Source: Roseovarius atlanticus
GTDB taxonomy: Bacteria > Pseudomonadota > Alphaproteobacteria > Rhodobacterales > Rhodobacteraceae
Direction: 5' to 3'
DNA: 64,000 nt
Assembly (NCBI RefSeq): GCF_001441615.1
Contig: NZ_LAXJ01000008.1
Location: forward strand, 186,001-250,000
The position numbers were made by a program, and so were the translations under genes. Every line of letters begins with the position of its first letter. The stretch's first letter is position 1. This document shows positions 1-64,000 of this stretch, piece after piece. The notes under the pieces were generated by a model, which did not search any database, was not told the DNA's origin, and saw only the letters and a list, made by a program, of their open reading frames with translations.

Positions 1-189
1 CGCGGTCGCGGTCTCGTTGCCGGCGCTGTCGTCGTCGAGGGTGAATTCCTGGATCCCCGTCTCGTTGTCGGTGATGGTGGCGCGCCCGGCGGTGGTGCCG
101 GGGCCGTTCCAGGTGAACGTGCTGCCCGTGCCGGTGGGTATGTTGCCCGCCGGGTTGTAATTGTAGAAATTGACCGTGTAGGTGGCCAT
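1..189 (-). CDS. N-terminal part of an unclassified protein (partial)
   Basis: An open frame on the minus strand starts at ATG 189-187 and runs out of the window, giving 63 residues that begin MATYTVNFYNYN. An AGG-containing ribosome site lies about six bases upstream of the ATG. The peptide is rich in Thr, Asn, Gly and Asp and has no signal peptide. It includes an acidic stretch (LDDDSAG) near its end. Such starts are typical of large Hint-domain or calcium-binding secreted proteins of marine Rhodobacterales, but no diagnostic domain is inside the window, so the family is only a guess. Confidence 0.65.
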   Translation of the reverse strand, partial: MATYTVNFYNYNPAGNIPTGTGSTFTWNGPGTTAGRATITDNETGIQEFTLDDDSAGNETATA

Positions 190-369
190 GGTTTTCCTGC
201 CTTCTGTCTGTCGGTCCACGGTCTTTTGCCGAGTGACACGGCGCCTTGATGGTCTGCTCTGGCGCTGGTTGTTTCCGAAATGGATACAGAGCGTCCGTGG
301 CCGGAAAACGGGAGGTTTCAGGCAAATTTTAGGTGAATTGGGGCTTTTTGCGGGCGTGCCGTTTGGGGT

Positions 370-726
370 TCAGAGACCCAGCTCGGCCCGTTTTTTTCTG
401 GTCAGACCGGCCACGACCGTGTCGTAGGAGGCCTTGATGTGATCGCGCAGGCTGTCGTCGGAAAGGCCCGGATCGGCGTGTACTTGCAGCCACTTCATCC
501 CGCGCGACGCAAGATAGGGGGCGGGGCGGATGCCGGGCTGATCCGACAGCACGTCAAAGGCGATGTCGGACGCCTTGAACGTGTAGGCGTCGTGTCCGTC
601 GTTCCAGCCGGCGATGGCAAAGACCTTGCCGCCGACCTTCCACACGTCGGCATTGCCCCATTGCACCACGTGGGTCGTGGCGGGGAGCGAGGCGCAGAAG
701 GTCATGAACGCGTCGCGGGGCAGCAT
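370..726 (-). CDS. MmcQ/YjbR family protein
   Basis: This 118-residue protein matches the small MmcQ/YjbR fold, sometimes called a DNA-binding CyaY-like fold. It has the conserved core pattern of the family: an N-terminal helix, a strand with VWKVGGKVFAI, a FKASD segment, and a C-terminal KWLQV strand followed by a helix. The length is normal for the family. Its ATG lies two bases beyond the stop codon of the upstream dehydrogenase on the same strand, so the two are probably co-transcribed. The biochemical role of the family is not established; the link to DNA damage comes from the mmcQ name and was not tested here. Confidence 0.85.
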   Translation of the reverse strand: MLPRDAFMTFCASLPATTHVVQWGNADVWKVGGKVFAIAGWNDGHDAYTFKASDIAFDVLSDQPGIRPAPYLASRGMKWLQVHADPGLSDDSLRDHIKASYDTVVAGLTRKKRAELGL

Positions 727-728
727 TC

Positions 729-1484
729 TCAGACCTGGCCGCCGGCGATCTCGATCGTTTGGCCGTTGACGCTGTCAGATCCCGGACCGCAGAGCCATGT
801 GACGGCGGCGGCGACCTCGTCTGGGGCGATCAGGCGCTTGTGGCGGTTGGCGTCGACCATCATCGAACGAGCGGTGTCGGCATCGACCCCGGCACGCGCG
901 GAGATCGCATCGACGTTGCGGGTGATGATGTCGGTATCCACGTAACCGGGGCAGACCGCGTTGAAGGTGAAGGGGCTGCCCATGTAATCCTCGGAAAGCG
1001 CGCGGATGAGGCCGATCAGCCCGTGCTTGGAGGCGGAATAGGCGGCGGCGCCCTTGAGGCCCCTGAGCCCCGCGATGGAGGAGATGGCCACCACGCGACC
1101 CCAGTCGGTGGTTTTCATCGAGGCCATCGCGCTGCGGATGGTCCAGAACGCACCGTCGAGGTTGGTGGCCATGGTGCGGTGCCAGAAATCGGTGTCGGTC
1201 TTCGACAGGCTGCGGCCCTCGGCGATGCCGGCATTGGGCACGCAGATCTGGATGGGACCGCGTGCGGCAACAGAGGCGGCGATGCCTTCGACCACGCTGG
1301 CCTCGTCCCGCACGTCCATCGTCTGCGGGTGCAGGCCGTGGGCGCTGGCGGCCTTTTCCAGAATTTCGGCGCGCCGGCCGGTGATGGTGACCTCGGCGCC
1401 GGCGTCTTGCAGAGCGCGGGCGATGGCGAGGCCGATGCCGGTGCCGCCGCCGGTGACCAGTGCGTGTTTTCCTGTCAGTGTCAT
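729..1484 (-). CDS. SDR-family oxidoreductase (3-hydroxybutyrate dehydrogenase-like)
   Basis: A short-chain dehydrogenase of 251 residues. The Rossmann motif TGGGTGIG is near residue 13, NAG near residue 86 and the catalytic YSASK near residue 150. A C-terminal GG segment after SVNGQTIEIAG is typical of 3-oxoacyl-ACP reductase and 3-hydroxybutyrate dehydrogenase relatives. The substrate cannot be assigned by eye. The open frame extends far upstream, but that part covers a palindromic repeat and is not family-like. Starts at 1484 (MTLTG) or 1490 (MRMTLTG) are both possible and neither has a strong ribosome site. It is followed after two bases by the MmcQ-like gene. Confidence 0.85.
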   Translation of the reverse strand: MTLTGKHALVTGGGTGIGLAIARALQDAGAEVTITGRRAEILEKAASAHGLHPQTMDVRDEASVVEGIAASVAARGPIQICVPNAGIAEGRSLSKTDTDFWHRTMATNLDGAFWTIRSAMASMKTTDWGRVVAISSIAGLRGLKGAAAYSASKHGLIGLIRALSEDYMGSPFTFNAVCPGYVDTDIITRNVDAISARAGVDADTARSMMVDANRHKRLIAPDEVAAAVTWLCGPGSDSVNGQTIEIAGGQV

Positions 1485-1526
1485 GCGCATGACTGTGCCG
1501 CAGGGCGGACGGCTTGCCAAGGGCGC

Positions 1527-1594
1527 GATTTCTGCGGCAGAAATCGGGATGGAAAATGCGTATTTTCCAACCCAAAATTTGCGCAAATTTTGGG
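1527..1594. repeat. Triple-palindrome intergenic repeat, copy 1
   Basis: Three adjacent inverted repeats lie between the divergent dehydrogenase and methyltransferase-like genes. The first has arms GATTTCTG/CAGAAATC, the second GGAAAAT/ATTTTCC. The third is a perfect 24-base palindrome at 1571-1594 with half-site CCCAAAATTTGC. The same three palindromes in the same order recur at 17359-17425, so this is a dispersed element and not chance structure. Confidence 0.85.
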
Positions 1595-1615
1595 CCCGCC
1601 CCGAAGGAGACCGGC

Positions 1616-2068
1616 GTGTTGAAATGGATCGATATACCGCCCGTGTGGCTGGCCGGGGCGGCGGCGCTGGCCTGGGTGCAGGCGGCGCGGTACCCGGCGG
1701 GGCTGAGCTTTGGCGGGGCATGGGCGGATTTCGCGGGCGGTCTGCTGGTGGGGGCGGGGCTGGTGCTTATGGCCTTGGCGCTGATGGAGCTCAGGCGCCA
1801 CCGGACCACGCCGATTCCGCATCTGGAGGCAGAGCGTCTGGTGACCTCGGGCATCTACAAGCGCAGCCGCAACCCGATCTACCTTGGCGACGCGCTGATC
1901 CTGACGGGCCTGATCCTGCGCTGGGACGCGGTGCTGAGCCTGCCGCTGGTGCCGGTTTTCGTCTGGGTGATCGAGCGGCGGTTCATCCTGCCCGAGGAAG
2001 ACCGACTGCGACGAAAGTTTCGAATGAATTTCGCGCAATACTGTCATAAGACCCGACGTTGGGTTTGA
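1616..2068 (+). CDS. Isoprenylcysteine carboxyl methyltransferase-like membrane protein
   Basis: A 150-residue integral membrane protein with about four hydrophobic segments. It has the C-terminal signature of the ICMT/PEMT methyltransferase family: a TSGIYKRSRNPIYLG motif followed by a helix, then ERRFILPEE and a charged tail. The family transfers methyl groups from S-adenosylmethionine at the membrane; the bacterial substrate is usually unknown. A GTG start at 1616 is chosen because GGAGA sits five bases upstream; upstream codons in the frame fall inside a palindromic repeat. It is transcribed toward pntA, with a 133-base gap. Confidence 0.8.
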   Translation: MLKWIDIPPVWLAGAAALAWVQAARYPAGLSFGGAWADFAGGLLVGAGLVLMALALMELRRHRTTPIPHLEAERLVTSGIYKRSRNPIYLGDALILTGLILRWDAVLSLPLVPVFVWVIERRFILPEEDRLRRKFRMNFAQYCHKTRRWV

Positions 2069-2201
2069 CACCCTGCGACAATCGCTACATTCCAAGTGGA
2101 ACAATTTTGTGTGATAAGCCGTGCCCGACCTTTAGGGTGCAAAAAGCGACAGGGCCGATGGGCCGCCACAAGTGACCGTCAGAAAACGGGGGGAGTGAAA
2201 G

Positions 2202-3776
2202 TTGAAGATCGGAACACCAAAAGAGGTGATGGAAGGCGAAGCGCGGGTGGCGATGACGCCGGACTCGGCGCTGCAACTTCAGAAGCTGGGCCATGAGTGC
2301 GCCATCGAGACAGGCGCGGGAGAGCGCGCGGGTTTCACCGATGCGGATTACAAGGAGGCCGGTGTCGAGATCATCAAGTCGCCCGCGGCCTTGTGGAAAG
2401 CCTGTGACATCATCGCCAAGGTGCGCGTGCCCACCGACACCGAGGTCAAGCGCCTGACCAAGGGCCAGACCCTTATTTCCTTCTTCAACCCGGGCGGCAA
2501 CGAAGAGCAGATGAAGATCGCCGCCGAGAAGGGCGCGACCGTCATCGCGATGGAAGCCGTGCCGCGGATCAGCCGCGCGCAGAAGATGGATGCGCTGTCG
2601 TCCATGGCCAATATCGCGGGCTATCGCGCGGTGATCGAGGCGGGCAACAATTTCGGCCGCTTCTTCACCGGGCAGGTGACCGCGGCGGGCAAGGTGCCGC
2701 CGGCCAAGGTTCTGGTGGTCGGCGCCGGCGTGGCGGGGCTTGCCGCGATCGGCACCTCGACCAGCCTGGGTGCGATCACCTATGCGTTCGACGTGCGGCC
2801 CGAAGTGGCCGAGCAGATCGAATCGATGGGCGCCGAGTTCGTGTTCCTGGATTTCGAGGAAGAGCAGCAGGACGGCTCGTCGACCGGCGGTTATGCGGCG
2901 CCGTCTTCGCCTGAGTTCCAGGAAAAGCAGCTGGAAAAATTCCGCGAGATGGCGCCGGACATGGATATCGTCATCACCACCGCCTTGATCCCCAACCGGC
3001 CCGCGCCGGTCCTGTGGACCAAGGACATGGTCGAGATGATGAAGAACGGCTCGGTCATCGTGGACCTGGCCGCCGAGCGCGGCGGCAACTGCGAGTTGAC
3101 CCAGAAGGATGAAAAGATCGTCACCGACAACGGCGTGACGATCGTGGGCTATACCGACTTCCCCAGCCGGATGGCGACGCAGGCCTCGACGCTTTATGCC
3201 ACCAACATCCGTCACATGATGACCGACCTGACGCCCGAGAAGGACGGCAAGGTCGATCACAACATGGAAGACGACGTGATCCGGGGCGCGACGGTGACCC
3301 ACAAGGGCGAGATCACCTACCCGCCGCCACCGCCAAAGGTATCGGCCATCGCGGCCGCGCCCAAGAAGGAAAAGCCCAAGGAACTGACGCCGGAAGAGAA
3401 GAAGGCGCAGGAAAAGGCGGCCTTCAAGAAGCAGACGATGAACCAGGTGGGCCTGCTGGGCATCGGCGCGTTCCTGGTGCTGCTGGTCGGCACCGTGGCG
3501 CCGGCGAGCTTCATGCAGCATTTCATCGTCTTCGTGCTGTCGGTCTTTATCGGATTCCAGGTGATCTGGGGCGTGGCGCACAGCCTGCACACGCCGCTGA
3601 TGGCGGTGACGAACGCGATTTCGTCGATCATCATCCTGGGGGCTTTGACGCAGATCGGCTCGACCTCCTACCTCATCACGCTGCTGGCCGGGATCGGCAT
3701 CTTCATGGCGGCGATCAACATTTTCGGCGGCTTCCTGGTGACACGGCGCATGCTCGCCATGTTCCAGAAATCGTAA
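2202..3776 (+). CDS. pntA: NAD(P) transhydrogenase subunit alpha
   Basis: This 524-residue subunit carries the soluble NAD(H)-binding domain I and, at its C-terminal end, the membrane helices of domain II. It couples hydride transfer between NADH and NADP+ to proton movement across the inner membrane. The start is KIGTPKEV, and the GxGxxG nucleotide site GAGVAG is at residues 174-179. A Pro- and Lys-rich linker near residue 370-410 precedes about four transmembrane helices. Domain I and the helices are fused, unlike the three-gene version of Rhodospirillum. The start is TTG after a GGGGAG ribosome site. pntB follows 14 bases later, forming an operon. Confidence 0.95.
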   Translation: MKIGTPKEVMEGEARVAMTPDSALQLQKLGHECAIETGAGERAGFTDADYKEAGVEIIKSPAALWKACDIIAKVRVPTDTEVKRLTKGQTLISFFNPGGNEEQMKIAAEKGATVIAMEAVPRISRAQKMDALSSMANIAGYRAVIEAGNNFGRFFTGQVTAAGKVPPAKVLVVGAGVAGLAAIGTSTSLGAITYAFDVRPEVAEQIESMGAEFVFLDFEEEQQDGSSTGGYAAPSSPEFQEKQLEKFREMAPDMDIVITTALIPNRPAPVLWTKDMVEMMKNGSVIVDLAAERGGNCELTQKDEKIVTDNGVTIVGYTDFPSRMATQASTLYATNIRHMMTDLTPEKDGKVDHNMEDDVIRGATVTHKGEITYPPPPPKVSAIAAAPKKEKPKELTPEEKKAQEKAAFKKQTMNQVGLLGIGAFLVLLVGTVAPASFMQHFIVFVLSVFIGFQVIWGVAHSLHTPLMAVTNAISSIIILGALTQIGSTSYLITLLAGIGIFMAAINIFGGFLVTRRMLAMFQKS

Positions 3777-3790
3777 GGGGGTAAGAGACA

Positions 3791-5275
3791 ATGGATTTCG
3801 GATTTACCATTGCGGCCTATGCGGTCGCGGCAGTTCTCTTCATCCTCAGCCTGGGCGGTCTGTCGGGGCAGGAAAGCGCGAAACGTGCGGTGTGGTACGG
3901 CATCGTCGGCATGGGTATCGCCGTTCTGGCGACGCTGATCGGCCCCGGTGCGGGGCTGTGGCTGGTGTCGCTGATCATGATCGCGGGTGGTGCTGTGGTG
4001 GGCTATCAACTGGCCACCAAGGTGCAGATGACGCAGATGCCCGAGCTGGTGGCGATCATGCACAGCCTCGTCGGTCTTGCCGCGGTCTTCGTCGGGTTCA
4101 ACGCCGATATCGAGCTGGGGCGCATCGCGGCCGAGTTCGCCGAGGCCGGTTTCCCCTATCCGCGGCCCGAGGAGGTGACGGCGGAAGGCGCGGCCTTTGC
4201 CAAGCAGTTCAGCGGGTTCGCGGGCATCCTCGCGAAGAAGACGGTGGTGGAAGTGTCGATCCTGAAGGTCGAGCTGGTGCTGGGCATCTGGATCGGTGCG
4301 GTAACCTTCACCGGGTCGGTGATTGCCTATGGCAAGCTGGCGGGCAAGGTCGATTCAGCCGCCAAGAAGCTGCCGGGCGGGCATATTCTGAACGCCGCGG
4401 CGGCGGCGCTGTCGCTGGTGCTGGCGATCATGTACCTGAGCGGGTCGGGCAGCTGGACGCTGGTCGTTCTGACGCTGCTGGCGCTCTTCATCGGGTATCA
4501 CCTGATCATGGGGATCGGCGGCGCGGACATGCCCGTGGTGGTCTCGATGCTGAACAGCTATTCCGGCTGGGCGGCGGCGGCCATCGGCTTCAGCCTTGGC
4601 AATGACCTCCTGATCGTGGTGGGCGCGCTGGTGGGCTCCTCGGGTGCGATCCTGAGCTACATCATGTGCAAGGCGATGAACCGATCCTTCGTCAGCGTGA
4701 TCCTGGGCGGCTTCGGCGGCTCCAGCGGTCCGGCGGCGGAGGTCGAGGGCGAACAGGTGCCGATCGACGCCGACGGCGTGGCCAATGCGCTGAACGAAGC
4801 CGACAGCGTGATCATCGTGCCGGGCTACGGCATGGCGGTGGCGCAGGCGCAGCAGGCGGTCAGCGAGTTGACCAACAAGCTGCGCGCGCAGGGCAAGGAA
4901 GTGCGGTTCGCCATTCACCCGGTTGCAGGCCGGCTGCCGGGGCACATGAACGTGCTCCTGGCCGAGGCCAAGGTGCCGTATGACATCGTGCTGGAGATGG
5001 AGGAGATCAACGACGATTTCCCCGATACCGACGTGGTGATCGTGATCGGCTCGAACGACATCGTGAACCCGGCCGCGCAGGACGATCCCAACAGCCCCAT
5101 TGCCGGAATGCCGGTGCTGGAGGTCTGGAAGGCCAAGAACGTGTTCGTCTCGAAGCGTGGGCAGGGCACGGGCTATTCGGGCATCGAGAACCCGCTGTTC
5201 TTCAAGGACAACACGCGGATGTTCTATGGCGACGCCAAGGACAGCGTGACGGCGCTGTTGTCGAAGATCGGGTAA
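3791..5275 (+). CDS. pntB: NAD(P) transhydrogenase subunit beta
   Basis: This 494-residue subunit has about nine hydrophobic helices (domain II) followed by the NADP(H)-binding domain III. Domain III contains the characteristic [12 protein letters not shown] segment and the [18 protein letters not shown] block. Together with PntA it forms the proton-translocating transhydrogenase, the main supplier of NADPH for reductive biosynthesis in many alphaproteobacteria. A ribosome site (AAGGGGGTAAG) precedes the ATG. A strong intrinsic terminator lies about 25 bases after the stop, ending the pntAB operon. Confidence 0.96.
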
Positions 5276-5300
5276 GTTTCGGTCTTATGGAATTGGAAAG

Positions 5301-5326
5301 GGCCCGCCCGGGTGGCGGGCCTTTTT
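5301..5326 (+). terminator. Intrinsic terminator of pntAB
   Basis: An eight-base-pair GC stem (GGCCCGCC/GGCGGGCC) with a five-base loop is followed immediately by five T residues. It lies just after the pntB stop codon. Confidence 0.9.
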
Positions 5327-5345
5327 CGTTGGGGGCGAGGTAGAG

Positions 5346-5366
5346 GTCCCGGATCAGGTCCGGGAC
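5346..5366. repeat. CCCGGA-type inverted repeat, copy 1
   Basis: The inverted repeat GTCCCGGA/TCCGGGAC belongs to a short family seen also at 8562, 24132 and 51661 in this window. Similar elements with a TTGATC-like centre are common between genes in alphaproteobacteria. Confidence 0.7.
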
Positions 5367-5369
5367 GGG

Positions 5370-5398
5370 TTGCCAATTGTATATACGTTTAATATATT
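5370..5398 (+). promoter_or_regulatory. Promoter candidate for the 39-residue Lys-rich protein
   Basis: TTGCCA at 5370-5375 and TATATT at 5393-5398 are separated by 17 bases, close to a sigma-70 consensus. The stretch is strikingly AT-rich against a GC-rich background. A leader of about 55 bases would separate it from the ATG at 5461. Confidence 0.5.
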
Positions 5399-5460
5399 TT
5401 GCATATGCGCAGATCGGGAGCATTCCGGCGAGCGCCGAACATACAGGAAAGGAAATTTCG

Positions 5461-5580
5461 ATGGCCAAGAAAGCCAAGATCAAATCGCTGAAGCAGGAAG
5501 TGGCGAGCCGCAAGAAGAAGGTCGCCAAGCAGGAGGCCAAGCTGAAGAAGGCCAAGAAGGCGCTGAAGAAAGCCGCCTGA
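5461..5580 (+). CDS. Lys-rich small protein
   Basis: A 39-residue protein, about 45 percent Lys or Arg, beginning MAKKAKIKSLK. The ATG is preceded by AGGAAAGGAAA and the gene is flanked by its own promoter-like site and its own terminator, which supports it as a real unit. The sequence has an alternating Lys/Ala pattern that could form an amphipathic helix or a nucleic-acid-binding tail, reminiscent of histone H1-like tails. No defined function is known to me. The frame extends upstream to 5377, but that part is the AT-rich promoter and leader. Confidence 0.75.
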   Translation: MAKKAKIKSLKQEVASRKKKVAKQEAKLKKAKKALKKAA

Positions 5581-5605
5581 GCGCCCGTCGGGCAGGCGTG
5601 GACAG

Positions 5606-5636
5606 GGGCGTCGGGCTTGGGTCCGGCGCCCTTTTT
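5606..5636 (+). terminator. Intrinsic terminator after the Lys-rich gene
   Basis: A nine-pair stem (GGGCGTCGG with CCGGCGCCC, one G-U pair) and an eight-base loop are followed by five T residues, 26 bases after the stop codon. Confidence 0.85.
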
Positions 5637-5650
5637 CGTGTGGCGGGCGC

Positions 5651-5671
5651 GTGGGTTTTCACCCACCCTAC
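5651..5671. repeat. GTGGGT-type inverted repeat, copy 1
   Basis: The pattern GTGGGT-TTTC-ACCCAC followed by CCTAC recurs at several intergenic sites in this window (7118, 8526, 14406, 48893, 51709). It forms a short hairpin and has the look of a dispersed intergenic element. Confidence 0.7.
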
Positions 5672-5829
5672 CAAGCGGTGGATGGAGAACGTGCGTTCAG
5701 GGCCGAAACCGGCTAAATTTGCGCCGGTATACAGTTGCATTCCGCTAAGTTATTGAAAGTGCGCTTCAATCTATTTTCATCGTCGGGCCTTGTCGCTAGG
5801 GTGCTGAGAAACGCCAGGACGCGAGAGCC

Positions 5830-7110
5830 ATGCCGCCCATTGAAGATCATCCGCTGCGATTCGAGCTGTCCAACGAGCTGCACGCGCGGCCCTTTCCCAA
5901 TCTGAGCGCACCGGCGACGGGCGTGTTCCTGGCGATCAAGCGGGTCGAAGGGGCGGCGGGCCGGGACCGGGGCGACGACCTGGCGCATCTGACGGCCCTG
6001 TTGGACCGCTATGGCGCGGCGCACCCCAAGCCGGGTGCTTCGCACTATTCGGGTGACATCGGCAAGCACCACCTGAAATGGGAGCAGCATACCGAGTTCG
6101 TCACCTACACCGCGTTTCGCGACGGGGTCAGCGACCGGCCGTTCGATCCGGCGGAGTTCGAGGTGTTTCCCGCAGATTGGCTGAGTTCGGCGCCGGGGCA
6201 CAGGATGACCTCGGCCGTCGTGCGGATCGAGACGCGCAAGGACGAGGAAACCGTGCGCCAGAACATCCACGACTGGTTCGTGGCCGACAGCGTGGCCGTG
6301 GCGCGGGTGCTGGATGACAGTGCGATCATCGCGGGCGATTTCCGCATCGACCCGGCGGGGCATCTGCGGTTCATGGTCAATGCGTCGGCCGAGATCGGCA
6401 CGCGGCGCATGGGGCGCGTGGTGCAGCGCCTGTTCGAGATCGAGACCTACAAGACCATGTCGATGCTGGGCTTTGCCCGGGTGGGCGAGATGCGGCCCGA
6501 CATGGGCGCGCTGGAAGAGCGGTTGACGCATCTGATCAGCAACATGCCGGGCGGGTCGGTGGCCGCGGAGGATACGCTGGACGACCTGCTGGAGATTTCG
6601 GCCAAGTTGGAGGGGATGGTGGCGCGGTCGTCCTATCGCTTTGGCGCGACGTCGGCCTATGAGCAGATCGTGAAGCAGCGTATCGAGGTGTTGCGCGAGG
6701 AGCGGTTCAACGGGCGGCAGACCTTTGGCGAGTTCATGATGCGCCGCTATGATCCGGCGATGCGCACGGTGCGGTCCACGAAGGACCGGCTGGACGCGAT
6801 GTCGGACCGGGCGATGCGGGCGGGGGAACTGCTGCGGACGCGGGTCGACGTGGAGCGCAGCGCGCAGAACCAGGACCTGCTGGAGAGCATGAACAAGCGC
6901 GCCGATATGCAGCTGCGGCTGCAACGCACGGTCGAGGGGCTGTCGGTGGTGGCGATCAGCTACTACGCGGTATCGTTGGCGGGATACCTGCTGTACCCGC
7001 TGACCGAGCCGACGGGGATGTCGAAAGAGATGCTGACGGCGATCGTGGCGCTGCCGGTGGTGGCGGCGGTGTGGTGGATGATCAAGCGGGTGCGCGACAA
7101 GTTGGATTAG
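5830..7110 (+). CDS. DUF3422 family membrane-anchored protein
   Basis: A 426-residue protein whose N-terminal part starts with DHPLRFELSNELHARPF, the hallmark of the DUF3422 family. The middle is soluble and helical, including a region like a coiled coil around residues 250-370. Two hydrophobic helices near the C-terminus (about 370-390 and 398-415) anchor it in the membrane, with a short charged tail. The family is widespread in proteobacteria but has no assigned function. The gene stands alone on the plus strand between palindromic repeats. Confidence 0.85.
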   Translation: MPPIEDHPLRFELSNELHARPFPNLSAPATGVFLAIKRVEGAAGRDRGDDLAHLTALLDRYGAAHPKPGASHYSGDIGKHHLKWEQHTEFVTYTAFRDGVSDRPFDPAEFEVFPADWLSSAPGHRMTSAVVRIETRKDEETVRQNIHDWFVADSVAVARVLDDSAIIAGDFRIDPAGHLRFMVNASAEIGTRRMGRVVQRLFEIETYKTMSMLGFARVGEMRPDMGALEERLTHLISNMPGGSVAAEDTLDDLLEISAKLEGMVARSSYRFGATSAYEQIVKQRIEVLREERFNGRQTFGEFMMRRYDPAMRTVRSTKDRLDAMSDRAMRAGELLRTRVDVERSAQNQDLLESMNKRADMQLRLQRTVEGLSVVAISYYAVSLAGYLLYPLTEPTGMSKEMLTAIVALPVVAAVWWMIKRVRDKLD

Positions 7111-7117
7111 GGCGCGC

Positions 7118-7158
7118 GTGGGTTTTCACCCACCACAGGTGGGATTCACCCACCCTAC
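7118..7158. repeat. GTGGGT-type inverted repeat, copy 2 (double)
   Basis: GTGGGTTTTCACCCAC is followed after a short spacer by a second partial unit, GGTGGGATTCACCCACC, and CTACGG. It lies in the 156-base gap between the DUF3422 gene and the MFS gene. Confidence 0.7.
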
Positions 7159-7266
7159 GGTGTCGCGCCCGGACATAGGAGCGGCGTCGGTGGGACGACG
7201 GCGGTGGGGGGACACTGGCAGGAGTGACGGCAGGGCATAGGGGCCGGCGAATCGAAAGGACGCACG

Positions 7267-8526
7267 ATGTTTCAGGCTTTTGCGGGGATCTGGGCGCTGC
7301 TGATCGGGATCGTGCTGATCATGCTGGGCAACGGGATGCATTTCACGCTGATCGGGTTGCGCGGCGATATCGAGGGGTTTTCCTCGGGCGAGCTGGCGGT
7401 GGTGACCTCGGGGTATTTCGTGGGTTTCCTGCTGGGCGCGCGCTATGCGCCGCGGCTGATCCGGCGGGTGGGCCATGTGCGGGTCTTCGCCGCCCTTGGC
7501 AGCTTCATGTCGGCGGGCCTGATCGCGTTTCCGCTGCTGGCCGAGCCGTGGGCGTGGACCTGCCTGCGCATCCTGATCGGGTTTGCCATGTCGGGCATCT
7601 ACGTGACCGCGGAAAGCTGGCTGAACAACGCGGCCACGAACGAGACGCGGGGCAAGGTGCTGTCGGCCTACATGATCGCGCAGACGCTGGGGATAATCGG
7701 GGCGCAGGGGCTGTTGAACCTGGGCGAGACGGCGGGGGCGTCGCTGTTCATCGGGGCGTCGATCCTGGTGTCGGTGTCGTTCGCGCCGATCCTTCTGTCC
7801 GTCACTCCGGTGCCGGCGGCGGAGGTGATCCGCGCGATGCCGCTGCGCGAGCTGTTCACGGGCTCGCCGCTGGGCACGGTGGGGATCTTCCTGCTGGGCA
7901 GTCTTTATGCCACGCAATCGGGGATGGGCGCGGTTTATGGCGCGCAGATCGGGATGGGCAAGGGCGAGATCGCGCTGTTCATCGCGATGCTGTTCGGCGG
8001 CGCGCTGGTGCTGCAATACCCTATCGGGTGGCTGTCGGACCGGATCGACCGGCGCAAGGTGATCTTCGGCGCGGCGGCGCTGGGGGCCGCGTTCTGTGTG
8101 CTGGGGTGGGCCATGGGTGGGTCGTTCTGGCCGCTGATGGCGGCGGCGTTCCTGACGGGGGGCGTGACGACGCCGCTCTATTCGCTGCTCTTGGCCTATA
8201 CCAACGATTTCCTGCCGGTAGAGGACATGGCGGCGGCCTCGGGCGGGCTGGTGCTGACGTTCGGGATCGGGGCGATCCTGGGGCCGCTGGCGGCGGGCTG
8301 GGTGATGGACGCGGCGGGGCCGTCGGCGTTCTGGCTGGTGCTGGCGGCGGCGTTCGCGGCGATTGCAGCCTATGCTGCCTACCGGATGACGAAGCGGGCG
8401 GCGACGCCGGTGGCGGAGACCGAGAGTTACCTGGGCGTGTTGCCGGCCTCTTCGGCCTTCGTGGTCGAGGCGGCGGGCGCGTGGTCGGCCGAGCAGGGCG
8501 AGGACGGGGACGAGGGGGGTGCCTAG
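7267..8526 (+). CDS. MFS transporter (YcaD-like)
   Basis: A 419-residue carrier with twelve predicted membrane helices and an internal loop carrying the GWLSDRIDRRKV signature of the major facilitator superfamily. The N-terminus and the helix 4-5 region resemble the YcaD subgroup, whose substrate is unknown. GAAAGGA precedes the ATG at a good distance. The C-terminal tail after helix twelve is acidic and low complexity. No regulator or enzyme is linked closely enough to suggest a substrate. Confidence 0.85.
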   Translation: MFQAFAGIWALLIGIVLIMLGNGMHFTLIGLRGDIEGFSSGELAVVTSGYFVGFLLGARYAPRLIRRVGHVRVFAALGSFMSAGLIAFPLLAEPWAWTCLRILIGFAMSGIYVTAESWLNNAATNETRGKVLSAYMIAQTLGIIGAQGLLNLGETAGASLFIGASILVSVSFAPILLSVTPVPAAEVIRAMPLRELFTGSPLGTVGIFLLGSLYATQSGMGAVYGAQIGMGKGEIALFIAMLFGGALVLQYPIGWLSDRIDRRKVIFGAAALGAAFCVLGWAMGGSFWPLMAAAFLTGGVTTPLYSLLLAYTNDFLPVEDMAAASGGLVLTFGIGAILGPLAAGWVMDAAGPSAFWLVLAAAFAAIAAYAAYRMTKRAATPVAETESYLGVLPASSAFVVEAAGAWSAEQGEDGDEGGA

Positions 8527-8549
8527 GCGGGGTGAAACCCCGCCCTACG
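8526..8549. repeat. GTGGGT-type inverted repeat, copy 3
   Basis: GGCGGGGT/ACCCCGCC forms an eight-pair hairpin that starts on the last base of the MFS stop codon and is followed by CTACG, the tail shared by this repeat family. Confidence 0.65.
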
Positions 8550-8561
8550 TGGGCGTTCGAG

Positions 8562-8582
8562 GTCCGGGATCATGTTCGGGAC
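8562..8582. repeat. CCCGGA-type inverted repeat, copy 2 (imperfect)
   Basis: GTCCGGGATCATGTTCGGGAC resembles the repeats at 5346, 24132 and 51661, with mismatches in the arms. Confidence 0.5.
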
Positions 8583-8721
8583 GTCGGGCGCGTGACGACG
8601 CGATCCGAAATTTGGGCTTTACAGGTCGCGGGCAACCGACTTAGGTCGAAGAATTAGTATTCGTACCCGTTTTTCATTGCAGTACCTGTAAATTCAGCCT
8701 TTGCATTCGGGTGACATCGAA

Positions 8722-9099
8722 ATGGCTTCAAATACAGCCTCGGTGCACGCGGACCCGTCGTGGTTCGTCGGGCCGGGGGAAACCGATTATCTGGCATGGT
8801 TCGTCGTCGGCCTGCTGTGCCTGGCGATTTACGGCATCGTCGTGCTTTATGCCGCGTTCGACAGGAGGGCCGAGCACCGGTCAAAGGGCACGCCGCTGGC
8901 CAAGACCATCCCGACGATGCTGACCATCGCGTTGCTGTACGAGATCTTCCCGCTGGACCATTTCAACATCCTGCTGCCGTTGAGCGCCATCCTGATCGCG
9001 CTGATGGCGGATTGGGCGCGGTTCAATCTGGGCCATGCGGACACGGTGCCCGAGGATGCGGACAAGCCCGTGCTGGCCGGGGGCAAGGCGGATGATTGA
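8722..9099 (+). CDS. Small inner-membrane protein paired with HlyD-family protein
   Basis: A 125-residue protein with about three membrane helices (near residues 23-45, 63-80 and 84-100) and an acidic tail. An in-frame TTG at 8701 would add seven residues; the ATG at 8722 is preferred though neither has a strong ribosome site. Its stop overlaps the ATG of the downstream HlyD-like gene, which implies coupled translation. The arrangement of a small membrane protein with a membrane-fusion protein resembles E. coli yiaW-yiaV (DUF3302 plus HlyD), and the DYLAWFVV segment fits that comparison loosely. Confidence 0.75.
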   Translation: MASNTASVHADPSWFVGPGETDYLAWFVVGLLCLAIYGIVVLYAAFDRRAEHRSKGTPLAKTIPTMLTIALLYEIFPLDHFNILLPLSAILIALMADWARFNLGHADTVPEDADKPVLAGGKADD

Positions 9100-10288
9100 G
9101 CTTCTTCTGACGTCGTTCCCGGTGATCATCCGGTATTTCCAGCTGAAGCGGCGCGGCGAGGCGATGAGCGTCTGGAACATGAAGACGCCCGTGGTGATGT
9201 GGGCCGTGATGGCCTTTGCCCTGTTCCTGGTGATTTTCTATTTCCATCCCAAGAGCTATTCCGGGCTGGTGCCGTTCCGCACCGTGTCGGTCGTGTCGCA
9301 GACCACCGGGCCGGTGACGGAAGTGAACGTGGTGAACGGGCAGCAGGTCGCGGCGGGTGATGTGCTGTTCCGGATCGAGGATGCGTCGCAGAAGGCGGCT
9401 GTTGCCGAGGCCGAGGCGCAGTTCGAACAGATCGCGGCGTCCGAGACCAAGGCGCAGGATGCGCTGCGGGTCGCGGAATCGCAGCTGAGCCAGGTCGAGG
9501 CGAACGTGGCCAAGCTGACGGTGGACTTGCAGAATGCGCAGACCCTGGTGGAGCGCAACGTGGGGCGCGCGGACGACGTGCGCACGGCGCAGGCGGCGCT
9601 GGACGCGGCGCAGGCCGAGCTGGCGGCGGCCGAGGCACAGCTGGACGCGGCAAGATCCGATCTGGAAGAGGGTATTCCGGCGCAGCGGCGCGCAGCGGAA
9701 ACCAAGCTGGAAAGCGCCAAGGTGGCGCTGGAGCGCACGGTGGTGCGCAGCTTTACCGACGGCACGGTCACGCAACTGGCGATGGGCGTGGGCAGCCCGG
9801 CCTCGACCCTGATCCTGAGCCCGGCGATGGTGATCATTCCCGAACGCAGCCCGGAGACACCGGTGCGGATCGTGGCCGGGTTCTCGCAGGTGGCTCTGGC
9901 CAACCTGCACGAGGGGATGCCGGCCGAGATCGCCTGTGACGCCAATGCCAACCTGTCGTTCCGCAATGCGATCCTGCCGGCGCGGGTGGTGGCGATACAG
10001 CCGGCCATCGCGACCGGGCAGGTGGTGCCGGGCGCCAAGCTGCTGGACCCCAACAGCGTGCGCCAGCGCGGGTCGGTTCTGGTCTACATGGAACTGGTCC
10101 ATCCCGAGCACGAGGAGATCGTCCTGGATGGGGCGGGCTGCATCGTGCAGACCTATCGGACGGACCTGCCGGGATTGGGCGGGCACCTTGTGGCCGCGAC
10201 CGGCGTCGTGAAGGCCGCGGGCGTACGGCTGAAAGTCTGGGGCTCGATCATCTCGGGCGTGGGGCTGGCGGGTGGCGGCGGCCACTAA
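9092..10288 (+). CDS. HlyD-family periplasmic adaptor (membrane-fusion protein)
   Basis: A 398-residue protein with one N-terminal membrane helix (about 29-48), then a biotinyl-lipoyl half motif (TGPVTEVNVVNGQQVAAGDVL). A long Ala-, Glu- and Gln-rich coiled-coil hairpin spans about residues 95-230, followed by the beta-barrel domain. This is the layout of EmrA/YiaV-type adaptors that link an inner-membrane pump to an outer-membrane channel. No pump or channel gene is adjacent apart from the small membrane protein upstream, so the transported compound is unknown. The start ATG overlaps the stop of the upstream gene (ATGATTGA). Confidence 0.85.
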   Translation: MIELLLTSFPVIIRYFQLKRRGEAMSVWNMKTPVVMWAVMAFALFLVIFYFHPKSYSGLVPFRTVSVVSQTTGPVTEVNVVNGQQVAAGDVLFRIEDASQKAAVAEAEAQFEQIAASETKAQDALRVAESQLSQVEANVAKLTVDLQNAQTLVERNVGRADDVRTAQAALDAAQAELAAAEAQLDAARSDLEEGIPAQRRAAETKLESAKVALERTVVRSFTDGTVTQLAMGVGSPASTLILSPAMVIIPERSPETPVRIVAGFSQVALANLHEGMPAEIACDANANLSFRNAILPARVVAIQPAIATGQVVPGAKLLDPNSVRQRGSVLVYMELVHPEHEEIVLDGAGCIVQTYRTDLPGLGGHLVAATGVVKAAGVRLKVWGSIISGVGLAGGGGH

Positions 10289-10313
10289 GCCCGGGCCCGC
10301 CGGAACGCTGGTT

Positions 10314-10787
10314 TCAGAACGCCTCGGGTTTCGCCTCGCGGGCCATGTGGTCGAGCACGGCGTTGACGAAGCTGCCCTCCTTGCCTTCGGGATAGAAGCT
10401 GCGGGCGACGTCGACGAATTCGTTGATCACGACCTTCACCGGCGCGTCGCCTTCGAGGAATTCGGCCCCGGCGGCGCGGAAGAGGGCGCGCAGGGTGGGG
10501 TCGATGCGGGCGATGGGCCACTTGGCCACCAGCGCGCGGTCGGTCATCTGGTCGATCTTCGACTGCCAGTTGACGGCCTGTTCGACCAGCTTGCGGAAGA
10601 GGTCGATATCGCCGTCGGCCATGTCGATGCCTTCTTCGACTTCTTGCCCGAAGCGGAAATCGAGGAATTCGCGGATGATGGTCTCGTAGGACTGGCTGGA
10701 ATGTTCCATCTGGAACAGGGCCTGCACGGCGTAGAGCCGCGCGGCGGAGCGCATCTTGCGTTTCTGGTTGCCGGAGAGTTCGGTCAT
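10314..10787 (-). CDS. nusB: Transcription antitermination factor NusB
   Basis: A 157-residue all-helical protein with the NusB pattern: KMRSAARLYAVQALFQME at the start, and VVINEFVDVARSF with a conserved Phe-Val-Asn-Ala segment near the end. NusB binds boxA RNA with NusE (S10) and prevents premature termination in rRNA operons. It is translationally coupled to ribH, whose stop overlaps the nusB ATG by four bases (ATGA). The ribH-nusB linkage is widely conserved in bacteria. Confidence 0.93.
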   Translation of the reverse strand: MTELSGNQKRKMRSAARLYAVQALFQMEHSSQSYETIIREFLDFRFGQEVEEGIDMADGDIDLFRKLVEQAVNWQSKIDQMTDRALVAKWPIARIDPTLRALFRAAGAEFLEGDAPVKVVINEFVDVARSFYPEGKEGSFVNAVLDHMAREAKPEAF

Positions 10788-11326
10788 GCGGTGGGCGTAT
10801 CCTTGGGCGTGCCTGCGAGCCTGTATTCTTCGGCGTCGGGCATGAAGCCGACGCCCTTGCGGGTGCCCCATTTGCGGGTGAGGGCGATAAGGTGCAGGGC
10901 GGCGGCGGCGGCGCCGGCGCCCTTGTTCATCTGTTCTGGATCGGCACGTTCGACGGCCTGATCGCGGTTTTCAACCGTCAGGATGCCGTTGCCGATGCAC
11001 AGGCCCTGCAGGCCCAGCAGGGTGATGCCCCGGCTGGAATCGTTGCAGACGGTTTCATAATGCGTGGTGGCGCCGCGGATGACGCAACCAAGCGCCACGT
11101 AGCCGTCGAAATTCGACAGGCGCTCGGCGATGCCGATTGAGGTGGGGATTTCCAGCGCGCCGGGCACCTCGATGAGGTCGTAAGTGGCGCCGGAGGCTTC
11201 GATCTCGGCCTTCGCGCCCTCGATCATCATGTCGGCGATGTCGCGGTAGAAGGGGGCCACGACGATCAGCAGCTTGACGGGCTTGTCGAACGTGGCGCGG
11301 GGCAGGGTGTATTCGGTTCCGGCCAT
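10784..11326 (-). CDS. ribH: 6,7-dimethyl-8-ribityllumazine synthase
   Basis: A 180-residue protein of the lumazine synthase family. It condenses 3,4-dihydroxy-2-butanone 4-phosphate with the ribityl-aminouracil precursor, the second-last step of riboflavin synthesis. Visible features are APFYRDIADMMIEGA near the N-terminus, the VPGALEIP substrate loop, GCVIRGATTHYE with the catalytic His, and LTVENRDQAVERA. It lies four bases downstream of ribB on the same strand and is coupled to nusB, so ribB-ribH-nusB is an operon. Confidence 0.95.
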   Translation of the reverse strand: MAGTEYTLPRATFDKPVKLLIVVAPFYRDIADMMIEGAKAEIEASGATYDLIEVPGALEIPTSIGIAERLSNFDGYVALGCVIRGATTHYETVCNDSSRGITLLGLQGLCIGNGILTVENRDQAVERADPEQMNKGAGAAAAALHLIALTRKWGTRKGVGFMPDAEEYRLAGTPKDTPTA

Positions 11327-11330
11327 GGCG

Positions 11331-12482
11331 TTATCCTTCGCTGAGGGGATGCGTGCCGACGATGCTGATGCCGTAGGCGTCGAGCCCGAGGTAGCGGGTC
11401 TTGGGGCTGTCGGTGACGAGGATCAGTTCGTGTACGCCCATGGTGGACATGATCTGGGCGCCGAGGCCCGTCTGCTTGATGGTGCGGGGCGTGTCGTCCT
11501 CTTCCATTTCCGAGGCGAGGGAGGGCCGGGGTTGGCGGAAGAGGAAGACGGCACCGCGGCCTTCGCGGGCGATAATGTTCATGGCGCGGGGCAGCTTGCC
11601 CGTGGGGCCCGCAGCGCTGGCCTCGAGGCCGATGCCCAGCACGTCCTCGAGCGCGTTGAGCGCATGGGTGCGGGCGAGCACCGGCTTGCCGTCGGTGATG
11701 TCGCCCTTGGACAGTACCACGTGTTCGGTATTGGTGATCTGGTCGGCGAAGATGCGCATGTCCCACGTGCCGCCGTGGGAGGAGGTGACGGTTTCGCGCC
11801 GGACCTCGCGCACGAGATTGTCGTGCTTGTGGCGGTAGGCGATGAGGTCGGAAATGGTGCCGATCTTCATGCCGTGGGCCTGCGCGAATTCCACGAGGTC
11901 GGGGAGGCGGGCCATGGTGCCGTCTTCCTTCATGATCTCGCAGATCACGCCGGACGGGTTGAGGCCGGCGAGGCGCGAGATGTCCACGGCGGCCTCGGTA
12001 TGGCCGGCGCGCACCAGCACGCCGCCGTTGCGGGCGCGCAGGGGAAAGACGTGGCCCGGCGTGGCGATATGGGCCTGGGTGTTCTGTTCGTTGATCGCGG
12101 TCGCGATGGTCAGGGCGCGGTCGGCCGCCGAGATGCCGGTGCTGACGCCCTCGCGCGCCTCGATGCTGACGGTGAAGGCGGTTTCGTGCCGCGACGAGTT
12201 GTTGACGGCCATCATGGGCAGGCCGAGGCGGTCGATGCGTTCCGATGTCATGGGCAGGCAGATGAGGCCCTTGCCGTGGGTGGCCATGAAATTGATCACC
12301 TCGGGCGTGGCGAATTCGGCGGGGATCACCAGGTCGCCCTCGTTCTCGCGGTCCTCGTGGTCGACGAGGATGAACATGCGCCCGGCACGCGCCTCGGCGA
12401 TGATCTCTTCGGTGGGAGAGATCGCGGAGCGCAGCTCGGCCTCGACGGGACCGGGTTTTTCGAAGGCTTGGGTTTCGGACAT
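11331..12482 (-). CDS. ribB: 3,4-dihydroxy-2-butanone-4-phosphate synthase with degenerate GTP cyclohydrolase II domain
   Basis: A 383-residue protein. Residues about 20-220 form an intact DHBP synthase: DHEDRENEGDL with acidic metal ligands, MTSERIDRLGLP, and HTEAAVD. The C-terminal half resembles RibA, but the zinc-binding cysteine block (normally a CLTGD...CDCG pattern) reads LARTHALNALEDVLGIG here, without Cys, so GTP cyclohydrolase II activity is most likely lost. Hence ribB is preferred over ribBA. It makes the four-carbon precursor for riboflavin. No FMN riboswitch is apparent in the 70-base gap upstream. Followed directly by ribH. Confidence 0.93.
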   Translation of the reverse strand: MSETQAFEKPGPVEAELRSAISPTEEIIAEARAGRMFILVDHEDRENEGDLVIPAEFATPEVINFMATHGKGLICLPMTSERIDRLGLPMMAVNNSSRHETAFTVSIEAREGVSTGISAADRALTIATAINEQNTQAHIATPGHVFPLRARNGGVLVRAGHTEAAVDISRLAGLNPSGVICEIMKEDGTMARLPDLVEFAQAHGMKIGTISDLIAYRHKHDNLVREVRRETVTSSHGGTWDMRIFADQITNTEHVVLSKGDITDGKPVLARTHALNALEDVLGIGLEASAAGPTGKLPRAMNIIAREGRGAVFLFRQPRPSLASEMEEDDTPRTIKQTGLGAQIMSTMGVHELILVTDSPKTRYLGLDAYGISIVGTHPLSEG

Positions 12483-12552
12483 CTGGCGCCTCTGGGGTTA
12501 CAGGCCCGCCAGATAGCGCAGGGGGGTGCGGAAGGCCAGAGGGGATGTCGGG

Positions 12553-13815
12553 TTATGGCGCGCGGCTGACGGGTTCGCCGTTTTCCGTTCGGGAAAAGAT
12601 GGCGATTCGGCGGTGTGCAATCGGCGACGGCCGGAACTTGACGGAAAAGCTGCCGAATTCGTCTACGAGCCGGACAAGCGCGGCTGAGGTGAATACGAAG
12701 GTCTGGTCGATCTTACGGCTGCTGACGCCCATCAAGGGCAGATCGTCCAGCCCCGCCGGAATTTCCCCGAGGCGGTTGAACTTGGGATCAGAGAGCAGGG
12801 GAAATTCAATGATCAGGCGGTTGAGCGTGAGGGCACAGGCCTTTTTGAGGAAACCCCGTACGTCATCCACGTGGTGCAGGACATTCAGTGCCAAGACGTC
12901 ATCGAACGGGTCGAGGTCGCTGACCGAGAGGAAATCGACATTGCGAAACTCTACGCTGCTATGGAGCAGTTGGGCGAAGGTCCTGGCCGCGGCAAGACGA
13001 TGTTCCTTGACGTCCAGGCCCAAGAGCCGCGTGGCACCGAACCGTTCGTAGCAGTAGAGCATTTCGCCCATTGCGCAGCCGATATCCAGTACCGAGCCGT
13101 TGACGAGCGAGCCTTCGCGGAAAGCATCGAAGCTTTGGTGCCGCGGCCCGTTGGTGTGCGTGTGACCGCCGACACCGGATTGCCGCCCCGCGGGAAGCCG
13201 GATCGCTTGGTATTCGGCACCGGCCTGGTTCACGACGCTTTCGATCCAGTCGGGATCGGGGCGGGGAATGAAGGTCCCGCGCAAAGCCGCGTGAGCGAAA
13301 CAGCGATCGGTCTCTGCCATGTCACCGGGGTGTTTTTCGGAATTGAACACTACGCGATAAGGAATACTACTGTCCTCTAGCAGATCGAACAGGTCCTGGT
13401 AGATCGCAAAGAGATCAACGCTTGCCAAAATCCGTTGCCAGAGATCTGCGTTGTAGCTTGATGACGTGTCAAGCGTCGGCTCGATGAACTTGCGACGGGC
13501 GCTGCGCGCGTTGAGTTCCTCGAGCGGGGCGACGATTACCGTTGCCTCGGAGATGTGGCCGTCGTTCAGGAGTGTTTCCAGAAGCGGATCCTCGAGCAGG
13601 TTCCAAGTCGAGATGTCTTCGCCCTGCCGCAGCCTTCGGGGGGCGCAGAACAGCAGGTTGTAATGCAGCACGGAGCCCGGGGGAGGCAGATCTTCCGCAG
13701 AGTGTTGGAAGGCAAATGCGACATTGTCGGACCGCTGCGCCTCGATCCAGTGCGATTTGCCGCTGTTGGAGGGGCCGATCAGCAAATGTACCATTGTTTC
13801 GGTGCCGCTTTTCAT
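12553..13815 (-). CDS. P-loop NTPase domain fused to SAM-dependent methyltransferase
   Basis: A 420-residue protein with two recognisable parts. Near the N-terminus is a Walker A motif, GPSNSGKS at residues 14-21, in a region with mixed strands and helices up to about residue 200. A class I methyltransferase follows, with motif I DIGCAMGE at about 244-251, an acidic residue ending strand 2 (LGLDVK), and DDVLALNVLHHVDD in the motif IV region. The substrate is unknown. A shorter start at Met8 is possible. It lies upstream of ribB on the same strand. I do not know a named family with this architecture; a P-loop kinase or sulfotransferase-like modifier coupled to methylation is speculation. Confidence 0.75.
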   Translation of the reverse strand: MKSGTETMVHLLIGPSNSGKSHWIEAQRSDNVAFAFQHSAEDLPPPGSVLHYNLLFCAPRRLRQGEDISTWNLLEDPLLETLLNDGHISEATVIVAPLEELNARSARRKFIEPTLDTSSSYNADLWQRILASVDLFAIYQDLFDLLEDSSIPYRVVFNSEKHPGDMAETDRCFAHAALRGTFIPRPDPDWIESVVNQAGAEYQAIRLPAGRQSGVGGHTHTNGPRHQSFDAFREGSLVNGSVLDIGCAMGEMLYCYERFGATRLLGLDVKEHRLAAARTFAQLLHSSVEFRNVDFLSVSDLDPFDDVLALNVLHHVDDVRGFLKKACALTLNRLIIEFPLLSDPKFNRLGEIPAGLDDLPLMGVSSRKIDQTFVFTSAALVRLVDEFGSFSVKFRPSPIAHRRIAIFSRTENGEPVSRAP

Positions 13816-14002
13816 TTGTATCCGTGTCGGTTCGGTTTGCCACCCTTACCAAAGCGGCGCGCCGGACGTAACACAGATCCTCGGATGCAGAACCCTTAAC
13901 GCCCACGCGTCGCAGGGTGAAAAGACTTATTAGCCGCTGGTGCCCCTTGAGGAAAGAGGCTGATGTGCTAGTCTTAAGGTCACCGCGCAAGGGAGTAGTT
14001 CA

Positions 14003-14338
14003 ATGCCCAAGCTCATCCGGATGTATATCGTGAACGTCGCCATCGGCTTTGGCCTTGCGGCGGTGTTCGTGGGGATGCTCTTGTGGTTCAATATCGCCAA
14101 CCTGTGGCACTTGGTCAGCCATTCCGACAAGGGCTGGCTGGCGGTTCTGCTGCTGTGGGTGTCGAACGGGATCGTGTTTGCGGGCGTGCAGTTCGGTATC
14201 GCGGTGATGCGGATGAAGGACGATGACGACGATGACGGCCCCGGTGGCGGATTGCGTCAGCACGTGATGCGACCGGATTACGCGCCGATCCCGGTGCGGG
14301 CGGATCAGGGCGAGCGTCCGTTCTGGAGCAAGCGGTAG
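14003..14338 (+). CDS. Conserved two-helix membrane protein
   Basis: A 111-residue protein with two hydrophobic helices (about residues 8-30 and 44-68) followed by an acidic run of six Asp and a basic cytoplasmic tail ending in FWSKR. GGGAG lies eight bases before the ATG. It is alone on its strand. The family has no name known to me; it looks like a small inner-membrane protein conserved in Rhodobacterales. Confidence 0.75.
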   Translation: MPKLIRMYIVNVAIGFGLAAVFVGMLLWFNIANLWHLVSHSDKGWLAVLLLWVSNGIVFAGVQFGIAVMRMKDDDDDDGPGGGLRQHVMRPDYAPIPVRADQGERPFWSKR

Positions 14339-14405
14339 GCTTTTCTCGATTTGAATTTGTGAGACACGCTGTGCGGATTGCGTCGGGTTCGCGTAAGGGT
14401 CGCGC

Positions 14406-14426
14406 GCGTGGGTTTTCACCCACCCT
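14406..14426. repeat. GTGGGT-type inverted repeat, copy 4
   Basis: GTGGGTTTTCACCCAC followed by CCTACG is virtually identical to the copy at 5651. It lies in a 332-base stretch without a gene (14339-14670), which otherwise holds the structured RNA candidate. Confidence 0.7.
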
Positions 14427-14468
14427 ACGAAATCGCGGAAATCGCGTTTCGATATGGCGGCGGAAAGT

Positions 14469-14631
14469 GTGACGGGCCCGCACGCAACCGTTTGGTTCTC
14501 TCATTCCCGAGGACCTGTTTGTACAGGTGGGCGCCGGGTAACCGGACCAGGGCCCGGACAGAGCCAGCTCCCTCGGAATTGCTTAAGGCCACCGGAATGC
14601 AACCGTTCACGAGAAGGGCAGCACCCGTCAC
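14469..14631. ncRNA. Structured RNA candidate (6S-like rod)
   Basis: Eight perfectly paired bases (GTGACGGG at 14469-14476 with CCCGTCAC at 14624-14631) close a 163-base segment. Inside, TTCTC/GAGAA, CATTCC/GGAATG and CGAGG/CCTCG extend a long rod with asymmetric bulges. Two terminal hairpins, ACCTGT/ACAGGT and CCGG/CCGG with a GTAA loop, complete it. The segment lies between convergent genes and no credible protein is encoded. A long bulged rod with a one-sided internal bubble recalls 6S RNA, but the neighbouring 5-formyltetrahydrofolate cyclo-ligase gene expected in Rhodobacter is absent. The strand is unresolved. Confidence 0.4.
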
Positions 14632-14670
14632 TCCACTGAGGTAAGGCGTCGCGTGCCATGCGGCAAGGGG

Positions 14671-15453
14671 CTATTCCGCGGCATCCGAAATAAATCCGTA
14701 GTCCCGCAGTTGGTCGGGCAAAAGCACGTAGATCTCGTCGGGCGGCGTGGCGAGCGCGTGGGTCATGACCATCGGGTCGATGCCCATTTCGTCGAGATAG
14801 AGCATGACCTCGCCCTGGCCCGCCTGGATATCCTCGACCGCGAAAGAGGCGGGCAGGATCGTGCTTTCGCCGAAATAGTGCTGGTGCACGCCGACTTGCG
14901 CCGCGTCGTCGATCTCGCGCGTGGCCCCGCCGGCCAGCATGTAGGGGCAGGCGGAGAAGCAGTATTCGCCCGCAAGCATCCGTGTTGTGAGGCCGGTGTC
15001 GCGGAAGTGGCGGCCCAGGGCCAGCGCCTCGGTCACGGTGCCGCCGGGGGATTGCAGAATGAGCGTCTCGGGGGTGGGCGTGCTTTCTTCGAGCCGCTTG
15101 ATGATGCGGTCGGCGTCGCCCTCGGCGATGCCGCCCTCGAGGCGGTAGGTGGTGCCGTCTTCCTGCGTCAGAACCAGGCGCTCTGGCAGCTCGCCCGGGT
15201 CGCGAGCGGGGCGCGTGGCGGGGCGGTCGCGGTCGGGGCGGAAAAGGCGGCGCTGGTCGCCGGGGCGCACGGGTTCGGTCAGGCGCGGTGCGTCGGGGGC
15301 CATGCCCGGGAGCCGCAGGCCGGAAACGCTGGCATCGCCCAGCACCAGCATGGCGCCGATGCCGATCTGGAAGATCAGCGCGCCGGTAAGGATACGGGCG
15401 ACGGGCGGGCCGTGGCGGCTTTGGGGTTTTTCGTCGCGGTCCTCGTCGCTCAT
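14671..15453 (-). CDS. Membrane-anchored periplasmic ClpP/crotonase-fold protein
   Basis: A 260-residue protein with one N-terminal membrane helix (about 19-40), a low-complexity linker rich in Arg and Pro (about 55-90), and a ClpP-like domain. The domain shows SPGGTVTEALALG and EYCFSACPYMLAGG, where the Ser of FSAC would be the nucleophile of the SppA/ClpP superfamily, and a VGVHQHYF segment supplying His. This corresponds to the COG3904-type predicted periplasmic proteins, which lack a proven substrate. Its ATG overlaps the stop of the upstream membrane protein by four bases, so the two probably act together. Confidence 0.8.
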   Translation of the reverse strand: MSDEDRDEKPQSRHGPPVARILTGALIFQIGIGAMLVLGDASVSGLRLPGMAPDAPRLTEPVRPGDQRRLFRPDRDRPATRPARDPGELPERLVLTQEDGTTYRLEGGIAEGDADRIIKRLEESTPTPETLILQSPGGTVTEALALGRHFRDTGLTTRMLAGEYCFSACPYMLAGGATREIDDAAQVGVHQHYFGESTILPASFAVEDIQAGQGEVMLYLDEMGIDPMVMTHALATPPDEIYVLLPDQLRDYGFISDAAE

Positions 15454-16745
15454 GGCGTGGTTCCGGTGATGCGCTTGACCTTGTTGCGGTCCTCGGGCGT
15501 GTCCTCCGAGGTGGGTTTGCGCGGGGCGGGCGTGTCCTCGATCTCGTGCGCGACGGCGATGGCGGCGCGCAGTTCGGCCACGGTCATCGTGTCCTCGATA
15601 TCGGTGCCGTCGCGCATCGAGCGGATCATGCCATGGGTGATCGATAGGATCAGGACCAGCACGGCGGGAAGCAGGTCGATGGCGATGGCCCCGGCCCAGG
15701 AGGGCACGAAATTGCGGGCATAGAGGATGACGGCATCGGCCGAGGATATGGGCGTGTAGGTGACCTCGGGCGCGGGTTCGAGGGCGGCGACCTCCTGTGC
15801 GGCGTTTTCCAGCGTGGCAGCGCGCTGGCCCAGCACTTCGAGCACCGAGGTGATGGTGGCGGCCTGGTCGCCGCGGCCCTCGGCGGTGCGGCTGTCAAGT
15901 TCGGGCAGGACGACCGAGGCCGAAAGATCCTGCGCGGCGCGTTCCACGAGGGGGGCGACGGTCAGTTGCCGCATCTGGGTGATGAGGCCTTGCAGGCGCA
16001 CTGCGGCCTCGGAAAACTCGACCGAGCGGGCCTCGACGGGCCCCGGTTCGACCGTGAGCGAGCGCATCCGGCTGAGGATGGTGTTGCCTTCGGCGAAGGC
16101 GGTGTCGACGAGGGGGGTCTGTTCGGCGATCTGCGCCTCGAGAGCTGCGAGTTCAGCGGATTTCTGGCGCAGGACGCGGAAGACGGCGCCGCGGCCGGCG
16201 AGGCCCGAGAGGTTGCCGGTGGCTTCCTGTTCGCTGAGATCCTCGAAGGATTGTCGCACGCGGGCGACGTCGCGGCCAAGCGCCTGTCCGGTGAGGGCGA
16301 TCTCGTGCGCACGTTCGAGGCTTTGCTGGTAGTCCTGCACGGTCTCAGCCAGGTGCTGTTCGACCGCCGCGGACCCGGCCAGCGCGGCGGCGTTGAGCCA
16401 GCTGGACATGGCGATGATGGCGACGGACCCCAGACCCATCGTGCCCAGCAAGCCGACGCGGGCGCGGGCGGTGGTGACGGCGGGAAAGAGGCGCAGAAGG
16501 TAGGACCAGAAGACGAAGATGCCCACCGAGACGGCAACGGAATAGGCGAGAGCGGCGAAGGTGGACATGACGCCGGTATCGTCCAGCAGGGACGACACGC
16601 CGAGATAGGTGTAGATGCCCGACGCCACGGCCAGCACGCCGAGGGCGGTGCCGGAAAAGGTCTCCAACCACTCGATATGGCCTTCGAGGTCGCGCGCATA
16701 GCGGGCGCCGCGAGTGCGGGAGGGGTCTGTGACGGGATCGGGCAT
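15450..16745 (-). CDS. Uncharacterised membrane protein with periplasmic coiled coil
   Basis: A 431-residue protein with about three hydrophobic helices in the first 125 residues. A long helical region rich in Glu, Gln, Ala and Leu follows (about 130-320, predicted coiled coil), then another hydrophobic helix near residues 350-370 and a charged tail. No enzymatic motif is visible. It is translationally coupled (ATGA) to the ClpP-like protein downstream, suggesting that the coiled-coil part serves that protein as partner or scaffold. Family unknown to me. Confidence 0.75.
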   Translation of the reverse strand: MPDPVTDPSRTRGARYARDLEGHIEWLETFSGTALGVLAVASGIYTYLGVSSLLDDTGVMSTFAALAYSVAVSVGIFVFWSYLLRLFPAVTTARARVGLLGTMGLGSVAIIAMSSWLNAAALAGSAAVEQHLAETVQDYQQSLERAHEIALTGQALGRDVARVRQSFEDLSEQEATGNLSGLAGRGAVFRVLRQKSAELAALEAQIAEQTPLVDTAFAEGNTILSRMRSLTVEPGPVEARSVEFSEAAVRLQGLITQMRQLTVAPLVERAAQDLSASVVLPELDSRTAEGRGDQAATITSVLEVLGQRAATLENAAQEVAALEPAPEVTYTPISSADAVILYARNFVPSWAGAIAIDLLPAVLVLILSITHGMIRSMRDGTDIEDTMTVAELRAAIAVAHEIEDTPAPRKPTSEDTPEDRNKVKRITGTTP

Positions 16746-16874
16746 GGCGGACCTTTTGCAACGACAGGAAGGGGCGCGACCGTGCCAGACCCCGGAACAT
16801 CAGTATGAAATGGTTAACAAATAGCACAAGACAAGGCTGCGTGATGTGCATTTCCCGTGCAGGGGGTTGCCAAT

Positions 16875-16889
16875 GTTCACGTATTGTTC
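16875..16889 (+). promoter_or_regulatory. SOS box (LexA site, GTTC-N7-GTTC)
   Basis: GTTC at 16875-16878 and GTTC at 16886-16889 are spaced by exactly seven bases, the direct-repeat LexA operator of alphaproteobacteria. It ends 13 bases before the mmcB start codon. Confidence 0.85.
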
Positions 16890-16902
16890 ATAAATTGGCC
16901 AA

Positions 16903-17352
16903 ATGCAGGACTTTGCCACGGATATTCCCGCGATGCAGCCCGGCCAGCTTTTGGCGCGCGGGGTGTGCCGGCATCTGCTGGGCTATGATTTCGCCACTGT
17001 CGAGGAATTCTCGCCTGAACGGGGCAAGCGCGTGGACGTGATGGCGCTGGGGCCGAAGGGTGAGATCTGGGTTGTAGAGTGTAAGTCGAGCCGGGCGGAT
17101 TTCACCTCGGATTTCAAGTGGGACGGCTACCTGGAATGGTGCGACAGGTATTTCTGGGCGGTGGACGAGGCGTTCCCGACCGATTTGTTGCCGAACGGCA
17201 CGGGGCTGATCATCGCGGATGCTTATGATGCGCAGATCATCCGCATGGCGCCGGAACACAAGCTGGCGGGCCCACGGCGCACAGCATTGACACGGCGGTT
17301 CGCGCGGCAGGCGGCGCTGCGGTTGCAGGGCGCGCGCGATCCGGGGCTGTGA
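16903..17352 (+). CDS. mmcB: DNA repair protein MmcB
   Basis: A 149-residue protein of the MmcB (DUF1174-like) family with a restriction-endonuclease-like core. Visible active-site type residues are Asp in VDVMAL, and EIWVVECKSSRADF with the E-x-K motif of PD-(D/E)xK nucleases. In Caulobacter mmcB is an SOS gene needed for mitomycin C resistance. Here a perfect alphaproteobacterial LexA box lies directly upstream, which agrees. The leader is very short and lacks a clear ribosome site, so the mRNA may be nearly leaderless. Confidence 0.88.
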   Translation: MQDFATDIPAMQPGQLLARGVCRHLLGYDFATVEEFSPERGKRVDVMALGPKGEIWVVECKSSRADFTSDFKWDGYLEWCDRYFWAVDEAFPTDLLPNGTGLIIADAYDAQIIRMAPEHKLAGPRRTALTRRFARQAALRLQGARDPGL

Positions 17353-17358
17353 GCGGGG

Positions 17359-17425
17359 CGTTTTCTGCGCAGAAAACGGGATAGAAAATGCGCATTTTCT
17401 ATCCCAAAATTTGCGTAAATTTTGG
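17359..17425. repeat. Triple-palindrome intergenic repeat, copy 2
   Basis: Three palindromes in the same order as at 1527. The first is perfect over 20 bases with half-site CGTTTTCTGC; the second is perfect over 28 bases with half-site GGGATAGAAAATGC. The third has arms CCAAAATTT/AAATTTTGG around a GCGT centre. It sits between the convergent ends of mmcB and the small DUF6324-like gene. Confidence 0.88.
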
Positions 17426-17435
17426 ATGCGGGCGG

Positions 17436-17621
17436 CTAGCGTTTCGTCTCGGCGGCCTTGGCGGCGGCGAGGATTTCCTCGGCGATCTCGCGGGCCTCGT
17501 CGGGCTCGAAATCCATCGGGATCTCGGTAGAGCCCGCCATGATGAACAGGCGGACCATGCCCTGGTCGGTGGGGCCGATCTGCAGATTCGCCTCGATGTC
17601 GCGTTCGTCGTTGATGCCCAT
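17436..17621 (-). CDS. Small acidic protein (DUF6324-like)
   Basis: A 61-residue protein beginning MGINDERDIEANLQIGP. It has a short beta hairpin region (VRLFIMAGSTEIPMDF) and a C-terminal amphipathic helix rich in Ala and Glu. This matches a small conserved family found in Rhodobacterales that I associate with DUF6324. No function is known. The 114-base gap to tRNA-His upstream would hold its promoter. Its stop is separated from the mmcB end by the triple-palindrome repeat. Confidence 0.75.
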   Translation of the reverse strand: MGINDERDIEANLQIGPTDQGMVRLFIMAGSTEIPMDFEPDEAREIAEEILAAAKAAETKR

Positions 17622-17748
17622 GGCGGCCTCCTGGATATTTGCGATGGCCTAGCGCCTTAGTCGCGTGAAGGCAAGCGGGACGGAATGGAGGGTCATGTGC
17701 CGAAGAGGCTTGCAATCGCGGGCCGGGAAAGTTAAATCCGAGCCGCGT

Positions 17749-17825
17749 GCCGCCTTAGCTCAGTTGGTTAGAGCGCCTGATTGTGGATCAGGAGGTCCCC
17801 CGTTCGAGCCGGGGAGGTGGTACCA
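17749..17825 (+). tRNA. tRNA-His (GTG), without G-1
   Basis: A complete cloverleaf with encoded CCA. The acceptor is GCCGCCT/AGGTGGT, D stem GCTC/GAGC, anticodon stem CCTGA/TCAGG with loop TTGTGGA (anticodon GTG), and T stem CCCCG/CGGGG. The base before position 1 is T, position 73 is A, and position 1 pairs with T72 as a G-U wobble. The universal G-1:C73 pair is therefore missing, a known alphaproteobacterial oddity that is matched by an altered HisRS. Confidence 0.95.
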
Positions 17826-17888
17826 TTCCCTTCTTTGAAGCGCCGTTTAGTTGTCCCGCGCGGAACCAAGGCCGAAGGCCGCCGCGCG

Positions 17889-17917
17889 ATCGCCAGACCG
17901 CCCCCCGGTCTGGCGAT
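17889..17917. terminator. Perfect 12-pair hairpin downstream of tRNA-His
   Basis: ATCGCCAGACCG and CGGTCTGGCGAT form a perfect stem around five C residues. It could end the tRNA-His transcript, or the minus-strand DUF6476-like transcript from the other side. A T-rich tail (TTGGTTTG) follows but there is no clean T run, so intrinsic termination is uncertain. Confidence 0.45.
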
Positions 17918-18020
17918 TGGTTTGAGCTCGCGCTTTGATCGAAGGCGTTCCGGATGTGGCAACGATAAAGTGCGTTGAAGGCCCGTCAACTCGCCAGCCC
18001 GCGGTCTGACGATCACGCCG

Positions 18021-18329
18021 CTAGTCTGTCGTGACTTCGATGGTCTGGCGCAACTCGCCCGTCGTCTCATCGAAAACAAGGATCGTATCCGCATCCGTGA
18101 CCACAGCGTACCAGCCATTGGCGCGGGTGAAGGCGGTGGGCGTGGTGCCGTCGGGCAGGGTGATCTCGTCGGGCAGGGCAACGCGGGTGGCACCGGAGAA
18201 CTTGGTGACAAAGAGCGCGACGATGACTAGAAACCCGAGAATCATCACGCCCGTCAGAACGGTCACGAGGGTGCGCAGATAGCGCACCATCCCGGGGTCG
18301 ATCGACGGCGGCTGAGGAGTGTCGTTCAT
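18021..18329 (-). CDS. DUF6476-like single-helix membrane protein
   Basis: A 102-residue protein with one membrane helix (about 20-45) and a small C-terminal periplasmic beta domain containing DGTTPTAFTR and WYAVVTDADTILVFDE. The pattern matches a small Rhodobacterales family that I associate with DUF6476; no function is known. Its start codon (18329-18327) overlaps, on the other strand, the start codon of the pseudouridine synthase at 18328, so the two genes diverge from a shared CATG. Confidence 0.78.
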   Translation of the reverse strand: MNDTPQPPSIDPGMVRYLRTLVTVLTGVMILGFLVIVALFVTKFSGATRVALPDEITLPDGTTPTAFTRANGWYAVVTDADTILVFDETTGELRQTIEVTTD

Positions 18330-19371
18330 GGGCGCAGCCCCCCTGGAGTCCAGTGTTACCGTGCGGATCGGGGCCGATCCGCCGCCGCGCCTTGATAAGG
18401 CGCTTGCGCGCGATGTGCCAGAGGCAGCGTCGCTGTCGCGGACGCGGCTGGCGCGGCTGATCGCCGAGGGGGCGGTGCGCGTGGGCGGCGTGGTGGTGGC
18501 GGACCCAAAGGCGAAGGTGGTCGAGGGGGACATCATCGAAATCACCGTGCCCGTCGCCGCCGAGGTGGACGTGGTGGCGCAGGAGATCGCGCTGGAGGTG
18601 GTCTTCGAGGACGACGACCTGATCGTGATCGACAAACCTGCCGGCATGGTGGTGCATCCCGCACCTGGCAGCCCGGACGGGACGCTGGTGAACGCGCTCT
18701 TGCATCATTTCGGCGGCGCCCTGTCGGGCGTGGGCGGAGAGAAGCGCCCCGGCATCGTCCACCGGATCGACAAGGAGACCAGCGGGCTGCTGGTGGTGGC
18801 GAAGTCGGACCGGGCGCATCACGGGCTGGCGGCGCAATTCGAGGCGCATAGCGTGGAGCGCAAGTACCTGGCGGTGGTCCAAGGTGTGCCGGATGCGGCC
18901 GATCCGCGGCTGCGGGGTGTGCGCGGGGCCAGTTTCGAGGCGGGCAATATCCTGAAGCTGACCACGCAGTTGGCGCGGCACAAGACTGACCGGCAACGGC
19001 AGGCGGTTCTGTTCGAGGGCGGACGGCACGCGGTGACGCGGGCGCGTGTTGTCACCCCGTTCGGGGTGCCGCCGCAGGTGGCGCTGATCGAATGCTGGCT
19101 GGAGACTGGCCGCACGCACCAGATCCGGGTGCATATGGCCCATGCGGGGCACGGCCTGGTGGGTGACCCGGTCTATGGCGGGCGGCGCAAGCTGAACGAG
19201 AAGGCCCTGTCGCCGGACGCGCTTGCTGCCGCGAGAGACTTTCCGCGGCAGGCGTTGCACGCCGCCGTTCTGGGCTTTGCGCACCCGGTGAGCGGTGAGA
19301 CCATGCGGTTCGAGGCCGACCTGCCCGACGACATGGCCGCCCTGTTGCAGGAACTGGGCCGGACGGCCTGA
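18328..19371 (+). CDS. RluA-family 23S rRNA pseudouridine synthase (RluD-like)
   Basis: A 347-residue enzyme with an N-terminal S4 RNA-binding domain (SRTRLARLIAEGAVRVGG at about 35-55) and the RluA catalytic domain. The catalytic Asp lies in HRIDKETSGLLVVAK, and LETGRTHQIRVHMAH is the second family signature. It isomerises uridines in rRNA, probably those of helix 69 by analogy with RluD. GAGGAG nine bases upstream supports ATG 18328, although an in-frame GTG at 18319 exists. The ribosome site lies inside the divergent DUF6476-like gene. Confidence 0.88.
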   Translation: MGAAPLESSVTVRIGADPPPRLDKALARDVPEAASLSRTRLARLIAEGAVRVGGVVVADPKAKVVEGDIIEITVPVAAEVDVVAQEIALEVVFEDDDLIVIDKPAGMVVHPAPGSPDGTLVNALLHHFGGALSGVGGEKRPGIVHRIDKETSGLLVVAKSDRAHHGLAAQFEAHSVERKYLAVVQGVPDAADPRLRGVRGASFEAGNILKLTTQLARHKTDRQRQAVLFEGGRHAVTRARVVTPFGVPPQVALIECWLETGRTHQIRVHMAHAGHGLVGDPVYGGRRKLNEKALSPDALAAARDFPRQALHAAVLGFAHPVSGETMRFEADLPDDMAALLQELGRTA

Positions 19372-19473
19372 CGTTAATATGACAGCACAGCACGTGTGCG
19401 TGAGCAAACGTCACATCACTGGAAAACCGAGCCGGTTTGATTCATAAAGAATTAAACCATTTGGTTCACCTGT

Positions 19474-19502
19474 CTTGAATCCGGGTTGATGGCTGCCCAT
19501 AT
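19474..19502 (+). promoter_or_regulatory. Sigma-32-type promoter upstream of rpoH
   Basis: CTTGAAT at 19474-19480 and CCCATAT at 19496-19502 resemble the heat-shock consensus CTTGAA ... CCCATNT, with a 15-base spacer. Transcription would start about 25 bases before the TTG start codon. This suggests that rpoH is partly self-regulated, as in Caulobacter. Confidence 0.6.
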
Positions 19503-19538
19503 GGATGTTAAGACAATAAACATTGGAGGGTCACAGGG

Positions 19539-20435
19539 TTGAGCAATTACGCAAATCTTCCTGCGCCGTCGCCCGAGGCCGGGCTGAACCGGTACCTGCA
19601 GGAAATCCGGAAATTCCCGCTGTTGGAGCCGGAAGAGGAATACATGCTGGCCAAGCGCTGGGTCGAGGAACAGGACACCGACGCCGCGCACCAGATGGTC
19701 ACCAGCCACCTGCGCTTGGCGGCGAAGATCGCCATGGGCTATCGCGGCTATGGCCTGCCGCAGGCCGAGGTCATTTCCGAGGCCAATGTGGGCCTGATGC
19801 AGGCGGTCAAACGCTTCGACCCCGAGAAGGGGTTCCGGCTGGCGACCTACGCGATGTGGTGGATCCGGGCGAGCATCCAGGAGTACATCCTGCGCAGCTG
19901 GTCCATGGTGAAGCTGGGCACGACGAGTGCGCAGAAGAAGCTGTTCTTCAACCTGCGCAAGGCCAAGGCCCGCATCGGCGCGCTGGAAGAGGGTGACCTG
20001 CATCCCGACAAGGTCAAGCAGATCGCGCACGACCTGGGCGTGACCGAGGACGAAGTGATCAGCATGAACCGCCGGATGTCCGGGGGCGACGCGTCGCTGA
20101 ACGCCACGGTAGGTGCCGAGGGCGAAGGCACGATGCAGTGGCAGGACTGGTTGGAGGACGAGGACGCCGACCAGGCCGGTGACTACGAGAAGCGCGACGA
20201 GCTGGAGGCGCGGCGCGAGCTGTTGGCCGAGGCGATGGACGTTTTGAACGACCGCGAGAAGGATATCCTGACGCAGCGCCGGCTGAGCGAACAGACGGTG
20301 ACGCTGGAAGATCTGAGCGGGCAGTATGACGTCAGCCGCGAGCGCATTCGCCAGATCGAAGTGCGGGCGTTCGAGAAATTGCAGAAGCGTATGCGCAGCC
20401 TTGCCGCCGAGAAAGGGATGATGGCCACGGCCTGA
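19539..20435 (+). CDS. rpoH: RNA polymerase sigma-32 factor
   Basis: A 298-residue heat-shock sigma factor. Region 1.2 begins with YLQEIRKFPLLEPEEEYMLAKRW and region 2 contains the helix of core binding and the WWIRASIQEYILRSWSMVK block. The RpoH box QKKLFFNLRK follows at about 127-136. Region 4 ends in the helix-turn-helix VSRERIRQIEVRAFEKL. It directs transcription of chaperone and protease genes. The start is TTG with GGAGGG eight bases upstream. A sigma-32-like promoter lies upstream and a terminator 33 bases downstream. Confidence 0.96.
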   Translation: MSNYANLPAPSPEAGLNRYLQEIRKFPLLEPEEEYMLAKRWVEEQDTDAAHQMVTSHLRLAAKIAMGYRGYGLPQAEVISEANVGLMQAVKRFDPEKGFRLATYAMWWIRASIQEYILRSWSMVKLGTTSAQKKLFFNLRKAKARIGALEEGDLHPDKVKQIAHDLGVTEDEVISMNRRMSGGDASLNATVGAEGEGTMQWQDWLEDEDADQAGDYEKRDELEARRELLAEAMDVLNDREKDILTQRRLSEQTVTLEDLSGQYDVSRERIRQIEVRAFEKLQKRMRSLAAEKGMMATA

Positions 20436-20467
20436 TCCACCGGACACCGCGCCAGACGACGCGAATT

Positions 20468-20502
20468 GGCCCCTTCCGTATCGCGGGAGGGGCCTTATTG
20501 TT
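20468..20502 (+). terminator. Intrinsic terminator of rpoH
   Basis: GGCCCCTTCC pairs over ten positions with GGGAGGGGCC around a seven-base loop and is followed by TTATTGTT. Confidence 0.8.
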
Positions 20503-20534
20503 GCAACGTGAGTCGGAACCGAAGGAGGCGTCCG

Positions 20535-21560
20535 TTGCGCGCGCTGCCAGTTCTTTGCCTGTTCGTGCTTGCCTCCTGCGCGCCGCGTCCCGCGGCGGAA
20601 TATGCGCCGACCGTGCCCGAGGCGCATTTACAGACGCTCTATGTCGCGACGCAAAAGGCGCTGGACCACACCGGATGGACCTTTGGCGCGAAACGCACCG
20701 GGCAGATGCGCTATTTCCGGGCCGATATCTCGATCCCGCCGACGCACCGGGCCGGCCATGTGGAATGGCCCGACGGTCCGCCGGATGCGGCAACCGATTT
20801 CGTCGTGACCGCGACGGATGTCTATCCGTCGTCAGGGGCATTTTTCGGAGACGTCAAGGCAGCGCGCCCGGGGCGGGAAACCCAGGTTTTCGTACATGGC
20901 TACAACGTGACCCTGTCGGACGGGCTCTATCGCCTGGCACAGATGCGCGAGGATTTCGAGGTGGCCGAGCCGTCGGTGCTGTTCGCCTGGGCGTCGGCCG
21001 GGGATCCGCGGGGCTATGTCTATGACCGCGACAGCGTGCTCTATGCCCGCGACGACCTGGAGGATCTACTAAACGCCCTGACCAGCGGACCGCAAGACCG
21101 GGTGACGCTGCTGGCCCATTCCATGGGCTCGCAGCTGGTGATGGAGGTGATGCGGCAAGCCGCGCTGAAGGGCGACCGGCAGCTTTTGGACCGGATCAGC
21201 GGCGTGGTGCTGATGTCGCCGGACATCGACCCCGATGTGTTTCGCCGGCAGGCCGAGGCGATCGGGGACCTGCCGCAGCCGTTCCTGATTTTCGTCACGC
21301 AGCAGGACCGGGCGCTGAGCCTTGCCAGCCTGATCACCGGACGCAAGAAGCGGCTGGGGGTGATCGACGGGCCCGAGGCGGTGGCGGGGCTGCCGGTAAA
21401 GGTGATCGACTTTACCGCGCTGGCGGATGGCGAGGGGCTGGACCACGCGGTGGCGATCACCTCGCCCTCGGCCATTTCGGTGCTGAACGGGATGCTGGAG
21501 CAGGCCTCATTGGGCCGCGAGGCGTTCGAGGATTACATGGTGCTGGAGGCGCAGCCGTGA
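20535..21560 (+). CDS. Alpha/beta hydrolase lipoprotein (DUF900-like)
   Basis: A 341-residue exported protein. The N-terminus has a lipoprotein signal ending in the lipobox LASC, so the mature protein would be acylated at Cys of about position 15. The hydrolase domain has FVHGYNVT near residue 121 and the nucleophile elbow LLAHSMGS. A late His in LDHAVAITSPS would complete the triad. This corresponds to the DUF900 group of serine hydrolases; substrate unknown. The TTG start at 20535 is chosen because GGAGG lies directly upstream; the frame is open further upstream through the rpoH terminator. Confidence 0.85.
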   Translation: MRALPVLCLFVLASCAPRPAAEYAPTVPEAHLQTLYVATQKALDHTGWTFGAKRTGQMRYFRADISIPPTHRAGHVEWPDGPPDAATDFVVTATDVYPSSGAFFGDVKAARPGRETQVFVHGYNVTLSDGLYRLAQMREDFEVAEPSVLFAWASAGDPRGYVYDRDSVLYARDDLEDLLNALTSGPQDRVTLLAHSMGSQLVMEVMRQAALKGDRQLLDRISGVVLMSPDIDPDVFRRQAEAIGDLPQPFLIFVTQQDRALSLASLITGRKKRLGVIDGPEAVAGLPVKVIDFTALADGEGLDHAVAITSPSAISVLNGMLEQASLGREAFEDYMVLEAQP

Positions 21561-21608
21561 CAAGCGCGTCGCGGGATCCTATATCTGCTGTTCAGGAGGA
21601 ATTTTGCC

Positions 21609-21878
21609 ATGGCCGGTGGATGGGCGCGCGACGGCGCGGTTTCCGAACAGATCGAAGCCTCGATCGAGGACGAGTTGGCGCGGATGAAGGCGGCAAAGCG
21701 GCCCGTGGGCGAGAGCCTGACGCATTGTGCCGAATGCGAAGAGGAGATCCCGCAGGCGCGGCGCGAGGCGCTGCCGGGCGTGAAGCTGTGCATCGACTGT
21801 AGCCAGGAGCGCGATGGCGTGCAGCAGGCGCGAGGCGGGATCAACAGGCGCGGCTCGAAGGACAGCCAGTTGAAATAG
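21609..21878 (+). CDS. DksA/TraR family C4 zinc-finger protein (YbiI-like)
   Basis: An 89-residue protein with a four-Cys zinc finger: CAEC near residue 40 and CIDC near residue 61, separated by the EEIPQARREALPG segment of the DksA/TraR family. The long coiled-coil arm of DksA is absent, so it belongs to the short YbiI-type group. Binding to the secondary channel of RNA polymerase is possible but unproven. An excellent ribosome site (AGGAGGAA) precedes the ATG. The upstream hydrolase ends 48 bases earlier, so co-transcription is likely. Confidence 0.87.
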   Translation: MAGGWARDGAVSEQIEASIEDELARMKAAKRPVGESLTHCAECEEEIPQARREALPGVKLCIDCSQERDGVQQARGGINRRGSKDSQLK

Positions 21879-21888
21879 GCCGCTGTCG

Positions 21889-21955
21889 GAGGGGGGCTCT
21901 GCCCCCACGGCGAAACTGCGTTTCGCCGCTCCCCCGGGATATTTATGGCCAGAGG
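21889..21955. repeat. Double-hairpin GC-rich repeat ending in CCCCCGGGATATTT
   Basis: Two hairpins, GGGGGCTCTGCCCCC and CGGCGAAAC/GTTTCGCCG, are followed by CTCCCCCGGGATATTTATGGCC. This last part matches a sequence I know as a frequent intergenic repeat of Rhodobacterales genomes. It lies between the zinc-finger gene and a convergent small membrane gene, where it could also stop transcription from both sides. Confidence 0.7.
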
Positions 21956-21966
21956 AAGAGGTGGGG

Positions 21967-22152
21967 TCAGCGCTTGGGCAGCCGACCGGTGAGGCGGCGC
22001 CAGAGAGGGACCACGTCGAGCGAGGCCACGGCGATACCCAACGGGATCATCCAGAAGCCCAGCACGGGCAGGAAGCCGAAGATCCCGCCAATGATGAGAA
22101 GGATCCCAAGGACCAGCCGCAAGCCCGGGGGCACGCGCGACCGGATGCGCAC
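21967..22152 (-). CDS. Small hydrophobic protein
   Basis: A protein of 61 residues if started at GTG 22152. It has a long hydrophobic region (about residues 10-48) that could form two membrane helices broken by Gly and Pro, and a basic C-terminus ending in GRLPKR. The frame extends upstream to the pepF stop, so the true start could be an alternative codon. It follows the oligopeptidase gene after about 57 bases and may be translated from the same mRNA. Conserved in appearance, function unknown. Confidence 0.6.
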   Translation of the reverse strand: MRIRSRVPPGLRLVLGILLIIGGIFGFLPVLGFWMIPLGIAVASLDVVPLWRRLTGRLPKR

Positions 22153-22209
22153 GAGCGCGCGTTTCAGGCGGTTGCGCAGGCTGTGAGGGCTGCGGGTGCG
22201 GGGCAGGGA

Positions 22210-24030
22210 TCAGTCCTCCATCGCCTCCAGTTCGTCGATGAAGCCGGAGATCATGCTGAGGCCCTTGTCCCAGAAAGCGGGGTCGGACGCGTCGAGGCCG
22301 AAGGGGGCCAGAAGCTCCTTGTGATGCATCGAGCCGCCCGCTTTCAGCATGTCGAAATACTTGTCCTGGAAGCCTGCGGAGTTTTCCTCGTAGACGGCAT
22401 AGAGCGCGTTCACCAGACCGTCGCCGAAGGCGTAGGCGTAGACGTAGAAGGGCGAATGGACGAAATGGGGAATGTAGGCCCAGAAGGTCTCGTAGCCCTC
22501 CATGAAGTCAAAGGCGGGGCCGAGGCTCTCGCCCTGCACAGACATCCAGAGGGCGCCGATGTCGTCCGAGGTGAGCTCGCCGCCACGGCGGGCATCGTGC
22601 AGCTTGCACTCGAAATCGTAGAAGGCGATCTGGCGGACGACGGTGTTGATCATATCCTCGACCTTGCCGGCGAGCAGGACCTTGCGTTCGGCGTTGTCCT
22701 TGGCGGCATCCAGCAGTTTGCGGAAGGTCAGCATTTCGCCGAACACGCTGGCGGTTTCCGCGAGGGTGAGGGGGGTGGACGAGAGAAGCTCGCCCTGTTC
22801 GGCGGCCAGCACCTGGTGCACGCCGTGGCCCAGCTCGTGCGCGAGGGTCATCACGTCGCGCGGTTTGCCGAGGTAGTTCAGCATGACGTAGGGGTGCACG
22901 TCGGTCACCGTGGGGTGGGCGAAGGCGCCGGGGGCCTTGCCGGGTTTGACGGCGGCGTCGATCCAGCCTTTGTCGAAGAAGGGCTCGGCAAGGTCGCCCA
23001 TGCGCGGGTCGAAATCGGAATAGGCGTCCATGACCATGACGCGAGCCGTGGGCCAGTCGATCTTGCGCGGGGCCTCCATCGGCAGGGGGGCGTTGCGGTC
23101 CCAGACCTGCATCCGGTCGAGGCCGAGCCATTTGCGCTTCAATTCGTAGTAGCGGTGGCTGAGCTTGGGGTAGGCGTCGACCACGGCGTTGCGCAGGGCC
23201 TCGACCACCTCGGCCTCGACATCATTGGAAAGGTGCCGGCCGGTCTGGGGGGTGGGCATACCGCGCCAGCGGTCGATGACCTCTTTTTCCTTGGCGGTGG
23301 TGTTGTGGACACGGGCGAAAGTGCGGATGTTGGCCTGGAAGGTGCGGGCAAGCTCGCGGGCGGCGGATTCGCGTTTGTCGCGGTCCTGTTCGGTGAGCAG
23401 GTTGAGGGTGGATTCGATGCCCAGTTCCTCGCCGTCGACGTCGAAGGTCAGGCCCGCGATGGTCTCGTCGAAGAGCCGTTCCCACGCGTCGCCGACGACG
23501 CCGAGATCGTGCAGGAATTTTTCTAGCTCGTCGGAAAGCTGGTAGGGCTTCATCGCCTGGATGCGGCGGATGACGGGGGCGTAGCGGGCGAGATCGGCGT
23601 TCTCGGCATACATTGCCACAAGGGTGTCGGTGTCGAGCCGGTTGAGCTCGAGGGTGAAGAAGACCAGCGGCGTGGTGTAGTTGGTGATCTTTTCCTGGCA
23701 GTCGGAGAGGAACTTGGCCCGCTCGCCATCGGTGGTCTGCTGGTAATAGCGCAGGCCGGCGAAGGACATGATGCGGCCGGCGACGGAGGAGATTCTCTCG
23801 TTGCGCTGGATGCATTGCAGCAGGCCGGCGGCGTCGAGATCGGCCAGCTTGCCCTCGTAATCGGCGGCGAAGTCGGCGCAGGCCTGTTCCAGCCAGTCGA
23901 GGTCGCGCTTGAGTTCGGGCGCGTCCTGCCCGGTATAGAGATCGTCGAGGTTCCATTCCGGCAGGTCGCCCAGGTTGTCGGAGCCGGAGGCGGCGTTGAC
24001 GTCGAAGGCGGGTTTGGGAAGCTGGAACAT
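22210..24030 (-). CDS. pepF: M3-family oligoendopeptidase F
   Basis: A 606-residue zinc metallopeptidase. The HExxH motif is in TLAHELGHGVHQ, with the third ligand Glu expected in the TASVFGEML segment about 25 residues later. The size and the N-terminal LPEWNLDDLYTG start match the M3 family, PepF branch. It degrades short peptides in the cytoplasm. An AGGAGA ribosome site precedes the ATG. There is a 167-base gap to the next gene upstream, containing a CCCGGA-type repeat. Confidence 0.93.
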   Translation of the reverse strand: MFQLPKPAFDVNAASGSDNLGDLPEWNLDDLYTGQDAPELKRDLDWLEQACADFAADYEGKLADLDAAGLLQCIQRNERISSVAGRIMSFAGLRYYQQTTDGERAKFLSDCQEKITNYTTPLVFFTLELNRLDTDTLVAMYAENADLARYAPVIRRIQAMKPYQLSDELEKFLHDLGVVGDAWERLFDETIAGLTFDVDGEELGIESTLNLLTEQDRDKRESAARELARTFQANIRTFARVHNTTAKEKEVIDRWRGMPTPQTGRHLSNDVEAEVVEALRNAVVDAYPKLSHRYYELKRKWLGLDRMQVWDRNAPLPMEAPRKIDWPTARVMVMDAYSDFDPRMGDLAEPFFDKGWIDAAVKPGKAPGAFAHPTVTDVHPYVMLNYLGKPRDVMTLAHELGHGVHQVLAAEQGELLSSTPLTLAETASVFGEMLTFRKLLDAAKDNAERKVLLAGKVEDMINTVVRQIAFYDFECKLHDARRGGELTSDDIGALWMSVQGESLGPAFDFMEGYETFWAYIPHFVHSPFYVYAYAFGDGLVNALYAVYEENSAGFQDKYFDMLKAGGSMHHKELLAPFGLDASDPAFWDKGLSMISGFIDELEAMED

Positions 24031-24131
24031 GCGGATCTCCTGTTGTCGCGTTGGTCAAGACATAGGGGGCGGGGCGGGCAGGCTCAAGCCGGGATCGGAA
24101 TTGCGCGTGCCCGGAAGGTAGAGGTGCGGTC

Positions 24132-24152
24132 ATCCCGGACTTGATCCGGGAT
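24132..24152. repeat. CCCGGA-type inverted repeat, copy 3
   Basis: ATCCCGGAC and a mirrored GATCCGGGAT give an inverted repeat with a TT centre. It is the clearest copy of a family also found at 5346 and 51661, and lies between the pepF start and the LysR gene end. Confidence 0.75.
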
Positions 24153-24197
24153 CTATGGCAGGGCGCGAGGTCCTCGGGTCCGCCCGTGGATGAGGGT

Positions 24198-25082
24198 CTA
24201 GGACGGTGAGGATGGTGGGAGCAGCGCCCGCTGCAGCGTAATGGCGTTAGGCTGGAGCGGCGCGGCCAGGCGGTGGTTCAGCCAGTACCGGCGGGTGGTC
24301 GTCAGATCGTCGCCAACCGGGACAAGCCGGCCGGAGGTGACGAGAGTGTCGAGCATCGGCAGGCTGGCCAGCGCGATGCCGTCGCCGGCCAGCGCGCGCC
24401 CGATGCTGTGGCCATAGCTGCGGCAGGTCTCGACGGGGCGATCGGCGAGGGGAGAGTCCGCCCTGCGGTCGTGCCAGATGCGCCAGTTGATCCAGTCGGG
24501 TGCGAGGCGGGGATAGTCGAGCAAGGGCAGGTGAGGGTGATGGGCAAGCGTGGCGGCAACGGCGGGCGTGGCGGCGGGCACGATGGTTTCGTCGAAGAGC
24601 GGCGTGCCGGTCCAGCCTTGTGGCGGGGCCTCGCCGTAATGGATGGCGAGGTCGAGCGTGTCGGCGGTGAGGGCGTTGGGGTCGTCGGCGGTCAGTACGC
24701 TGACATTGCAGGCGTCCGGGCTGGTGGCGAAGGCCTGGAGGCGCGGGTAGAGCCAGAACATCGAGACCGCGCCGTTGGCCGCAATCTGGAGCGTGCGAGT
24801 TTCTGAGACACGCGCGGTGTCGAGCGAGGTGGTCAGGTAGTCTAGCGCGAGGCGGACGGGTTCGGCGAGCCTGCGGGCAGTTTCGGTAGGCACCGCGTGG
24901 CGCGCGCCGCGGTCGAAAAGCGGCGTGCCGAGCCAGTCTTCAAGTTGGCGGATGCGTTTGCTGACGGCGGCCTGGGTGACCATGAGGTCCGGTGCGGCGG
25001 CGGAAAAGCCGCCGCGTTTCATCACCGTGCTGAAGAAGACGAGAGTTTCCAGAGGGGGGAGGCTGCGACGGTCCTGAGTCAT
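24198..25082 (-). CDS. LysR-family transcriptional regulator (GcvA-like)
   Basis: A 294-residue regulator with an N-terminal helix-turn-helix (about 12-70, with AAVSKRIRQLEDWLGTPLF) and the periplasmic-binding-like effector domain. The N-terminal block FFSTVMKRGGFSAAAPDLMVTQ resembles the GcvA branch. It is divergent from the M24 metallohydrolase gene, with 95 bases between the start codons, so that gene is the natural target. The effector is unknown. Confidence 0.9.
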   Translation of the reverse strand: MTQDRRSLPPLETLVFFSTVMKRGGFSAAAPDLMVTQAAVSKRIRQLEDWLGTPLFDRGARHAVPTETARRLAEPVRLALDYLTTSLDTARVSETRTLQIAANGAVSMFWLYPRLQAFATSPDACNVSVLTADDPNALTADTLDLAIHYGEAPPQGWTGTPLFDETIVPAATPAVAATLAHHPHLPLLDYPRLAPDWINWRIWHDRRADSPLADRPVETCRSYGHSIGRALAGDGIALASLPMLDTLVTSGRLVPVGDDLTTTRRYWLNHRLAAPLQPNAITLQRALLPPSSPS

Positions 25083-25177
25083 TCCTTGAGGTTATCGAAG
25101 AGCGTGAGGATTTCCAGCGTTTTCGAGGTGCTTTGGGTCGAATATGGAATGCCTGACTTCAGGCCGAGGAGGATGAC

Positions 25178-26434
25178 ATGGCGGAACTGGATTGGCACGC
25201 GGAGCGGGCTGACCTTGCGGACCTAACGCTGCTGGACCGGGTACCGGAGGATGAGGGGATCGACCTTGTCGCGGTGCGCGGCTACCGGCTGGGCCGGGTG
25301 CGGGCAGAGATGCGCAAGCGCGATATCGCGGCGGTTCTTTTGTCCGATCCGGTGAATATCCGCTACGCCACGGGCGCGCGGAACATGCAGGTGTTCAGCC
25401 AGAGGAATGCGCCGTCGCGCTATCTTTTGCTGACGCAGGACCGCTCGATCCTGTTCGAGTTTACCGGCTGCGCGCATCTGGCGGACGGGCTGGAGACGGT
25501 CGACGAGGTGCGCGCGGCGCGCACGGCGAGTTTCGTGGCGGCGGGGCCGGATATCGCCGCGCGGGAGAAAGCCTGGGCTGGCGAGATGGCGGACCTGGTG
25601 ACCTCGCTGGTGGGCAAGGGGGCGACGCTGGGGATCGAGCGGCTGAATGCCGGGAGTGCCATTGCGCTGCGCGATGCGGGGATGAGGATCGTGGATGCGC
25701 AGGAACCCGTCGAGATGGCGCGGGCGATCAAGTCGGCGGAAGAGATGAAATGCGTCAACGCCTCGCTGCGGGCGACTGAGATCGGCGTGGCCAAGCTGCG
25801 CGCGGCGATAAGGCCGGGAATGACCGAGGCGGAGCTGTGGTCGGTGCTGCATCAGTCGGTGATCGCGCAGAACGGGGATTACGTGGAAACCCGGCTGCTG
25901 AATGCCGGGGAGCGGACCAATCCATGGTTCCAGGAGACGAGCGACAATGTCATCGGCGCGAACGAGTTGATCGCGCTGGATACGGACGTGGTGGGCTGCC
26001 ACGGGTATTACTCCGATTTTTCGCGCACGTTCCATTCGGGCCCGGGCAGGCCGAGCGCCACCCAGCGGGAGCTTTACAAGGTGGCCTATGAGCAGGTGCA
26101 TCACAACATGGGCATTCTGCGGCCCGGCATGACGTTTCGCGAATACGCCGATTCAGCCTGGGACATTCCGGAGCAATATTACACGAACCGCTATTACCTT
26201 TCGGCGCATGGCTGCGGGATGACGGGTGAGTATCCGTACCTGTATCACCACGGCGATTTCCCGGATGCGGGCTATGACGGGGTGATCGAACCGGGCATGA
26301 CGCTGTGTGTCGAAAGCTATATCGGCGCCGAGGGCGGCACCGAGGGCGTGAAGCTGGAGCAGCAGGTGCTGATCACCGAGACGGGCGTGGAGCTGTTGTC
26401 GCGCTTTCCGTTCGAGGATGATTTGTTGCGGTGA
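25178..26434 (+). CDS. M24-family metallohydrolase related to DMSP lyase DddP
   Basis: A 418-residue pita-bread-fold protein. Likely metal ligands are two Asp in IALDTDVVGC, a third Asp in YYSDFSRTF, His344, Glu in CVESYIG and Glu in VKLEQQV. Overall order and wording are close to DddP of roseobacters, including NPWFQE and the YDGV-EPGM-LCVE segment. In DddP the residue six after this His is the Asp thought to act as the base; here it is Gly350 (HGCGMTGEYP). DMSP cleavage is therefore doubtful and a peptidase-like or other role is possible. GAGGAGG precedes the ATG. Confidence 0.87.
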   Translation: MAELDWHAERADLADLTLLDRVPEDEGIDLVAVRGYRLGRVRAEMRKRDIAAVLLSDPVNIRYATGARNMQVFSQRNAPSRYLLLTQDRSILFEFTGCAHLADGLETVDEVRAARTASFVAAGPDIAAREKAWAGEMADLVTSLVGKGATLGIERLNAGSAIALRDAGMRIVDAQEPVEMARAIKSAEEMKCVNASLRATEIGVAKLRAAIRPGMTEAELWSVLHQSVIAQNGDYVETRLLNAGERTNPWFQETSDNVIGANELIALDTDVVGCHGYYSDFSRTFHSGPGRPSATQRELYKVAYEQVHHNMGILRPGMTFREYADSAWDIPEQYYTNRYYLSAHGCGMTGEYPYLYHHGDFPDAGYDGVIEPGMTLCVESYIGAEGGTEGVKLEQQVLITETGVELLSRFPFEDDLLR

Positions 26435-26443
26435 CGTGGGGAC

Positions 26444-26493
26444 AGATTATTCGTACGAATAATCTTGGGGGAGAAAATTCGTACGAATTTTCT
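26444..26493. repeat. Tandem TTCGTACGAA palindromes
   Basis: Two perfect 22-base palindromes with half-sites AGATTATTCGT (26444-26465) and AGAAAATTCGT (26472-26493) share a core TTCGTACGAA and are six bases apart. They fill the gap between the convergent M24 and DNA ligase genes. AT-rich arms in a GC-rich genome and tandem arrangement resemble the pair at 55087. Confidence 0.85.
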
Positions 26494-28089
26494 TTAGCCG
26501 TAGTGGGTTAGCATGTCGCGGAGGTCTTCGAGCGTGTTGGCCTCCTGCACGGGCTTGTCGTGACGCCAGCGTTTCATGCGGGGGAAGCGCAGCGAGACGC
26601 CGGATTTGTGGCGGGTGGATTCCATGATCCCCTCGAAGGCGATCTCGAACACGTGCTCTGCCTTCACCTGCCGCACGGGGCCGAAGCGTTGCAGGGTGTT
26701 CTTGCGTACCCAGGCGGTGATCTTGCGGAACTCGGTGTCGGTGAGGCCGGAATAGGCCTTGGTGAAGGGCACGAGGTCGTTGCCGTCACGCACCGCGAAG
26801 GTAAAATCGGTGAAGAGGTTGGCGCGCCGACCGCTGCCCTGCTGGGCATAGATCATCACGGCGTCGATGGTCAGGGGATCGAGCTTCCATTTCCACCAGT
26901 CGCCCTTTTTGCGGCCGGAATGGTAGGGGGAGTCCTTGCGTTTCAGCATCAGACCCTCCGCGCGCGCGTCCCTGGCCGTCGCGCGGGTTTCGCGGAGGTC
27001 GTCCCATGATTTGAAGGGGATGAGCGGGGATTGTCGGACGGGGGCCTCGGGCGGGAGGTCTTGCAGGAGGGTTTCGAGCCGGGCGCGGCGCTGGGCGAAG
27101 GGCGTGTCACGCAGGTCTTCGCCATCCTGTTCCAGAAGATCGTAGGCGTAGAGGATCACCGGCGCGTCCTTGAGCAGTTTCTTGGGCACGGTCTTGCGCC
27201 CGATGCGTTTTTGCAGGGCGTTGAAGGACATCGGGCCGGTGCCGTCCCACGCGAGGATTTCGCCGTCGAGCACGGTGCCGGGCGGCAGGTAGTCGCGGGC
27301 GCGGGCCAGTTCGGGGAAGCGGTCGGTCACCAGTTCTTCGCCGCGGGACCATGTGAAATGCTCGCCCCCGCGCAGGATCAACTGACCGCGGATGCCGTCC
27401 CATTTCCATTCGGCCAGCCAGTCGGCGGGGTCGCCTAGCGACTCGGGTTCTTCGTCGTCGAGGCCGTAGGCCAGGCAGAACGGATAGGGACGCGAGAGGT
27501 CGGCGGTGGCGTCATGCGCCTCGATCAGCGCGTGCCAGGAGGTGCTGTCGGGCGTCCAGTCGCCCATGAGGCGGTGCGCGAGTTCGGCCTCGTCGCGTTG
27601 GGTGGCTTGTGCCAGGGCGCGAGTCATCAGCTTGCGCGAGATGCCGATGCGGAAACCGCCCGTCAGCAGCTTGTTGAAGACAAGCCGTTCATGCGGCTGC
27701 ATCTGGTCCCAGGCATCCAGGATGGCTGCCTTGCGGGCCTCTTCGGTCTCGACATCTAAGGCGCGGAGGCGGGCGATCCAGGTGGCAAGGCTGTCGTCAT
27801 GGTCGCGGGCGGGGGGTGGCAACACGAGTGCGATGGTTTCCGACAGGTCGCCGACGATGGGATAGCTTTCCTCGAAGAGCCAAAGCGGGATACCGGCGCG
27901 TTCGGCGGCCCATTCGCGCAGCTTTGTCGTCGTGATGGCGCGGCGGGGGCGGCGGCCGGAAAACAGCGCGACGGTCCAGAGCTTGTCGGCGTCGGGCGCG
28001 GTGGCGAAATAGTCGGCCAGCGCGGCGACCTTGGTGTTGGTCTTGGTGGTCTGGTCGAGCGTGGTGAAGAGGGAGGTGAAGCGTTTCAT
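26494..28089 (-). CDS. ATP-dependent DNA ligase (bacterial repair type)
   Basis: A 531-residue ATP-dependent ligase. The adenylated Lys is K229 in EWKWDGIRG (motif I). Further motifs are ELVTDRFPEL, VLDGEILAWD, EGLMLKRKDSPY and WWKWK of the nucleotidyltransferase and OB domains. It has an N-terminal helical domain of about 200 residues as in the repair-associated bacterial ligases. It overlaps by four bases with the upstream exonuclease gene (ATGA). In other bacteria this pair travels with an Lhr-like helicase and a PdeM-type phosphoesterase; neither is in this window. Confidence 0.92.
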   Translation of the reverse strand: MKRFTSLFTTLDQTTKTNTKVAALADYFATAPDADKLWTVALFSGRRPRRAITTTKLREWAAERAGIPLWLFEESYPIVGDLSETIALVLPPPARDHDDSLATWIARLRALDVETEEARKAAILDAWDQMQPHERLVFNKLLTGGFRIGISRKLMTRALAQATQRDEAELAHRLMGDWTPDSTSWHALIEAHDATADLSRPYPFCLAYGLDDEEPESLGDPADWLAEWKWDGIRGQLILRGGEHFTWSRGEELVTDRFPELARARDYLPPGTVLDGEILAWDGTGPMSFNALQKRIGRKTVPKKLLKDAPVILYAYDLLEQDGEDLRDTPFAQRRARLETLLQDLPPEAPVRQSPLIPFKSWDDLRETRATARDARAEGLMLKRKDSPYHSGRKKGDWWKWKLDPLTIDAVMIYAQQGSGRRANLFTDFTFAVRDGNDLVPFTKAYSGLTDTEFRKITAWVRKNTLQRFGPVRQVKAEHVFEIAFEGIMESTRHKSGVSLRFPRMKRWRHDKPVQEANTLEDLRDMLTHYG

Positions 28090-29099
28090 GCCGCATCTTC
28101 CGCGTCGTCGCTGGCGTCGAGGGATTCGCCGGTGAACTCGGTCGGAACGACCCGGGCGTTCCAGCCCTGCTCATTGAGGTATCGCGCGAAGATATCGGTG
28201 TAACCATGTGTTGCATATATGTTTTCCGCTCCAGTCGCCTTGATGGCGGAGAGCAGGCCGGGCCAGTCGGCATGGTCCGACATGACGAAGCCGCGATCCA
28301 CGGCGCGGCGGCGGCGCACGCCGCGCAGGCGCATCCAGCCCGAGGCAAAGCCGGTGGAGGCCGGGCGAAAGCGGCGGGCCCAGGTGCTGCCCAGGGCAGA
28401 GGGCGGCGCGAGGACGAGCGCGCCGGGATGGTCCTTGGCCTTGAGGTCGGGCGTGACGTGTAGCGTATCGGGAAGTGCGAGGCCCTGATCCCGCAGGACG
28501 ACGTTGGTGTTTTCCACCGCGCCGTGCGTCAGGATGGGGCCGATCGAGGGGTCGAGCAGCGACAGAACGCGCTGGGCCTTGCCCAGCGAGTAGGCACCGA
28601 GCAGGGAAAACGTACCGGCGGCGGCGTTGGCGGCCCACCAGTCATTGATCTGACGCGCCGCATCCTCTTCGGGCGTCCAGGTGAAGACCGGCAGGCCGAA
28701 GGTGCATTCGGTGATGAAGCTGTGGCAGGGCACCGGCTCGAACGGCTCGGACAGGCGGTCGGCCTCGGTCTTGTAGTCGCCGGACACCACCCAGACCTCG
28801 CCATCCACTTCAACCCGGACCTGGGCGGAGCCGGGAACGTGACCTGCGGGGTGGAAGGACACGCGCGCGCCGCCGATCTGGCGCGTTTCGCCATAGTCGA
28901 CCGTGTCGAGGGTGATCTCGCCCAGCCGGTGGCGCATCACGGGCGCGGCGGCGGCGGTGCAAAGATAACGGGCATGGCCGGGGCGGGCGTGGTCGGCATG
29001 GCCATGGGTGATGAGCGCCCGGTCCACGGGCCGCCAAGGGTCGATGAAGAAATCGCCGGCGGGGCAGTAGATGCCCTGGGGTTTGAATTGCAGAACCAT
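28086..29099 (-). CDS. Ligase-associated DNA exonuclease (metallo-beta-lactamase fold)
   Basis: A 337-residue protein of the MBL/beta-CASP superfamily. The metal motif HxHxDH is in LITHGHADHARPGH at about residue 30-43, and later ligands are in PAGHVPGS and SDHADWPGL. It corresponds to the Snm1/Artemis-like exonuclease coupled to an ATP-dependent ligase in bacterial DNA repair. It probably trims ends before sealing. Its stop overlaps the ligase ATG, so both are made from one message. Confidence 0.9.
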   Translation of the reverse strand: MVLQFKPQGIYCPAGDFFIDPWRPVDRALITHGHADHARPGHARYLCTAAAAPVMRHRLGEITLDTVDYGETRQIGGARVSFHPAGHVPGSAQVRVEVDGEVWVVSGDYKTEADRLSEPFEPVPCHSFITECTFGLPVFTWTPEEDAARQINDWWAANAAAGTFSLLGAYSLGKAQRVLSLLDPSIGPILTHGAVENTNVVLRDQGLALPDTLHVTPDLKAKDHPGALVLAPPSALGSTWARRFRPASTGFASGWMRLRGVRRRRAVDRGFVMSDHADWPGLLSAIKATGAENIYATHGYTDIFARYLNEQGWNARVVPTEFTGESLDASDDAEDAA

Positions 29100-29201
29100 G
29101 CGAGGGAGGTAGCGTGCCCGCAGGCGGGGGCCAGAGGATGAAGGCTTGCCGTCAAGTGCAGTGCCGGTATGGTCACGCTAAAGCGACAGGGGAAGGATGC
29201 C

Positions 29202-30032
29202 ATGCGGTTTGTAAGATACGGAGCGCCGGGACGGGAGAAGCCGGGAATGCTGGACGCCGAAGGTCGGGTGCGCGACCTGAGCGGCGTGGTGGCCGATATT
29301 TCCGGGGCCGTGCTGGGGGCGTTGCCGAAGCTGGACCCGGAAAAGCTGCCGCTGGTGGAGGGCACGCCGCGGCTGGGGCCTCCGGTTGCCGGGATTGGCA
29401 AGCTGATCGGGATCGGGCTGAATTACAGCGACCATGCCGCGGAGATCGGGATCGAGCCGCCTGCGGAGCCGGTGGTATTCATGAAGGCGACGTCGAGCAT
29501 TGTGGGACCGGACGACGACGTGGTTCTGCCGCGCGGATCGACCCACGGCGACTGGGAGGTCGAGCTGGGCGTGGTGATCGGGCGCGAGGCGAAATATGTC
29601 AGCGAGGCCGAGGCGCTGGACTACGTGGCGGGCTATACCATCGTGAACGATGTCTCGGAGCGGCATTTCCAGATCGAGCGCAGCGGGCAATGGACCAAGG
29701 GCAAGAGCTGCGACACGTTCGGGCCGATCGGGCCGTGGCTGGTGACGCCGGACGCGGTGGGCAATGTGCAAAGCCTGGGTATGTCGGCGGATGTGAGCGG
29801 GGAGCGGATGCAGACCGGGAATACGTCGACGATGATTTTCACGGTGGCGCAGATCATCGCGCATCTGAGCGAGGTCATGCGGCTGGAGCCCGGGGACGTG
29901 ATTGCCACCGGCACCCCGCCGGGTGTGGGCATGGGGCGGGACCCCAAGCGCTATCTCAGGCCTGGCGACGTGATGGAGTTGCAGATCCAGGGGCTTGGGC
30001 GTCAGCGCCAGACGGTGCGTGCCGATCCCTGA
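29202..30032 (+). CDS. Fumarylacetoacetate hydrolase (FAH) family protein
   Basis: A 276-residue enzyme of the FAH family. The metal ligands are likely Glu in WEVELGVVIG and Asp in VNDVSERHFQ. GLNYSDHAAE carries the conserved His, and GDVIATGTPPGVGMG is the C-terminal family signature. Relatives include ureidoglycolate lyase and acylpyruvate or catechol-pathway hydrolases; the substrate cannot be read. GGAAGGA precedes the ATG. Its last 77 bases overlap the end of the convergent lysophospholipase-like gene. Confidence 0.88.
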   Translation: MRFVRYGAPGREKPGMLDAEGRVRDLSGVVADISGAVLGALPKLDPEKLPLVEGTPRLGPPVAGIGKLIGIGLNYSDHAAEIGIEPPAEPVVFMKATSSIVGPDDDVVLPRGSTHGDWEVELGVVIGREAKYVSEAEALDYVAGYTIVNDVSERHFQIERSGQWTKGKSCDTFGPIGPWLVTPDAVGNVQSLGMSADVSGERMQTGNTSTMIFTVAQIIAHLSEVMRLEPGDVIATGTPPGVGMGRDPKRYLRPGDVMELQIQGLGRQRQTVRADP

Positions 30033-30975
30033 CGCTGGCGTAAAAGTCGACCAGCTTGCCGATCAGGGCGTCGCGGATCCGGGGCGCTTCCTGGAGCACC
30101 TCGTGCCTGGCGCCTTCGGCGATTTCCAGCTCGCCGCCGGGCCAGCGTGACATCCGGTCATGCACGCGGGAGACATCGACGATGTCCTCCTCGGACCCCA
30201 GCAGGCACAGGCAGGGCAGGTCGGGCGACGGGCGGCGCCACATCTGGCGCGTGCCAAGAAGCGATTCGTAGAGCCAGCGCAGGGACGGACCGCCGATGGT
30301 CAGCTCCGGGTGCGCGGTGACCTGGGCGATCATGTGCTGATAGCTCTCGACGTCGGTGGTCAGGCGGTTCTTCTCGAACGGTTCGACGAGCACGTAGCTT
30401 TGGGGCGAGGTCCCGGGGGCGTAGACGTGGTCGAAACCCACGCTGCGGCTGCTCCATCCCAGTGACCATGCAACCGGGCGCAGCGCAGCCGAGATGCGAA
30501 TGCCCCACATCGGCGCGGAAAAGGACGCGCCCGCCACCGGCAGGCCGTCCATCACCGACTTGAGCGCGATGCCGCCGCCCATGGAGTGGCCCAGGACGAA
30601 CCACGGTTTGGGCAGGTCCAGTTCCCGCGCGGCGTCGACCATGGCTGTGACGTCGTGCTGGTAGTCGTCGAAATGCAGGACGTGGCCCGACATCTTGTCT
30701 TCGATCAGCCGGTCGGCAAGGCCCTGGCCGCGCCAGTCGACGACCAGCGTGGTCAGGCCGGCGGCGGCGAAGTGCCGGACAGTGCGGCCGTATTTCTCGA
30801 TGTATTCGGTACGACCGGGAAAGAGAAGGAGCGTGCCTGCGCTTTCACCCGCGTCCTCCTGCGGGCGCCAGAGCCCCAGGCGGATGCGCACCCCGTCGGC
30901 GGTGTCGCACCAGAAGGCGCGGCCACCGTCGGGGCCGTCGGCAATATCGGAAAAGAAGGGCGCGTCCGTCAGCAT
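29956..30975 (-). CDS. Alpha/beta hydrolase, lysophospholipase-like
   Basis: A 339-residue hydrolase of the PldB/monoacylglycerol-lipase group. Features are DWRGQGLAD, nucleophile elbow LGHSMGG (Ser near residue 151), late Asp in GSEEDIVD and His in GARHEVLQE. The last 25 residues (Pro-, Ala- and Arg-rich) are outside the fold and overlap the 3' end of the convergent FAH gene. It follows the SCP2 gene on the same strand after five bases, a link to lipid binding. Substrate unknown. Confidence 0.87.
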   Translation of the reverse strand: MLTDAPFFSDIADGPDGGRAFWCDTADGVRIRLGLWRPQEDAGESAGTLLLFPGRTEYIEKYGRTVRHFAAAGLTTLVVDWRGQGLADRLIEDKMSGHVLHFDDYQHDVTAMVDAARELDLPKPWFVLGHSMGGGIALKSVMDGLPVAGASFSAPMWGIRISAALRPVAWSLGWSSRSVGFDHVYAPGTSPQSYVLVEPFEKNRLTTDVESYQHMIAQVTAHPELTIGGPSLRWLYESLLGTRQMWRRPSPDLPCLCLLGSEEDIVDVSRVHDRMSRWPGGELEIAEGARHEVLQEAPRIRDALIGKLVDFYASVRDRHAPSGADAQAPGSATPSRRQA

Positions 30976-30980
30976 GGGTG

Positions 30981-31268
30981 TTACGACAGCACCGAGCCGA
31001 GTTTCATCGCGGTGCCCATGTCGCCGTCGACCGACAGCTTGCCGGACATGAAGGCGGCTGTGGGGTCGAGATCGCCTTCGAGGATGGACTGGAACGTGTC
31101 GGCGTCGGCGGTCATGGTGACGTCGGTTTCGTCATTGCCTTCGCGCACGCCGGATTCGTCGATCACGATGGAGCCTTCGTTCTCGATCACGAACTTTGCA
31201 CTGCCGTCGAAGCTGCCGTTCATTTTGGCGGACAGGGCCTCGACCGCGGATTTCGTTACGTCGCTCAT
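30981..31268 (-). CDS. SCP2 sterol-binding domain protein
   Basis: A 95-residue stand-alone SCP2 domain. The segments FVIENEGSIVIDESGV, DVTMTADADTFQSILEGDLDPTAAFMSGKLSVDGDMGTAMKL are diagnostic of the family, which binds lipids in a hydrophobic tunnel. GGAGGAA precedes the ATG at 31268; the open frame starts 16 codons earlier without a ribosome site. The lipase-like hydrolase follows directly and could use its ligand. Confidence 0.88.
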   Translation of the reverse strand: MSDVTKSAVEALSAKMNGSFDGSAKFVIENEGSIVIDESGVREGNDETDVTMTADADTFQSILEGDLDPTAAFMSGKLSVDGDMGTAMKLGSVLS

Positions 31269-31337
31269 GTCAGTTCCTCCAGATTTGATCGACCGGGGGC
31301 TTTGATTCCCGGTCATGCGCGCTAAACTGGGTACGTT

Positions 31338-31898
31338 ATGGGCGTTATGAACCGACTTTCCAAATATATCGTCGCGGCAGTTTTGCCGTTAGTCATGTTT
31401 TCCTTACCCGGCATGGCGCAGGATTCGGCGCTTGATCCGCTTTTCGAGCAGTTGAAAGAGGCCGAACCGCGCGAGGCGAACCGGATCTCCAAGGAAATCG
31501 AGTTGGCATGGACGCGGTCGGGCTCGGCCACGGCGGACCTGTTGCTGAAGCGTGGGCGCGACGCGCTGGAGGCGGGCGACACGAACGCCGCGATCGAGCA
31601 TTTCACCGCCCTGACCGATCATGCGCCGGATTTCGCCGAAGGGTTCCACATGCGGGCGATGGCCTATGCCGACGCCGAGTTGTTCGGCCCCGCGCTGGCG
31701 GACATCGAGCGGGCGCTGGCGCTGAACCCGAGGCATTACAACGCAATCGCGAGCCTGGGCGGTATCCTGTATCACGTCGAGAATTACGAGAAGGCCAAGC
31801 AGGCATTCGACCTTGTGCTGGCGCTGCATCCGCATCATGAAGACGTGGCGCAGGTGCTGCCGATGGTCGAACGCGAGATCGGCGGCCGGGACCTGTAA
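31338..31898 (+). CDS. Exported tetratricopeptide-repeat protein
   Basis: A 186-residue protein with an N-terminal signal sequence (hydrophobic segment about 12-27, ending near GMAQDS). About three TPR units follow between residues 70 and 170, including an Ala-rich HFTALTDHAPDFAEGFHMRAMAY and a LALNPRHYNAIASLGGILY segment. It would act in the periplasm as a binding scaffold. A second in-frame ATG at 31347 is equally possible. The helicase gene starts 28 bases after its stop. Confidence 0.85.
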   Translation: MGVMNRLSKYIVAAVLPLVMFSLPGMAQDSALDPLFEQLKEAEPREANRISKEIELAWTRSGSATADLLLKRGRDALEAGDTNAAIEHFTALTDHAPDFAEGFHMRAMAYADAELFGPALADIERALALNPRHYNAIASLGGILYHVENYEKAKQAFDLVLALHPHHEDVAQVLPMVEREIGGRDL

Positions 31899-31925
31899 GC
31901 ACAGCAACGACAAGGGGCAAGTCCC

Positions 31926-34766
31926 ATGGGCGAGCAGTCGAGGATCCTGGCGGTCCTGGGCCCGACGAATACCGGGAAGACCCATTTCGCGATCGAACGG
32001 ATGCTGGGCTATCGCACCGGCGTGATCGGCCTGCCGCTGCGCCTGCTGGCGCGAGAGGTCTATGACAAGATCGTCGCGGTGCGCGGCCCGTCGGTGGTGG
32101 CGCTGGTCACGGGCGAGGAACGGATCGTGCCGCCACGCACGCAATACTGGGTCTGCACGGTCGAGGCGATGCCCGAGGGGATGGGCGCGGATTTCGTGGC
32201 GGTGGATGAAATCCAACTGTGCGCCGATCCCGAGCGGGGGCATGTGTTCACCGACCGCCTGCTGCGGATGCGCGGGCAGAAAGAAACGCAGTTTCTGGGC
32301 GCGCACACCATGCGCGGGGCGATTGCGGCGCTGGTGCCGGGGGTGGAATTCATCGGCCGCGAGCGGATGAGCCAATTGACCTACACAGGTTCGAAAAAGA
32401 TAAGCAAAATGCCTGCTCGGTCGGCCATAGTGGGCTTTTCGGTTGAGAATGTGTATGCCTTTGCCGAACTCTTGCGCCGTCAGAAGGGCGGTGCAGCCGT
32501 CGTGATGGGCGCGCTGAGCCCCCGGACACGCAACGCGCAGGTGGATCTTTATCAGAATGGCGATGTGGATTACCTCGTGGCCACTGACGCCATCGGGATG
32601 GGGCTGAACCTGGACATCAACCACGTCGCGTTTTCCTCGCTGACGAAGTTCGACGGGCGGCGGATGCGCAACCTTGCCCCGAACGAGCTGGGCCAGATCG
32701 CGGGACGCGCGGGGCGGGGCATGACCAGCGGCACGTTCGGGGTGACGGGCGAGGCGCCGGAACTGCCGGACGACATGGCGCAGGCGATCATGGACCATCG
32801 CTTTACCCCCATCCGCAAGCTGGAATGGCGCAACGCGGCGCTGCAATTCGGGACGGTCGACGCGCTGATCGCGTCGCTGGAGCAAAAGCCCGAGGATGAT
32901 TGGCTGGCCCGCGCCCGTGAGGCGGATGACCTTGTCGTGCTGCGCACACTCGCCGGAGATGCCGAGATTGCCGCGCGGGCCAGTGATGGCGCGTCGGTGC
33001 GGCTTTTGTGGGATGTGTGCCGGGTGCCGGACTTTCGCGGGATAAGCCACGCGGAACATGCGGGGCTGCTCGAGCGTATATTCAGTGACCTGCACGAACA
33101 TGGCCGCGTCAGCGAGGAATGGCTGGCCGGGCACGTGGCGCGGATCGACCGGACGGACGGGGATATCGACACGCTCTCCAAGCGTTTGGCATATATCCGC
33201 ACATGGACCTATGTTGCCCAGCGAAAGGGTTGGGTCGGGGACGAAAACCATTGGCGCGGCACGACCCGCGCTGTAGAAGACCGCCTGTCGGACGCGTTGC
33301 ATGACGCGCTGACGCAAAGATTTGTGGACCGGCGCACCAGCGTGCTGATGCGCCGGCTCAAGCAGAAGGACGCCATCGTGGCCGAAGTGAATGACAAGGG
33401 TGAAGTGACCGTCGAAGGCGAATTCGTCGGACGGTTGGAAGGGTTCCGGTTCCGCCAGGACAAGACGGCGGGCGGGCAGGAGGCCAAGGCGCTGGCGCAA
33501 GCGAGCTTGCAAGCCCTGGCGCCGCATTTTCACCTGAGGGCGGACAAGTTCTATAACGCGCCCGACACCGAGATCGATTTCACCGAGCAGGGCGGCCTGA
33601 TGTGGGGCGAAAGCGCCGTGGGCAAGCTTGTGGCCGGTGCCGATCCGCTGAAGCCGCAGGTCGAGGCGTTCGTGGATGATACGGCCGGGCCAGAGGTGAT
33701 GCAGAAGGTGCAGCGCCGGCTGCAGCATTTTATCGACCGCAAGGTGGCGACGCTGTTCGAGCCGCTCTTGAACATCCAGCGGGACGAGGAATTGAGCGGG
33801 CTGGCGCGGGGCTTCGGCTTTCAGCTGGTCGAGAATTTCGGGATCATCCCGCGCGGCGAGGTGGCCGATGAGGTCAAGGCGCTGGACCAGGATGCGCGTG
33901 GGCAGTTGCGCAAGCATGGCGTGCGCTTTGGCCAGTTTACGATATTCATGCCGCTTTTGCTGAAGCCCGCGCCGACGCGGCTGCGGCTGGTGCTGTGGTC
34001 GCTCAAGATGGGGCTGCAGGAGTTCCCAGAGGCGCCGCCGCCGGGTCTGGTGACGGTGCCCGCCGGCACCAGTGCGCCGGCCGGGTATCACTCGATGTCG
34101 GGCTACCGCGCTGCCGGCGAGCGGGCGATCCGGATCGACATGCTGGAACGGCTGGCGGATATGCTGCGGTCCGAGGACAGCCGTGGCGGTTTCGAGGCCA
34201 ATGCCGACATGCTGTCGATCACCGGGATGACACTGGAGCAGTTCGCCGACCTGATGCAGGGCCTTGGCTACAAGGCCGAGCAGGGCGAGCGCGAGAAGGT
34301 CAAGCCGGTGGATGCCGCGCTGGACGATGCGCCGGAGCCGGCGGAAACGGGCGCGCTTGACGAGGGCGCGACCGCCGAGGACGCGGTGGAACAGATCGCG
34401 GAAGACGGCCTTGCGCCCGTCACCGAGGTGCCACCCGAGGAACCGGAGGTCGCGCCGGACATTCCCGAGATGTCCGAGACCGAGGTGCCGCTGGGCGACG
34501 TGCCGGATGCGGCCAAGGACGAGACCGAGATGGAGGTCTTCTATACCTTCACCTGGGCCGGGCGCGCGGCGAAAGCCCGTGGCGAGGGGCGTGGCAAGCC
34601 GCAGGGTGGCAAGCCGAGGCCCAAGGGCGGCAAGCCCAAAGGCAAGGGCAAGCCGCGTCGCGAGGACACCGCCAAAAGCTTTTCCTCGAAGCCTGCGAAG
34701 AAAGACAAGATTGACCCTGACAACCCCTTTGCCGCCGCCCTTATGGGGCTGAAGGACAAGTCGTGA
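31926..34766 (+). CDS. Suv3-like superfamily 2 RNA helicase
   Basis: A 946-residue helicase related to mitochondrial Suv3. Walker A is GPTNTGKT at residues 12-19 and the Walker B variant DEIQ is at 94-97. Motif VI type residues are in QIAGRAGRG, and ATDAIGMGLNLDI is the Suv3-type motif V. About 300 C-terminal residues are acidic, then Lys/Gly/Arg-rich (PKGGKPKGKGKPRR) and probably disordered, as in alphaproteobacterial members. It may assist RNA decay. It is followed directly by the S4 protein, with the stop one base before that ATG. Confidence 0.9.
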   Translation: MGEQSRILAVLGPTNTGKTHFAIERMLGYRTGVIGLPLRLLAREVYDKIVAVRGPSVVALVTGEERIVPPRTQYWVCTVEAMPEGMGADFVAVDEIQLCADPERGHVFTDRLLRMRGQKETQFLGAHTMRGAIAALVPGVEFIGRERMSQLTYTGSKKISKMPARSAIVGFSVENVYAFAELLRRQKGGAAVVMGALSPRTRNAQVDLYQNGDVDYLVATDAIGMGLNLDINHVAFSSLTKFDGRRMRNLAPNELGQIAGRAGRGMTSGTFGVTGEAPELPDDMAQAIMDHRFTPIRKLEWRNAALQFGTVDALIASLEQKPEDDWLARAREADDLVVLRTLAGDAEIAARASDGASVRLLWDVCRVPDFRGISHAEHAGLLERIFSDLHEHGRVSEEWLAGHVARIDRTDGDIDTLSKRLAYIRTWTYVAQRKGWVGDENHWRGTTRAVEDRLSDALHDALTQRFVDRRTSVLMRRLKQKDAIVAEVNDKGEVTVEGEFVGRLEGFRFRQDKTAGGQEAKALAQASLQALAPHFHLRADKFYNAPDTEIDFTEQGGLMWGESAVGKLVAGADPLKPQVEAFVDDTAGPEVMQKVQRRLQHFIDRKVATLFEPLLNIQRDEELSGLARGFGFQLVENFGIIPRGEVADEVKALDQDARGQLRKHGVRFGQFTIFMPLLLKPAPTRLRLVLWSLKMGLQEFPEAPPPGLVTVPAGTSAPAGYHSMSGYRAAGERAIRIDMLERLADMLRSEDSRGGFEANADMLSITGMTLEQFADLMQGLGYKAEQGEREKVKPVDAALDDAPEPAETGALDEGATAEDAVEQIAEDGLAPVTEVPPEEPEVAPDIPEMSETEVPLGDVPDAAKDETEMEVFYTFTWAGRAAKARGEGRGKPQGGKPRPKGGKPKGKGKPRREDTAKSFSSKPAKKDKIDPDNPFAAALMGLKDKS

Positions 34767-34767
34767 C

Positions 34768-35145
34768 ATGAGTGACGCGGGCCAGCCGAAGATACGGCTG
34801 GACAAGTGGCTGTGGCACGCGCGGTTCTTCAAGACCCGCAGCCTGGCCACGAAACTGGTCACCGGCGGTCATGTGCGGGTCAATTCGCAAAGGGTGTCGA
34901 AAGCCTCGTCGTCGGTGAAGCCGGGCGACGTGCTGACGTTTCCGAAGGAACGAGATATCCGGGTGATCCGCATCGTCGCGGTGGGCGAAAGGCGAGGGCC
35001 TGCACCGGAAGCGCAGGCGCTGTACGACGATCTGGATCCGCCGAAGCCGCGTGACTGGCAGGCGGAGCCGCAAAACCCGCGTTATGAAGGCAAGGGGCGG
35101 CCCACCAAGAAGGATCGCCGCAAGTTGGACCAGGAAACGCGATAG
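34768..35145 (+). CDS. S4-domain RNA-binding protein (Hsp15-like)
   Basis: A 125-residue protein with an S4 domain at the N-terminus: IRLDKWLWHARFFKTRSLATKLV and GGHVRVNSQRVSKASS. This is the pattern of Hsp15 (HslR), which binds stalled 50S subunits carrying nascent chains. The C-terminal third is basic and Pro-rich, with KGRPTKKDRRKLD. It starts one base after the helicase stop, so the two are translationally linked. Confidence 0.9.
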   Translation: MSDAGQPKIRLDKWLWHARFFKTRSLATKLVTGGHVRVNSQRVSKASSSVKPGDVLTFPKERDIRVIRIVAVGERRGPAPEAQALYDDLDPPKPRDWQAEPQNPRYEGKGRPTKKDRRKLDQETR

Positions 35146-35229
35146 TCCGGCGCAGATCGGCGTCTGGCGCTTGAATGATGCGCCGGACTGGATTACGTCA
35201 GCGCGAAGAGACAAGGACCGGGGCGAAAA

Positions 35230-35568
35230 ATGACCTATATCGTCAATGACAGTTGCATCGCGTGCAAATACACCGACTGCGTGGAGGTGTGCCCCGTGGA
35301 TTGTTTCTACGAGGGGGAGAACATGCTGGTGATCCACCCCGACGAGTGCATCGATTGCGGCGTCTGCGAGCCGGAATGCCCCGCCGATGCCATCCGCCCG
35401 GACACCGAGCCGGACATGGAGAAATGGGTGGAGTTCAACCGCAAGTACTCTGAGATGTGGCCGGTGATCGTGACCAAGAAGGATCCGCTGCCGGACGCGG
35501 ACGAGCGCGACGGGGAAGAGGGCAAGCTGGAGAAGTACTTTTCCGAGGCGCCGGGCGAAGGCGGCTGA
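35230..35568 (+). CDS. fdxA: Seven-iron ferredoxin FdxA
   Basis: A 112-residue ferredoxin of the 7Fe type. [14 protein letters not shown] provides cysteines of the 3Fe-4S cluster and [12 protein letters not shown] those of the 4Fe-4S cluster. The C-terminal extension after residue 60 contains [17 protein letters not shown], as in Azotobacter-type FdxA. It donates electrons at low potential in the cytoplasm. GGGGCG precedes the ATG. In alphaproteobacteria fdxA often sits next to carD, as here, after a 311-base gap. Confidence 0.94.
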
Positions 35569-35641
35569 GGCAGCGCCCGCAGGCATGACCCGATTCGTTT
35601 GATCAAACGGCCAAGGGTTCGTGTGTTGCGTTAAGAGTGTC

Positions 35642-35670
35642 CTTTAAGGGCATGCCTGCGCAACTATAAT
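35642..35670 (+). promoter_or_regulatory. Promoter candidate upstream of carD
   Basis: A consensus TATAAT at 35665-35670 lies in the 311-base stretch (35569-35879) between fdxA and carD. The -35 region at a 17-base distance (CTTTAA) is poor. Beyond this the stretch contains no other gene or clear structure; a second T-rich part (CACCTTTTTTGTGATACACTG) around 35702-35722 could carry another promoter. Confidence 0.4.
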
Positions 35671-35879
35671 CTGGGTCGCGCTGTGAGCCTGCTTCCAGCG
35701 GCACCTTTTTTGTGATACACTGCCGTTACAAATGTAGACACCGCCCATATAACATCCATCTGCCCGCGCTGACGCATGGGAGGTGGATTTCTTTGTGCTT
35801 GACGTCAGACCCTGTTGGCCCGCTGCCCCGGGAGATGCTCCGCCAAGTTTGAACTGGGAAGCTTGTGAGGAAAACCTGA

Positions 35880-36389
35880 ATGAGCAAATCGAAGAAGTCC
35901 GAGTTTCGCCCTGACGATTACGTTGTGTACCCTGCGCACGGCGTTGGCCAGATCATGTCGATCGAGAAGCAGGATATTGCCGGGATCGAACTGGAGCTGT
36001 TCGTCATCTCGTTCGAGAAGGACAAGATGACGTTGCGGGTTCCGACCCACAAGGCGACCGAAATCGGGATGCGCAGCCTGTCCAGCCCCGACGTGGTGTC
36101 GAAGGCGATGACCACGCTGAAAGGCAAGGCGAAGGTCAAGCGCGCCATGTGGTCGCGCCGGGCCCAGGAATACGAACAGAAGATCAACTCGGGCGACCTG
36201 ATCGCGATTGCCGAAGTGGTGCGCGACCTGCACCGCACCGACGATCAGCGCGAACAGAGCTATTCCGAGCGCCAGCTGTACGAGGCGGCGCTGGAACGCC
36301 TGACCCGTGAAGTGGCCGCTGTCAGCGGCGGTGACGAGGTGCAGGCTGCCAAGGAAGTGGACGAGGTGCTGGTGTCGCGCGCGGCGTGA
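35880..36389 (+). CDS. carD: CarD-family transcriptional regulator
   Basis: A 169-residue protein of the CarD/CdnL family. The N-terminal RNA-polymerase-interacting Tudor-like domain starts with FRPDDYVVYPAHGVGQI, and a helical C-terminal domain with WSRRAQEYEQKINSGDL follows. It stabilises the open complex at promoters, including rRNA promoters, in many bacteria. GAGGAAA lies five to nine bases before the ATG. A clear intrinsic terminator follows 25 bases after the stop. Confidence 0.92.
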   Translation: MSKSKKSEFRPDDYVVYPAHGVGQIMSIEKQDIAGIELELFVISFEKDKMTLRVPTHKATEIGMRSLSSPDVVSKAMTTLKGKAKVKRAMWSRRAQEYEQKINSGDLIAIAEVVRDLHRTDDQREQSYSERQLYEAALERLTREVAAVSGGDEVQAAKEVDEVLVSRAA

Positions 36390-36413
36390 TCCAGACCAGA
36401 ATTTGAAAAGAAG

Positions 36414-36441
36414 GGCCGTGCCGAAGGGCGCGGCCTTTTTC
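36414..36441 (+). terminator. Intrinsic terminator of carD
   Basis: GGCCGTGCC and GGCGCGGCC form a nine-pair stem with a GAAG loop, followed by five T residues (36436-36440). Confidence 0.88.
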
Positions 36442-36456
36442 GTTTGGGCCGGCCCG

Positions 36457-36933
36457 TCAGGTTGCGTGGGGCGCCGCTTGCGTCTCTGCCAGGCTCATCA
36501 GGTACTGGCGGAACGCGTCGTCCTCGCCTTCGAGCAGGGCCGGCAGCGAGGCGCGGAAGTCCTCGCGGTGGCACCATTCGATCATGTCATCTTTCCATGA
36601 CAGCCACTGACGTTTCGCATCGCCCTGCAAGTCGTCGGTGTAAAGGATGATGAACGCCTTCTCGAACAGGGACACCAGCATTCTGAAAATGATCTCGGTG
36701 CGTTCGCGCTGTTCATCCGAGACAGGCTCGGGCAGGGACATGCGGCTCATCAGCAGGAGGTCGGAATTGTCCATCACCAGCCTGAGAAAGTTGTCGTACT
36801 CTTCCGACAGGTGCCGGTGAAGCTCGCTCATTTCGTTCTTTCGGCGCAAGCGTTCTTCGCGCAGAATCACGAAGATCGCGGCGGGAAAGCCGAGTATCGT
36901 CACGACATAGCTGAGTGCTTCAAGCCAGAGCAT
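36457..36933 (-). CDS. Uncharacterised protein with N-terminal membrane helix (DUF4760-like)
   Basis: A 158-residue protein with one membrane helix (about 6-24) and a cytoplasmic helical domain, KNEMSELHRHLSEEYDNFLRLV. Later parts contain FEKAFIILYTDDL and WLSWKDDMIEWCHREDF. This layout is like the DUF4760 group of membrane-linked helical proteins. No enzymatic motif is seen. It is on the minus strand between the carD terminator and the antiporter gene end. Confidence 0.65.
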   Translation of the reverse strand: MLWLEALSYVVTILGFPAAIFVILREERLRRKNEMSELHRHLSEEYDNFLRLVMDNSDLLLMSRMSLPEPVSDEQRERTEIIFRMLVSLFEKAFIILYTDDLQGDAKRQWLSWKDDMIEWCHREDFRASLPALLEGEDDAFRQYLMSLAETQAAPHAT

Positions 36934-37039
36934 TCTGCGCGCGGTGCCTTCTTTTTCGGATACCTGATACCGTCATAGCATCTGCGCGCCGGATTGGCAC
37001 AGGTGACATGCGCAGCCGCCACGGCGCAACAGGCTGCAT

Positions 37040-38968
37040 TCAAGCCTTCTTGCGGTCGTCGGAGATGTCCTCGGCGGCTTTCTCCTCGAGTTGCGACAGC
37101 AGCATGGTCTGCAATTCGGCCTCCAGCTCCTTGGCGCGCTTGATGTAGGCGCCGTTCTGGATGGTGGGAATGTTGGGGTCCCACAGCGCCGCAAGGTCAC
37201 GCACCGAGTCGCGGTCGTGGTGGTAGAAGGTCTTTTGCAGCTCTGCCGCCTCGAATTCGGTCAGGCCCATGTTTTCCAGCACGTAGCGCCCGGCGCGCAG
37301 GGAACTGTCGAAAAGTTCGCGCACGATGTCGTTGGCGCCGGCCTTGTAGAGCCGGAAGACGTGGGTGCGGTCGCGGGCGCGGGCGACGATGTGCAGGTCA
37401 GGCCGTTCGCGCCGGGCAAAGGCCACCAAGCGCGTGGTGGCGTCGGCGTCGTCGAGCGCGGCCACCAGCACCTTGGCGTCGGCAAGGCCAGCGGCATGAA
37501 GCAGGTCGGGCCGGCCCGGATCGCCCAGAAAGCCCTTGATGCCAAAGCGCCGCATCCGCTGGATCGCCTCGAGGTCATGGTCGAGCACGACGGTTTCGAA
37601 GCCCGAGGAGCGGACCATGCGGTTGACGATCTGCCCGAAGCGTCCGATTCCGGCGATGATCACGGGGCCCTTGGCGTCGATTTCGTCGGCCTCTTGCGCA
37701 TCTGAAGGGTCGGTCATGCGGGTCGACAGGTAGTCGTAGAGGATGAACAGAAGCGGTGTGATCAGCATGGAGATGGCGATGACCAGCAGAAGCGTTTCGC
37801 GCAGCTCGGGCGGGATCACGTTGTTCTGACCGGAAAAGTTGATCAGCACGAAGCCGAATTCACCCGCCTGCGCGAGGCCCAGCGTGAAGAGCCACAGGTT
37901 GTGGCCCTTGAGCCCGAAGATGCGCCCCAGCCCGTAAAGGATGCCGCCCTTGATCAGGATGACGGCGAACGCGAGCCCCATGATGGTGAAGAACGAGGCG
38001 AAGAGGATGGAAAAGTTGATGCCCGCGCCCACGGTGATGAAGAAGAGGCCCAGAAGCAGGCCCTTGAAGGGTTCGATATCGCTTTCCAGCTCGTGGCGGA
38101 ATTCCGACGACGCCAGGACGACGCCTGCGAGAAAGGCCCCGAGCGCGGGGGACAGGCCCACGAGGCTCATCACGAAAGCGATGCCGACGACGATCAGCAA
38201 GGCGAGCGCGGTGTACATCTCGCGCAGGCGGGCGTGGTGGATGAAGCGGAAGACGGGGCGGGTGGCATAGACGCCGAAGATGATGATGCCGGCCACGGCC
38301 CCCAACGTCAGCAGGGTGACGCCCCAGCCCGGCAGACTGTCGATCATGGATTGCGCCACCTGTGCGGGCGCGCCGCCATGGTCGCCTTCGGCGGCGTGGC
38401 CTTCGTCGGCCAGGCGTTGCAGGGTCTCGCCAAGGATCATGTCGGGGGTCTTGGGCAGGGCCAGGAGCGGCAGCAAGGCCAGCATAGGGATGACGGCGAT
38501 GTCCTGTGTCAGCAGCACCGAAAAGGTCGAGCGCCCGCCGCCGGTCTGCATCAAGCCCTTTTCCGACAGTGTTTGCAGCACGATGGCGGTGGAGGACAGC
38601 GCGAAGACCATGCCGATGGCCAGCGCCACGGACCAGACCACGCCGAGCGCCATGCAGCCGGCCATCACGGCCGCCGTGGTGAGCGTGATCTGCAAGCCGC
38701 CCAGTCCAATGAGCTTGTGCCGCATGTCCCAAAGCGCCTTGGGTTCCAGCTCGAGCCCGATGATGAAGAGCATCATGACCACGCCGAATTCGGCGAAATG
38801 CTGCAATTCCTCGGTGTCGTGGCCGCCCAGCAGACCGGGAATGTGACCGATGGCGATACCGGCGGCAAGGTAGCCCAGCACAGAGCCGAGGCCCAGCCGG
38901 GCCGCCAGCGGGACCGCGATCACCGCGGCGGCGAGGAAAACCGTGGCCTGAAAGAAAAACCCTTCCAT
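37040..38968 (-). CDS. Monovalent cation/proton antiporter with TrkA-N domain (KefB/KefC-like)
   Basis: A 642-residue CPA2 antiporter. About thirteen membrane helices occupy the first 400 residues. A Rossmann-type TrkA-N domain with VIIAGIGRFGQIVNRMV near residue 430 follows, and then a helical tail of about 90 residues. The order matches KefB/KefC glutathione-gated K+ efflux systems; the gating ligand cannot be seen. The start at 38968 has GGAG upstream; the frame extends 32 codons further without family likeness. The Lys-rich C-terminus ends in DDRKKA. Confidence 0.9.
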   Translation of the reverse strand: MEGFFFQATVFLAAAVIAVPLAARLGLGSVLGYLAAGIAIGHIPGLLGGHDTEELQHFAEFGVVMMLFIIGLELEPKALWDMRHKLIGLGGLQITLTTAAVMAGCMALGVVWSVALAIGMVFALSSTAIVLQTLSEKGLMQTGGGRSTFSVLLTQDIAVIPMLALLPLLALPKTPDMILGETLQRLADEGHAAEGDHGGAPAQVAQSMIDSLPGWGVTLLTLGAVAGIIIFGVYATRPVFRFIHHARLREMYTALALLIVVGIAFVMSLVGLSPALGAFLAGVVLASSEFRHELESDIEPFKGLLLGLFFITVGAGINFSILFASFFTIMGLAFAVILIKGGILYGLGRIFGLKGHNLWLFTLGLAQAGEFGFVLINFSGQNNVIPPELRETLLLVIAISMLITPLLFILYDYLSTRMTDPSDAQEADEIDAKGPVIIAGIGRFGQIVNRMVRSSGFETVVLDHDLEAIQRMRRFGIKGFLGDPGRPDLLHAAGLADAKVLVAALDDADATTRLVAFARRERPDLHIVARARDRTHVFRLYKAGANDIVRELFDSSLRAGRYVLENMGLTEFEAAELQKTFYHHDRDSVRDLAALWDPNIPTIQNGAYIKRAKELEAELQTMLLSQLEEKAAEDISDDRKKA

Positions 38969-39159
38969 GGGACTCCTGCGACGTTTTCGGGAGTGGGGCG
39001 ACGCGCCGCCACGGTCAGAGTATGCGGTGCGGGTGACGCTTGTGCAAACGGCTTGGCGGATCAACCGGCCTCAGGGCACGACTTTTTCACGCACGGCGGC
39101 CCGTCAGGCTTTGGGGCCGACATTTTTTCAGCAGTGGCAGAGACGTGGCCAGGGCCGGA

Positions 39160-42100
39160 TCAGCCGCGTGGCATGGTCAGTGTCACCGAGCGCCCGGATT
39201 TCACGTAACGCAGGTCGCTGGTGCCGATGGCGGCGACGCGCCCGCCGTCCAGCCGGTCGCCGACCTTGACCTTCTTGTAGCTGCCATTGGCCAGGCGCAC
39301 GAGGGCGCGACGGTTGGAATTGCTGCCGTAGACGCCGATGAGATTGACCTGGCGCATACGCAGCGCGTTCTTTTCGGTTGCGGCCCGCGCAACGGTGGTG
39401 GGGGTCGGACCGCTGGGCGCAATGCGCTGGTTGCGGGGCACGGCGACGGCGGCGGAGCGCGTTTCCTGCTGTTCGGCAAGGCGCTGGCTGCGCTGAACGA
39501 TGCGGTCGAAATTGCGGGGCCGGGCGTTGGGCTTGACCGAGACCTTGACGGCCTGGGCGGTCGCGCCGGCGAAGGGATCGGGGGGCTGGACGGCGGCGGC
39601 GGCCTGAAGGGCGGCGTTGACGGCCTCGGGGTCGGGCGAGACGGCTTCGGACGTGGCGGCGGCGGCCGCAGCCGCGGCGGTAGAGGCCGCGGCGGCCTGT
39701 TCGGCCAGTTCCTGAGCGCTTTTCGGGCGCAGGCGGGGACGCAGCGAGGCAAGTTCGTCCCGCGTGCGGCCCCCCAGCGTTTCGCGCTGGTTGGTCTCGG
39801 ACAGGTCGCCGGGCCGGACACGGGGACGCAGCGCGGCGATGCGTTCAAGCGCCTCGATGCGCGCGGCGGCCTCGGCGGGGTCCTCGCCCGGTTGGGCCAG
39901 GGTTTCCGCCGGGCGGTCCGGCGGCACGAGCGCGGGCTGACCGGCATAGACCAGAATGCCATCGGGGGTCAGCGCGCCTTCGGGCGTCGGCTGTACCAAG
40001 CCACGCGTGTCCATGGTGAACATCGTGTCGGCGGCGGCGGGATCGGCGGGCGTGTCGGGGCGCGTGTCGCCGCGCAGGCTGTCGGGCGTGGGCAGGGCGA
40101 CCGCATCCTGCTCGACGACCTTGGGATCGATCGAGGTGAGGTAGAAGTCGTCGAGGCTTTGGGTGCCGGGATCGGTGGGCGCCTCGGGGGCGCGTTGCCA
40201 GATGCCGGTAACGGCATAACGGGTACGCGCCTGCTGGTCGGTCAGTTCTGCCGGATTCGGTTCTGGCTGCGGATCGGCAAGGGGTGTTTCGGTGCCGTCC
40301 GAGGTGACGCCGGGCAGGGCGGCGAGAACGCTTTCGCCGGCATCGGCGTCATCGATCTCGGGCGCGGAGGTGCCGGCGGTGTCGCCGGACGGAAGCTCGG
40401 CGTCCGGGGTTGCGGCGATCTGTTCATCGGCGTCGGGGGTGCCGCGCAGCACGCGTGAAATGCCGTCTTCGAGGAAGATCGAGGCCCAGGCGGCCACACC
40501 CACGAGGAAGATCAGCAGCACCGCCGTCAGGATCAGGCCCAGAAAGCGCGGCTTGCCCCCGACAGCGGCGGGCTTGCGCGCGCCGAAGACGGTCATGCGC
40601 TGGCGTTCCTGCTCGCGCTGGGCCTCGGGCGAGGGGCGTGGGGCGGTGCGCGTGGCCTGGTGCTTGTCGGGCTTGGGCGCCTTGCGGCGCGAGAAGAACG
40701 ACAGGGCGCCGGAGGGGGACCCCGCCGGGGCTTTGCCCGCGATGGCAGGCGCGGCAAGGGGCGCGTTGGGGGTATCGTCCGGCAGGTCGAAACCCGCCGG
40801 TTCGGCACGGTCCGCCATGAAGGCGGGCGGCGGCGGAATATCACCGCCATCGTCCTCTTCTTCGGGGGACGAGTGTGTCGAAACCGCGTCGTCTGACAGA
40901 TTTGAGGCCGGCGAAGTCAGGCGGGCGTCGTCGGACGGACGCAGCGTGGCGCCGATCCGCGCGGCGGCCTCGTCGGACAAAGCATCCTGCGGCGTGCCGG
41001 TGACCTTGGCGGCAGCGGCGTCACTGACCGGGGGCGGCGCGGCGGTGAGCGTGGGCTCGGTGCGCGGCGCCTCACGTGGAGCGGACTCGGGGCTGGGCGC
41101 GCTGGTGTCGCGTGTGGCGCCGGTCAGGCGGCGTGGGGCGGTCGGCAACGCGTCGCGCCGGGCGCGAATCGAGCTGAAGGCAACCGGGACGGTGTCTGGC
41201 TCTGACAGGGCGTCGGGCACCTCGCCGGTGATGCCGGTCTCTGTGTCCTCGGACGTCGTGCCGGTGTCGGTGTACGCCTCAGCGGTCGCCGGGCCGGGTG
41301 TGGGGCTTGGCGGAATGTCCGGGTCCGGCGTTGGCGTCGGAGTGGGCGGAATGTCGGGCTGTGGCGTCGGGGGCACGTCCGGCTGAGGCTCGGGATCGAT
41401 TTCAGGTTCGATCTCGGGCTCGGGCGCGGGGGGCGTGCCGGGCGCGGGGGGCACTTCGGGCTCGGGCTCGGGCGGCAGGTCGGGTTCCGGCGCGGGGGGC
41501 ACTTCGGGCTCGGGCCCGGGCGGAAGGTCAGGCTCTGGCGTGGGCGGTATTTCGGGGTCGGGCGTCGACGCGGCTGCGGGCGCGCCCTCCAACTCGGTTT
41601 CGGGGGCTGCGGTGGGGGCCGCGCCTGCGGCGGCGCTGTGCAGAGGCGCCGTGCCGATGACCCGGATGGCGGCGGTGTCGCGGTCGATGCGGCCACCTTC
41701 GGGCAGAAGAGCCGTTGCGCCGGCCGCCTCGCCGAACCACGGCTCGCCCACGAAATCGCGCCCTTCGGGGACGGCGACGAAGCATAGCGGGTTGAAGCCA
41801 TGTTCGGTGGCGAAGGCCTCGGCCTCGGCCAGGGTTTCGCGGGCCACGGCGGCGACATGCACTTGCCCTGCGGAAATCGACCAGTCATAGGCCAGATCGT
41901 CGACGGCGTAGGGCGTCGCCCCGTCAAGGGCGCGATGCACGGCGGAGGCGATCTCGTCCGCCTCAAGCCCTTCGGAGTCGAATTGGATAAAGCGAATCTG
42001 GTCGTTGGGAATGACCAGCTTGGACCGGATCGGGTTGTTGTCGAGCTGTTCCGCCCGCTGGCGAAGCTGCGCGAGCGCGCCGGTCAGGTCGGGCGTGTCG

Positions 42101-42195
42101 AGGCTGACCTCGCCCACCATGTGCCAGCCGGGGAAGGCACGATGCAGAAGGCTGATGCCTTCGAAGGACAGGGTCAGGGCAAAATTCGGTTTCAT
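39160..42195 (-). CDS. Large Pro-rich membrane protein with PilM-like start and PilP-like end
   Basis: A 1011-residue protein. Residues about 1-180 look like the cytoplasmic PilM/GspL-type domain (FALTLSFEGISLLHRA, LAYDWSISAGQVHVAAVAR). Residues about 212-300 are a Pro/Glu repeat and about 300-540 low complexity. One membrane helix lies at about 550-575, then a long acidic region with Arg-rich PRVRPGD-like motifs. The last 65 residues (LIGVYGSNSNRRALVRL, VGDRLDGGRVAAIG) match the PilP or GspC-like pilot domain. No other pilus gene is adjacent, so it may work with a secretion system elsewhere. Confidence 0.72.
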   Translation of the reverse strand: MKPNFALTLSFEGISLLHRAFPGWHMVGEVSLDTPDLTGALAQLRQRAEQLDNNPIRSKLVIPNDQIRFIQFDSEGLEADEIASAVHRALDGATPYAVDDLAYDWSISAGQVHVAAVARETLAEAEAFATEHGFNPLCFVAVPEGRDFVGEPWFGEAAGATALLPEGGRIDRDTAAIRVIGTAPLHSAAAGAAPTAAPETELEGAPAAASTPDPEIPPTPEPDLPPGPEPEVPPAPEPDLPPEPEPEVPPAPGTPPAPEPEIEPEIDPEPQPDVPPTPQPDIPPTPTPTPDPDIPPSPTPGPATAEAYTDTGTTSEDTETGITGEVPDALSEPDTVPVAFSSIRARRDALPTAPRRLTGATRDTSAPSPESAPREAPRTEPTLTAAPPPVSDAAAAKVTGTPQDALSDEAAARIGATLRPSDDARLTSPASNLSDDAVSTHSSPEEEDDGGDIPPPPAFMADRAEPAGFDLPDDTPNAPLAAPAIAGKAPAGSPSGALSFFSRRKAPKPDKHQATRTAPRPSPEAQREQERQRMTVFGARKPAAVGGKPRFLGLILTAVLLIFLVGVAAWASIFLEDGISRVLRGTPDADEQIAATPDAELPSGDTAGTSAPEIDDADAGESVLAALPGVTSDGTETPLADPQPEPNPAELTDQQARTRYAVTGIWQRAPEAPTDPGTQSLDDFYLTSIDPKVVEQDAVALPTPDSLRGDTRPDTPADPAAADTMFTMDTRGLVQPTPEGALTPDGILVYAGQPALVPPDRPAETLAQPGEDPAEAAARIEALERIAALRPRVRPGDLSETNQRETLGGRTRDELASLRPRLRPKSAQELAEQAAAASTAAAAAAAATSEAVSPDPEAVNAALQAAAAVQPPDPFAGATAQAVKVSVKPNARPRNFDRIVQRSQRLAEQQETRSAAVAVPRNQRIAPSGPTPTTVARAATEKNALRMRQVNLIGVYGSNSNRRALVRLANGSYKKVKVGDRLDGGRVAAIGTSDLRYVKSGRSVTLTMPRG
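41296..41560. repeat. Pro/Glu coding repeat inside the PilP-ended protein
   Basis: The DNA here encodes successive P-E-P-(D/E)-(L/V/I)-P-P units on the minus strand, seen as repeated CGGGCTCGGGC-like blocks. It codes for a stiff extended linker of about 88 residues and would be prone to slippage-driven length variation. Confidence 0.7.
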
Positions 42196-42325
42196 TCACA
42201 ACGCTCTGGCACCACGGACCCGGCAGGGGTGACCCCCTGCCGCAGGTGGATTCTACAGCAGCTTACCGCCGAGGGAAAGGCAAACACCGATCACGATCGG
42301 CGCGATCGGCGGAGACCCCCGGCGG

Positions 42326-43627
42326 TCAGGCGCCCGCCTTGGCCAGCGCCTGTTCGAGATCGGCGATGATGTCGTCGGCATCCTCGCAGCCGATGGAAAT
42401 GCGCACCACGTTGGGCGCGGCCCCGGCGGCGGTCTGCTGTTCGGGCGTCAACTGCCGGTGGGTGGTGGAGGCCGAATGGATGATGAGCGAGCGCGTGTCG
42501 CCGAGGTTGGCGACGTGGCTGAAAAGCTCGAGATTGTCGACCAGCTTGACGCAGCCCTCGTAGCCCGACTTGAGCGCCACCGTGAACAGGCCGCCGGCGC
42601 CCTTGGGGCAGACCGTCTTGACGCGCTTGTGGTAGGGCGAGGATTTGAGCCCTGCATAGGTGACGGCCTCGACCGCGTCGTGCTTTTCCAGCCAGGCGGC
42701 GACGGTTTCGGCGTTCTCGACGTGTTTCTGCATCCGCAGGGAGAGGGTTTCGATCCCCATCAGGGTGTAGTGGGCCGCCTGGGGGTTCAATGTCATACCG
42801 AGGTCGCGCAGACCGATGGCGATGCCGTGGAAGGTGAAGGCAAGCGGGCCGAAGGTCTCGTGGAACTTGAGGCCGTGATAGGCGGGTTCGGGTTCGCTGA
42901 GCGAGGGGAACTTGTCGGAGGCGGACCAGTCGAACGTGCCCGAATCCACCACGACGCCGCCGGTGACGGTGCCGTTGCCGGTGAGGAACTTGGTCATGGA
43001 ATGTACGACCAGCGTCGCGCCATGCTCGATCGGGCGGCAGAGGTAGGGCGTGGCAGAGGTGTTGTCGACAATGAGCGGCAGCCCCGCGGCGTCGGCCACG
43101 TCGGCCACGGCGCGCAGGTCGGCGATATGGCCGCCGGGGTTTGCGATGGACTCGCAGAACACCGCGCGGGTGTCGTCGTCGATGGCCGCCTTTATGGCGT
43201 CCATGTCGTCGATATCGACGAACTTGGCCGACCAACCGAAGCGTTTGATGGTCTGGCTGAACTGGGTGACCGAGCCGCCATAGAGGCGCGTGGAGACGAC
43301 CACGTTCTTGCCCGGGCCCATCAGCGGGAACAGCGCCATGATCTGGGCCGCGTGCCCCGACGAGCAGCAGACGGCACCGGCGCCGCCCTCCAGCGTGGCG
43401 ACGCGTTCCTGAAGCACGGCCACGGTGGGGTTAGTCAGGCGGGAATAGATGAAACCCACTTCCTGGAGGTTGAACAGGGCGGCGGCGTGCTCGGCGTCGC
43501 GGAACACGTAGGCCGTGGACTGGTAGATCGGGGTCTGACGCGCACCGGTGGCCGGATCGGGCCGGGCGCCGGCGTGAATTTGCAGCGTGTCGAAGCCGAA
43601 CTTGTGAATGCGGTCGTCGTCGGACAT
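42326..43627 (-). CDS. metY: O-acetylhomoserine aminocarboxypropyltransferase (sulfhydrylase)
   Basis: A 433-residue PLP enzyme of the Cys/Met metabolism family. The PLP Lys is K213 in HSMTKFLTGNG; FGFDTLQIHAGARPD opens the protein, and YSRLTNPTVAVLQERVATLEGG and SSGHAAQ are family blocks. A length above 420 and the TGxG segment point to the O-acetylhomoserine branch. It makes homocysteine from O-acetylhomoserine and sulfide. No SAM riboswitch could be recognised upstream; a small lipoprotein gene lies 95 bases upstream on the same strand. Confidence 0.93.
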   Translation of the reverse strand: MSDDDRIHKFGFDTLQIHAGARPDPATGARQTPIYQSTAYVFRDAEHAAALFNLQEVGFIYSRLTNPTVAVLQERVATLEGGAGAVCCSSGHAAQIMALFPLMGPGKNVVVSTRLYGGSVTQFSQTIKRFGWSAKFVDIDDMDAIKAAIDDDTRAVFCESIANPGGHIADLRAVADVADAAGLPLIVDNTSATPYLCRPIEHGATLVVHSMTKFLTGNGTVTGGVVVDSGTFDWSASDKFPSLSEPEPAYHGLKFHETFGPLAFTFHGIAIGLRDLGMTLNPQAAHYTLMGIETLSLRMQKHVENAETVAAWLEKHDAVEAVTYAGLKSSPYHKRVKTVCPKGAGGLFTVALKSGYEGCVKLVDNLELFSHVANLGDTRSLIIHSASTTHRQLTPEQQTAAGAAPNVVRISIGCEDADDIIADLEQALAKAGA

Positions 43628-43722
43628 GGAAAGCCTCCCTTATGGCGTTGCCGAAAGGGGTAGGACAAAGGGCGGCGCAGGACAACTGAATTCCCGCAAC
43701 GAGACACCGGCGAGGTGCTGGA

Positions 43723-43833
43723 TCAGTCGCCGTAGTTGCCGCTTTGGCCCGGGTAGCCGCCAAGCGGCTCTTCTTGTCCTGCGCATGCGGTCAGCAGACC
43801 GATGAAGAGGAGAGAAAACAAAATTCTGGGCAT
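43723..43833 (-). CDS. Small lipoprotein
   Basis: A 36-residue peptide starting MPRILFSLLF with a classical lipobox LLTACAGQ, so Cys17 would be acylated. The mature part is only about 20 residues, Gly- and acidic-rich (GQEEPLGGYPGQSGNYGD). An AAGG sequence is about seven bases before the ATG. It is shorter than usual ORF cut-offs and therefore easily missed. It lies upstream of metY in the same direction, but the 95-base gap leaves co-transcription open. Confidence 0.65.
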   Translation of the reverse strand: MPRILFSLLFIGLLTACAGQEEPLGGYPGQSGNYGD

Positions 43834-43878
43834 ATCTTGCCTTTCTGTATGGTTCGCAAAGGAAACTTGGCGACACAC

Positions 43879-44010
43879 TCACACAAATGAAAAACGGTTA
43901 GAGGCGCCGGTGCCTCGCGCCGACACGGCGCTCGGTCGCCGAAAGTGGAGCAGGATGGCAGATCGGCTGTCACATCGCGGCCCGCGCCGCGCGACGGTAT
44001 CGTCGATCAT
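43879..44010 (-). CDS. Possible 43-residue basic peptide
   Basis: An ATG at 44010 is preceded by AAGGAGGA nine bases upstream, a nearly perfect ribosome site. The frame gives MIDDTVARRGPRCDSRSA and continues to a stop at 43879 (43 residues), Arg- and Ser-rich. No family is recognised. The remainder of the 43834-44144 stretch holds no other gene; the signal could also mark a regulatory leader peptide. Confidence rests on the ribosome site alone. Confidence 0.4.
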   Translation of the reverse strand: MIDDTVARRGPRCDSRSAILLHFRRPSAVSARGTGASNRFSFV

Positions 44011-44144
44011 GTTGCGGTCCTCCTTTTTGCTGGAAAAAGCGAAGGACACTCGTAAATGCATGGGCGACCGTTTCCCGCTGGAACGGCCTCGAATGCCCCG
44101 ATTAAAGGCGACAGGGCCTCCGAAATCAACAATTATCAGGGGAT

Positions 44145-44546
44145 TTAGCGTTTCGGGCTGCGACCGTAGCGGCCGCGCAGGGCGGGCGCGGTTCCGGTGA
44201 GAAGGTAGAACGCGCTTTCCACGATCCGGCGCATCAGGCCGCGCGGGCGGGGCGGTGGCAGATCGTCATCGGGAATGATGTCGAACGCGGAGGGGGAAAG
44301 CACCTCCACGTCAGAGGTTTCCAACGCGTCGAGAAAGGCCGCGGCCTCGGCCGCGCGGGAGGTTTCGACCATGATCGGTACGCCGCCCAGGGCGACCGAG
44401 AGGTACTGCGCGTTCGAGAGCGTGTGGTAGCCCGGCACGAAGACGCGGAACCCCGCGCCTTCGAGCGCGGCGACAGCCAGAATCGCGTCGGACGGGCCGA
44501 AGACCTGCGCGATGCGGGTCAGGCCGGGCACGTCTCGCAAGGCCAT
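44145..44546 (-). CDS. DUF2007-like putative signal-transducing protein
   Basis: A 133-residue protein with the two-part fold of DUF2007: IAQVFGPSDAILAVAALEGAGF at residues about 11-32, and a second block with GVPIMVETSRAAEAAAFLDAL. The C-terminal part has a hydrophobic helix (FYLLTGTAP) with Arg-rich ends. It starts at an ATG that shares its A with the stop of the upstream glycosyltransferase-like gene (TGATG), so translation is coupled. The role is unknown. Confidence 0.75.
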   Translation of the reverse strand: MALRDVPGLTRIAQVFGPSDAILAVAALEGAGFRVFVPGYHTLSNAQYLSVALGGVPIMVETSRAAEAAAFLDALETSDVEVLSPSAFDIIPDDDLPPPRPRGLMRRIVESAFYLLTGTAPALRGRYGRSPKR

Positions 44547-45547
44547 CAGCGCATCCAGAAGCCGTTGCGGCGGATGGTGTTGCGGATCGCCTGTTCCTTG
44601 CGCGGCATGTTTGCCCGGTCGAAGAGGGCGCGTACCTTGTGACCGCGGCCGTGGTAGATCATGAACTTGATCGCGTCGTAGTTCTTGAGCAGTTTCTTGA
44701 CCGGGTTGGGCGCGCTGATCTCTTCCAGCAGGGCGACGACATCATCGCTCTCGCGGGCATAGAGCAGCGGCAGCAGGCGGTAATGGCACGTGATCTCGCC
44801 GTCGAGCAAACCGTCGGGCAGCGTGTCGCGCCCGCCGCCAAGCGAATGGATGACGAGCGGCAGCGCCACCTGGTCGAGCCAGGGATCGAGCGACTGGCAG
44901 ACCAGTTCGGGGGGCGGGTCGTCGCGGATCGCCAGCGCATAGTCGAGGAAACGCTGGCCGAAGACATGCGGGCATTTGTAGAAGAAGAACCCGGCGTTGA
45001 AATAAAGATAGCGGCGCCAGTACTCGTCAGGCAGGGACGTGTCGAGCGACGACTCGAAATCGAGGCCGAACTTGTCATAGAGCGATTTCCATGTAGCCGT
45101 GTAGCCCGGGCCGTAAAGTTCTATTTCGGGCCAGGTGCCTTCGCGGCGAAGCGAGGCGGTGGGGCGGTCGAAGTCGAAGGGCACGCGGGCGAGCTCGCCG
45201 GTGATGAGCGTGTCGGTGTCGAAGAACACGAACGGCTCGTCCTTGGGCAGGGCGGTCAGGCATTCGATTTTGTTGCCGTAGGGATAGGCCTGTCCGAAAT
45301 GCCGGGACTGGAACGGAACGATCTCGGCATCGTAGCTTTCCAGCAGAGCGCGGATGTCGCCGCGCATGGTCGGGTCGTTCTTCCACAGCGGGCCGGGCTG
45401 TGGTTCGGCCACGAACAGGCGGCCGGAAAATTCGGGGCTGCGGGCGCGCAGGGAGGCGGCGAAAAGCACCGCCTCGAACTGAAGCCGCCCGGCGTGGCCC
45501 ACCACCACGATATTGAACGCTTGGTTTTTCGCCTTTTTCGCGGCCAT
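44546..45547 (-). CDS. Glycosyltransferase-like protein (GT-A fold)
   Basis: A 333-residue protein with a nucleotide-sugar type DxD motif: D110 and D112 in VFFDTDTLI. The start FNIVVVGHAGRLQFEAVLFAASLRA and a strand-helix order are as in GT-A enzymes, and DFNAG-like FNAGFFFYKCP is a typical acceptor-side feature of family 8-like transferases. The donor and acceptor are unknown. A DUF2007-like gene follows, coupled by TGATG. The gene diverges from the protein at 45655. Confidence 0.75.
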   Translation of the reverse strand: MAAKKAKNQAFNIVVVGHAGRLQFEAVLFAASLRARSPEFSGRLFVAEPQPGPLWKNDPTMRGDIRALLESYDAEIVPFQSRHFGQAYPYGNKIECLTALPKDEPFVFFDTDTLITGELARVPFDFDRPTASLRREGTWPEIELYGPGYTATWKSLYDKFGLDFESSLDTSLPDEYWRRYLYFNAGFFFYKCPHVFGQRFLDYALAIRDDPPPELVCQSLDPWLDQVALPLVIHSLGGGRDTLPDGLLDGEITCHYRLLPLLYARESDDVVALLEEISAPNPVKKLLKNYDAIKFMIYHGRGHKVRALFDRANMPRKEQAIRNTIRRNGFWMR

Positions 45548-45654
45548 ACTTTGGTCACGCCTGCCTGAACTGCCATTTGCGGCCAGTATAGGAGCCGCGT
45601 TGCGCTTGCGCGAGAGGCAGTTGCGCAGATTTTTGAAAGGAAAGGTATTTTCGG

Positions 45655-46146
45655 ATGATAGATTGGTTTTTCATCGGCCTGGCCGTGGCACTGGGCGGCG
45701 GCGAGGGGAGCGCAAGCGGGAGCGATGCCGCACAGGCGGGGGCGAATGAGGCTGCGCCGTCCGCGGGGTTCGAGGCCGAGGACCAGACGCCCAGCGGCAA
45801 GTTCACCACCGCCGCTGAGATCAGGCCGATCATCGAGGCCACGCGCGGCAACTGGGTGGCGGTGCGCGAGTACGATGGCCAGGACCTGTTGTACCTGACA
45901 CATCTGCTGAGCTGGCGTTGCGGAATGCACCAAGTCAGTGTCGCCGTGAATGGCGGTGCGATGGAGATCTGGGACATGCCGGTCTGCCAGACCAAGACCG
46001 CTGCGCCCAATGCATTCCCGGACGGCGCGGTCATCTACAAGAGCTTCGGTCTGGGCGAGATCGAGAGTATCGCGGTCGAGATCCTGTATGACGACCTTGG
46101 CACGGCCGAGGGATTGTTCGGGCGGAAAGAGGTTTTGATGCCCTGA
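45655..46146 (+). CDS. Exported or anchored conserved protein
   Basis: A 163-residue protein. A short hydrophobic start (MIDWFFIGLAVALGG) is followed by a linker rich in Ala, Ser and Glu (about 15-45) and a compact domain with FTTAAEIRPIIEATRGNWVAVREYDGQDLLYLTHLLSWRCG. The pair of Cys (about 88 and 110) could form a disulfide. The family is unnamed to me. GAAAGGAAAGG precedes the ATG. It could be the first gene of the following block, after a 129-base gap. Confidence 0.7.
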   Translation: MIDWFFIGLAVALGGGEGSASGSDAAQAGANEAAPSAGFEAEDQTPSGKFTTAAEIRPIIEATRGNWVAVREYDGQDLLYLTHLLSWRCGMHQVSVAVNGGAMEIWDMPVCQTKTAAPNAFPDGAVIYKSFGLGEIESIAVEILYDDLGTAEGLFGRKEVLMP

Positions 46147-46239
46147 GCGCGCAGGTCTTTCTTGCCCCGCGCCCGCGGTTTTGCGAAAACCTTGGGGAAC
46201 AGGGCGTCTTCAAATCGGCGGCGGCATGCCTATATTGAT

Positions 46240-46254
46240 GTTAAGGCGATTAAC
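46240..46254. promoter_or_regulatory. GTTAA-N5-TTAAC inverted repeat upstream of the coiled-coil gene
   Basis: A perfect inverted repeat lies 22 bases before the ATG of the next gene, just after a TATATT sequence. It could be an operator for the block that follows. It is not a CtrA box, which needs seven bases between the TTAA halves. Confidence 0.4.
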
Positions 46255-46275
46255 TTTACGCGAAAGGGAACGGTG

Positions 46276-47352
46276 ATGGCGAATTTGGACGCGCAGGTGC
46301 GCGAAAGTCAGGAGCAGGTCGCATCGGCGCAGGCGAAGATCGCCGAGCTGACCAGCAAGATCGAAAGCGCCCGGTCCAAGATCAAGGGCGGCGAGGATGC
46401 AAGCCTCGATATCGAGAACGCGACGCTGGACGAGGTGCACGCCCATACCGAGACGATGAACGCCAACATCGCCGAGCTGATCATGGGGCTGGACGATGTG
46501 ACGGCGGGGTTTTCGCGCGACTTCGACGAGATGCGCAACAAGACCGGCTGGGAAAGCTTTGTGGGCATCTTCAGCCGCCACAAGGCCGACAGTATGCGCC
46601 AGGACCGCATTCGCACCGCCAGCATCGACGATAAGTTGCAGGACCTGATCTCGAAATCCGACATCATCGTGCAATTGCTGGAAGGCCAGCTGCGCACGCT
46701 GGAAGAGCACAAGGTGAAGGTGGAAACGAACCTGACCGAGACGCTGGACGAGCGCGAGGCGACGGTGGGCGAACTGGAGACGCTGCGCGCGGATATCCAG
46801 GCGATGGACCCCAAGATCATCGAGCTGGAAAACAAGATCGCCAACGAAACCGACGCGGCGGCCCGCACCAAGCTGGAAAGCGAGCTGGCCGAGATGAACG
46901 CCAAGTACAACGAGATGGTGCAGCAGGAGCAGGTCAAGCTGGCCAAGTCGCAGACGCTCGAGCGCTATATCGAGAAGGGCAAAACCTGGGTCGATTCGCT
47001 GCAAAACCAGGCGGCGACTCAGATGGTGCTGATCAACAAGTTGCAGACCGACACCAAGCAGCGCGTTGTGCTGTACGATGCACTGACCAAGTCGCTGAAG
47101 ACCGCACAGCAGCAGGACGTGGCGCACCGGATCAACGAGATCGGGGTCAAGACCGACCAGGAGGCGCAGAGCGCCATGGCCGGGATCGGCGCGGCCACCA
47201 ACCAGAAGATGGCCGACATGCTGGAGGCGCACGAGGATCACATGGTCTTTGCCCGCGAGGTGCTGGAGGCCAAGGCCAAGGCGGACGAGCGGTTCGCGCG
47301 GCGGTTTGCCAAGATCATCGAGAAGCATGACGCCAACGCGTATGGCGGCTAA
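46276..47352 (+). CDS. Long coiled-coil protein heading an uncharacterised gene block
   Basis: A 358-residue soluble protein made almost wholly of helix, rich in Glu, Lys, Ala and Gln. It starts MANLDAQVRESQEQVASAQ; a short non-coiled part with WESFVGIFSRHKADSM sits near residue 95. Later coiled-coil stretches contain LESELAEMNAKYNEMVQQEQVK, and the end is FAKIIEKHDANAYGG. It resembles toxic-anion-resistance (TelA) or PspA-type scaffold proteins in texture, but no diagnostic motif is seen. The start at 46276 has GGGAACGG upstream. Two small membrane proteins follow. Confidence 0.8.
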   Translation: MANLDAQVRESQEQVASAQAKIAELTSKIESARSKIKGGEDASLDIENATLDEVHAHTETMNANIAELIMGLDDVTAGFSRDFDEMRNKTGWESFVGIFSRHKADSMRQDRIRTASIDDKLQDLISKSDIIVQLLEGQLRTLEEHKVKVETNLTETLDEREATVGELETLRADIQAMDPKIIELENKIANETDAAARTKLESELAEMNAKYNEMVQQEQVKLAKSQTLERYIEKGKTWVDSLQNQAATQMVLINKLQTDTKQRVVLYDALTKSLKTAQQQDVAHRINEIGVKTDQEAQSAMAGIGAATNQKMADMLEAHEDHMVFAREVLEAKAKADERFARRFAKIIEKHDANAYGG

Positions 47353-47355
47353 GGC

Positions 47356-47517
47356 ATGGGGCTGGGAACGCTTGCCATTGTTCTGTCTTTCGTCTGCCTG
47401 GTTGTGTCGTTCGTATTCACCGTCCCTGCCTGGGTGAACCTTGCCGGTATGGGCTTTGGCGTTGCGGGTCTGTTGCTGATCAGCAGGGGGCGCCGGAATG
47501 GCGGCAAGGGGTCGTGA
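47356..47517 (+). CDS. Small two-helix membrane protein (53 residues)
   Basis: A 53-residue protein starting MGLGTLAIVLSF, three bases after the stop of the coiled-coil gene, with GGCTAAGG upstream. Two hydrophobic helices (about 3-23 and 28-43) are joined by PAWVN, and the end is basic (SRGRRNGGKGS). It is too short for usual gene finders with a 60-residue cut-off. The tight spacing inside the block supports it as real. Confidence 0.65.
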   Translation: MGLGTLAIVLSFVCLVVSFVFTVPAWVNLAGMGFGVAGLLLISRGRRNGGKGS

Positions 47518-47522
47518 GAGCG

Positions 47523-47765
47523 ATGTCCAAAGAGCGCATATCCGGCATGGTTTTACTAATCGGCATCTTGGCGTCGGGTGGCGTGGCGCTGGGCGGCCAC
47601 AGGTTGGGACATGACGAGATGATGGCCTATGGCATCATCGGGATGATCGTTCTGGCGGTCTGGGCATTCGTGAAGCCCGGCGCCGGGTCTGGTGATGCGG
47701 GCTATTCCAGCTTTGATAGTGACGGAGCTGGTGGGGCGGGTGACGGTGGCGGGGGAGGTGAATGA
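47523..47765 (+). CDS. Small membrane protein with acidic Gly tail
   Basis: An 80-residue protein if started at ATG 47523. A GTG three codons earlier (47514) overlaps the upstream stop and is also possible. Two hydrophobic helices (about 8-25 and 35-53) are followed by a Gly-, Ser- and Asp-rich tail (GAGSGDAGYSSFDSDG). Its stop overlaps the ATG of the next gene by four bases (ATGA), implying coupling. Confidence 0.7.
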   Translation: MSKERISGMVLLIGILASGGVALGGHRLGHDEMMAYGIIGMIVLAVWAFVKPGAGSGDAGYSSFDSDGAGGAGDGGGGGE

Positions 47766-48886
47766 CCGCCGACGCCCCGACCTCCGAACGCGCTGCTTTG
47801 ACCGACCTTTTCGCGTCGCGGCGCTACTTCGCCAAGTTCGAGCGGATCACGGCGCATCTGAACCGAGTGGCCGCGGTGATGCAGGCCGAAAGCAGTCTGA
47901 GTAAGCAGGAGGTCGAGGTTCTGACGACCTATGTTCAGGGCATCGCCTATACGTTCAAGGCGCTGAGCATGAAGTACCTGCTGGTCGGGCGCGACACCGG
48001 GCAGTTTTTCGGCTCGCTGGCGATGGACGTGACCGAAAGCGGCTTTCCCATGTTTTCGGAACTGATGGTGATGGCCAATGACGCGGCGCAGGCGCGGCGG
48101 CACCTGGACGGGATGCCGGATACTGAGACATTGAAGCGCGAGATGGTCGAGCAGATCATTTCCGAACGGACGATCCCGACGCGGTTGCAATTCGCGCTGT
48201 CACAGCGGCTGTATTACGAGGAAATGCTGCGCGGGCATCTGTTCTGGGCGCAGAACGATCCGCAGGTCCAATGGGTGAGCGGGCTGGACGAGCGGCGGCG
48301 ATACCTTTTGCACTGGGCGGTCTATGACAGCCAGGTGAACCTGCCGACGATCTACCTGATGGAGGTCGAGGACACGGGCCGCGCGCCCCTGGGCAAGGAC
48401 GAGCGGCGCTGGCCTGAAGTGCAGGCGCATCTGATGGCGCAGTCCCTGGGCGGGCTGAAGCTGCTGACCATTGCCAAGGGGTTCGACCAGAGTTTCGACG
48501 ACCTGCATCCCAAGCGGATGCGGCGGTTTCACGTAGGGCCGATGTACAGCCACGCGTTCACCCGCCAGTCAGGCCCGCTGCGCGAGGTGTTGGCGCAGGC
48601 GGATGCGCCGGTGGGGCAGGACTGGGCTCTGGCCTGGACGGACGAAGTGCTGGAAAGCGAGCGCGTGATCGAGGAGCGCGCGGGCTGGTTCGGAACGGTG
48701 GAGCGCGAGGTCTTCGCGCTTGACCCGTTTTCCGGGCAGGGGGCCGAGACCGGGGCGACACGGATGGAGCGCAGCATCATCCTGCCGGAGCGGCCCTATC
48801 AGGTGCTGGCCGAGAAGACCCCACCGGGGTTTTCGTCGGTCACCAAGTACGTGGTCAGCCCGGGAGGGCGGGTGCTCAGATATTGA
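47762..48886 (+). CDS. Uncharacterised helical protein (374 residues)
   Basis: A 374-residue soluble protein without a recognisable domain. The first 130 residues are helical (ALTDLFASRRYFAKFERITAHLNRVAAVMQAE). The middle contains EEMLRGHLFWAQNDPQVQW and LLHWAVYDSQVNLPTIYLMEVED; the C-terminal half carries a conserved-looking RFHVGPMYSHAFTRQSG segment and ends in LRY. It overlaps the preceding gene by four bases and is followed by a repeat and the AAA ATPase gene. A partner of that ATPase is a reasonable inference. Confidence 0.75.
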   Translation: MTADAPTSERAALTDLFASRRYFAKFERITAHLNRVAAVMQAESSLSKQEVEVLTTYVQGIAYTFKALSMKYLLVGRDTGQFFGSLAMDVTESGFPMFSELMVMANDAAQARRHLDGMPDTETLKREMVEQIISERTIPTRLQFALSQRLYYEEMLRGHLFWAQNDPQVQWVSGLDERRRYLLHWAVYDSQVNLPTIYLMEVEDTGRAPLGKDERRWPEVQAHLMAQSLGGLKLLTIAKGFDQSFDDLHPKRMRRFHVGPMYSHAFTRQSGPLREVLAQADAPVGQDWALAWTDEVLESERVIEERAGWFGTVEREVFALDPFSGQGAETGATRMERSIILPERPYQVLAEKTPPGFSSVTKYVVSPGGRVLRY

Positions 48887-48892
48887 ACGCGA

Positions 48893-48947
48893 GGTGGGGT
48901 GAAACCCCACCCTACGCCAGAATTGTAGGGTGGGTTTCAAACCCACC
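48893..48947. repeat. GTGGGT-type inverted repeat, copies 5 and 6 (tandem)
   Basis: GGTGGGGTGAAACCCCACC with a CTACG tail is followed after ten bases by TAGGGTGGGTTTCAAACCCACC. The second unit is in the opposite orientation. The element sits in the gap directly before the AAA ATPase start, so it may affect its mRNA. Confidence 0.75.
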
Positions 48948-48962
48948 ATTGGGGAGAAGACG

Positions 48963-50897
48963 ATGAGCCTGACGGCAGACACGATGGAGTTGCGCGAAGA
49001 GGATATCGCAAAGCATTACGCGGCGGCGGCGGCGATGCTGGCGGGGTTCGACCATACGCCCCGGATCGCCAAGCCGGCGGAGGCGGCGCAGGAGGAAAAG
49101 TCGGCCGGGCTGGGCACGCGGCGGCGGTTTCGCACCACGACGCCGGGGCTGGTGACACGCTCGACCGCGCGGCCCGAGGGCGTGCACCTGGTAGAGCGGA
49201 TCGAGGCGGCGGATGGCGACGACCCGCTGGTGAGCCCGATGCAGGCGACGGTGCTGCACGGGTTGCGGCGTGCCATTGCCATCGCGCTGGCCGTGGGCGA
49301 GCAGTTTTCCGACGCCACCGGGCTGGCGGATCTGCGGCGGGCAAACCTGGCCGGATCGCTGGGCGCGGATCGCAAGACCGAGTTCACCGAGCTATTGGGG
49401 GCCGAGGCGCTGGCGGTTGGGCATGTGTTTGCCAATGCGACGGCGTTCCTGCTGGCGCCACATCGGTCCGAGGTGAGCGTGGAAGTGGGCGAGGTCGAGG
49501 AGGTTTTGACCGACAATTCGCAGCTCGCTCTGCATGGCGCTCTATGGGAGCTGGACCAGGATATCGCGGCCCATGCCGGTGACGATGCGCGGCTGGTGGC
49601 GACGGTCAGCGCCTTTGCCGAGCAGTTGATGGAAAAGATCGCGCTGCGCGCCCAGAATGCCGGGCGGTTGAGCGCCTTCACCGGGGCAAGCTGGCGCGTG
49701 GAGGCGGATGATTTCACCATTCGCGGCTTTGATGCCGCATCGAAGGGCAAGTCCACGACCCTGACGATGGCGTTCAAACAGCCGCACGAGGTGGTGGGCA
49801 ACCATATCGCCAAGTACCAGGCGCTGAAGCTCAGCAAGATGCTGATGGCCTATGATTTCGAACGAAAGCTGAACCCTTTCGCGGAACTGGGCGGCTTCAT
49901 CTTTACCTTCATGGGCGACGGCAAGCCGGGCACGGGCAAGACGACGCTGATCCAGATGATGGCGGGGCTGATCAAGGGATACTGCGACAACGTTGGCTAC
50001 CCCTTCCGGTACCAGAACCTGTCGACCGAAAGCATCGACAGCTACCAGGGCAAGTCGGCGCAGAATGCCAAGGCTTTCATCAACAACGTGATCGATCCCG
50101 GAGTGATCGGGTTCGGCACGATCGACGATATCGACCAGCTGGCGGGCAAGCGGGGCGATCGGCAATCGAGCGCGGGGCAGCTGGAGATCACCGCCGTGCT
50201 GATGGAGAGCTTTGCCGGGGCCAATACCGTGGTGCGGGGGAATTGCACCTTCGGGATGTTCTCGAACTATCCCGAAAACGTGGATGACGCGCTGCGCCAG
50301 AGGGCGGGCGCACGGTTCCTGGTGGACGGGCCGCAGACGCGGGAGGATTACATCGACATCCTCTACTTGCTGATGGGCAAGAACCACGACATCCCGCTGG
50401 GCCAGCATGAAGTCTATGCCGCGCAGGAGATCAAGAAGGCCGTGGCAGCCTCGTTCGAGAGCCACGCCAAGCCCCATGAGGAGGGTCTGATCCGGGTCTA
50501 TGAGCGGGTGGAGAAGGAGATCGGCACGCTGGATACTATTGCCAAGCTGGGGACATATCTGAAGGGGATCCAGGAGGCGGATGAACGCTTTACGGGCCGC
50601 GCGATCAAGAACATCACCGACGCGGTGAAAGTGCGGGCGATGGATTTCGAGCTGCCCGATGAATGGATGGAAAAGCCCGACCTGTTCCTGTTCAAGTCCT
50701 ACGACGAGAAAATGGGGATGATCGAGGAACTGCGCCAGCCGATTACGGTCGAGATGGTTGTTCAGGAGATCAACCGATACGCGGATTCCGAGTTCCGCTA
50801 TGCGGACAAGTCGGACGAGGTGGCAATCGAGACCATGGTGCGCGAGTTTGGACGCACGGAGGAGGCGAAGCGGCGGTACATGGCGGCGAAGAAATGA
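48963..50897 (+). CDS. AAA-family ATPase
   Basis: A 644-residue protein. The first 310 residues are helical and unfamiliar. The ATPase part has Walker A GDGKPGTGKTT at 318-328, a Walker B-like VIGFGTIDDID at 381-391, and a sensor region with FGMFSNYPENVDDALRQRAGARF (about 435-457). The Asn in MFSNYP would be sensor 1 and the Arg in LRQRAG the finger. It lies after the 374-residue protein and overlaps the next gene's start (ATGA). An Hsp100/MoxR-like remodelling role is inference. Confidence 0.85.
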   Translation: MSLTADTMELREEDIAKHYAAAAAMLAGFDHTPRIAKPAEAAQEEKSAGLGTRRRFRTTTPGLVTRSTARPEGVHLVERIEAADGDDPLVSPMQATVLHGLRRAIAIALAVGEQFSDATGLADLRRANLAGSLGADRKTEFTELLGAEALAVGHVFANATAFLLAPHRSEVSVEVGEVEEVLTDNSQLALHGALWELDQDIAAHAGDDARLVATVSAFAEQLMEKIALRAQNAGRLSAFTGASWRVEADDFTIRGFDAASKGKSTTLTMAFKQPHEVVGNHIAKYQALKLSKMLMAYDFERKLNPFAELGGFIFTFMGDGKPGTGKTTLIQMMAGLIKGYCDNVGYPFRYQNLSTESIDSYQGKSAQNAKAFINNVIDPGVIGFGTIDDIDQLAGKRGDRQSSAGQLEITAVLMESFAGANTVVRGNCTFGMFSNYPENVDDALRQRAGARFLVDGPQTREDYIDILYLLMGKNHDIPLGQHEVYAAQEIKKAVAASFESHAKPHEEGLIRVYERVEKEIGTLDTIAKLGTYLKGIQEADERFTGRAIKNITDAVKVRAMDFELPDEWMEKPDLFLFKSYDEKMGMIEELRQPITVEMVVQEINRYADSEFRYADKSDEVAIETMVREFGRTEEAKRRYMAAKK

Positions 50898-51271
50898 CAG
50901 ATTTCGGCGTCATCATTAATGCCTACGCCTTGGCGCTCGGCCTATTGGGCGCGTGTATGATTTACGTGGGCCTCTCCGCCGGGGTCCGGTTTTCAAACGG
51001 TGCGCGCTTTTCCGTTTTCGTCGTCGTCTCTCTCTGTGCTGCGATCTGCGCGATTTTCGTGGCAGCCCGTTTTGGGCAAGCTGTGTTGTCGGATGTGCAG
51101 TTTCTGTATTCGGTCACCGGTGATATTTCGCGGCCGGAGGTCCATGAATTCAAAGACAACCTGTCGGGTGTGCCGTGGTTCGCGGCTGTTTTCGCCGGTT
51201 TTTTCTGGGCATGGCAGGTGGTTCGCTTCGAACGCCGGCTCGAGAATTCCGAAGGCAGGCAGATTGCATGA
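50894..51271 (+). CDS. Membrane protein of the AAA block (125 residues)
   Basis: A 125-residue protein with three hydrophobic helices (about 5-25, 35-55 and 93-112) and a basic C-terminal tail. It starts within the stop codon of the ATPase gene (ATGA) and ends within the start codon of the next membrane protein. Such overlaps on both sides mean coordinated translation. No family is recognised. Its base composition is a little lower in GC than its neighbours. Confidence 0.75.
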   Translation: MTDFGVIINAYALALGLLGACMIYVGLSAGVRFSNGARFSVFVVVSLCAAICAIFVAARFGQAVLSDVQFLYSVTGDISRPEVHEFKDNLSGVPWFAAVFAGFFWAWQVVRFERRLENSEGRQIA

Positions 51272-51636
51272 ACGAGGATCAGGTCACACTTGTTAACACT
51301 GGCCTGCCGCTGCTGATCATCGGCGGGTTTGCGGCTTTGTTGCCGTGGCTGTTGACGCCGCGGGGAACGCGGTCGCATGGGCGGGTTCTGGTTGCGGTCG
51401 TCGCGTCGGCTGGTCTGCTGCTGGGTTTGAGCGCTGGGATCTTCGCGCTGTTCGACAGGCGCAGTCTGCTGGGCGGGCAGGGGCTTGCCGGTCAGGGCGC
51501 GGTGGTGTGGATGTACCTGCGGACCTCGCTGGCAGCGGTGGTGGTGTGGGGGCCGGTGCTTGTCTTCACGTGGCTGGGCCTGGCGCAGCGGGTGGAGCGG
51601 TTAAGGAACCGCGATATCGTGCGGGGGGAAGCGTGA
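51268..51636 (+). CDS. Membrane protein of the AAA block (122 residues)
   Basis: A 122-residue protein with about three hydrophobic helices (about 8-28, 40-60 and 80-105) and a basic tail (RVERLRNRDIVRGEA). Its ATG overlaps the stop of the previous membrane protein (ATGA). It looks like a diverged partner of that protein, suggesting a two-subunit membrane complex. No known motif is present. Confidence 0.75.
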   Translation: MNEDQVTLVNTGLPLLIIGGFAALLPWLLTPRGTRSHGRVLVAVVASAGLLLGLSAGIFALFDRRSLLGGQGLAGQGAVVWMYLRTSLAAVVVWGPVLVFTWLGLAQRVERLRNRDIVRGEA

Positions 51637-51660
51637 TGGGAATGCGCCCGAAAGGAGAGG

Positions 51661-51733
51661 CCCCGGATCGGGTCCGGGGCGCGGGGGCGCTTGGGGCGGG
51701 CCGGGGATGGTGGGTTGGAAACCCACCCTACGG
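51661..51733. repeat. CCCGGA-type repeat followed by GTGGGT-type repeat
   Basis: CCCCGGATCGGGTCCGGGG (51661-51679) and GGTGGGTTGGAAACCCACC with a CTACGG tail (51709-51733) lie in tandem in the gap before the DUF6638-like gene. The end of the second repeat merges with the GGAGG ribosome site of that gene. Confidence 0.72.
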
Positions 51734-51742
51734 AGGTGGTGC

Positions 51743-53131
51743 ATGGAACGTCTGATCAAGTCCGGCCTGATGTTCGGCAACCTGGTGCATGTGGCGAGTC
51801 CGGCGCTGGTGGAGCGGTATAACCGGGCGTTGAAGCATCTGACGGGAAAGACCACCAGCCTCACGGATTTCTACGTCGATATCTCGGGCTATTCGCCGGA
51901 GGTGGGGCATGAGTTGGGCGATGACCTTTACCTCAACCATGCGGGGGTGAACCGGCAGTTCATCCTGCTGACCACGGAGCAGAAACGTTCGCCGCTTCTG
52001 AATGCGCAGTTCTCGACCTCGCGCGGGATCCTGAAGCAGTTCATCGAAGAGAACGAGCCCGCGCTTTTCGCGCTGACGGCGCGGGATGCGGTGGCGGGCG
52101 AGTTGGTGAACTCGGTCTACGACATGTCGAGCCCCGCGCGGCTGTTCGATATCCGGCGCATCAAGATCGAGGCGGATACCACCAACGGCGCGCTGCGGCA
52201 GGCGGAAAAGCTGGATGAAAGGGTCGAGCGGTTCATGTCGGAAGAGGACGCGTGGTTCGACGACGTGCTGATTGCCGAGATGATCGAGCTTGCGGGGCAG
52301 ACCGGCGACGTGCTGCGTAACCCCATCGACCTGAAGGAAATGAGTTTCGAGCAGCGCAATTACTGGACCAGTCATTTCGGCGGGGTGTACCTGTTTCAAG
52401 ACCTGGAGTTGCCCGGCGTGATCTGTGCCCAAGACAAGACGCCGTTCGAGGGTGGGCGGGTCGAGTACGTGTTTGACCTGAGCGAGCGCAACCGGGTGGC
52501 CAATTTCCTTGACCTCAACGGTCTGGTGGAGCCCATCGTCAAGGCGCGCGGCATCGACGCGGCGGCGATCTTGCGGCAGAAGATGGATTTCGTGCTGGTC
52601 GACGCGCTGGCCGGGGAAGGCGTGGAGTTCGCAGGCCGCACCCGGGCCGAGATGCGCCGGCTGGCGCGGCGGCATTCGGACCTTCTGCCTGAAGAGTTCC
52701 ACACGCTCAACGCTCTGTTGAACTGGGCCGAGAATGGCGGGCCGTGGCCGGTGATCACCTCGGACAACCCGGCCTATTTCTACACGCTGCGGGCGGCGGC
52801 GCACAAGGACGCGGAGCTGGTGAACATGCTGCTTGCGGAACTGGCGCCGAAGGATGTGCGGCAATTGTTCATCTGTCACAAGAGCCTTTTTTATCGCCGC
52901 TACGAGACTTGGGCGGACACCAAACGCGCCTATGTCGTCGATTTCCTGCTGAACGAATACCAGGTGGACAAGCTGGGCACGCGCGCGGCACTCTTTGGGC
53001 ACGACGCGCCGATGGAAGAGCCCGCGCCGCCCGTAGCGAAGGACCCGGCGGCGGACCTGGAGGCGGTGGTGGCGCGGGTCGGTCCCTGGGGGCCGGTGAC
53101 GCGCCGGGCGGGCAGCAAGGGAAAGGGATAG
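51743..53131 (+). CDS. DUF6638-like protein
   Basis: A 462-residue soluble protein beginning MERLIKSGLMFGNLVHVASPALVERYNRALKHL. It contains FYVDISGYSPEVGHELGDD, SLTDF and TARDAVAGELVNSVYDM segments. I associate this pattern with DUF6638, a family of unknown function found in Rhodobacterales. It has no membrane helix. GGAGG eight bases upstream supports the start; the frame extends 12 codons further into the palindromic repeat. The next membrane gene starts three bases after its stop. Confidence 0.78.
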   Translation: MERLIKSGLMFGNLVHVASPALVERYNRALKHLTGKTTSLTDFYVDISGYSPEVGHELGDDLYLNHAGVNRQFILLTTEQKRSPLLNAQFSTSRGILKQFIEENEPALFALTARDAVAGELVNSVYDMSSPARLFDIRRIKIEADTTNGALRQAEKLDERVERFMSEEDAWFDDVLIAEMIELAGQTGDVLRNPIDLKEMSFEQRNYWTSHFGGVYLFQDLELPGVICAQDKTPFEGGRVEYVFDLSERNRVANFLDLNGLVEPIVKARGIDAAAILRQKMDFVLVDALAGEGVEFAGRTRAEMRRLARRHSDLLPEEFHTLNALLNWAENGGPWPVITSDNPAYFYTLRAAAHKDAELVNMLLAELAPKDVRQLFICHKSLFYRRYETWADTKRAYVVDFLLNEYQVDKLGTRAALFGHDAPMEEPAPPVAKDPAADLEAVVARVGPWGPVTRRAGSKGKG

Positions 53132-53134
53132 CAC

Positions 53135-53401
53135 ATGGCGGCACTGGCACGGCTTCTGATCATCGGGTTCATCGTCTGCACGATCCTGTACGTGGTGCTG
53201 TCGCTTTATTCGCGGAGCGTGCGCAAGGGCAAGCTGCGCGAATGGTGGGAGGAGGAAGGCCGGCCTGGCGATCTCGACGCCTATATCGAGAAGGGGCTGG
53301 AGGAGTATGATGGCTCGCTGAGGCGCAGGCTGATCCTGGGTGTCTATGTGGTGCCGTTCAGCATCGTGGCCGCGATCATCTATTTCACGAACTTTCACTA
53401 A
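53135..53401 (+). CDS. Two-helix membrane protein (88 residues)
   Basis: An 88-residue protein with helices at about 3-24 and 64-85, linked by a charged cytoplasmic loop with WWEEEGRPGDLDAYIEKGLEEYDGS. It starts three bases after the DUF6638-like gene and ends 11 bases before the DUF1523-like gene, which supports co-expression. Family unknown to me. Confidence 0.75.
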   Translation: MAALARLLIIGFIVCTILYVVLSLYSRSVRKGKLREWWEEEGRPGDLDAYIEKGLEEYDGSLRRRLILGVYVVPFSIVAAIIYFTNFH

Positions 53402-53412
53402 GGGGCGGGGCG

Positions 53413-54075
53413 ATGGTGTATCTGAAGTGGCTTTTCTGGGCAGTTTTCTGGGTGCTGGTGGCGGCGTTCTTTCACTATACGCTGCCGCAGACCGATATCG
53501 TGCGGGTCACGGATACCTATGAAAAGCGCATAGATTTCGGCGAGAACAGCCTGTTCTGGGCCAGCCCCGATGCCGGAAATGACGCCACGGCGATCAACCG
53601 GGATGTGTTTTTCATCCAGACGGTGCGGGCGGATGGCAGCACCATGGTCTATCGCAACGAGGACACAAGCTGGGGCTGGCCGCCCTATTTCAAGTTCGAC
53701 ACATCGAATTTGCAAGCCGAGGCGGCGGACCTGAAATCGACCTCGGAGGCACCGCGCTGGGCCGCGCTGAAGCATTACGGGTGGCGCAACGAGTTCCTGT
53801 CGATCTTTCCCAACGGGGTGAGCATCTGGCCAGTGGCGGGCCCGGACGTGGGCAAGCCGTTTCCATGGCTGAACATCCTGATCCTGGCGGCGTTCGGGCT
53901 GGTGGCCTATGGCGTCTGGCGGCTGTGGCGGCGGTTCCGCGCGCGGCGCCTCGACCCGGTCTGGGACGGGGTCGAGGCGCGGTTCGACGCGGCGGGCAAT
54001 GCGCTGGAGGACCGGCGAGGCCGGGTCCGGCGCTGGCTGGATACCTGGCGGCCCAAGGACAAACGCAAGGGCTGA
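53413..54075 (+). CDS. DUF1523 family protein
   Basis: A 220-residue protein with an N-terminal helix (about 6-22), a periplasmic domain of about 115 residues, and a second helix at about 155-173 with an Arg-rich cytoplasmic tail. The domain wording (LPQTDIVRVTDTYEKR, DVFFIQTV, MVYRNEDTSWGWPPYFKFDTSNLQAEA) matches DUF1523, a proteobacterial family of unknown function. It is the last gene of the co-directional block. GGGGCGGGGCG precedes the ATG. Confidence 0.85.
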   Translation: MVYLKWLFWAVFWVLVAAFFHYTLPQTDIVRVTDTYEKRIDFGENSLFWASPDAGNDATAINRDVFFIQTVRADGSTMVYRNEDTSWGWPPYFKFDTSNLQAEAADLKSTSEAPRWAALKHYGWRNEFLSIFPNGVSIWPVAGPDVGKPFPWLNILILAAFGLVAYGVWRLWRRFRARRLDPVWDGVEARFDAAGNALEDRRGRVRRWLDTWRPKDKRKG

Positions 54076-54093
54076 AGCGCGGAGAGTGCCGCC

Positions 54094-54996
54094 TCAGGCG
54101 GCGTGAGTGTGTCCGGCGTCGGAGGTGCGGCCTTCGTCAGTGACGCGCATCGAGTCTGTGACCCATTGCGGCAACACCAGAGGCGCGAGCGGGTTCGGCG
54201 CGCCGCGCAGCACGTTCTCGCGCAGGCGGGCGACCATGTCGGTACGTTTCGACTGGCTGCCCGACATGATGTGCAAAAGCGCCTCGACCTGCATCGCATC
54301 AAGCTGTGGCTGCGGTTGCGCGGGATGCAGGGTGAAGGGCGCGGGATCGAGTCCGATATCGCGCAGGAAGCTGCGCAGGTAGGTCTCTGGCCCGAGCTTG
54401 ATCCGCTCGAACTGGCGCGACTTGACCTGGAGGTCGGGGTGCAGCCCGGCAAGCTCTTGTTCCAGCGCCGGAAAGTTGATCGAGTTGAAGTTCACGCTGC
54501 GGCAGAACTGCTCCAGCGTCATGGCGACCTGGTTCTGACGGATCGCGTCGGAGTAGAGGCTGAGCAGGTAGCTTTCGGCGTTGCGGGTGTAGAGCAGCAG
54601 GCGTGTGTCTTCGAGCGGCAGGCCGGCCTGGGCCTGTTGCAGGTTGGTCGCGGCCTGCGGGTAGAAGCTGGGGTGCGACTGGTTCCACATCAGGCTGTGT
54701 GTCATCGAGGGGCCGAGCCGGTGCTCGTCCGAGATGAGAACGGTCTGTGCTCCAGCCTTGGTGGCGGCCTGCGTGATAGCGGCATTGATAGCTTTGAAAT
54801 CGCCGATATCGTGCGGGGTGGAGCCGGGCCTGTGCCGGCGGCGGATCATGCGCACCTGGCGGCGCAGGAATTTGGGGGTTTCCGCGTTCACGTAGAAAAC
54901 GCCCTGAGCGCGCAACTGGTTGAGATTTGCTGAAAGGTTCTGCTGCAAGAGCAATGGCGCCGTCCGGTGGACGCCCAGATGGATTACGTATTTCAT
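54094..54996 (-). CDS. Degenerate sulfotransferase-like protein
   Basis: A 300-residue protein whose opening (YVIHLGVHRTAPLLLQQNL) has the strand-loop-helix texture of bacterial sulfotransferase-like P-loops, normally IHxGxHKTGTT followed by LQ and a helix. Here the key Lys-Thr-Gly-Thr is replaced by Arg-Thr-Ala-Pro, so PAPS binding is probably lost or changed. Later parts include LISDEHRLG and TRLLLYTRNAESYLLSLYSDAIRQ, the latter like the 3'-phosphate-binding helix of the family. The start at 54996 was chosen from the protein pattern. It stands between two gene groups of opposite direction. Confidence 0.7.
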   Translation of the reverse strand: MKYVIHLGVHRTAPLLLQQNLSANLNQLRAQGVFYVNAETPKFLRRQVRMIRRRHRPGSTPHDIGDFKAINAAITQAATKAGAQTVLISDEHRLGPSMTHSLMWNQSHPSFYPQAATNLQQAQAGLPLEDTRLLLYTRNAESYLLSLYSDAIRQNQVAMTLEQFCRSVNFNSINFPALEQELAGLHPDLQVKSRQFERIKLGPETYLRSFLRDIGLDPAPFTLHPAQPQPQLDAMQVEALLHIMSGSQSKRTDMVARLRENVLRGAPNPLAPLVLPQWVTDSMRVTDEGRTSDAGHTHAA

Positions 54997-55086
54997 GGAC
55001 CTGCCCGGTGCCTGTTTTGTATTTTTATGAGCGTAGTGTAGCGCATGACGCGGAATCGCGCAACATTTCGCCGATATCATCCAGTG

Positions 55087-55157
55087 CCGATTATTCTGCG
55101 AATAATCGGAGGGCCGCGGTGCGGTGCAGGGGTGCAGATTATTCTGCGAATAATCTG
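55087..55157. repeat. Tandem GATTATTC-TGC-GAATAATC hairpins
   Basis: Two inverted repeats, 55087-55109 with arms CCGATTATTC/GAATAATCGG and 55135-55157 with arms CAGATTATTC/GAATAATCTG, each have a TGC loop and are 25 bases apart. They are close relatives of the TTCGTACGAA palindromes at 26444. They lie between the sulfotransferase-like gene and tRNA-Tyr. Confidence 0.85.
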
Positions 55158-55211
55158 ACGCGGCGCGTGGGGCGTGCGGTCGCGTTTTCGATGATCGGAT
55201 ATCGGGGAGAA

Positions 55212-55295
55212 TGGTGGGCGACCTAGGAATCGAACCTAGCGTGCGTCTCCGCGAGGGAGTTACAGTCCCCTGCCACACCTTGCGGCCTGTCGCCC
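55212..55295 (-). tRNA. tRNA-Tyr (GTA)
   Basis: A class II tRNA on the minus strand with encoded CCA. Acceptor GGGCGAC/GTCGCCC, discriminator A, D stem GCC/GGC, anticodon stem GGGGA/TCCCT with loop CTGTAAC (anticodon GTA), a long variable arm (CGCGGAGACGCACG region) and T stem CTAGG/CCTAG. The total of 84 bases fits tRNA-Tyr. Confidence 0.95.
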
Positions 55296-55402
55296 ACTGA
55301 GGCGCGTGTTTAGAAGCGGGCCGGTGCCCCGTCAACCGGAAAATCGCTTGCGATTGCGACGGTGCGGGGCCATTGTCCGCCGCCTGTGAAGGAGGCCCCC
55401 GG

Positions 55403-56188
55403 ATGGCAACGAAGAAACCCAAGTGGGTCGTGGAAAAGGAACAGGCCAAGAAGGCGTCGGCGGCGGAAACCGTGTGGCTGTTCGGGTTGCACGCGGTGCG
55501 CGATGCGCTGGAAAATCCGCGTCGCGAGAAGCTGCGGCTGGTGGTGACGAAGAACGCGGCCGACAAGCTGTCCGACGCCATTGCGGTGTCCGGCATGGAG
55601 CCGGAGATGGCCGACCCGCGCAAGTTCAGCGCGCCGCTGGATCCGCAATCGGTGCACCAGGGGGCGGCGCTGGAAGTGAAGCCGTTGGACTGGGGCACGC
55701 TTGAGGAGGTCTGCCTTGGCGACGGGGTGCGCCCGCCGCGGGTGATGATGCTGGACCGGGTGACGGACCCGCATAATGTGGGTGCCATCCTGCGCTCGGC
55801 CGAGGTGTTTGGCGCCTCGGCGGTGATCGCGCCGCGGCATCATTCGGCGCCCGAGACCGGCGCGCTGGCCAAGACCGCGAGTGGGGCGCTGGAGCGTCAG
55901 CCCTATTTGCGGGTGCGCAACCTTGCCGATGCGATGAGCGCGTTGCAGGGCATGGGATACCTGGTTCTGGGACTTGACGGTGAGGCCCGCGAGACCGTCG
56001 AGGAGGCGCTGGCCGGGATGCAGGACCGACCCGTGGCGCTGGTGCTGGGGGCCGAGGGGCCGGGACTGCGCCAGAAGACGCGGGAGACCTGCGACAAATT
56101 GGTGCGGATCGCCTATGCCGGGGCGTTTGGATCGCTCAACGTCTCAAATGCCGCGGCGGTGGCCCTATATGCGTCCAGAGGGCAATAG
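55403..56188 (+). CDS. rlmB: 23S rRNA (guanosine-2'-O-)-methyltransferase RlmB-like
   Basis: A 261-residue SpoU/TrmH-family methyltransferase. An N-terminal substrate-binding domain (WLFGLHAVRDALENP) is followed by the knotted SPOUT domain: MMLDRVTDPHNVGAILRSAEVFGA, LVLGAEGPGLRQ and the SLNVSNAAAVALYA knot. It methylates the 2'-O of a guanosine in the 23S rRNA P-loop. GAAGGAGG precedes the ATG at 55403. It lies close to tRNA-Tyr, on the opposite strand. Confidence 0.92.
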   Translation: MATKKPKWVVEKEQAKKASAAETVWLFGLHAVRDALENPRREKLRLVVTKNAADKLSDAIAVSGMEPEMADPRKFSAPLDPQSVHQGAALEVKPLDWGTLEEVCLGDGVRPPRVMMLDRVTDPHNVGAILRSAEVFGASAVIAPRHHSAPETGALAKTASGALERQPYLRVRNLADAMSALQGMGYLVLGLDGEARETVEEALAGMQDRPVALVLGAEGPGLRQKTRETCDKLVRIAYAGAFGSLNVSNAAAVALYASRGQ

Positions 56189-56199
56189 ACGGAGGCGGA

Positions 56200-56550
56200 A
56201 TGGGCCGGAAGATCGCGACATGCTGTTACTGCGGAACGCGGGCGGTGCTGGTGCTGGACGAAGGCCGGCATGAACTGGCCTGCGGGGCCTGCGGGGCACC
56301 GTTGCACGACATGAAGATGATGCCGGTCTCAAGGGACAAGGCGGATGAACGCAAGGGGATGGCACGCGGGATGCCACCGGGCAAGAAAGCGGATCGGCGG
56401 CGCGATGGACGCCCCGTGGCACCACGCCCGGACTGGCATGGCGATGCGGGTCCGGATCGGCCGAAACGGCGCCCGAAGCGCAAGCGCAAGCCGATCCTGG
56501 GGCGGGTGCTTGATGAGGTTTGGGACGTTCTGGAAGACATCATCGATTGA
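56200..56550 (+). CDS. Small zinc-ribbon-type protein with basic tail
   Basis: A 116-residue protein. Two CxxC-type pairs, CCYC near residue 8-11 and CGAC near residue 28-31, resemble a zinc ribbon. The middle and end are strongly basic (RPKRRPKRKRKP), then a short acidic helix (DEVWDVLEDIID). The basic part may bind nucleic acid. The gene starts 11 bases after rlmB and is probably in the same operon. Confidence 0.7.
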   Translation: MGRKIATCCYCGTRAVLVLDEGRHELACGACGAPLHDMKMMPVSRDKADERKGMARGMPPGKKADRRRDGRPVAPRPDWHGDAGPDRPKRRPKRKRKPILGRVLDEVWDVLEDIID

Positions 56551-56573
56551 GGCCGGCAAATTTTCACCGAATG

Positions 56574-56602
56574 TTCACACCTAATTTACAACCTCTTTAT
56601 AT
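56574..56602 (+). promoter_or_regulatory. Promoter candidate for small RNA
   Basis: TTCACA (56574-56579) and TTATAT (56597-56602) are spaced by 17 bases and directly precede the candidate small RNA, in an AT-rich stretch unlike its surroundings. Confidence 0.45.
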
Positions 56603-56608
56603 CTGGAA

Positions 56609-56715
56609 TTCAGTACCTATCTGACTATCAGGAAGCGCCGAACTGGAACTCCGGTGCTTCCCTTCACTGTCCCTCGTTCCGCGACTGGCGCCCGGGCTTT
56701 CCCGGGCGCTTTTTT
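56609..56715 (+). ncRNA. Small RNA or attenuator candidate
   Basis: About 107 bases from the predicted promoter to a perfect terminator, with no coding sequence. A ten-pair hairpin (GGAAGCGCCG/CGGTGCTTCC, about 56630-56660) sits upstream of the terminator. The gene at 56745 begins only 29 bases after the terminator, so this may also be its regulated leader (attenuator or riboswitch). I do not recognise a known RNA family. Confidence 0.5.
56688..56715 (+). terminator. Perfect intrinsic terminator before the CoA-binding protein gene
   Basis: GCGCCCGGG and CCCGGGCGC form a nine-pair stem with a CTTT loop and six T residues follow. Confidence 0.9.
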
Positions 56716-56744
56716 CTTTCCGCCAGCCGGTCTAGAGTGAAACG

Positions 56745-57218
56745 ATGAACGAACAGTACAAAGATTCTGACCTGCGTGACATTCTGAAGCGGACCAAGCG
56801 GATCGCGGTTGTGGGCGTGTCGATGAACGAGGTGCGCCCGAGCTTCTATGTCGCGCGCTACCTGAAGCTGAAAGGGTTCGATGTGGTCCCGGTCAATCCC
56901 GCCCACGCCGGAAAGACGGCGTTCGGGGCGACGGTTCTGGGATCGCTGAGCGACGTTGAGGTCGGCGTGGACATGGTGGACATCTTTCGTCGGTCCGAGC
57001 ATGTGCCGCCCGTCGTGGAAGAGGCGCTGGAGCGTTTTCCCGGGCTTCAGACGATCTGGATGCAGATCGGTGTCTGGCACGAGGAAGCCGCCGAAAAGGC
57101 GCGGGCGCGGGGCGTGGACGTGGTGATGAACCGCTGTCCCAAGATCGAGTACCAGCGCCTGTTTGGGGAGTTGCGCATGGGTGGCTTCAATACTGGCGTG
57201 ATCTCGTCGAAGCTTTAG
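56745..57218 (+). CDS. CoA-binding domain protein (YccU-like)
   Basis: A 157-residue protein with a Rossmann-like CoA-binding fold: KRIAVVGVSMNEVRPSFYVARYLKLKGFDVVPVNP, then VDMVDIFRRSEHVPPVVEEAL and IWMQIGVWHEEAAEKARARG. It matches the YccU group. The role in metabolism is not defined; homologues are often near Met-biosynthesis genes. The start at 56745 has a GAGTGAA sequence upstream. It is preceded by a strong terminator at 29 bases distance. Confidence 0.88.
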   Translation: MNEQYKDSDLRDILKRTKRIAVVGVSMNEVRPSFYVARYLKLKGFDVVPVNPAHAGKTAFGATVLGSLSDVEVGVDMVDIFRRSEHVPPVVEEALERFPGLQTIWMQIGVWHEEAAEKARARGVDVVMNRCPKIEYQRLFGELRMGGFNTGVISSKL

Positions 57219-57240
57219 GCGCTCCGGCCGGGCCTGCCGG

Positions 57241-57531
57241 TCAGCCCGCGACGACGTCGGCCGCGATGCGCAATTCGCGCAGAGGGCGTACGCGGCGGAT
57301 GGCTTCCTCGTAGACGGGATGCGCCTTGTAGGCCGCAAGATCCGCCTCGGTCTCGAACTCGACATACACCACGAAATCGACCTCGGTTCCGGTCAGGGTG
57401 TCGGCATGAAGGTTCTCTCCGACCTCGAAATGGGTCGAGTAGGGGATGGTTCCCAGCGTTTCGAGACCGGCGCGAATCTCGGGCAGGTCCTTGGGGTCGC
57501 GGGCGGTGAAAAAGACGATGTGGCGGATCAT
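57241..57531 (-). CDS. Dabb (stress-responsive alpha/beta barrel) family protein
   Basis: A 96-residue protein with the Dabb dimeric ferredoxin-like fold: HIVFFTARDPKDLPEIRAGLETLG at the start, THFEVGENLHAD in the middle and VYVEFETEADLAAYKAHPVYEEAI at the end. Its ATG overlaps the hisE stop by four bases, so it is a member of the hisF-hisE operon. The function in that setting is unknown. Confidence 0.87.
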   Translation of the reverse strand: MIRHIVFFTARDPKDLPEIRAGLETLGTIPYSTHFEVGENLHADTLTGTEVDFVVYVEFETEADLAAYKAHPVYEEAIRRVRPLRELRIAADVVAG

Positions 57532-57835
57532 TCGGAGCGGGACGCCTTTTCTGCGAGGCCGGAGCGCGACTGGCGGGCGGCAAGTTCGGTCATGACGTCG
57601 GCAACGGACACGCCGCGGCTGTGCAGCATGACGAGCAGGTGAAAGAGCACATCGGCGGCCTCGGAGGTGAGGCCTTGCGCGTCGCCCTTCACGGCCTCGA
57701 TCAACGCCTCGATGGCCTCTTCCCCGAACTTCTCGGCCACCTTCTCGGGGCCCTTGGACAAGAGTTTGGCGGTCCAGCTGTCCTCGGGCGCGGCGCTGGC
57801 GCGGGCGGCGACGATCTGTTCCAGCTCTTCGAGGG

Positions 57836-57839
<4 letters not shown>
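57528..57839 (-). CDS. hisE: Phosphoribosyl-ATP diphosphatase
   Basis: A 103-residue protein of the MazG-like fold. Characteristic parts are [28 protein letters not shown] with the Glu cluster that binds Mg2+ and [19 protein letters not shown]. It hydrolyses phosphoribosyl-ATP, the second step of histidine synthesis. It overlaps hisF (ATGA) and the Dabb gene. HisI is not in the window, as expected for alphaproteobacteria with a separate hisI. Confidence 0.93.
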
Positions 57840-58600
<761 letters not shown>

Positions 58601-58771
58601 GGGCCGTCCTTTCGCGCCTGCCTTCTAGCGCGGGCGGCGGGCGGTGCCAATGGGGCTTTGGCCGCACGCCCGGTCGGACCGTGATTTTTGAACGCTTGCG
58701 GGGGGATGGGCGACGGACAGGTGTCGGCGCGGTTCTGCGCCTTAATCCAAGCCATCCGAAAGGACTAAGCC

Positions 58772-59464
58772 ATGATGTCTTTCAAATCCACCCTCGCCAT
58801 GCTGTCGCTGGCCATGACCGCCGCTGTCGCCGCGCCGGCCGCGCCTGCCAAGGCCGAGACCATCACCTGCCCGCACAGCCAGATCCGCCGCGAGGTGACC
58901 ACGGCCCTGCCCGGGGGCTGGTGGAACACGCCGATCGTCAACTCGCTGACCGAGGCGCGGGTCACCAATATCGGCGGACGTGCCGCGTTGCTGTGCCTGT
59001 ATGGCCCGGCGGGGTCGATCCAGCGTTATGCGCCCGACGGTGCGACCTGCCGGGTGAGCGGGCGGCAATTCGAGTGTAATCGTGGCTCGGCCTCGGGCGC
59101 GGGAGCGCGGACCTTCTCGACCGGGCCGCTGGAGATCCCGCAGACCTGGACCGCGGATCTTGACCGAGGGGCGGTGGGCCGCGGCAGTGGCGTGGACATC
59201 TGGTTCCAGGCCGAGACGGCGGAGCTTTTGTACCTTGCGCCGCGCAATGGCGCGCAGCTGGGCGTGGGGGACCGGCGCAACCGGGGCTTTGACGGCTGCC
59301 GGGGGGCGCGTTTCAGTGCGAACCGGGTGTCGCTGCGCGATATTCCGGTGGGGTCCTACATCTGCGCCAAGACCAACGAAGGACGGATCAGCCAGTTTCG
59401 GGTGAACGCGGTGTCGGGCGGATCGCCGAAGACACTGTCGCTGGGCTACACGACCTGGCAGTAG
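58772..59464 (+). CDS. Exported protein with paired cysteines (230 residues)
   Basis: A 230-residue protein with an N-terminal signal peptide (MMSFKSTLAMLSLAMTAA, cleavage near APAKA-ET). The mature part has Cys residues at about positions 33, 74, 90 and 101 that suggest disulfides, and two similar C-terminal beta segments. The family is unknown to me. AAGGA precedes the ATG. It is transcribed opposite to the his genes and diverges from hisF. Confidence 0.75.
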   Translation: MMSFKSTLAMLSLAMTAAVAAPAAPAKAETITCPHSQIRREVTTALPGGWWNTPIVNSLTEARVTNIGGRAALLCLYGPAGSIQRYAPDGATCRVSGRQFECNRGSASGAGARTFSTGPLEIPQTWTADLDRGAVGRGSGVDIWFQAETAELLYLAPRNGAQLGVGDRRNRGFDGCRGARFSANRVSLRDIPVGSYICAKTNEGRISQFRVNAVSGGSPKTLSLGYTTWQ

Positions 59465-59485
59465 GCACGCCGATAGGAAAGCCTG

Positions 59486-59511
59486 CACCCGGCGGTTTGC
59501 CGGGTGTTTGC
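59486..59511 (+). terminator. Terminator-like hairpin
   Basis: CACCCGGC and GCCGGGTG pair over eight bases around GGTTT and are followed by TTTGCTTG, 21 bases after the stop of the preceding exported-protein gene. Confidence 0.6.
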
Positions 59512-59626
59512 TTGCGTGAGGGTGGAGCCCCGGCAGGATCGGGCCGATCACGCGAATATCGGTTTCCATGGCGCACCGACGGCTTACCTAAGTTTATGGA
59601 ACAGACTCTTGCAGGAGATATTCGCG

Positions 59627-60079
59627 ATGAAACGATTTCTGACAGTTGCCGCGCTGACCATTCTGGCCAGCCCAGCCTTGGCCGATGACGACCTGATGAA
59701 GGTGCAGGCCAGCGGGGACGTGGCCAGCACGATGGACGCGCTGGAAGCGGCGGTTGAAGGCGCGGGCGCCACGATCTTTGCCCGTGTGGATCACGCCGCC
59801 GGTGCCGAGGGCGCAGGCATGGAGCTTGCCCCGTCTCAGGTTCTGATTTTCGGCAACCCCAAGCTGGGCACGCCCGCGATGCAGGCCGATCCGCTGGCGG
59901 GGCTGTATCTGCCGATGAAGGTCCTCGTCTACGAGGATGCGGATGGGCAGGCCTGGCTGGTCTACGAGGATCCCGAAGAGATGTTCGATGAACTCGACGG
60001 GATCGACGACGACGCGGAATACATCCAGCAGATGACCGGCGCGCTTGGCAAGCTTACCAAGAAGGCGGCGGGCGGCTGA
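59627..60079 (+). CDS. DUF302 domain exported protein
   Basis: A 150-residue protein with a signal peptide (KRFLTVAALTILASPALA). The DUF302 domain follows: STMDALEAAVEGAGATIFARVDHAAGAEGAGMEL, SQVLIFGNPKLGTPAMQADPLAGLYLPMKVLVYEDADG. It ends in a Lys/Gly tail. DUF302 proteins are thought to be periplasmic or cytosolic with unknown ligand. CAGGAG precedes the ATG at 59627; an open frame extends upstream without family likeness. Confidence 0.88.
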   Translation: MKRFLTVAALTILASPALADDDLMKVQASGDVASTMDALEAAVEGAGATIFARVDHAAGAEGAGMELAPSQVLIFGNPKLGTPAMQADPLAGLYLPMKVLVYEDADGQAWLVYEDPEEMFDELDGIDDDAEYIQQMTGALGKLTKKAAGG

Positions 60080-60113
60080 CCCGCTTATCCCGCGCTTGCG
60101 TGCGGGACTTTCG

Positions 60114-60836
60114 TCAGGCGGCGAGGGCGCGCAGGGCCTCTTTCAGGTCGAGCGCGCCGTCATAGAGCGCCCGGCCCGAGATGGCGCCGTTGAGGGGCGC
60201 ACCGCAATCCCTCAGCGCAATGAGGTCTTCGAGCGATGACACGCCGCCCGAGGCGATGACCGGTATCGAGACGGCGTTGGCGAGTGCTGCCGTCGCCTCG
60301 ATATTCGGGCCCTGCATGGCGCCGTCGCGGTTGATGTCGGTGTAGATGATGGCGGCGACGCCCGCGTCCTCGAAACTGCGGGCAAGGTCGGTGACCATGA
60401 CGTCGGTTTCTTCGGCCCAGCCCTTGGTGGCCACGCGGCCGTTGCGGGCGTCGATGCCCACGGCGACCTGGCCGGGGAACGTCTTGGCGGCCTCGCGCAC
60501 GAGCGCCGGATTTTCGACCGCCACGGTGCCGAGGATGACGCGGGCGAGGCCCTTGCCAAGCCAGCGCTCTATCGTGGCCATGTCGCGGATGCCGCCGCCA
60601 AGCTGGGCAGGGACCCGTGTGCGTTCCAGGATCGCCTCGACCGGGGCGGCATTGACCGGCTCGCCGGCGAAGGCGCCATTGAGATCGACAAGGTGCAGCC
60701 ATTCGCAGCCGGCAGTCACGAACTCCATCGCCTGCGCCGCCGGGTCGTCGTTGAACACCGTGGCTTTCTCCATTTCGCCCTTGAACAGGCGCACGGCCTG
60801 GCCGTCCTTGAGGTCGATGGCGGGGTAGAGGATCAT
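60114..60836 (-). CDS. hisA: Phosphoribosylformimino-5-aminoimidazole carboxamide ribotide isomerase
   Basis: A 240-residue TIM barrel of the HisA family. Catalytic Asp8 is in [19 protein letters not shown], with the second Asp in VGIDARNG near residue 128. [12 protein letters not shown] is the phosphate-binding loop. It catalyses the Amadori rearrangement preceding HisF-HisH. In many alphaproteobacteria hisA sits between hisH and hisF; here plus-strand genes separate it from both. Confidence 0.95.
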
Positions 60837-60973
60837 GGGCGGTCATCCGGTCTGAAAGGTCTGCCGCGATGTGCCATGACGGGACGGCATTTGCAACGCG
60901 ACGTGGCGTCAGGCTTGATCGCGGCGGGGTCGGGGCCGCAGAGTGCGTGCCATCACTGCGGGAGGAGATACGC

Positions 60974-61366
60974 ATGAGAACGATGACACTGGCCTTCGTG
61001 GCCACCCTGATGAGCGCCGGCGTGGCCTTTGCCGCCGATCCGCTGGAAGGCTACTGGCGCACCGCCAAGGACGACAACGGCCACTCCGGGCTGGTCCACG
61101 TCAAGCCCTGCGGCGCGCAGCTTTGTGGCACGCTGGTGAAGGCCTATGATGCCAACGGCAACGAGATCCAGAGCGACAACCTGGGCCGCAACATCATTTC
61201 CGCGACCGTGCCCAAGGGCAACGGCAGCTATACCGGCAAGGTCTATAGTCCCGACCGTGGCAAGACCTATAATTCCCGGCTTCAGATGAGCGGCAACGCC
61301 CTGAAAGTGTCGGGCTGCGTTCTGGGCATCTGCCGCGACGGCGGCACATGGTCGAAGGTGAAATAA
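60974..61366 (+). CDS. DUF2147 exported protein, paralog 1
   Basis: A 130-residue protein with a signal peptide (ending near AFA-ADPLEG). The DUF2147 domain shows DPLEGYWRTAKDDNGHSG, a Cys pair in PCGAQLCG, YSPDRGKTY and GNALKVSGCVLGICRD. The family is periplasmic, of unknown function. GGAGG precedes the ATG. It is followed by a second copy of the same family. Confidence 0.88.
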   Translation: MRTMTLAFVATLMSAGVAFAADPLEGYWRTAKDDNGHSGLVHVKPCGAQLCGTLVKAYDANGNEIQSDNLGRNIISATVPKGNGSYTGKVYSPDRGKTYNSRLQMSGNALKVSGCVLGICRDGGTWSKVK

Positions 61367-61465
61367 GCCTTTTTCCGCTGATACGGAAACGTGAGTGAAC
61401 GAATTGGACGGGCCGCACGTCTAACCTGTAATATGTTGAAATCAGGTAAGAAGGAGGCCCGGCCA

Positions 61466-61849
61466 ATGCGTTTGGCGATATCCTGTGCAATTATTCTTGG
61501 ACTGACCGGGGCGGCGATGGCCGATCCGGCGACAGGCACGTGGCAGACCGAGCCCGACAAGAAGGGTATCATTGCCTATGTGAACGTCTATGACTGTGGC
61601 GATGCCGTCTGCGGCGAGATCACCCGCACGTTCAATTCGCAAGGCCAAGAGATCAAGGCGGCGAGCCTGGGTCACACGGTGATCCGCAACGCCACGCCCA
61701 CCGGCAACGGCAAGTATGAAGGCCGCGCGTGGATCCCCGCGCATCAGCGGGAATACCCGGCGGGCATGACACTGCGCGGCGACCGTATGACGGTGCGGGG
61801 CTGCATGGGGCCGATCTGCATGTCGCAGAACTGGACCCGGATCCAATAA
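61466..61849 (+). CDS. DUF2147 exported protein, paralog 2
   Basis: A 127-residue relative of the preceding protein: signal peptide ending near AMA-DPATG, DPATGTWQTEPDKKGIIAYVNVY, Cys pair DCGDAVCG, MTLRGDRMTVRGCMGPICMSQ. AAGGAGG lies eight bases before the ATG. Two adjacent DUF2147 genes suggest local duplication. It ends four bases before the convergent hisH stop. Confidence 0.88.
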   Translation: MRLAISCAIILGLTGAAMADPATGTWQTEPDKKGIIAYVNVYDCGDAVCGEITRTFNSQGQEIKAASLGHTVIRNATPTGNGKYEGRAWIPAHQREYPAGMTLRGDRMTVRGCMGPICMSQNWTRIQ

Positions 61850-61852
61850 GGC

Positions 61853-62491
61853 TCAGGGCGCCCAGGTCAGGAAATTCCGGATGATGCGCAGGCCGGTGGC
61901 CTGGCTTTTCTCGGGATGGAACTGGGTGCCGACGATGGTGTCGCGGCCCACGACGGCGGTGACAGCACCACCATACTCGACGTGAGCGATGCGCTGGGCG
62001 TGGTCGGACACCTCGAAATGGTAGGAATGGACAAAATAGGCGTGATCGCCGGTCTTGATCCCGTCTAGGACGGGGTGGGGCGTGTCGATCACCAAGTCGT
62101 TCCAGCCCATGTGCGGCACCTTCATCGACGGATCGGAGGGGGCAATCGGCGCGACGGTGCCAGCAATCCAGTCGAACCCGTCGGTCTCTGAATATTCCAG
62201 CCCGCGCGTCGCCAGCATCTGCATCCCGATGCAAATACCCATAAAGGGGCGGCCCCCAGTCAGCACAGCTTCTTCGATTGCCTCGAAAAGCCCGCGATGG
62301 TCGTAGAGTTCCTTGCGACAGGCGGGGAAGGCCCCGTCGCCGGGCAGCACGACGCGGCTGGCGCCGCGCACGGTGTCGGGATCGGAGGTGACCACGACCT
62401 TGTCCGCGCCGACCTCGGCCGCCATGCGCTGAAACGCCTTTTCGGCCGAGTGCAGGTTGCCGGACTCGTAATCGACGATAACGGTGGTCAT
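61853..62491 (-). CDS. hisH: Imidazole glycerol phosphate synthase subunit HisH
   Basis: A 212-residue class I glutamine amidotransferase. The nucleophile Cys lies in MGICIGMQML, and His and Glu of the triad in QFHPEKSQ near the C-terminus. VIVDYESGNLHS opens the protein. It supplies ammonia from glutamine to HisF. The start at 62491 gives the standard N-terminus; the open frame runs 12 codons further into the gap before hisB. hisB ends four bases upstream of its ATG. Confidence 0.95.
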   Translation of the reverse strand: MTTVIVDYESGNLHSAEKAFQRMAAEVGADKVVVTSDPDTVRGASRVVLPGDGAFPACRKELYDHRGLFEAIEEAVLTGGRPFMGICIGMQMLATRGLEYSETDGFDWIAGTVAPIAPSDPSMKVPHMGWNDLVIDTPHPVLDGIKTGDHAYFVHSYHFEVSDHAQRIAHVEYGGAVTAVVGRDTIVGTQFHPEKSQATGLRIIRNFLTWAP

Positions 62492-62495
62492 GGCG

Positions 62496-63083
62496 TCAGA
62501 GCGTGCCCTTGGTCGAGGGGATGGCATCGGCCTTGCGCGGGTCGATTTCCAGCGCGTCGCGCAGGGCGCGGGCGACGGATTTGAACGCGGCTTCGGCGAT
62601 GTGGTGACTGTTGATCCCGTGCAGCGCGTCCACGTGCAGGGTCAGCCCGCCATGGGTGCTGAACGCCTGGAAGAACTCGCGCACAAGCTCGGTGTCGAAG
62701 GTCTTGATCTGGGCGGTCGGCATGGCGACGTTCCACACAAGGTAGGGACGGCCCGAGATGTCCAGCGCGGCGCGCACCAGCGCGTCGTCCATCGGCAGAA
62801 GGCAGGCACCATAGCGGCGGATGCCCTTTTTGTCGCCCACGGCCTGTGCCAGGGCCTGTCCGAGCGCGATGCCCACATCCTCGACCGTGTGGTGATCGTC
62901 GATGTGCAGATCGCCCTCGCATCGGATTTCCATGTCGATCAGCGCGTGGCGGGCCAGTTGATCCAGCATGTGGTCGAAAAAGCCCACTCCGGTCCGGTTG
63001 TCATAGGTGCCGGTGCCGTCCAGGTCGATCTTGACGGAGATATCGGTTTCCGCAGTCTTGCGGGTGATGGTGGCGCTGCGCAT
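62496..63083 (-). CDS. hisB: Imidazoleglycerol-phosphate dehydratase
   Basis: A 195-residue single-domain dehydratase without the phosphatase part seen in enterobacteria. Metal-binding motifs are [17 protein letters not shown] and [13 protein letters not shown]. It makes imidazole acetol phosphate. hisB and hisH are four bases apart and form the head of the broken his cluster. AGGGACG precedes the ATG. Confidence 0.95.
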
Positions 63084-63228
63084 GGGGTGCGTCCCTGAGT
63101 GTTTGCCGCGCCGTTATAGGCGGCGTGGGCAGGCGCGCCAAGGGGGGCGGTGCCGTCCTGCGGGACCTGTAGCGGATTGGCCATTTGCGGGCGCTGTCAT
63201 CAAGCCACGCAGCGCGGGGCCACTCCTG

Positions 63229-63993
63229 TCACTGAAAGTCGTAGAGCATCTGGCCGCCCAGCAATATGGATTGTCCCGGGATGATCCCGTGCCGATCGCA
63301 CAGCCGGTTCTGCCGCAACATCACGTCGCGTGCGAGATCGAGGCGGGTTTCAAGCCCGCCCATGCGTTCTGCCAGGTCCAGTGCCGCGTTTATCTCGCTC
63401 CGTTGCACGTGGCCTTCCAGCGCGAGGGCGAGATCGTCGTCCGTCAGTGGTTCATCTTGGAATTGCCCACCCGCCCGGACCATCGACCAGATCGACACGG
63501 CGCGCGGCCAGTCGAAGCCTTGGCCCAGGCTTGCGGGTTTTTCGGGCGGGTCGGCGACCTCTTCGAGCAGCCACGGGCCGGCGACCTCGGCAGCGGTTGC
63601 CATTTCAAGGACTTGAAGCGCGCGGCCGGCGTAATGGCGATGGTCCGCGCGTTGATCGAAAGCGCGAAGGATGTTCTCGGTGGCCTCGGTACCCAGAGCC
63701 TCTTTCATCGCGGACAGGATGAAGACCCAGGCTTCCTCGGGTCGGCGCTGGGGGTTGATGTCGCCATTCTGGATGGCTGCCAGAAAGCGTTCACTGACAT
63801 AGGCCATCTCGGTCTCGCGCCCGCTTTGGTTCAGGCTGATGCCCAGGATCTGCGTCCCCGCTTCGGCGAGGCCTGCCTTCATCGTCACGAAGAGGCGCTG
63901 GCGCTGAAGGCGTTGGTCCATGCCAGCGGGTTTGTCCGGGTCCGACATGGCGATGGCCCGCACCAGCGCGGCGCTGCCGTTCGAGTTCATCAT
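63229..63993 (-). CDS. Uncharacterised helical protein (possibly extending past the window)
   Basis: A protein of at least 254 residues, mostly helical, with SDPDKPAGMDQRLQRQRLF near the start, TEATENILRAFDQRADHRHYAGRAL in the middle and LLGGQMLYDF at the end. ATG codons are at 63993 and 63990, but no in-frame stop occurs between them and the window end, so the real start may lie outside. No domain is recognised. It precedes hisB on the same strand by about 145 bases. Confidence 0.6.
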   Translation of the reverse strand: MMNSNGSAALVRAIAMSDPDKPAGMDQRLQRQRLFVTMKAGLAEAGTQILGISLNQSGRETEMAYVSERFLAAIQNGDINPQRRPEEAWVFILSAMKEALGTEATENILRAFDQRADHRHYAGRALQVLEMATAAEVAGPWLLEEVADPPEKPASLGQGFDWPRAVSIWSMVRAGGQFQDEPLTDDDLALALEGHVQRSEINAALDLAERMGGLETRLDLARDVMLRQNRLCDRHGIIPGQSILLGGQMLYDFQ

Positions 63994-64000
63994 GAGCGGG

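Follow-up and report, generated by a model that had tools for sequence, protein, structure and literature searches.

A rare gene of Roseovarius atlanticus predicted to encode a P-loop kinase-fold domain fused to a class I methyltransferase

The window, a stretch of 64,000 nucleotides from Roseovarius atlanticus (contig NZ_LAXJ01000008.1, positions 186,001 to 250,000), contains on its minus strand an open reading frame that encodes 420 amino acids from an ATG start (12553..13815). The initial annotation had described one protein with a Walker A motif, GPSNSGKS, and a later methyltransferase motif I, DIGCAMGE. Both were located, at residues 14-21 (13753..13776, minus strand) and residues 244-251 (13063..13086, minus strand). 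The Walker A motif lies in a putative P-loop kinase-fold domain of approximately residues 8-180 (13276..13794, minus strand), which was delineated from a structure model of residues 8-208, an alignment with adenylate kinases and a stand-alone relative found by profile comparison. Motif I lies in a predicted class I methyltransferase domain of approximately residues 220-410 (12586..13158, minus strand), and the open reading frame ends about 10 residues past it. A ribBA-type gene (11331-12482, minus strand) follows downstream on the same strand. The gene at 14003-14338 on the plus strand encodes a 111-residue probable membrane protein for which no Pfam or NCBIfam match was found at the limits used.

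A search for other proteins with both parts yielded one further bacterium. In Marimonas lutisalis, also of the Rhodobacterales, a 419-residue open reading frame (L041:8956-10215) is 51% identical to the window protein over its whole length, identity being 48% for the N-terminal and 56% for the C-terminal half. Because this full-length relative exists in another genome, a mis-joined assembly was rejected as the source of the gene. Comparison of 408 aligned codons gave 62, 71 and 42% identity at the three codon positions, with dN 0.44 and dS 1.75 (NG86), and these values show purifying selection on the fusion protein. Because the homology of the relatives to the window protein starts at about residue 8, which corresponds to an ATG at 13794, the protein probably starts there and has 413 amino acids in reality.

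The genomic surroundings suggest how the gene came to its present position. The neighboring gene at 14003-14338 is found in 29 of the 30 genus genomes searched, its own included. In 6 of 28 other genus genomes compared it is divergent from ribBA, as in the window, and in the remaining 22 ribBA is arranged otherwise or lies outside the stretch compared. The gap between the two genes is 161 to 269 bases in five of these six genomes and 886 bases in one, against 1520 in the window. In the closest sibling, G011, the neighbor protein is 95% identical, and the window matches this genome up to position 12580, with 123 of 129 bases as calculated from the score of the alignment, the match resuming at 13945. 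Between these points 1364 window bases (12581..13944) stand in place of 63 in G011, with approximate ends that depend on local alignments to the sibling locus L044. The last 28 bases of the open reading frame (12553-12580) align with intergenic DNA of G011, 24 of them identical as counted from the alignment. An end of the frame derived from sibling-like intergenic DNA would fit the Marimonas protein, which is without the C-terminal tail of the window protein.

Base composition is in line with a foreign origin. The fusion gene has a GC content of 0.594 and a GC3 of 0.72, whereas the means of 48 gene-like frames in the window are 0.649 and 0.819 (GC3 SD 0.055). No window frame longer than 1 kb has a lower GC3, though two shorter ones do. 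In Marimonas, too, the copy has a GC content of 0.594, within a locus of 0.647. No terminal repeats stood out at the insertion, no tRNA adjoins it, a simple scan gave no promoter-like site, and no integrase or transposase was recognized by eye among the open reading frames of 8-18.5 kb. The low GC content and the short gap of the close sibling at the same place indicate that the fusion gene is a horizontally acquired single-gene insertion. Judged by eye, the Marimonas copy is flanked by katG and an M20-type peptidase gene rather than by ribBA. Of 11 further loci, five (L083-L087) carry a related peptidase gene and lack both katG and the fusion gene within the stretch compared. Since the fusion gene appears to have been inserted next to ribBA and its Marimonas counterpart has other neighbors, the adjacency is incidental and has no functional meaning. 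The proximity to ribB in the initial annotation therefore stands as a position, in that a protein with a RibB domain and a poorly matching GTP cyclohydrolase II half does adjoin, but not as a functional clue. A role in riboflavin synthesis was considered and rejected because the gene is inserted and absent from siblings.

The 886-base gap mentioned above, in genome G006, holds a 177-residue open reading frame (L048:1994-2527) with no Pfam match at E <= 0.05, which by eye looks like a cupin or cysteine-dioxygenase-type protein. As a different gene occupies the same gap there, this intergenic slot beside ribBA may be permissive to single-gene insertions.

The two halves of the protein differ in how widely they are found. 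Matches to the N-terminal half were sought in samples that overlap (phylum, genus, family, class and order). With a profile, its own genome was the only one with a match at E <= 0.01 both among 398 genomes of the phylum sample and among 84 of the genus, the other 83 giving none. The family sample gave matches in 10 of 394 genomes including its own (E <= 0.1), of which Marimonas is clear at 4e-55 and eight are weak; the class sample gave 7 of 385 including its own (E <= 0.1), six of them weak. In the order sample 7 of 390 genomes matched, its own included (E <= 0.05); one, G1271, stands out at 2.4e-4, and five are weak. The weak matches in these family, class and order samples had E values of 0.007 to 0.09. 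Of two scans of genome contigs the first found nothing and the second Marimonas alone. The methyltransferase half is matched at E <= 1e-6 in 54 of 142 class genomes, its own included. When the full protein was used, the matches in 60 genomes, its own gene aside, fell within residues 210-389, and the best three look like UbiG by eye. Among 42 loci compared, no gene carries both motifs together except copies of the two known fusions.

The match in G1271 is a lone P-loop domain, in an open reading frame of 180 residues that leaves no room for a methyltransferase. Profile comparison relates it to the two fusion proteins with E 7e-9 over 107 columns, and it has the P-loop, an H-Y-N motif and both arginines of the putative lid described below. 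Judging from this sequence, the P-loop domain exists outside the fusion. A gene matched by Pfam Muramidase is located some 2.8 kb from the G1271 frame, and nearby frames look phage-like by eye, two of them without a Pfam match. A profile built from the three sequences (A4) matched 2 of 41 relatives of G1271, namely G1271 itself and G043 (E 0.009). The latter reads by eye as a Der-type GTPase and was dropped as a relative of the domain. The same profile matched none of 48 genomes in another class of the phylum, a zero that is uninformative.

Searches of phages, plasmids and viral contigs gave no confirmed relative of the N-terminal half. A tblastn search at E <= 10 found it in none of 50,697 phage or 72,556 plasmid records; at E <= 1 the lone P-loop protein likewise had no phage or plasmid match, and the Marimonas protein had no plasmid match at E <= 1e-4. 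Protein and alignment scans and one DNA pattern scan of the viral_contigs set gave no confirmed N-terminal relative. With the whole window protein, matches were obtained in 2 phage and 75 plasmid records, none of which extended across 80% of the query, and those listed start at residue 168 or later, mainly in the methyltransferase half. This half alone gave weak matches in 9 phage records. Taken together, the architecture is real, conserved and rare, and apparently mobile.

Assignment of the C-terminal half to the class I SAM-dependent methyltransferases is supported by five Pfam models above their cut-offs: Methyltransf_25 (39.3 bits, cut-off 27), Methyltransf_12 (38.9, 30), Methyltransf_11 (35.8, 21.2), Methyltransf_31 (32.5, 27) and Methyltransf_23 (30.2, 27). 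The strongest match covers residues 242-327 with E 1e-9. No NCBIfam model scored above cut-off for the window protein; the best scores belong to the methyltransferase half and are TIGR04290 with 36.6 bits and UbiG (TIGR01983) with 34.3 bits, yet these are far under the respective cut-offs of 300 and 102.95. In PHROGs the methyltransferase half also gave the best matches (window protein E 5e-4, Marimonas protein 1e-8), next to fragments restricted to the P-loop and further weak matches. In the whole-protein structure model the second half, where pLDDT is mostly below 50, matches the methyltransferase 7wdq_C (Z 6.7, rmsd 3.5, 102 aligned). A profile of the half matched 17 PDB sequences at E <= 0.001, among which four of WbdD rank last. 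The two strongest matches outside its own genome in the 142 class genomes were a protein that reads as UbiG (5e-12), whose gene is one of the three UbiG-like matches above, and L096 (7e-12). Of 15 loci from this search, two were read as long frames. Profile comparison gave 1e-13 for L096 and 3e-12 for the UbiG-like protein, which thus matches about as well. By these comparisons the methyltransferase half appears to be without a close family.

The protein at L096 (L096:1-2607, minus strand, genome G114) deserves a separate remark. It is an open frame of 990 amino acids, of which 869 were read, and it contains in one frame and in this order an APH-like kinase stretch, a methyltransferase, TPR and a glycosyltransferase of family 41. 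The APH match is weak (E 0.0012, under cut-off). The methyltransferase is 34% identical to that of the window protein over 112 columns and has the 'IIE' strand in common with it. L096 is perhaps another kinase-methyltransferase fusion, tied to glycosylation. As a pointer to glycan chemistry for the window protein its layout is a hint and no more.

The N-terminal half is more difficult to place. Pfam gave no match above cut-off in the first half of the protein; with this half alone AAA_33 (PF13671) reached 17.2 bits, below its gathering cut-off of 27 and for the P-loop only. A profile of the half searched against PDB sequences found nothing at E < 0.2, the matches above this value being mostly G proteins aligned at the P-loop, and ubiquitin. 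However, the Walker A motif is common to all three sequences (window, Marimonas and the lone G1271 domain). A GxxxxGK[S/T] motif arose in 99 of 20000 shuffles of the protein's own residues, and with its start within the first 25 residues in 5 of 20000. On the basis of motif conservation, the fold model with its alignments and the shuffling, a chance P-loop was rejected. Two other groups of residues are invariant in the three sequences. The H-Y-N motif (13657..13665, minus strand, residues 51-53) is at the end of a predicted strand, the third, where it would take the usual position of a Walker B or catalytic residue. Arg104 and Arg108 (13492..13506, minus strand) are located in and immediately past the helix after predicted strand four and may correspond to the lid of kinases.

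Structure prediction was carried out with AlphaFold2 from a two-sequence alignment and reached a pLDDT of 51 for the whole protein; for residues 8-208 alone it gave a pLDDT of 64 and a pTM of 0.67. By eye, the order of strands and helices in the latter model is that of a P-loop kinase. VIA-align placed archaeal adenylate kinases in all of the top ten rows for this model (Z 9.5 to 7.6), the best being 9r72_E with Z 9.5, rmsd 3.3 and 147 aligned residues. Of the 50 rows listed, 48 are kinases by title, including hCINAP, which we take to be a kinase. In the whole-protein model residues 6-169 again match adenylate kinases (6pk5_C, Z 8.6, rmsd 3.2, 138 aligned). Foldseek found no PDB match at E <= 0.001; among viral models it matched an 'AAA domain containing protein' (4.6e-4) and an uncharacterized protein (5.6e-4) to the N-terminal model. 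The initial annotation would have taken the GPSNSGKS match as chance if the N-terminal part lacked a nucleotide-binding fold. Folded alone, this half adopts such a fold in the model, with archaeal adenylate kinases nearest. A P-loop kinase fold for the N-terminal half is supported by these models but not certain, and our confidence in it is low to middling. The top fold match, the archaeal adenylate kinases (OdinAK, 9r72), extends over the whole domain, but the six OdinAK rows align with only 8-10% identity, and the window protein differs in having a fused methyltransferase and H-Y-N at the third strand.

The statement that no named family has this domain order was borne out for the libraries searched: no curated family in Pfam, NCBIfam, PHROGs or PADLOC describes the combination. 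It appears to be a new one, for which no curated cut-off is reached beyond those of general methyltransferase models. In the parts of the open-licence literature covered, no published fusion of a P-loop kinase with a methyltransferase was found, and searching by the name and chemistry of WbdD brought up no kinase-methyltransferase fusion other than WbdD itself.

In view of the above, several roles can be considered for the fusion protein. A conserved P-loop kinase-type domain joined to a methyltransferase is most simply read as an enzyme that would carry out two successive steps on one acceptor. The N-terminal domain would use ATP, or another NTP, to phosphorylate the acceptor, after which the SAM-dependent methyltransferase would methylate the same molecule, either at the new phosphate or at a neighboring hydroxyl. 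The acceptor would most likely be a sugar or glycan end, or else some other small hydroxylated molecule. The catalytic role of the kinase, the consecutive action on one substrate and the substrate class are all inferred. We consider this two-step mechanism possible and prefer it, though tentatively, with a chance below even. A parallel is offered by WbdD, the chain-length enzyme of the E. coli O9a O-antigen, which is described as phosphorylating a terminal mannose first and methylating the added phosphate afterwards (PMC3482155). WbdD and the window protein are alike in that a class I methyltransferase shares one chain with a kinase or kinase-type domain. In WbdD the order is methyltransferase, eukaryotic-type kinase and C-terminal coiled coil, and the enzyme acts in O-antigen synthesis (PMC3482155), whereas in the window protein the P-loop domain comes first, the methyltransferase last, and there is no coiled-coil extension. 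No glycan genes were recognized by eye among the open reading frames around the window gene or the Marimonas copy. The window protein perhaps works like WbdD, but with its different order, kinase fold and lack of a coiled coil it is not a member of the WbdD family.

If one acceptor is indeed phosphorylated and methylated, the same two-step chemistry would have been built from an unrelated kinase fold, and the fusion would be a sign of a new modification in Rhodobacterales, either methyl-phosphate or O-methyl. Otherwise the fusion gene remains a rare, accessory and apparently mobile one. A more far-reaching version would make the two fusions the first representatives of a distinct class of P-loop kinase-methyltransferases. 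These would cap small hydroxylated molecules or glycan ends by phosphorylation and subsequent methylation, would have arisen independently of WbdD and would move as a one-gene cassette among Rhodobacterales. This version seems unlikely to us.

Another option is that the P-loop half is a regulatory or assembly domain that binds nucleotide, which would make the protein in effect an ATP-gated SAM-dependent methyltransferase. Many P-loop kinases have a catalytic Asp at the end of the second strand. Where the second predicted strand ends, the three aligned sequences share neither an Asp nor a Glu, and the third strand has H-Y-N rather than Asp. Because of this missing acidic residue the domain might bind ATP without phosphorylating anything. 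The kinase titles of 48 of the 50 listed matches and the invariance of the lid-type Arg104 and Arg108 speak against this option, which we regard as doubtful.

The distribution of the gene could also be that of an accessory 'moron' gene spread by phage or mobile DNA and serving phage defense, counter-defense or surface modification. This would be consistent with the single-gene insertion relative to the sibling, the GC content of the gene in both hosts (0.594, with about 0.65 in its surroundings), its presence in 1 of 84 genus genomes and the location of the lone P-loop relative near a Muramidase gene. It agrees less well with the N-terminal half having no phage, plasmid or confirmed viral_contigs relative, and with the insertion showing neither terminal repeats nor a recognizable integrase or transposase in the open reading frames inspected. 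The sole match in PADLOC is mad2, to the methyltransferase part (E 5e-7 and 6e-8). Such a role is distinctly unlikely.

Modification of a nucleic acid end or a nucleotide, comparable to RNA repair by Pnkp-Rnl-Hen1, is suggested by some of the structural matches. In Foldseek the Pnkp1/Rnl/Hen1 complex takes the first three places (E 0.003 to 0.005), the polynucleotide kinase 4gp6_B matches the N-terminal model (Z 6.8, rmsd 3.1, 129 aligned), and Hen1 (3jwg) matches the full model (Z 6.4, rmsd 3.9, 88 aligned). However, 4gp6_B ranks below the adenylate kinases, with other polynucleotide kinases lower still, and the methyltransferase matches of the full model depend on the half with pLDDT mostly below 50. 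The Pnkp1-Rnl-Hen1 system is described as having a polynucleotide kinase and a methyltransferase, but as separate proteins together with a ligase (PMC4411300); the window protein is one fused chain without a Pfam match to a ligase, phosphatase or nuclease domain. Of ten window neighbors searched, six have an NCBIfam name, none of them for RNA repair, and four have none; one of these four is MmcB-like, which is DNA repair. Such an action on nucleic acid ends or nucleotides is quite improbable on this evidence. A sulfotransferase-type P-loop domain using PAPS is very improbable: 1cjm is among the full-model matches (Z 6.5, rmsd 4.0, 139 aligned) and a viral sulfotransferase comes fourth among the matches of the N-terminal model (E 0.005), but no sulfotransferase is among the 50 PDB rows listed for that model, and the complete Walker A GxxxxGKS of the window protein is to our knowledge not found in PAPS sulfotransferases.

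A few further features of the window were recorded. In the RibB protein (11331-12482) only the DHBP synthase half scores above cut-off; the GTP cyclohydrolase II half may be degenerate because it reaches 30 bits against a cut-off of 206. No FMN riboswitch was found in the window at the Rfam gathering score. A tRNA-Tyr called by ARAGORN at 55212-55295 (minus strand) is below the Rfam gathering score, and a tRNA-His at 17749-17825 reaches it.
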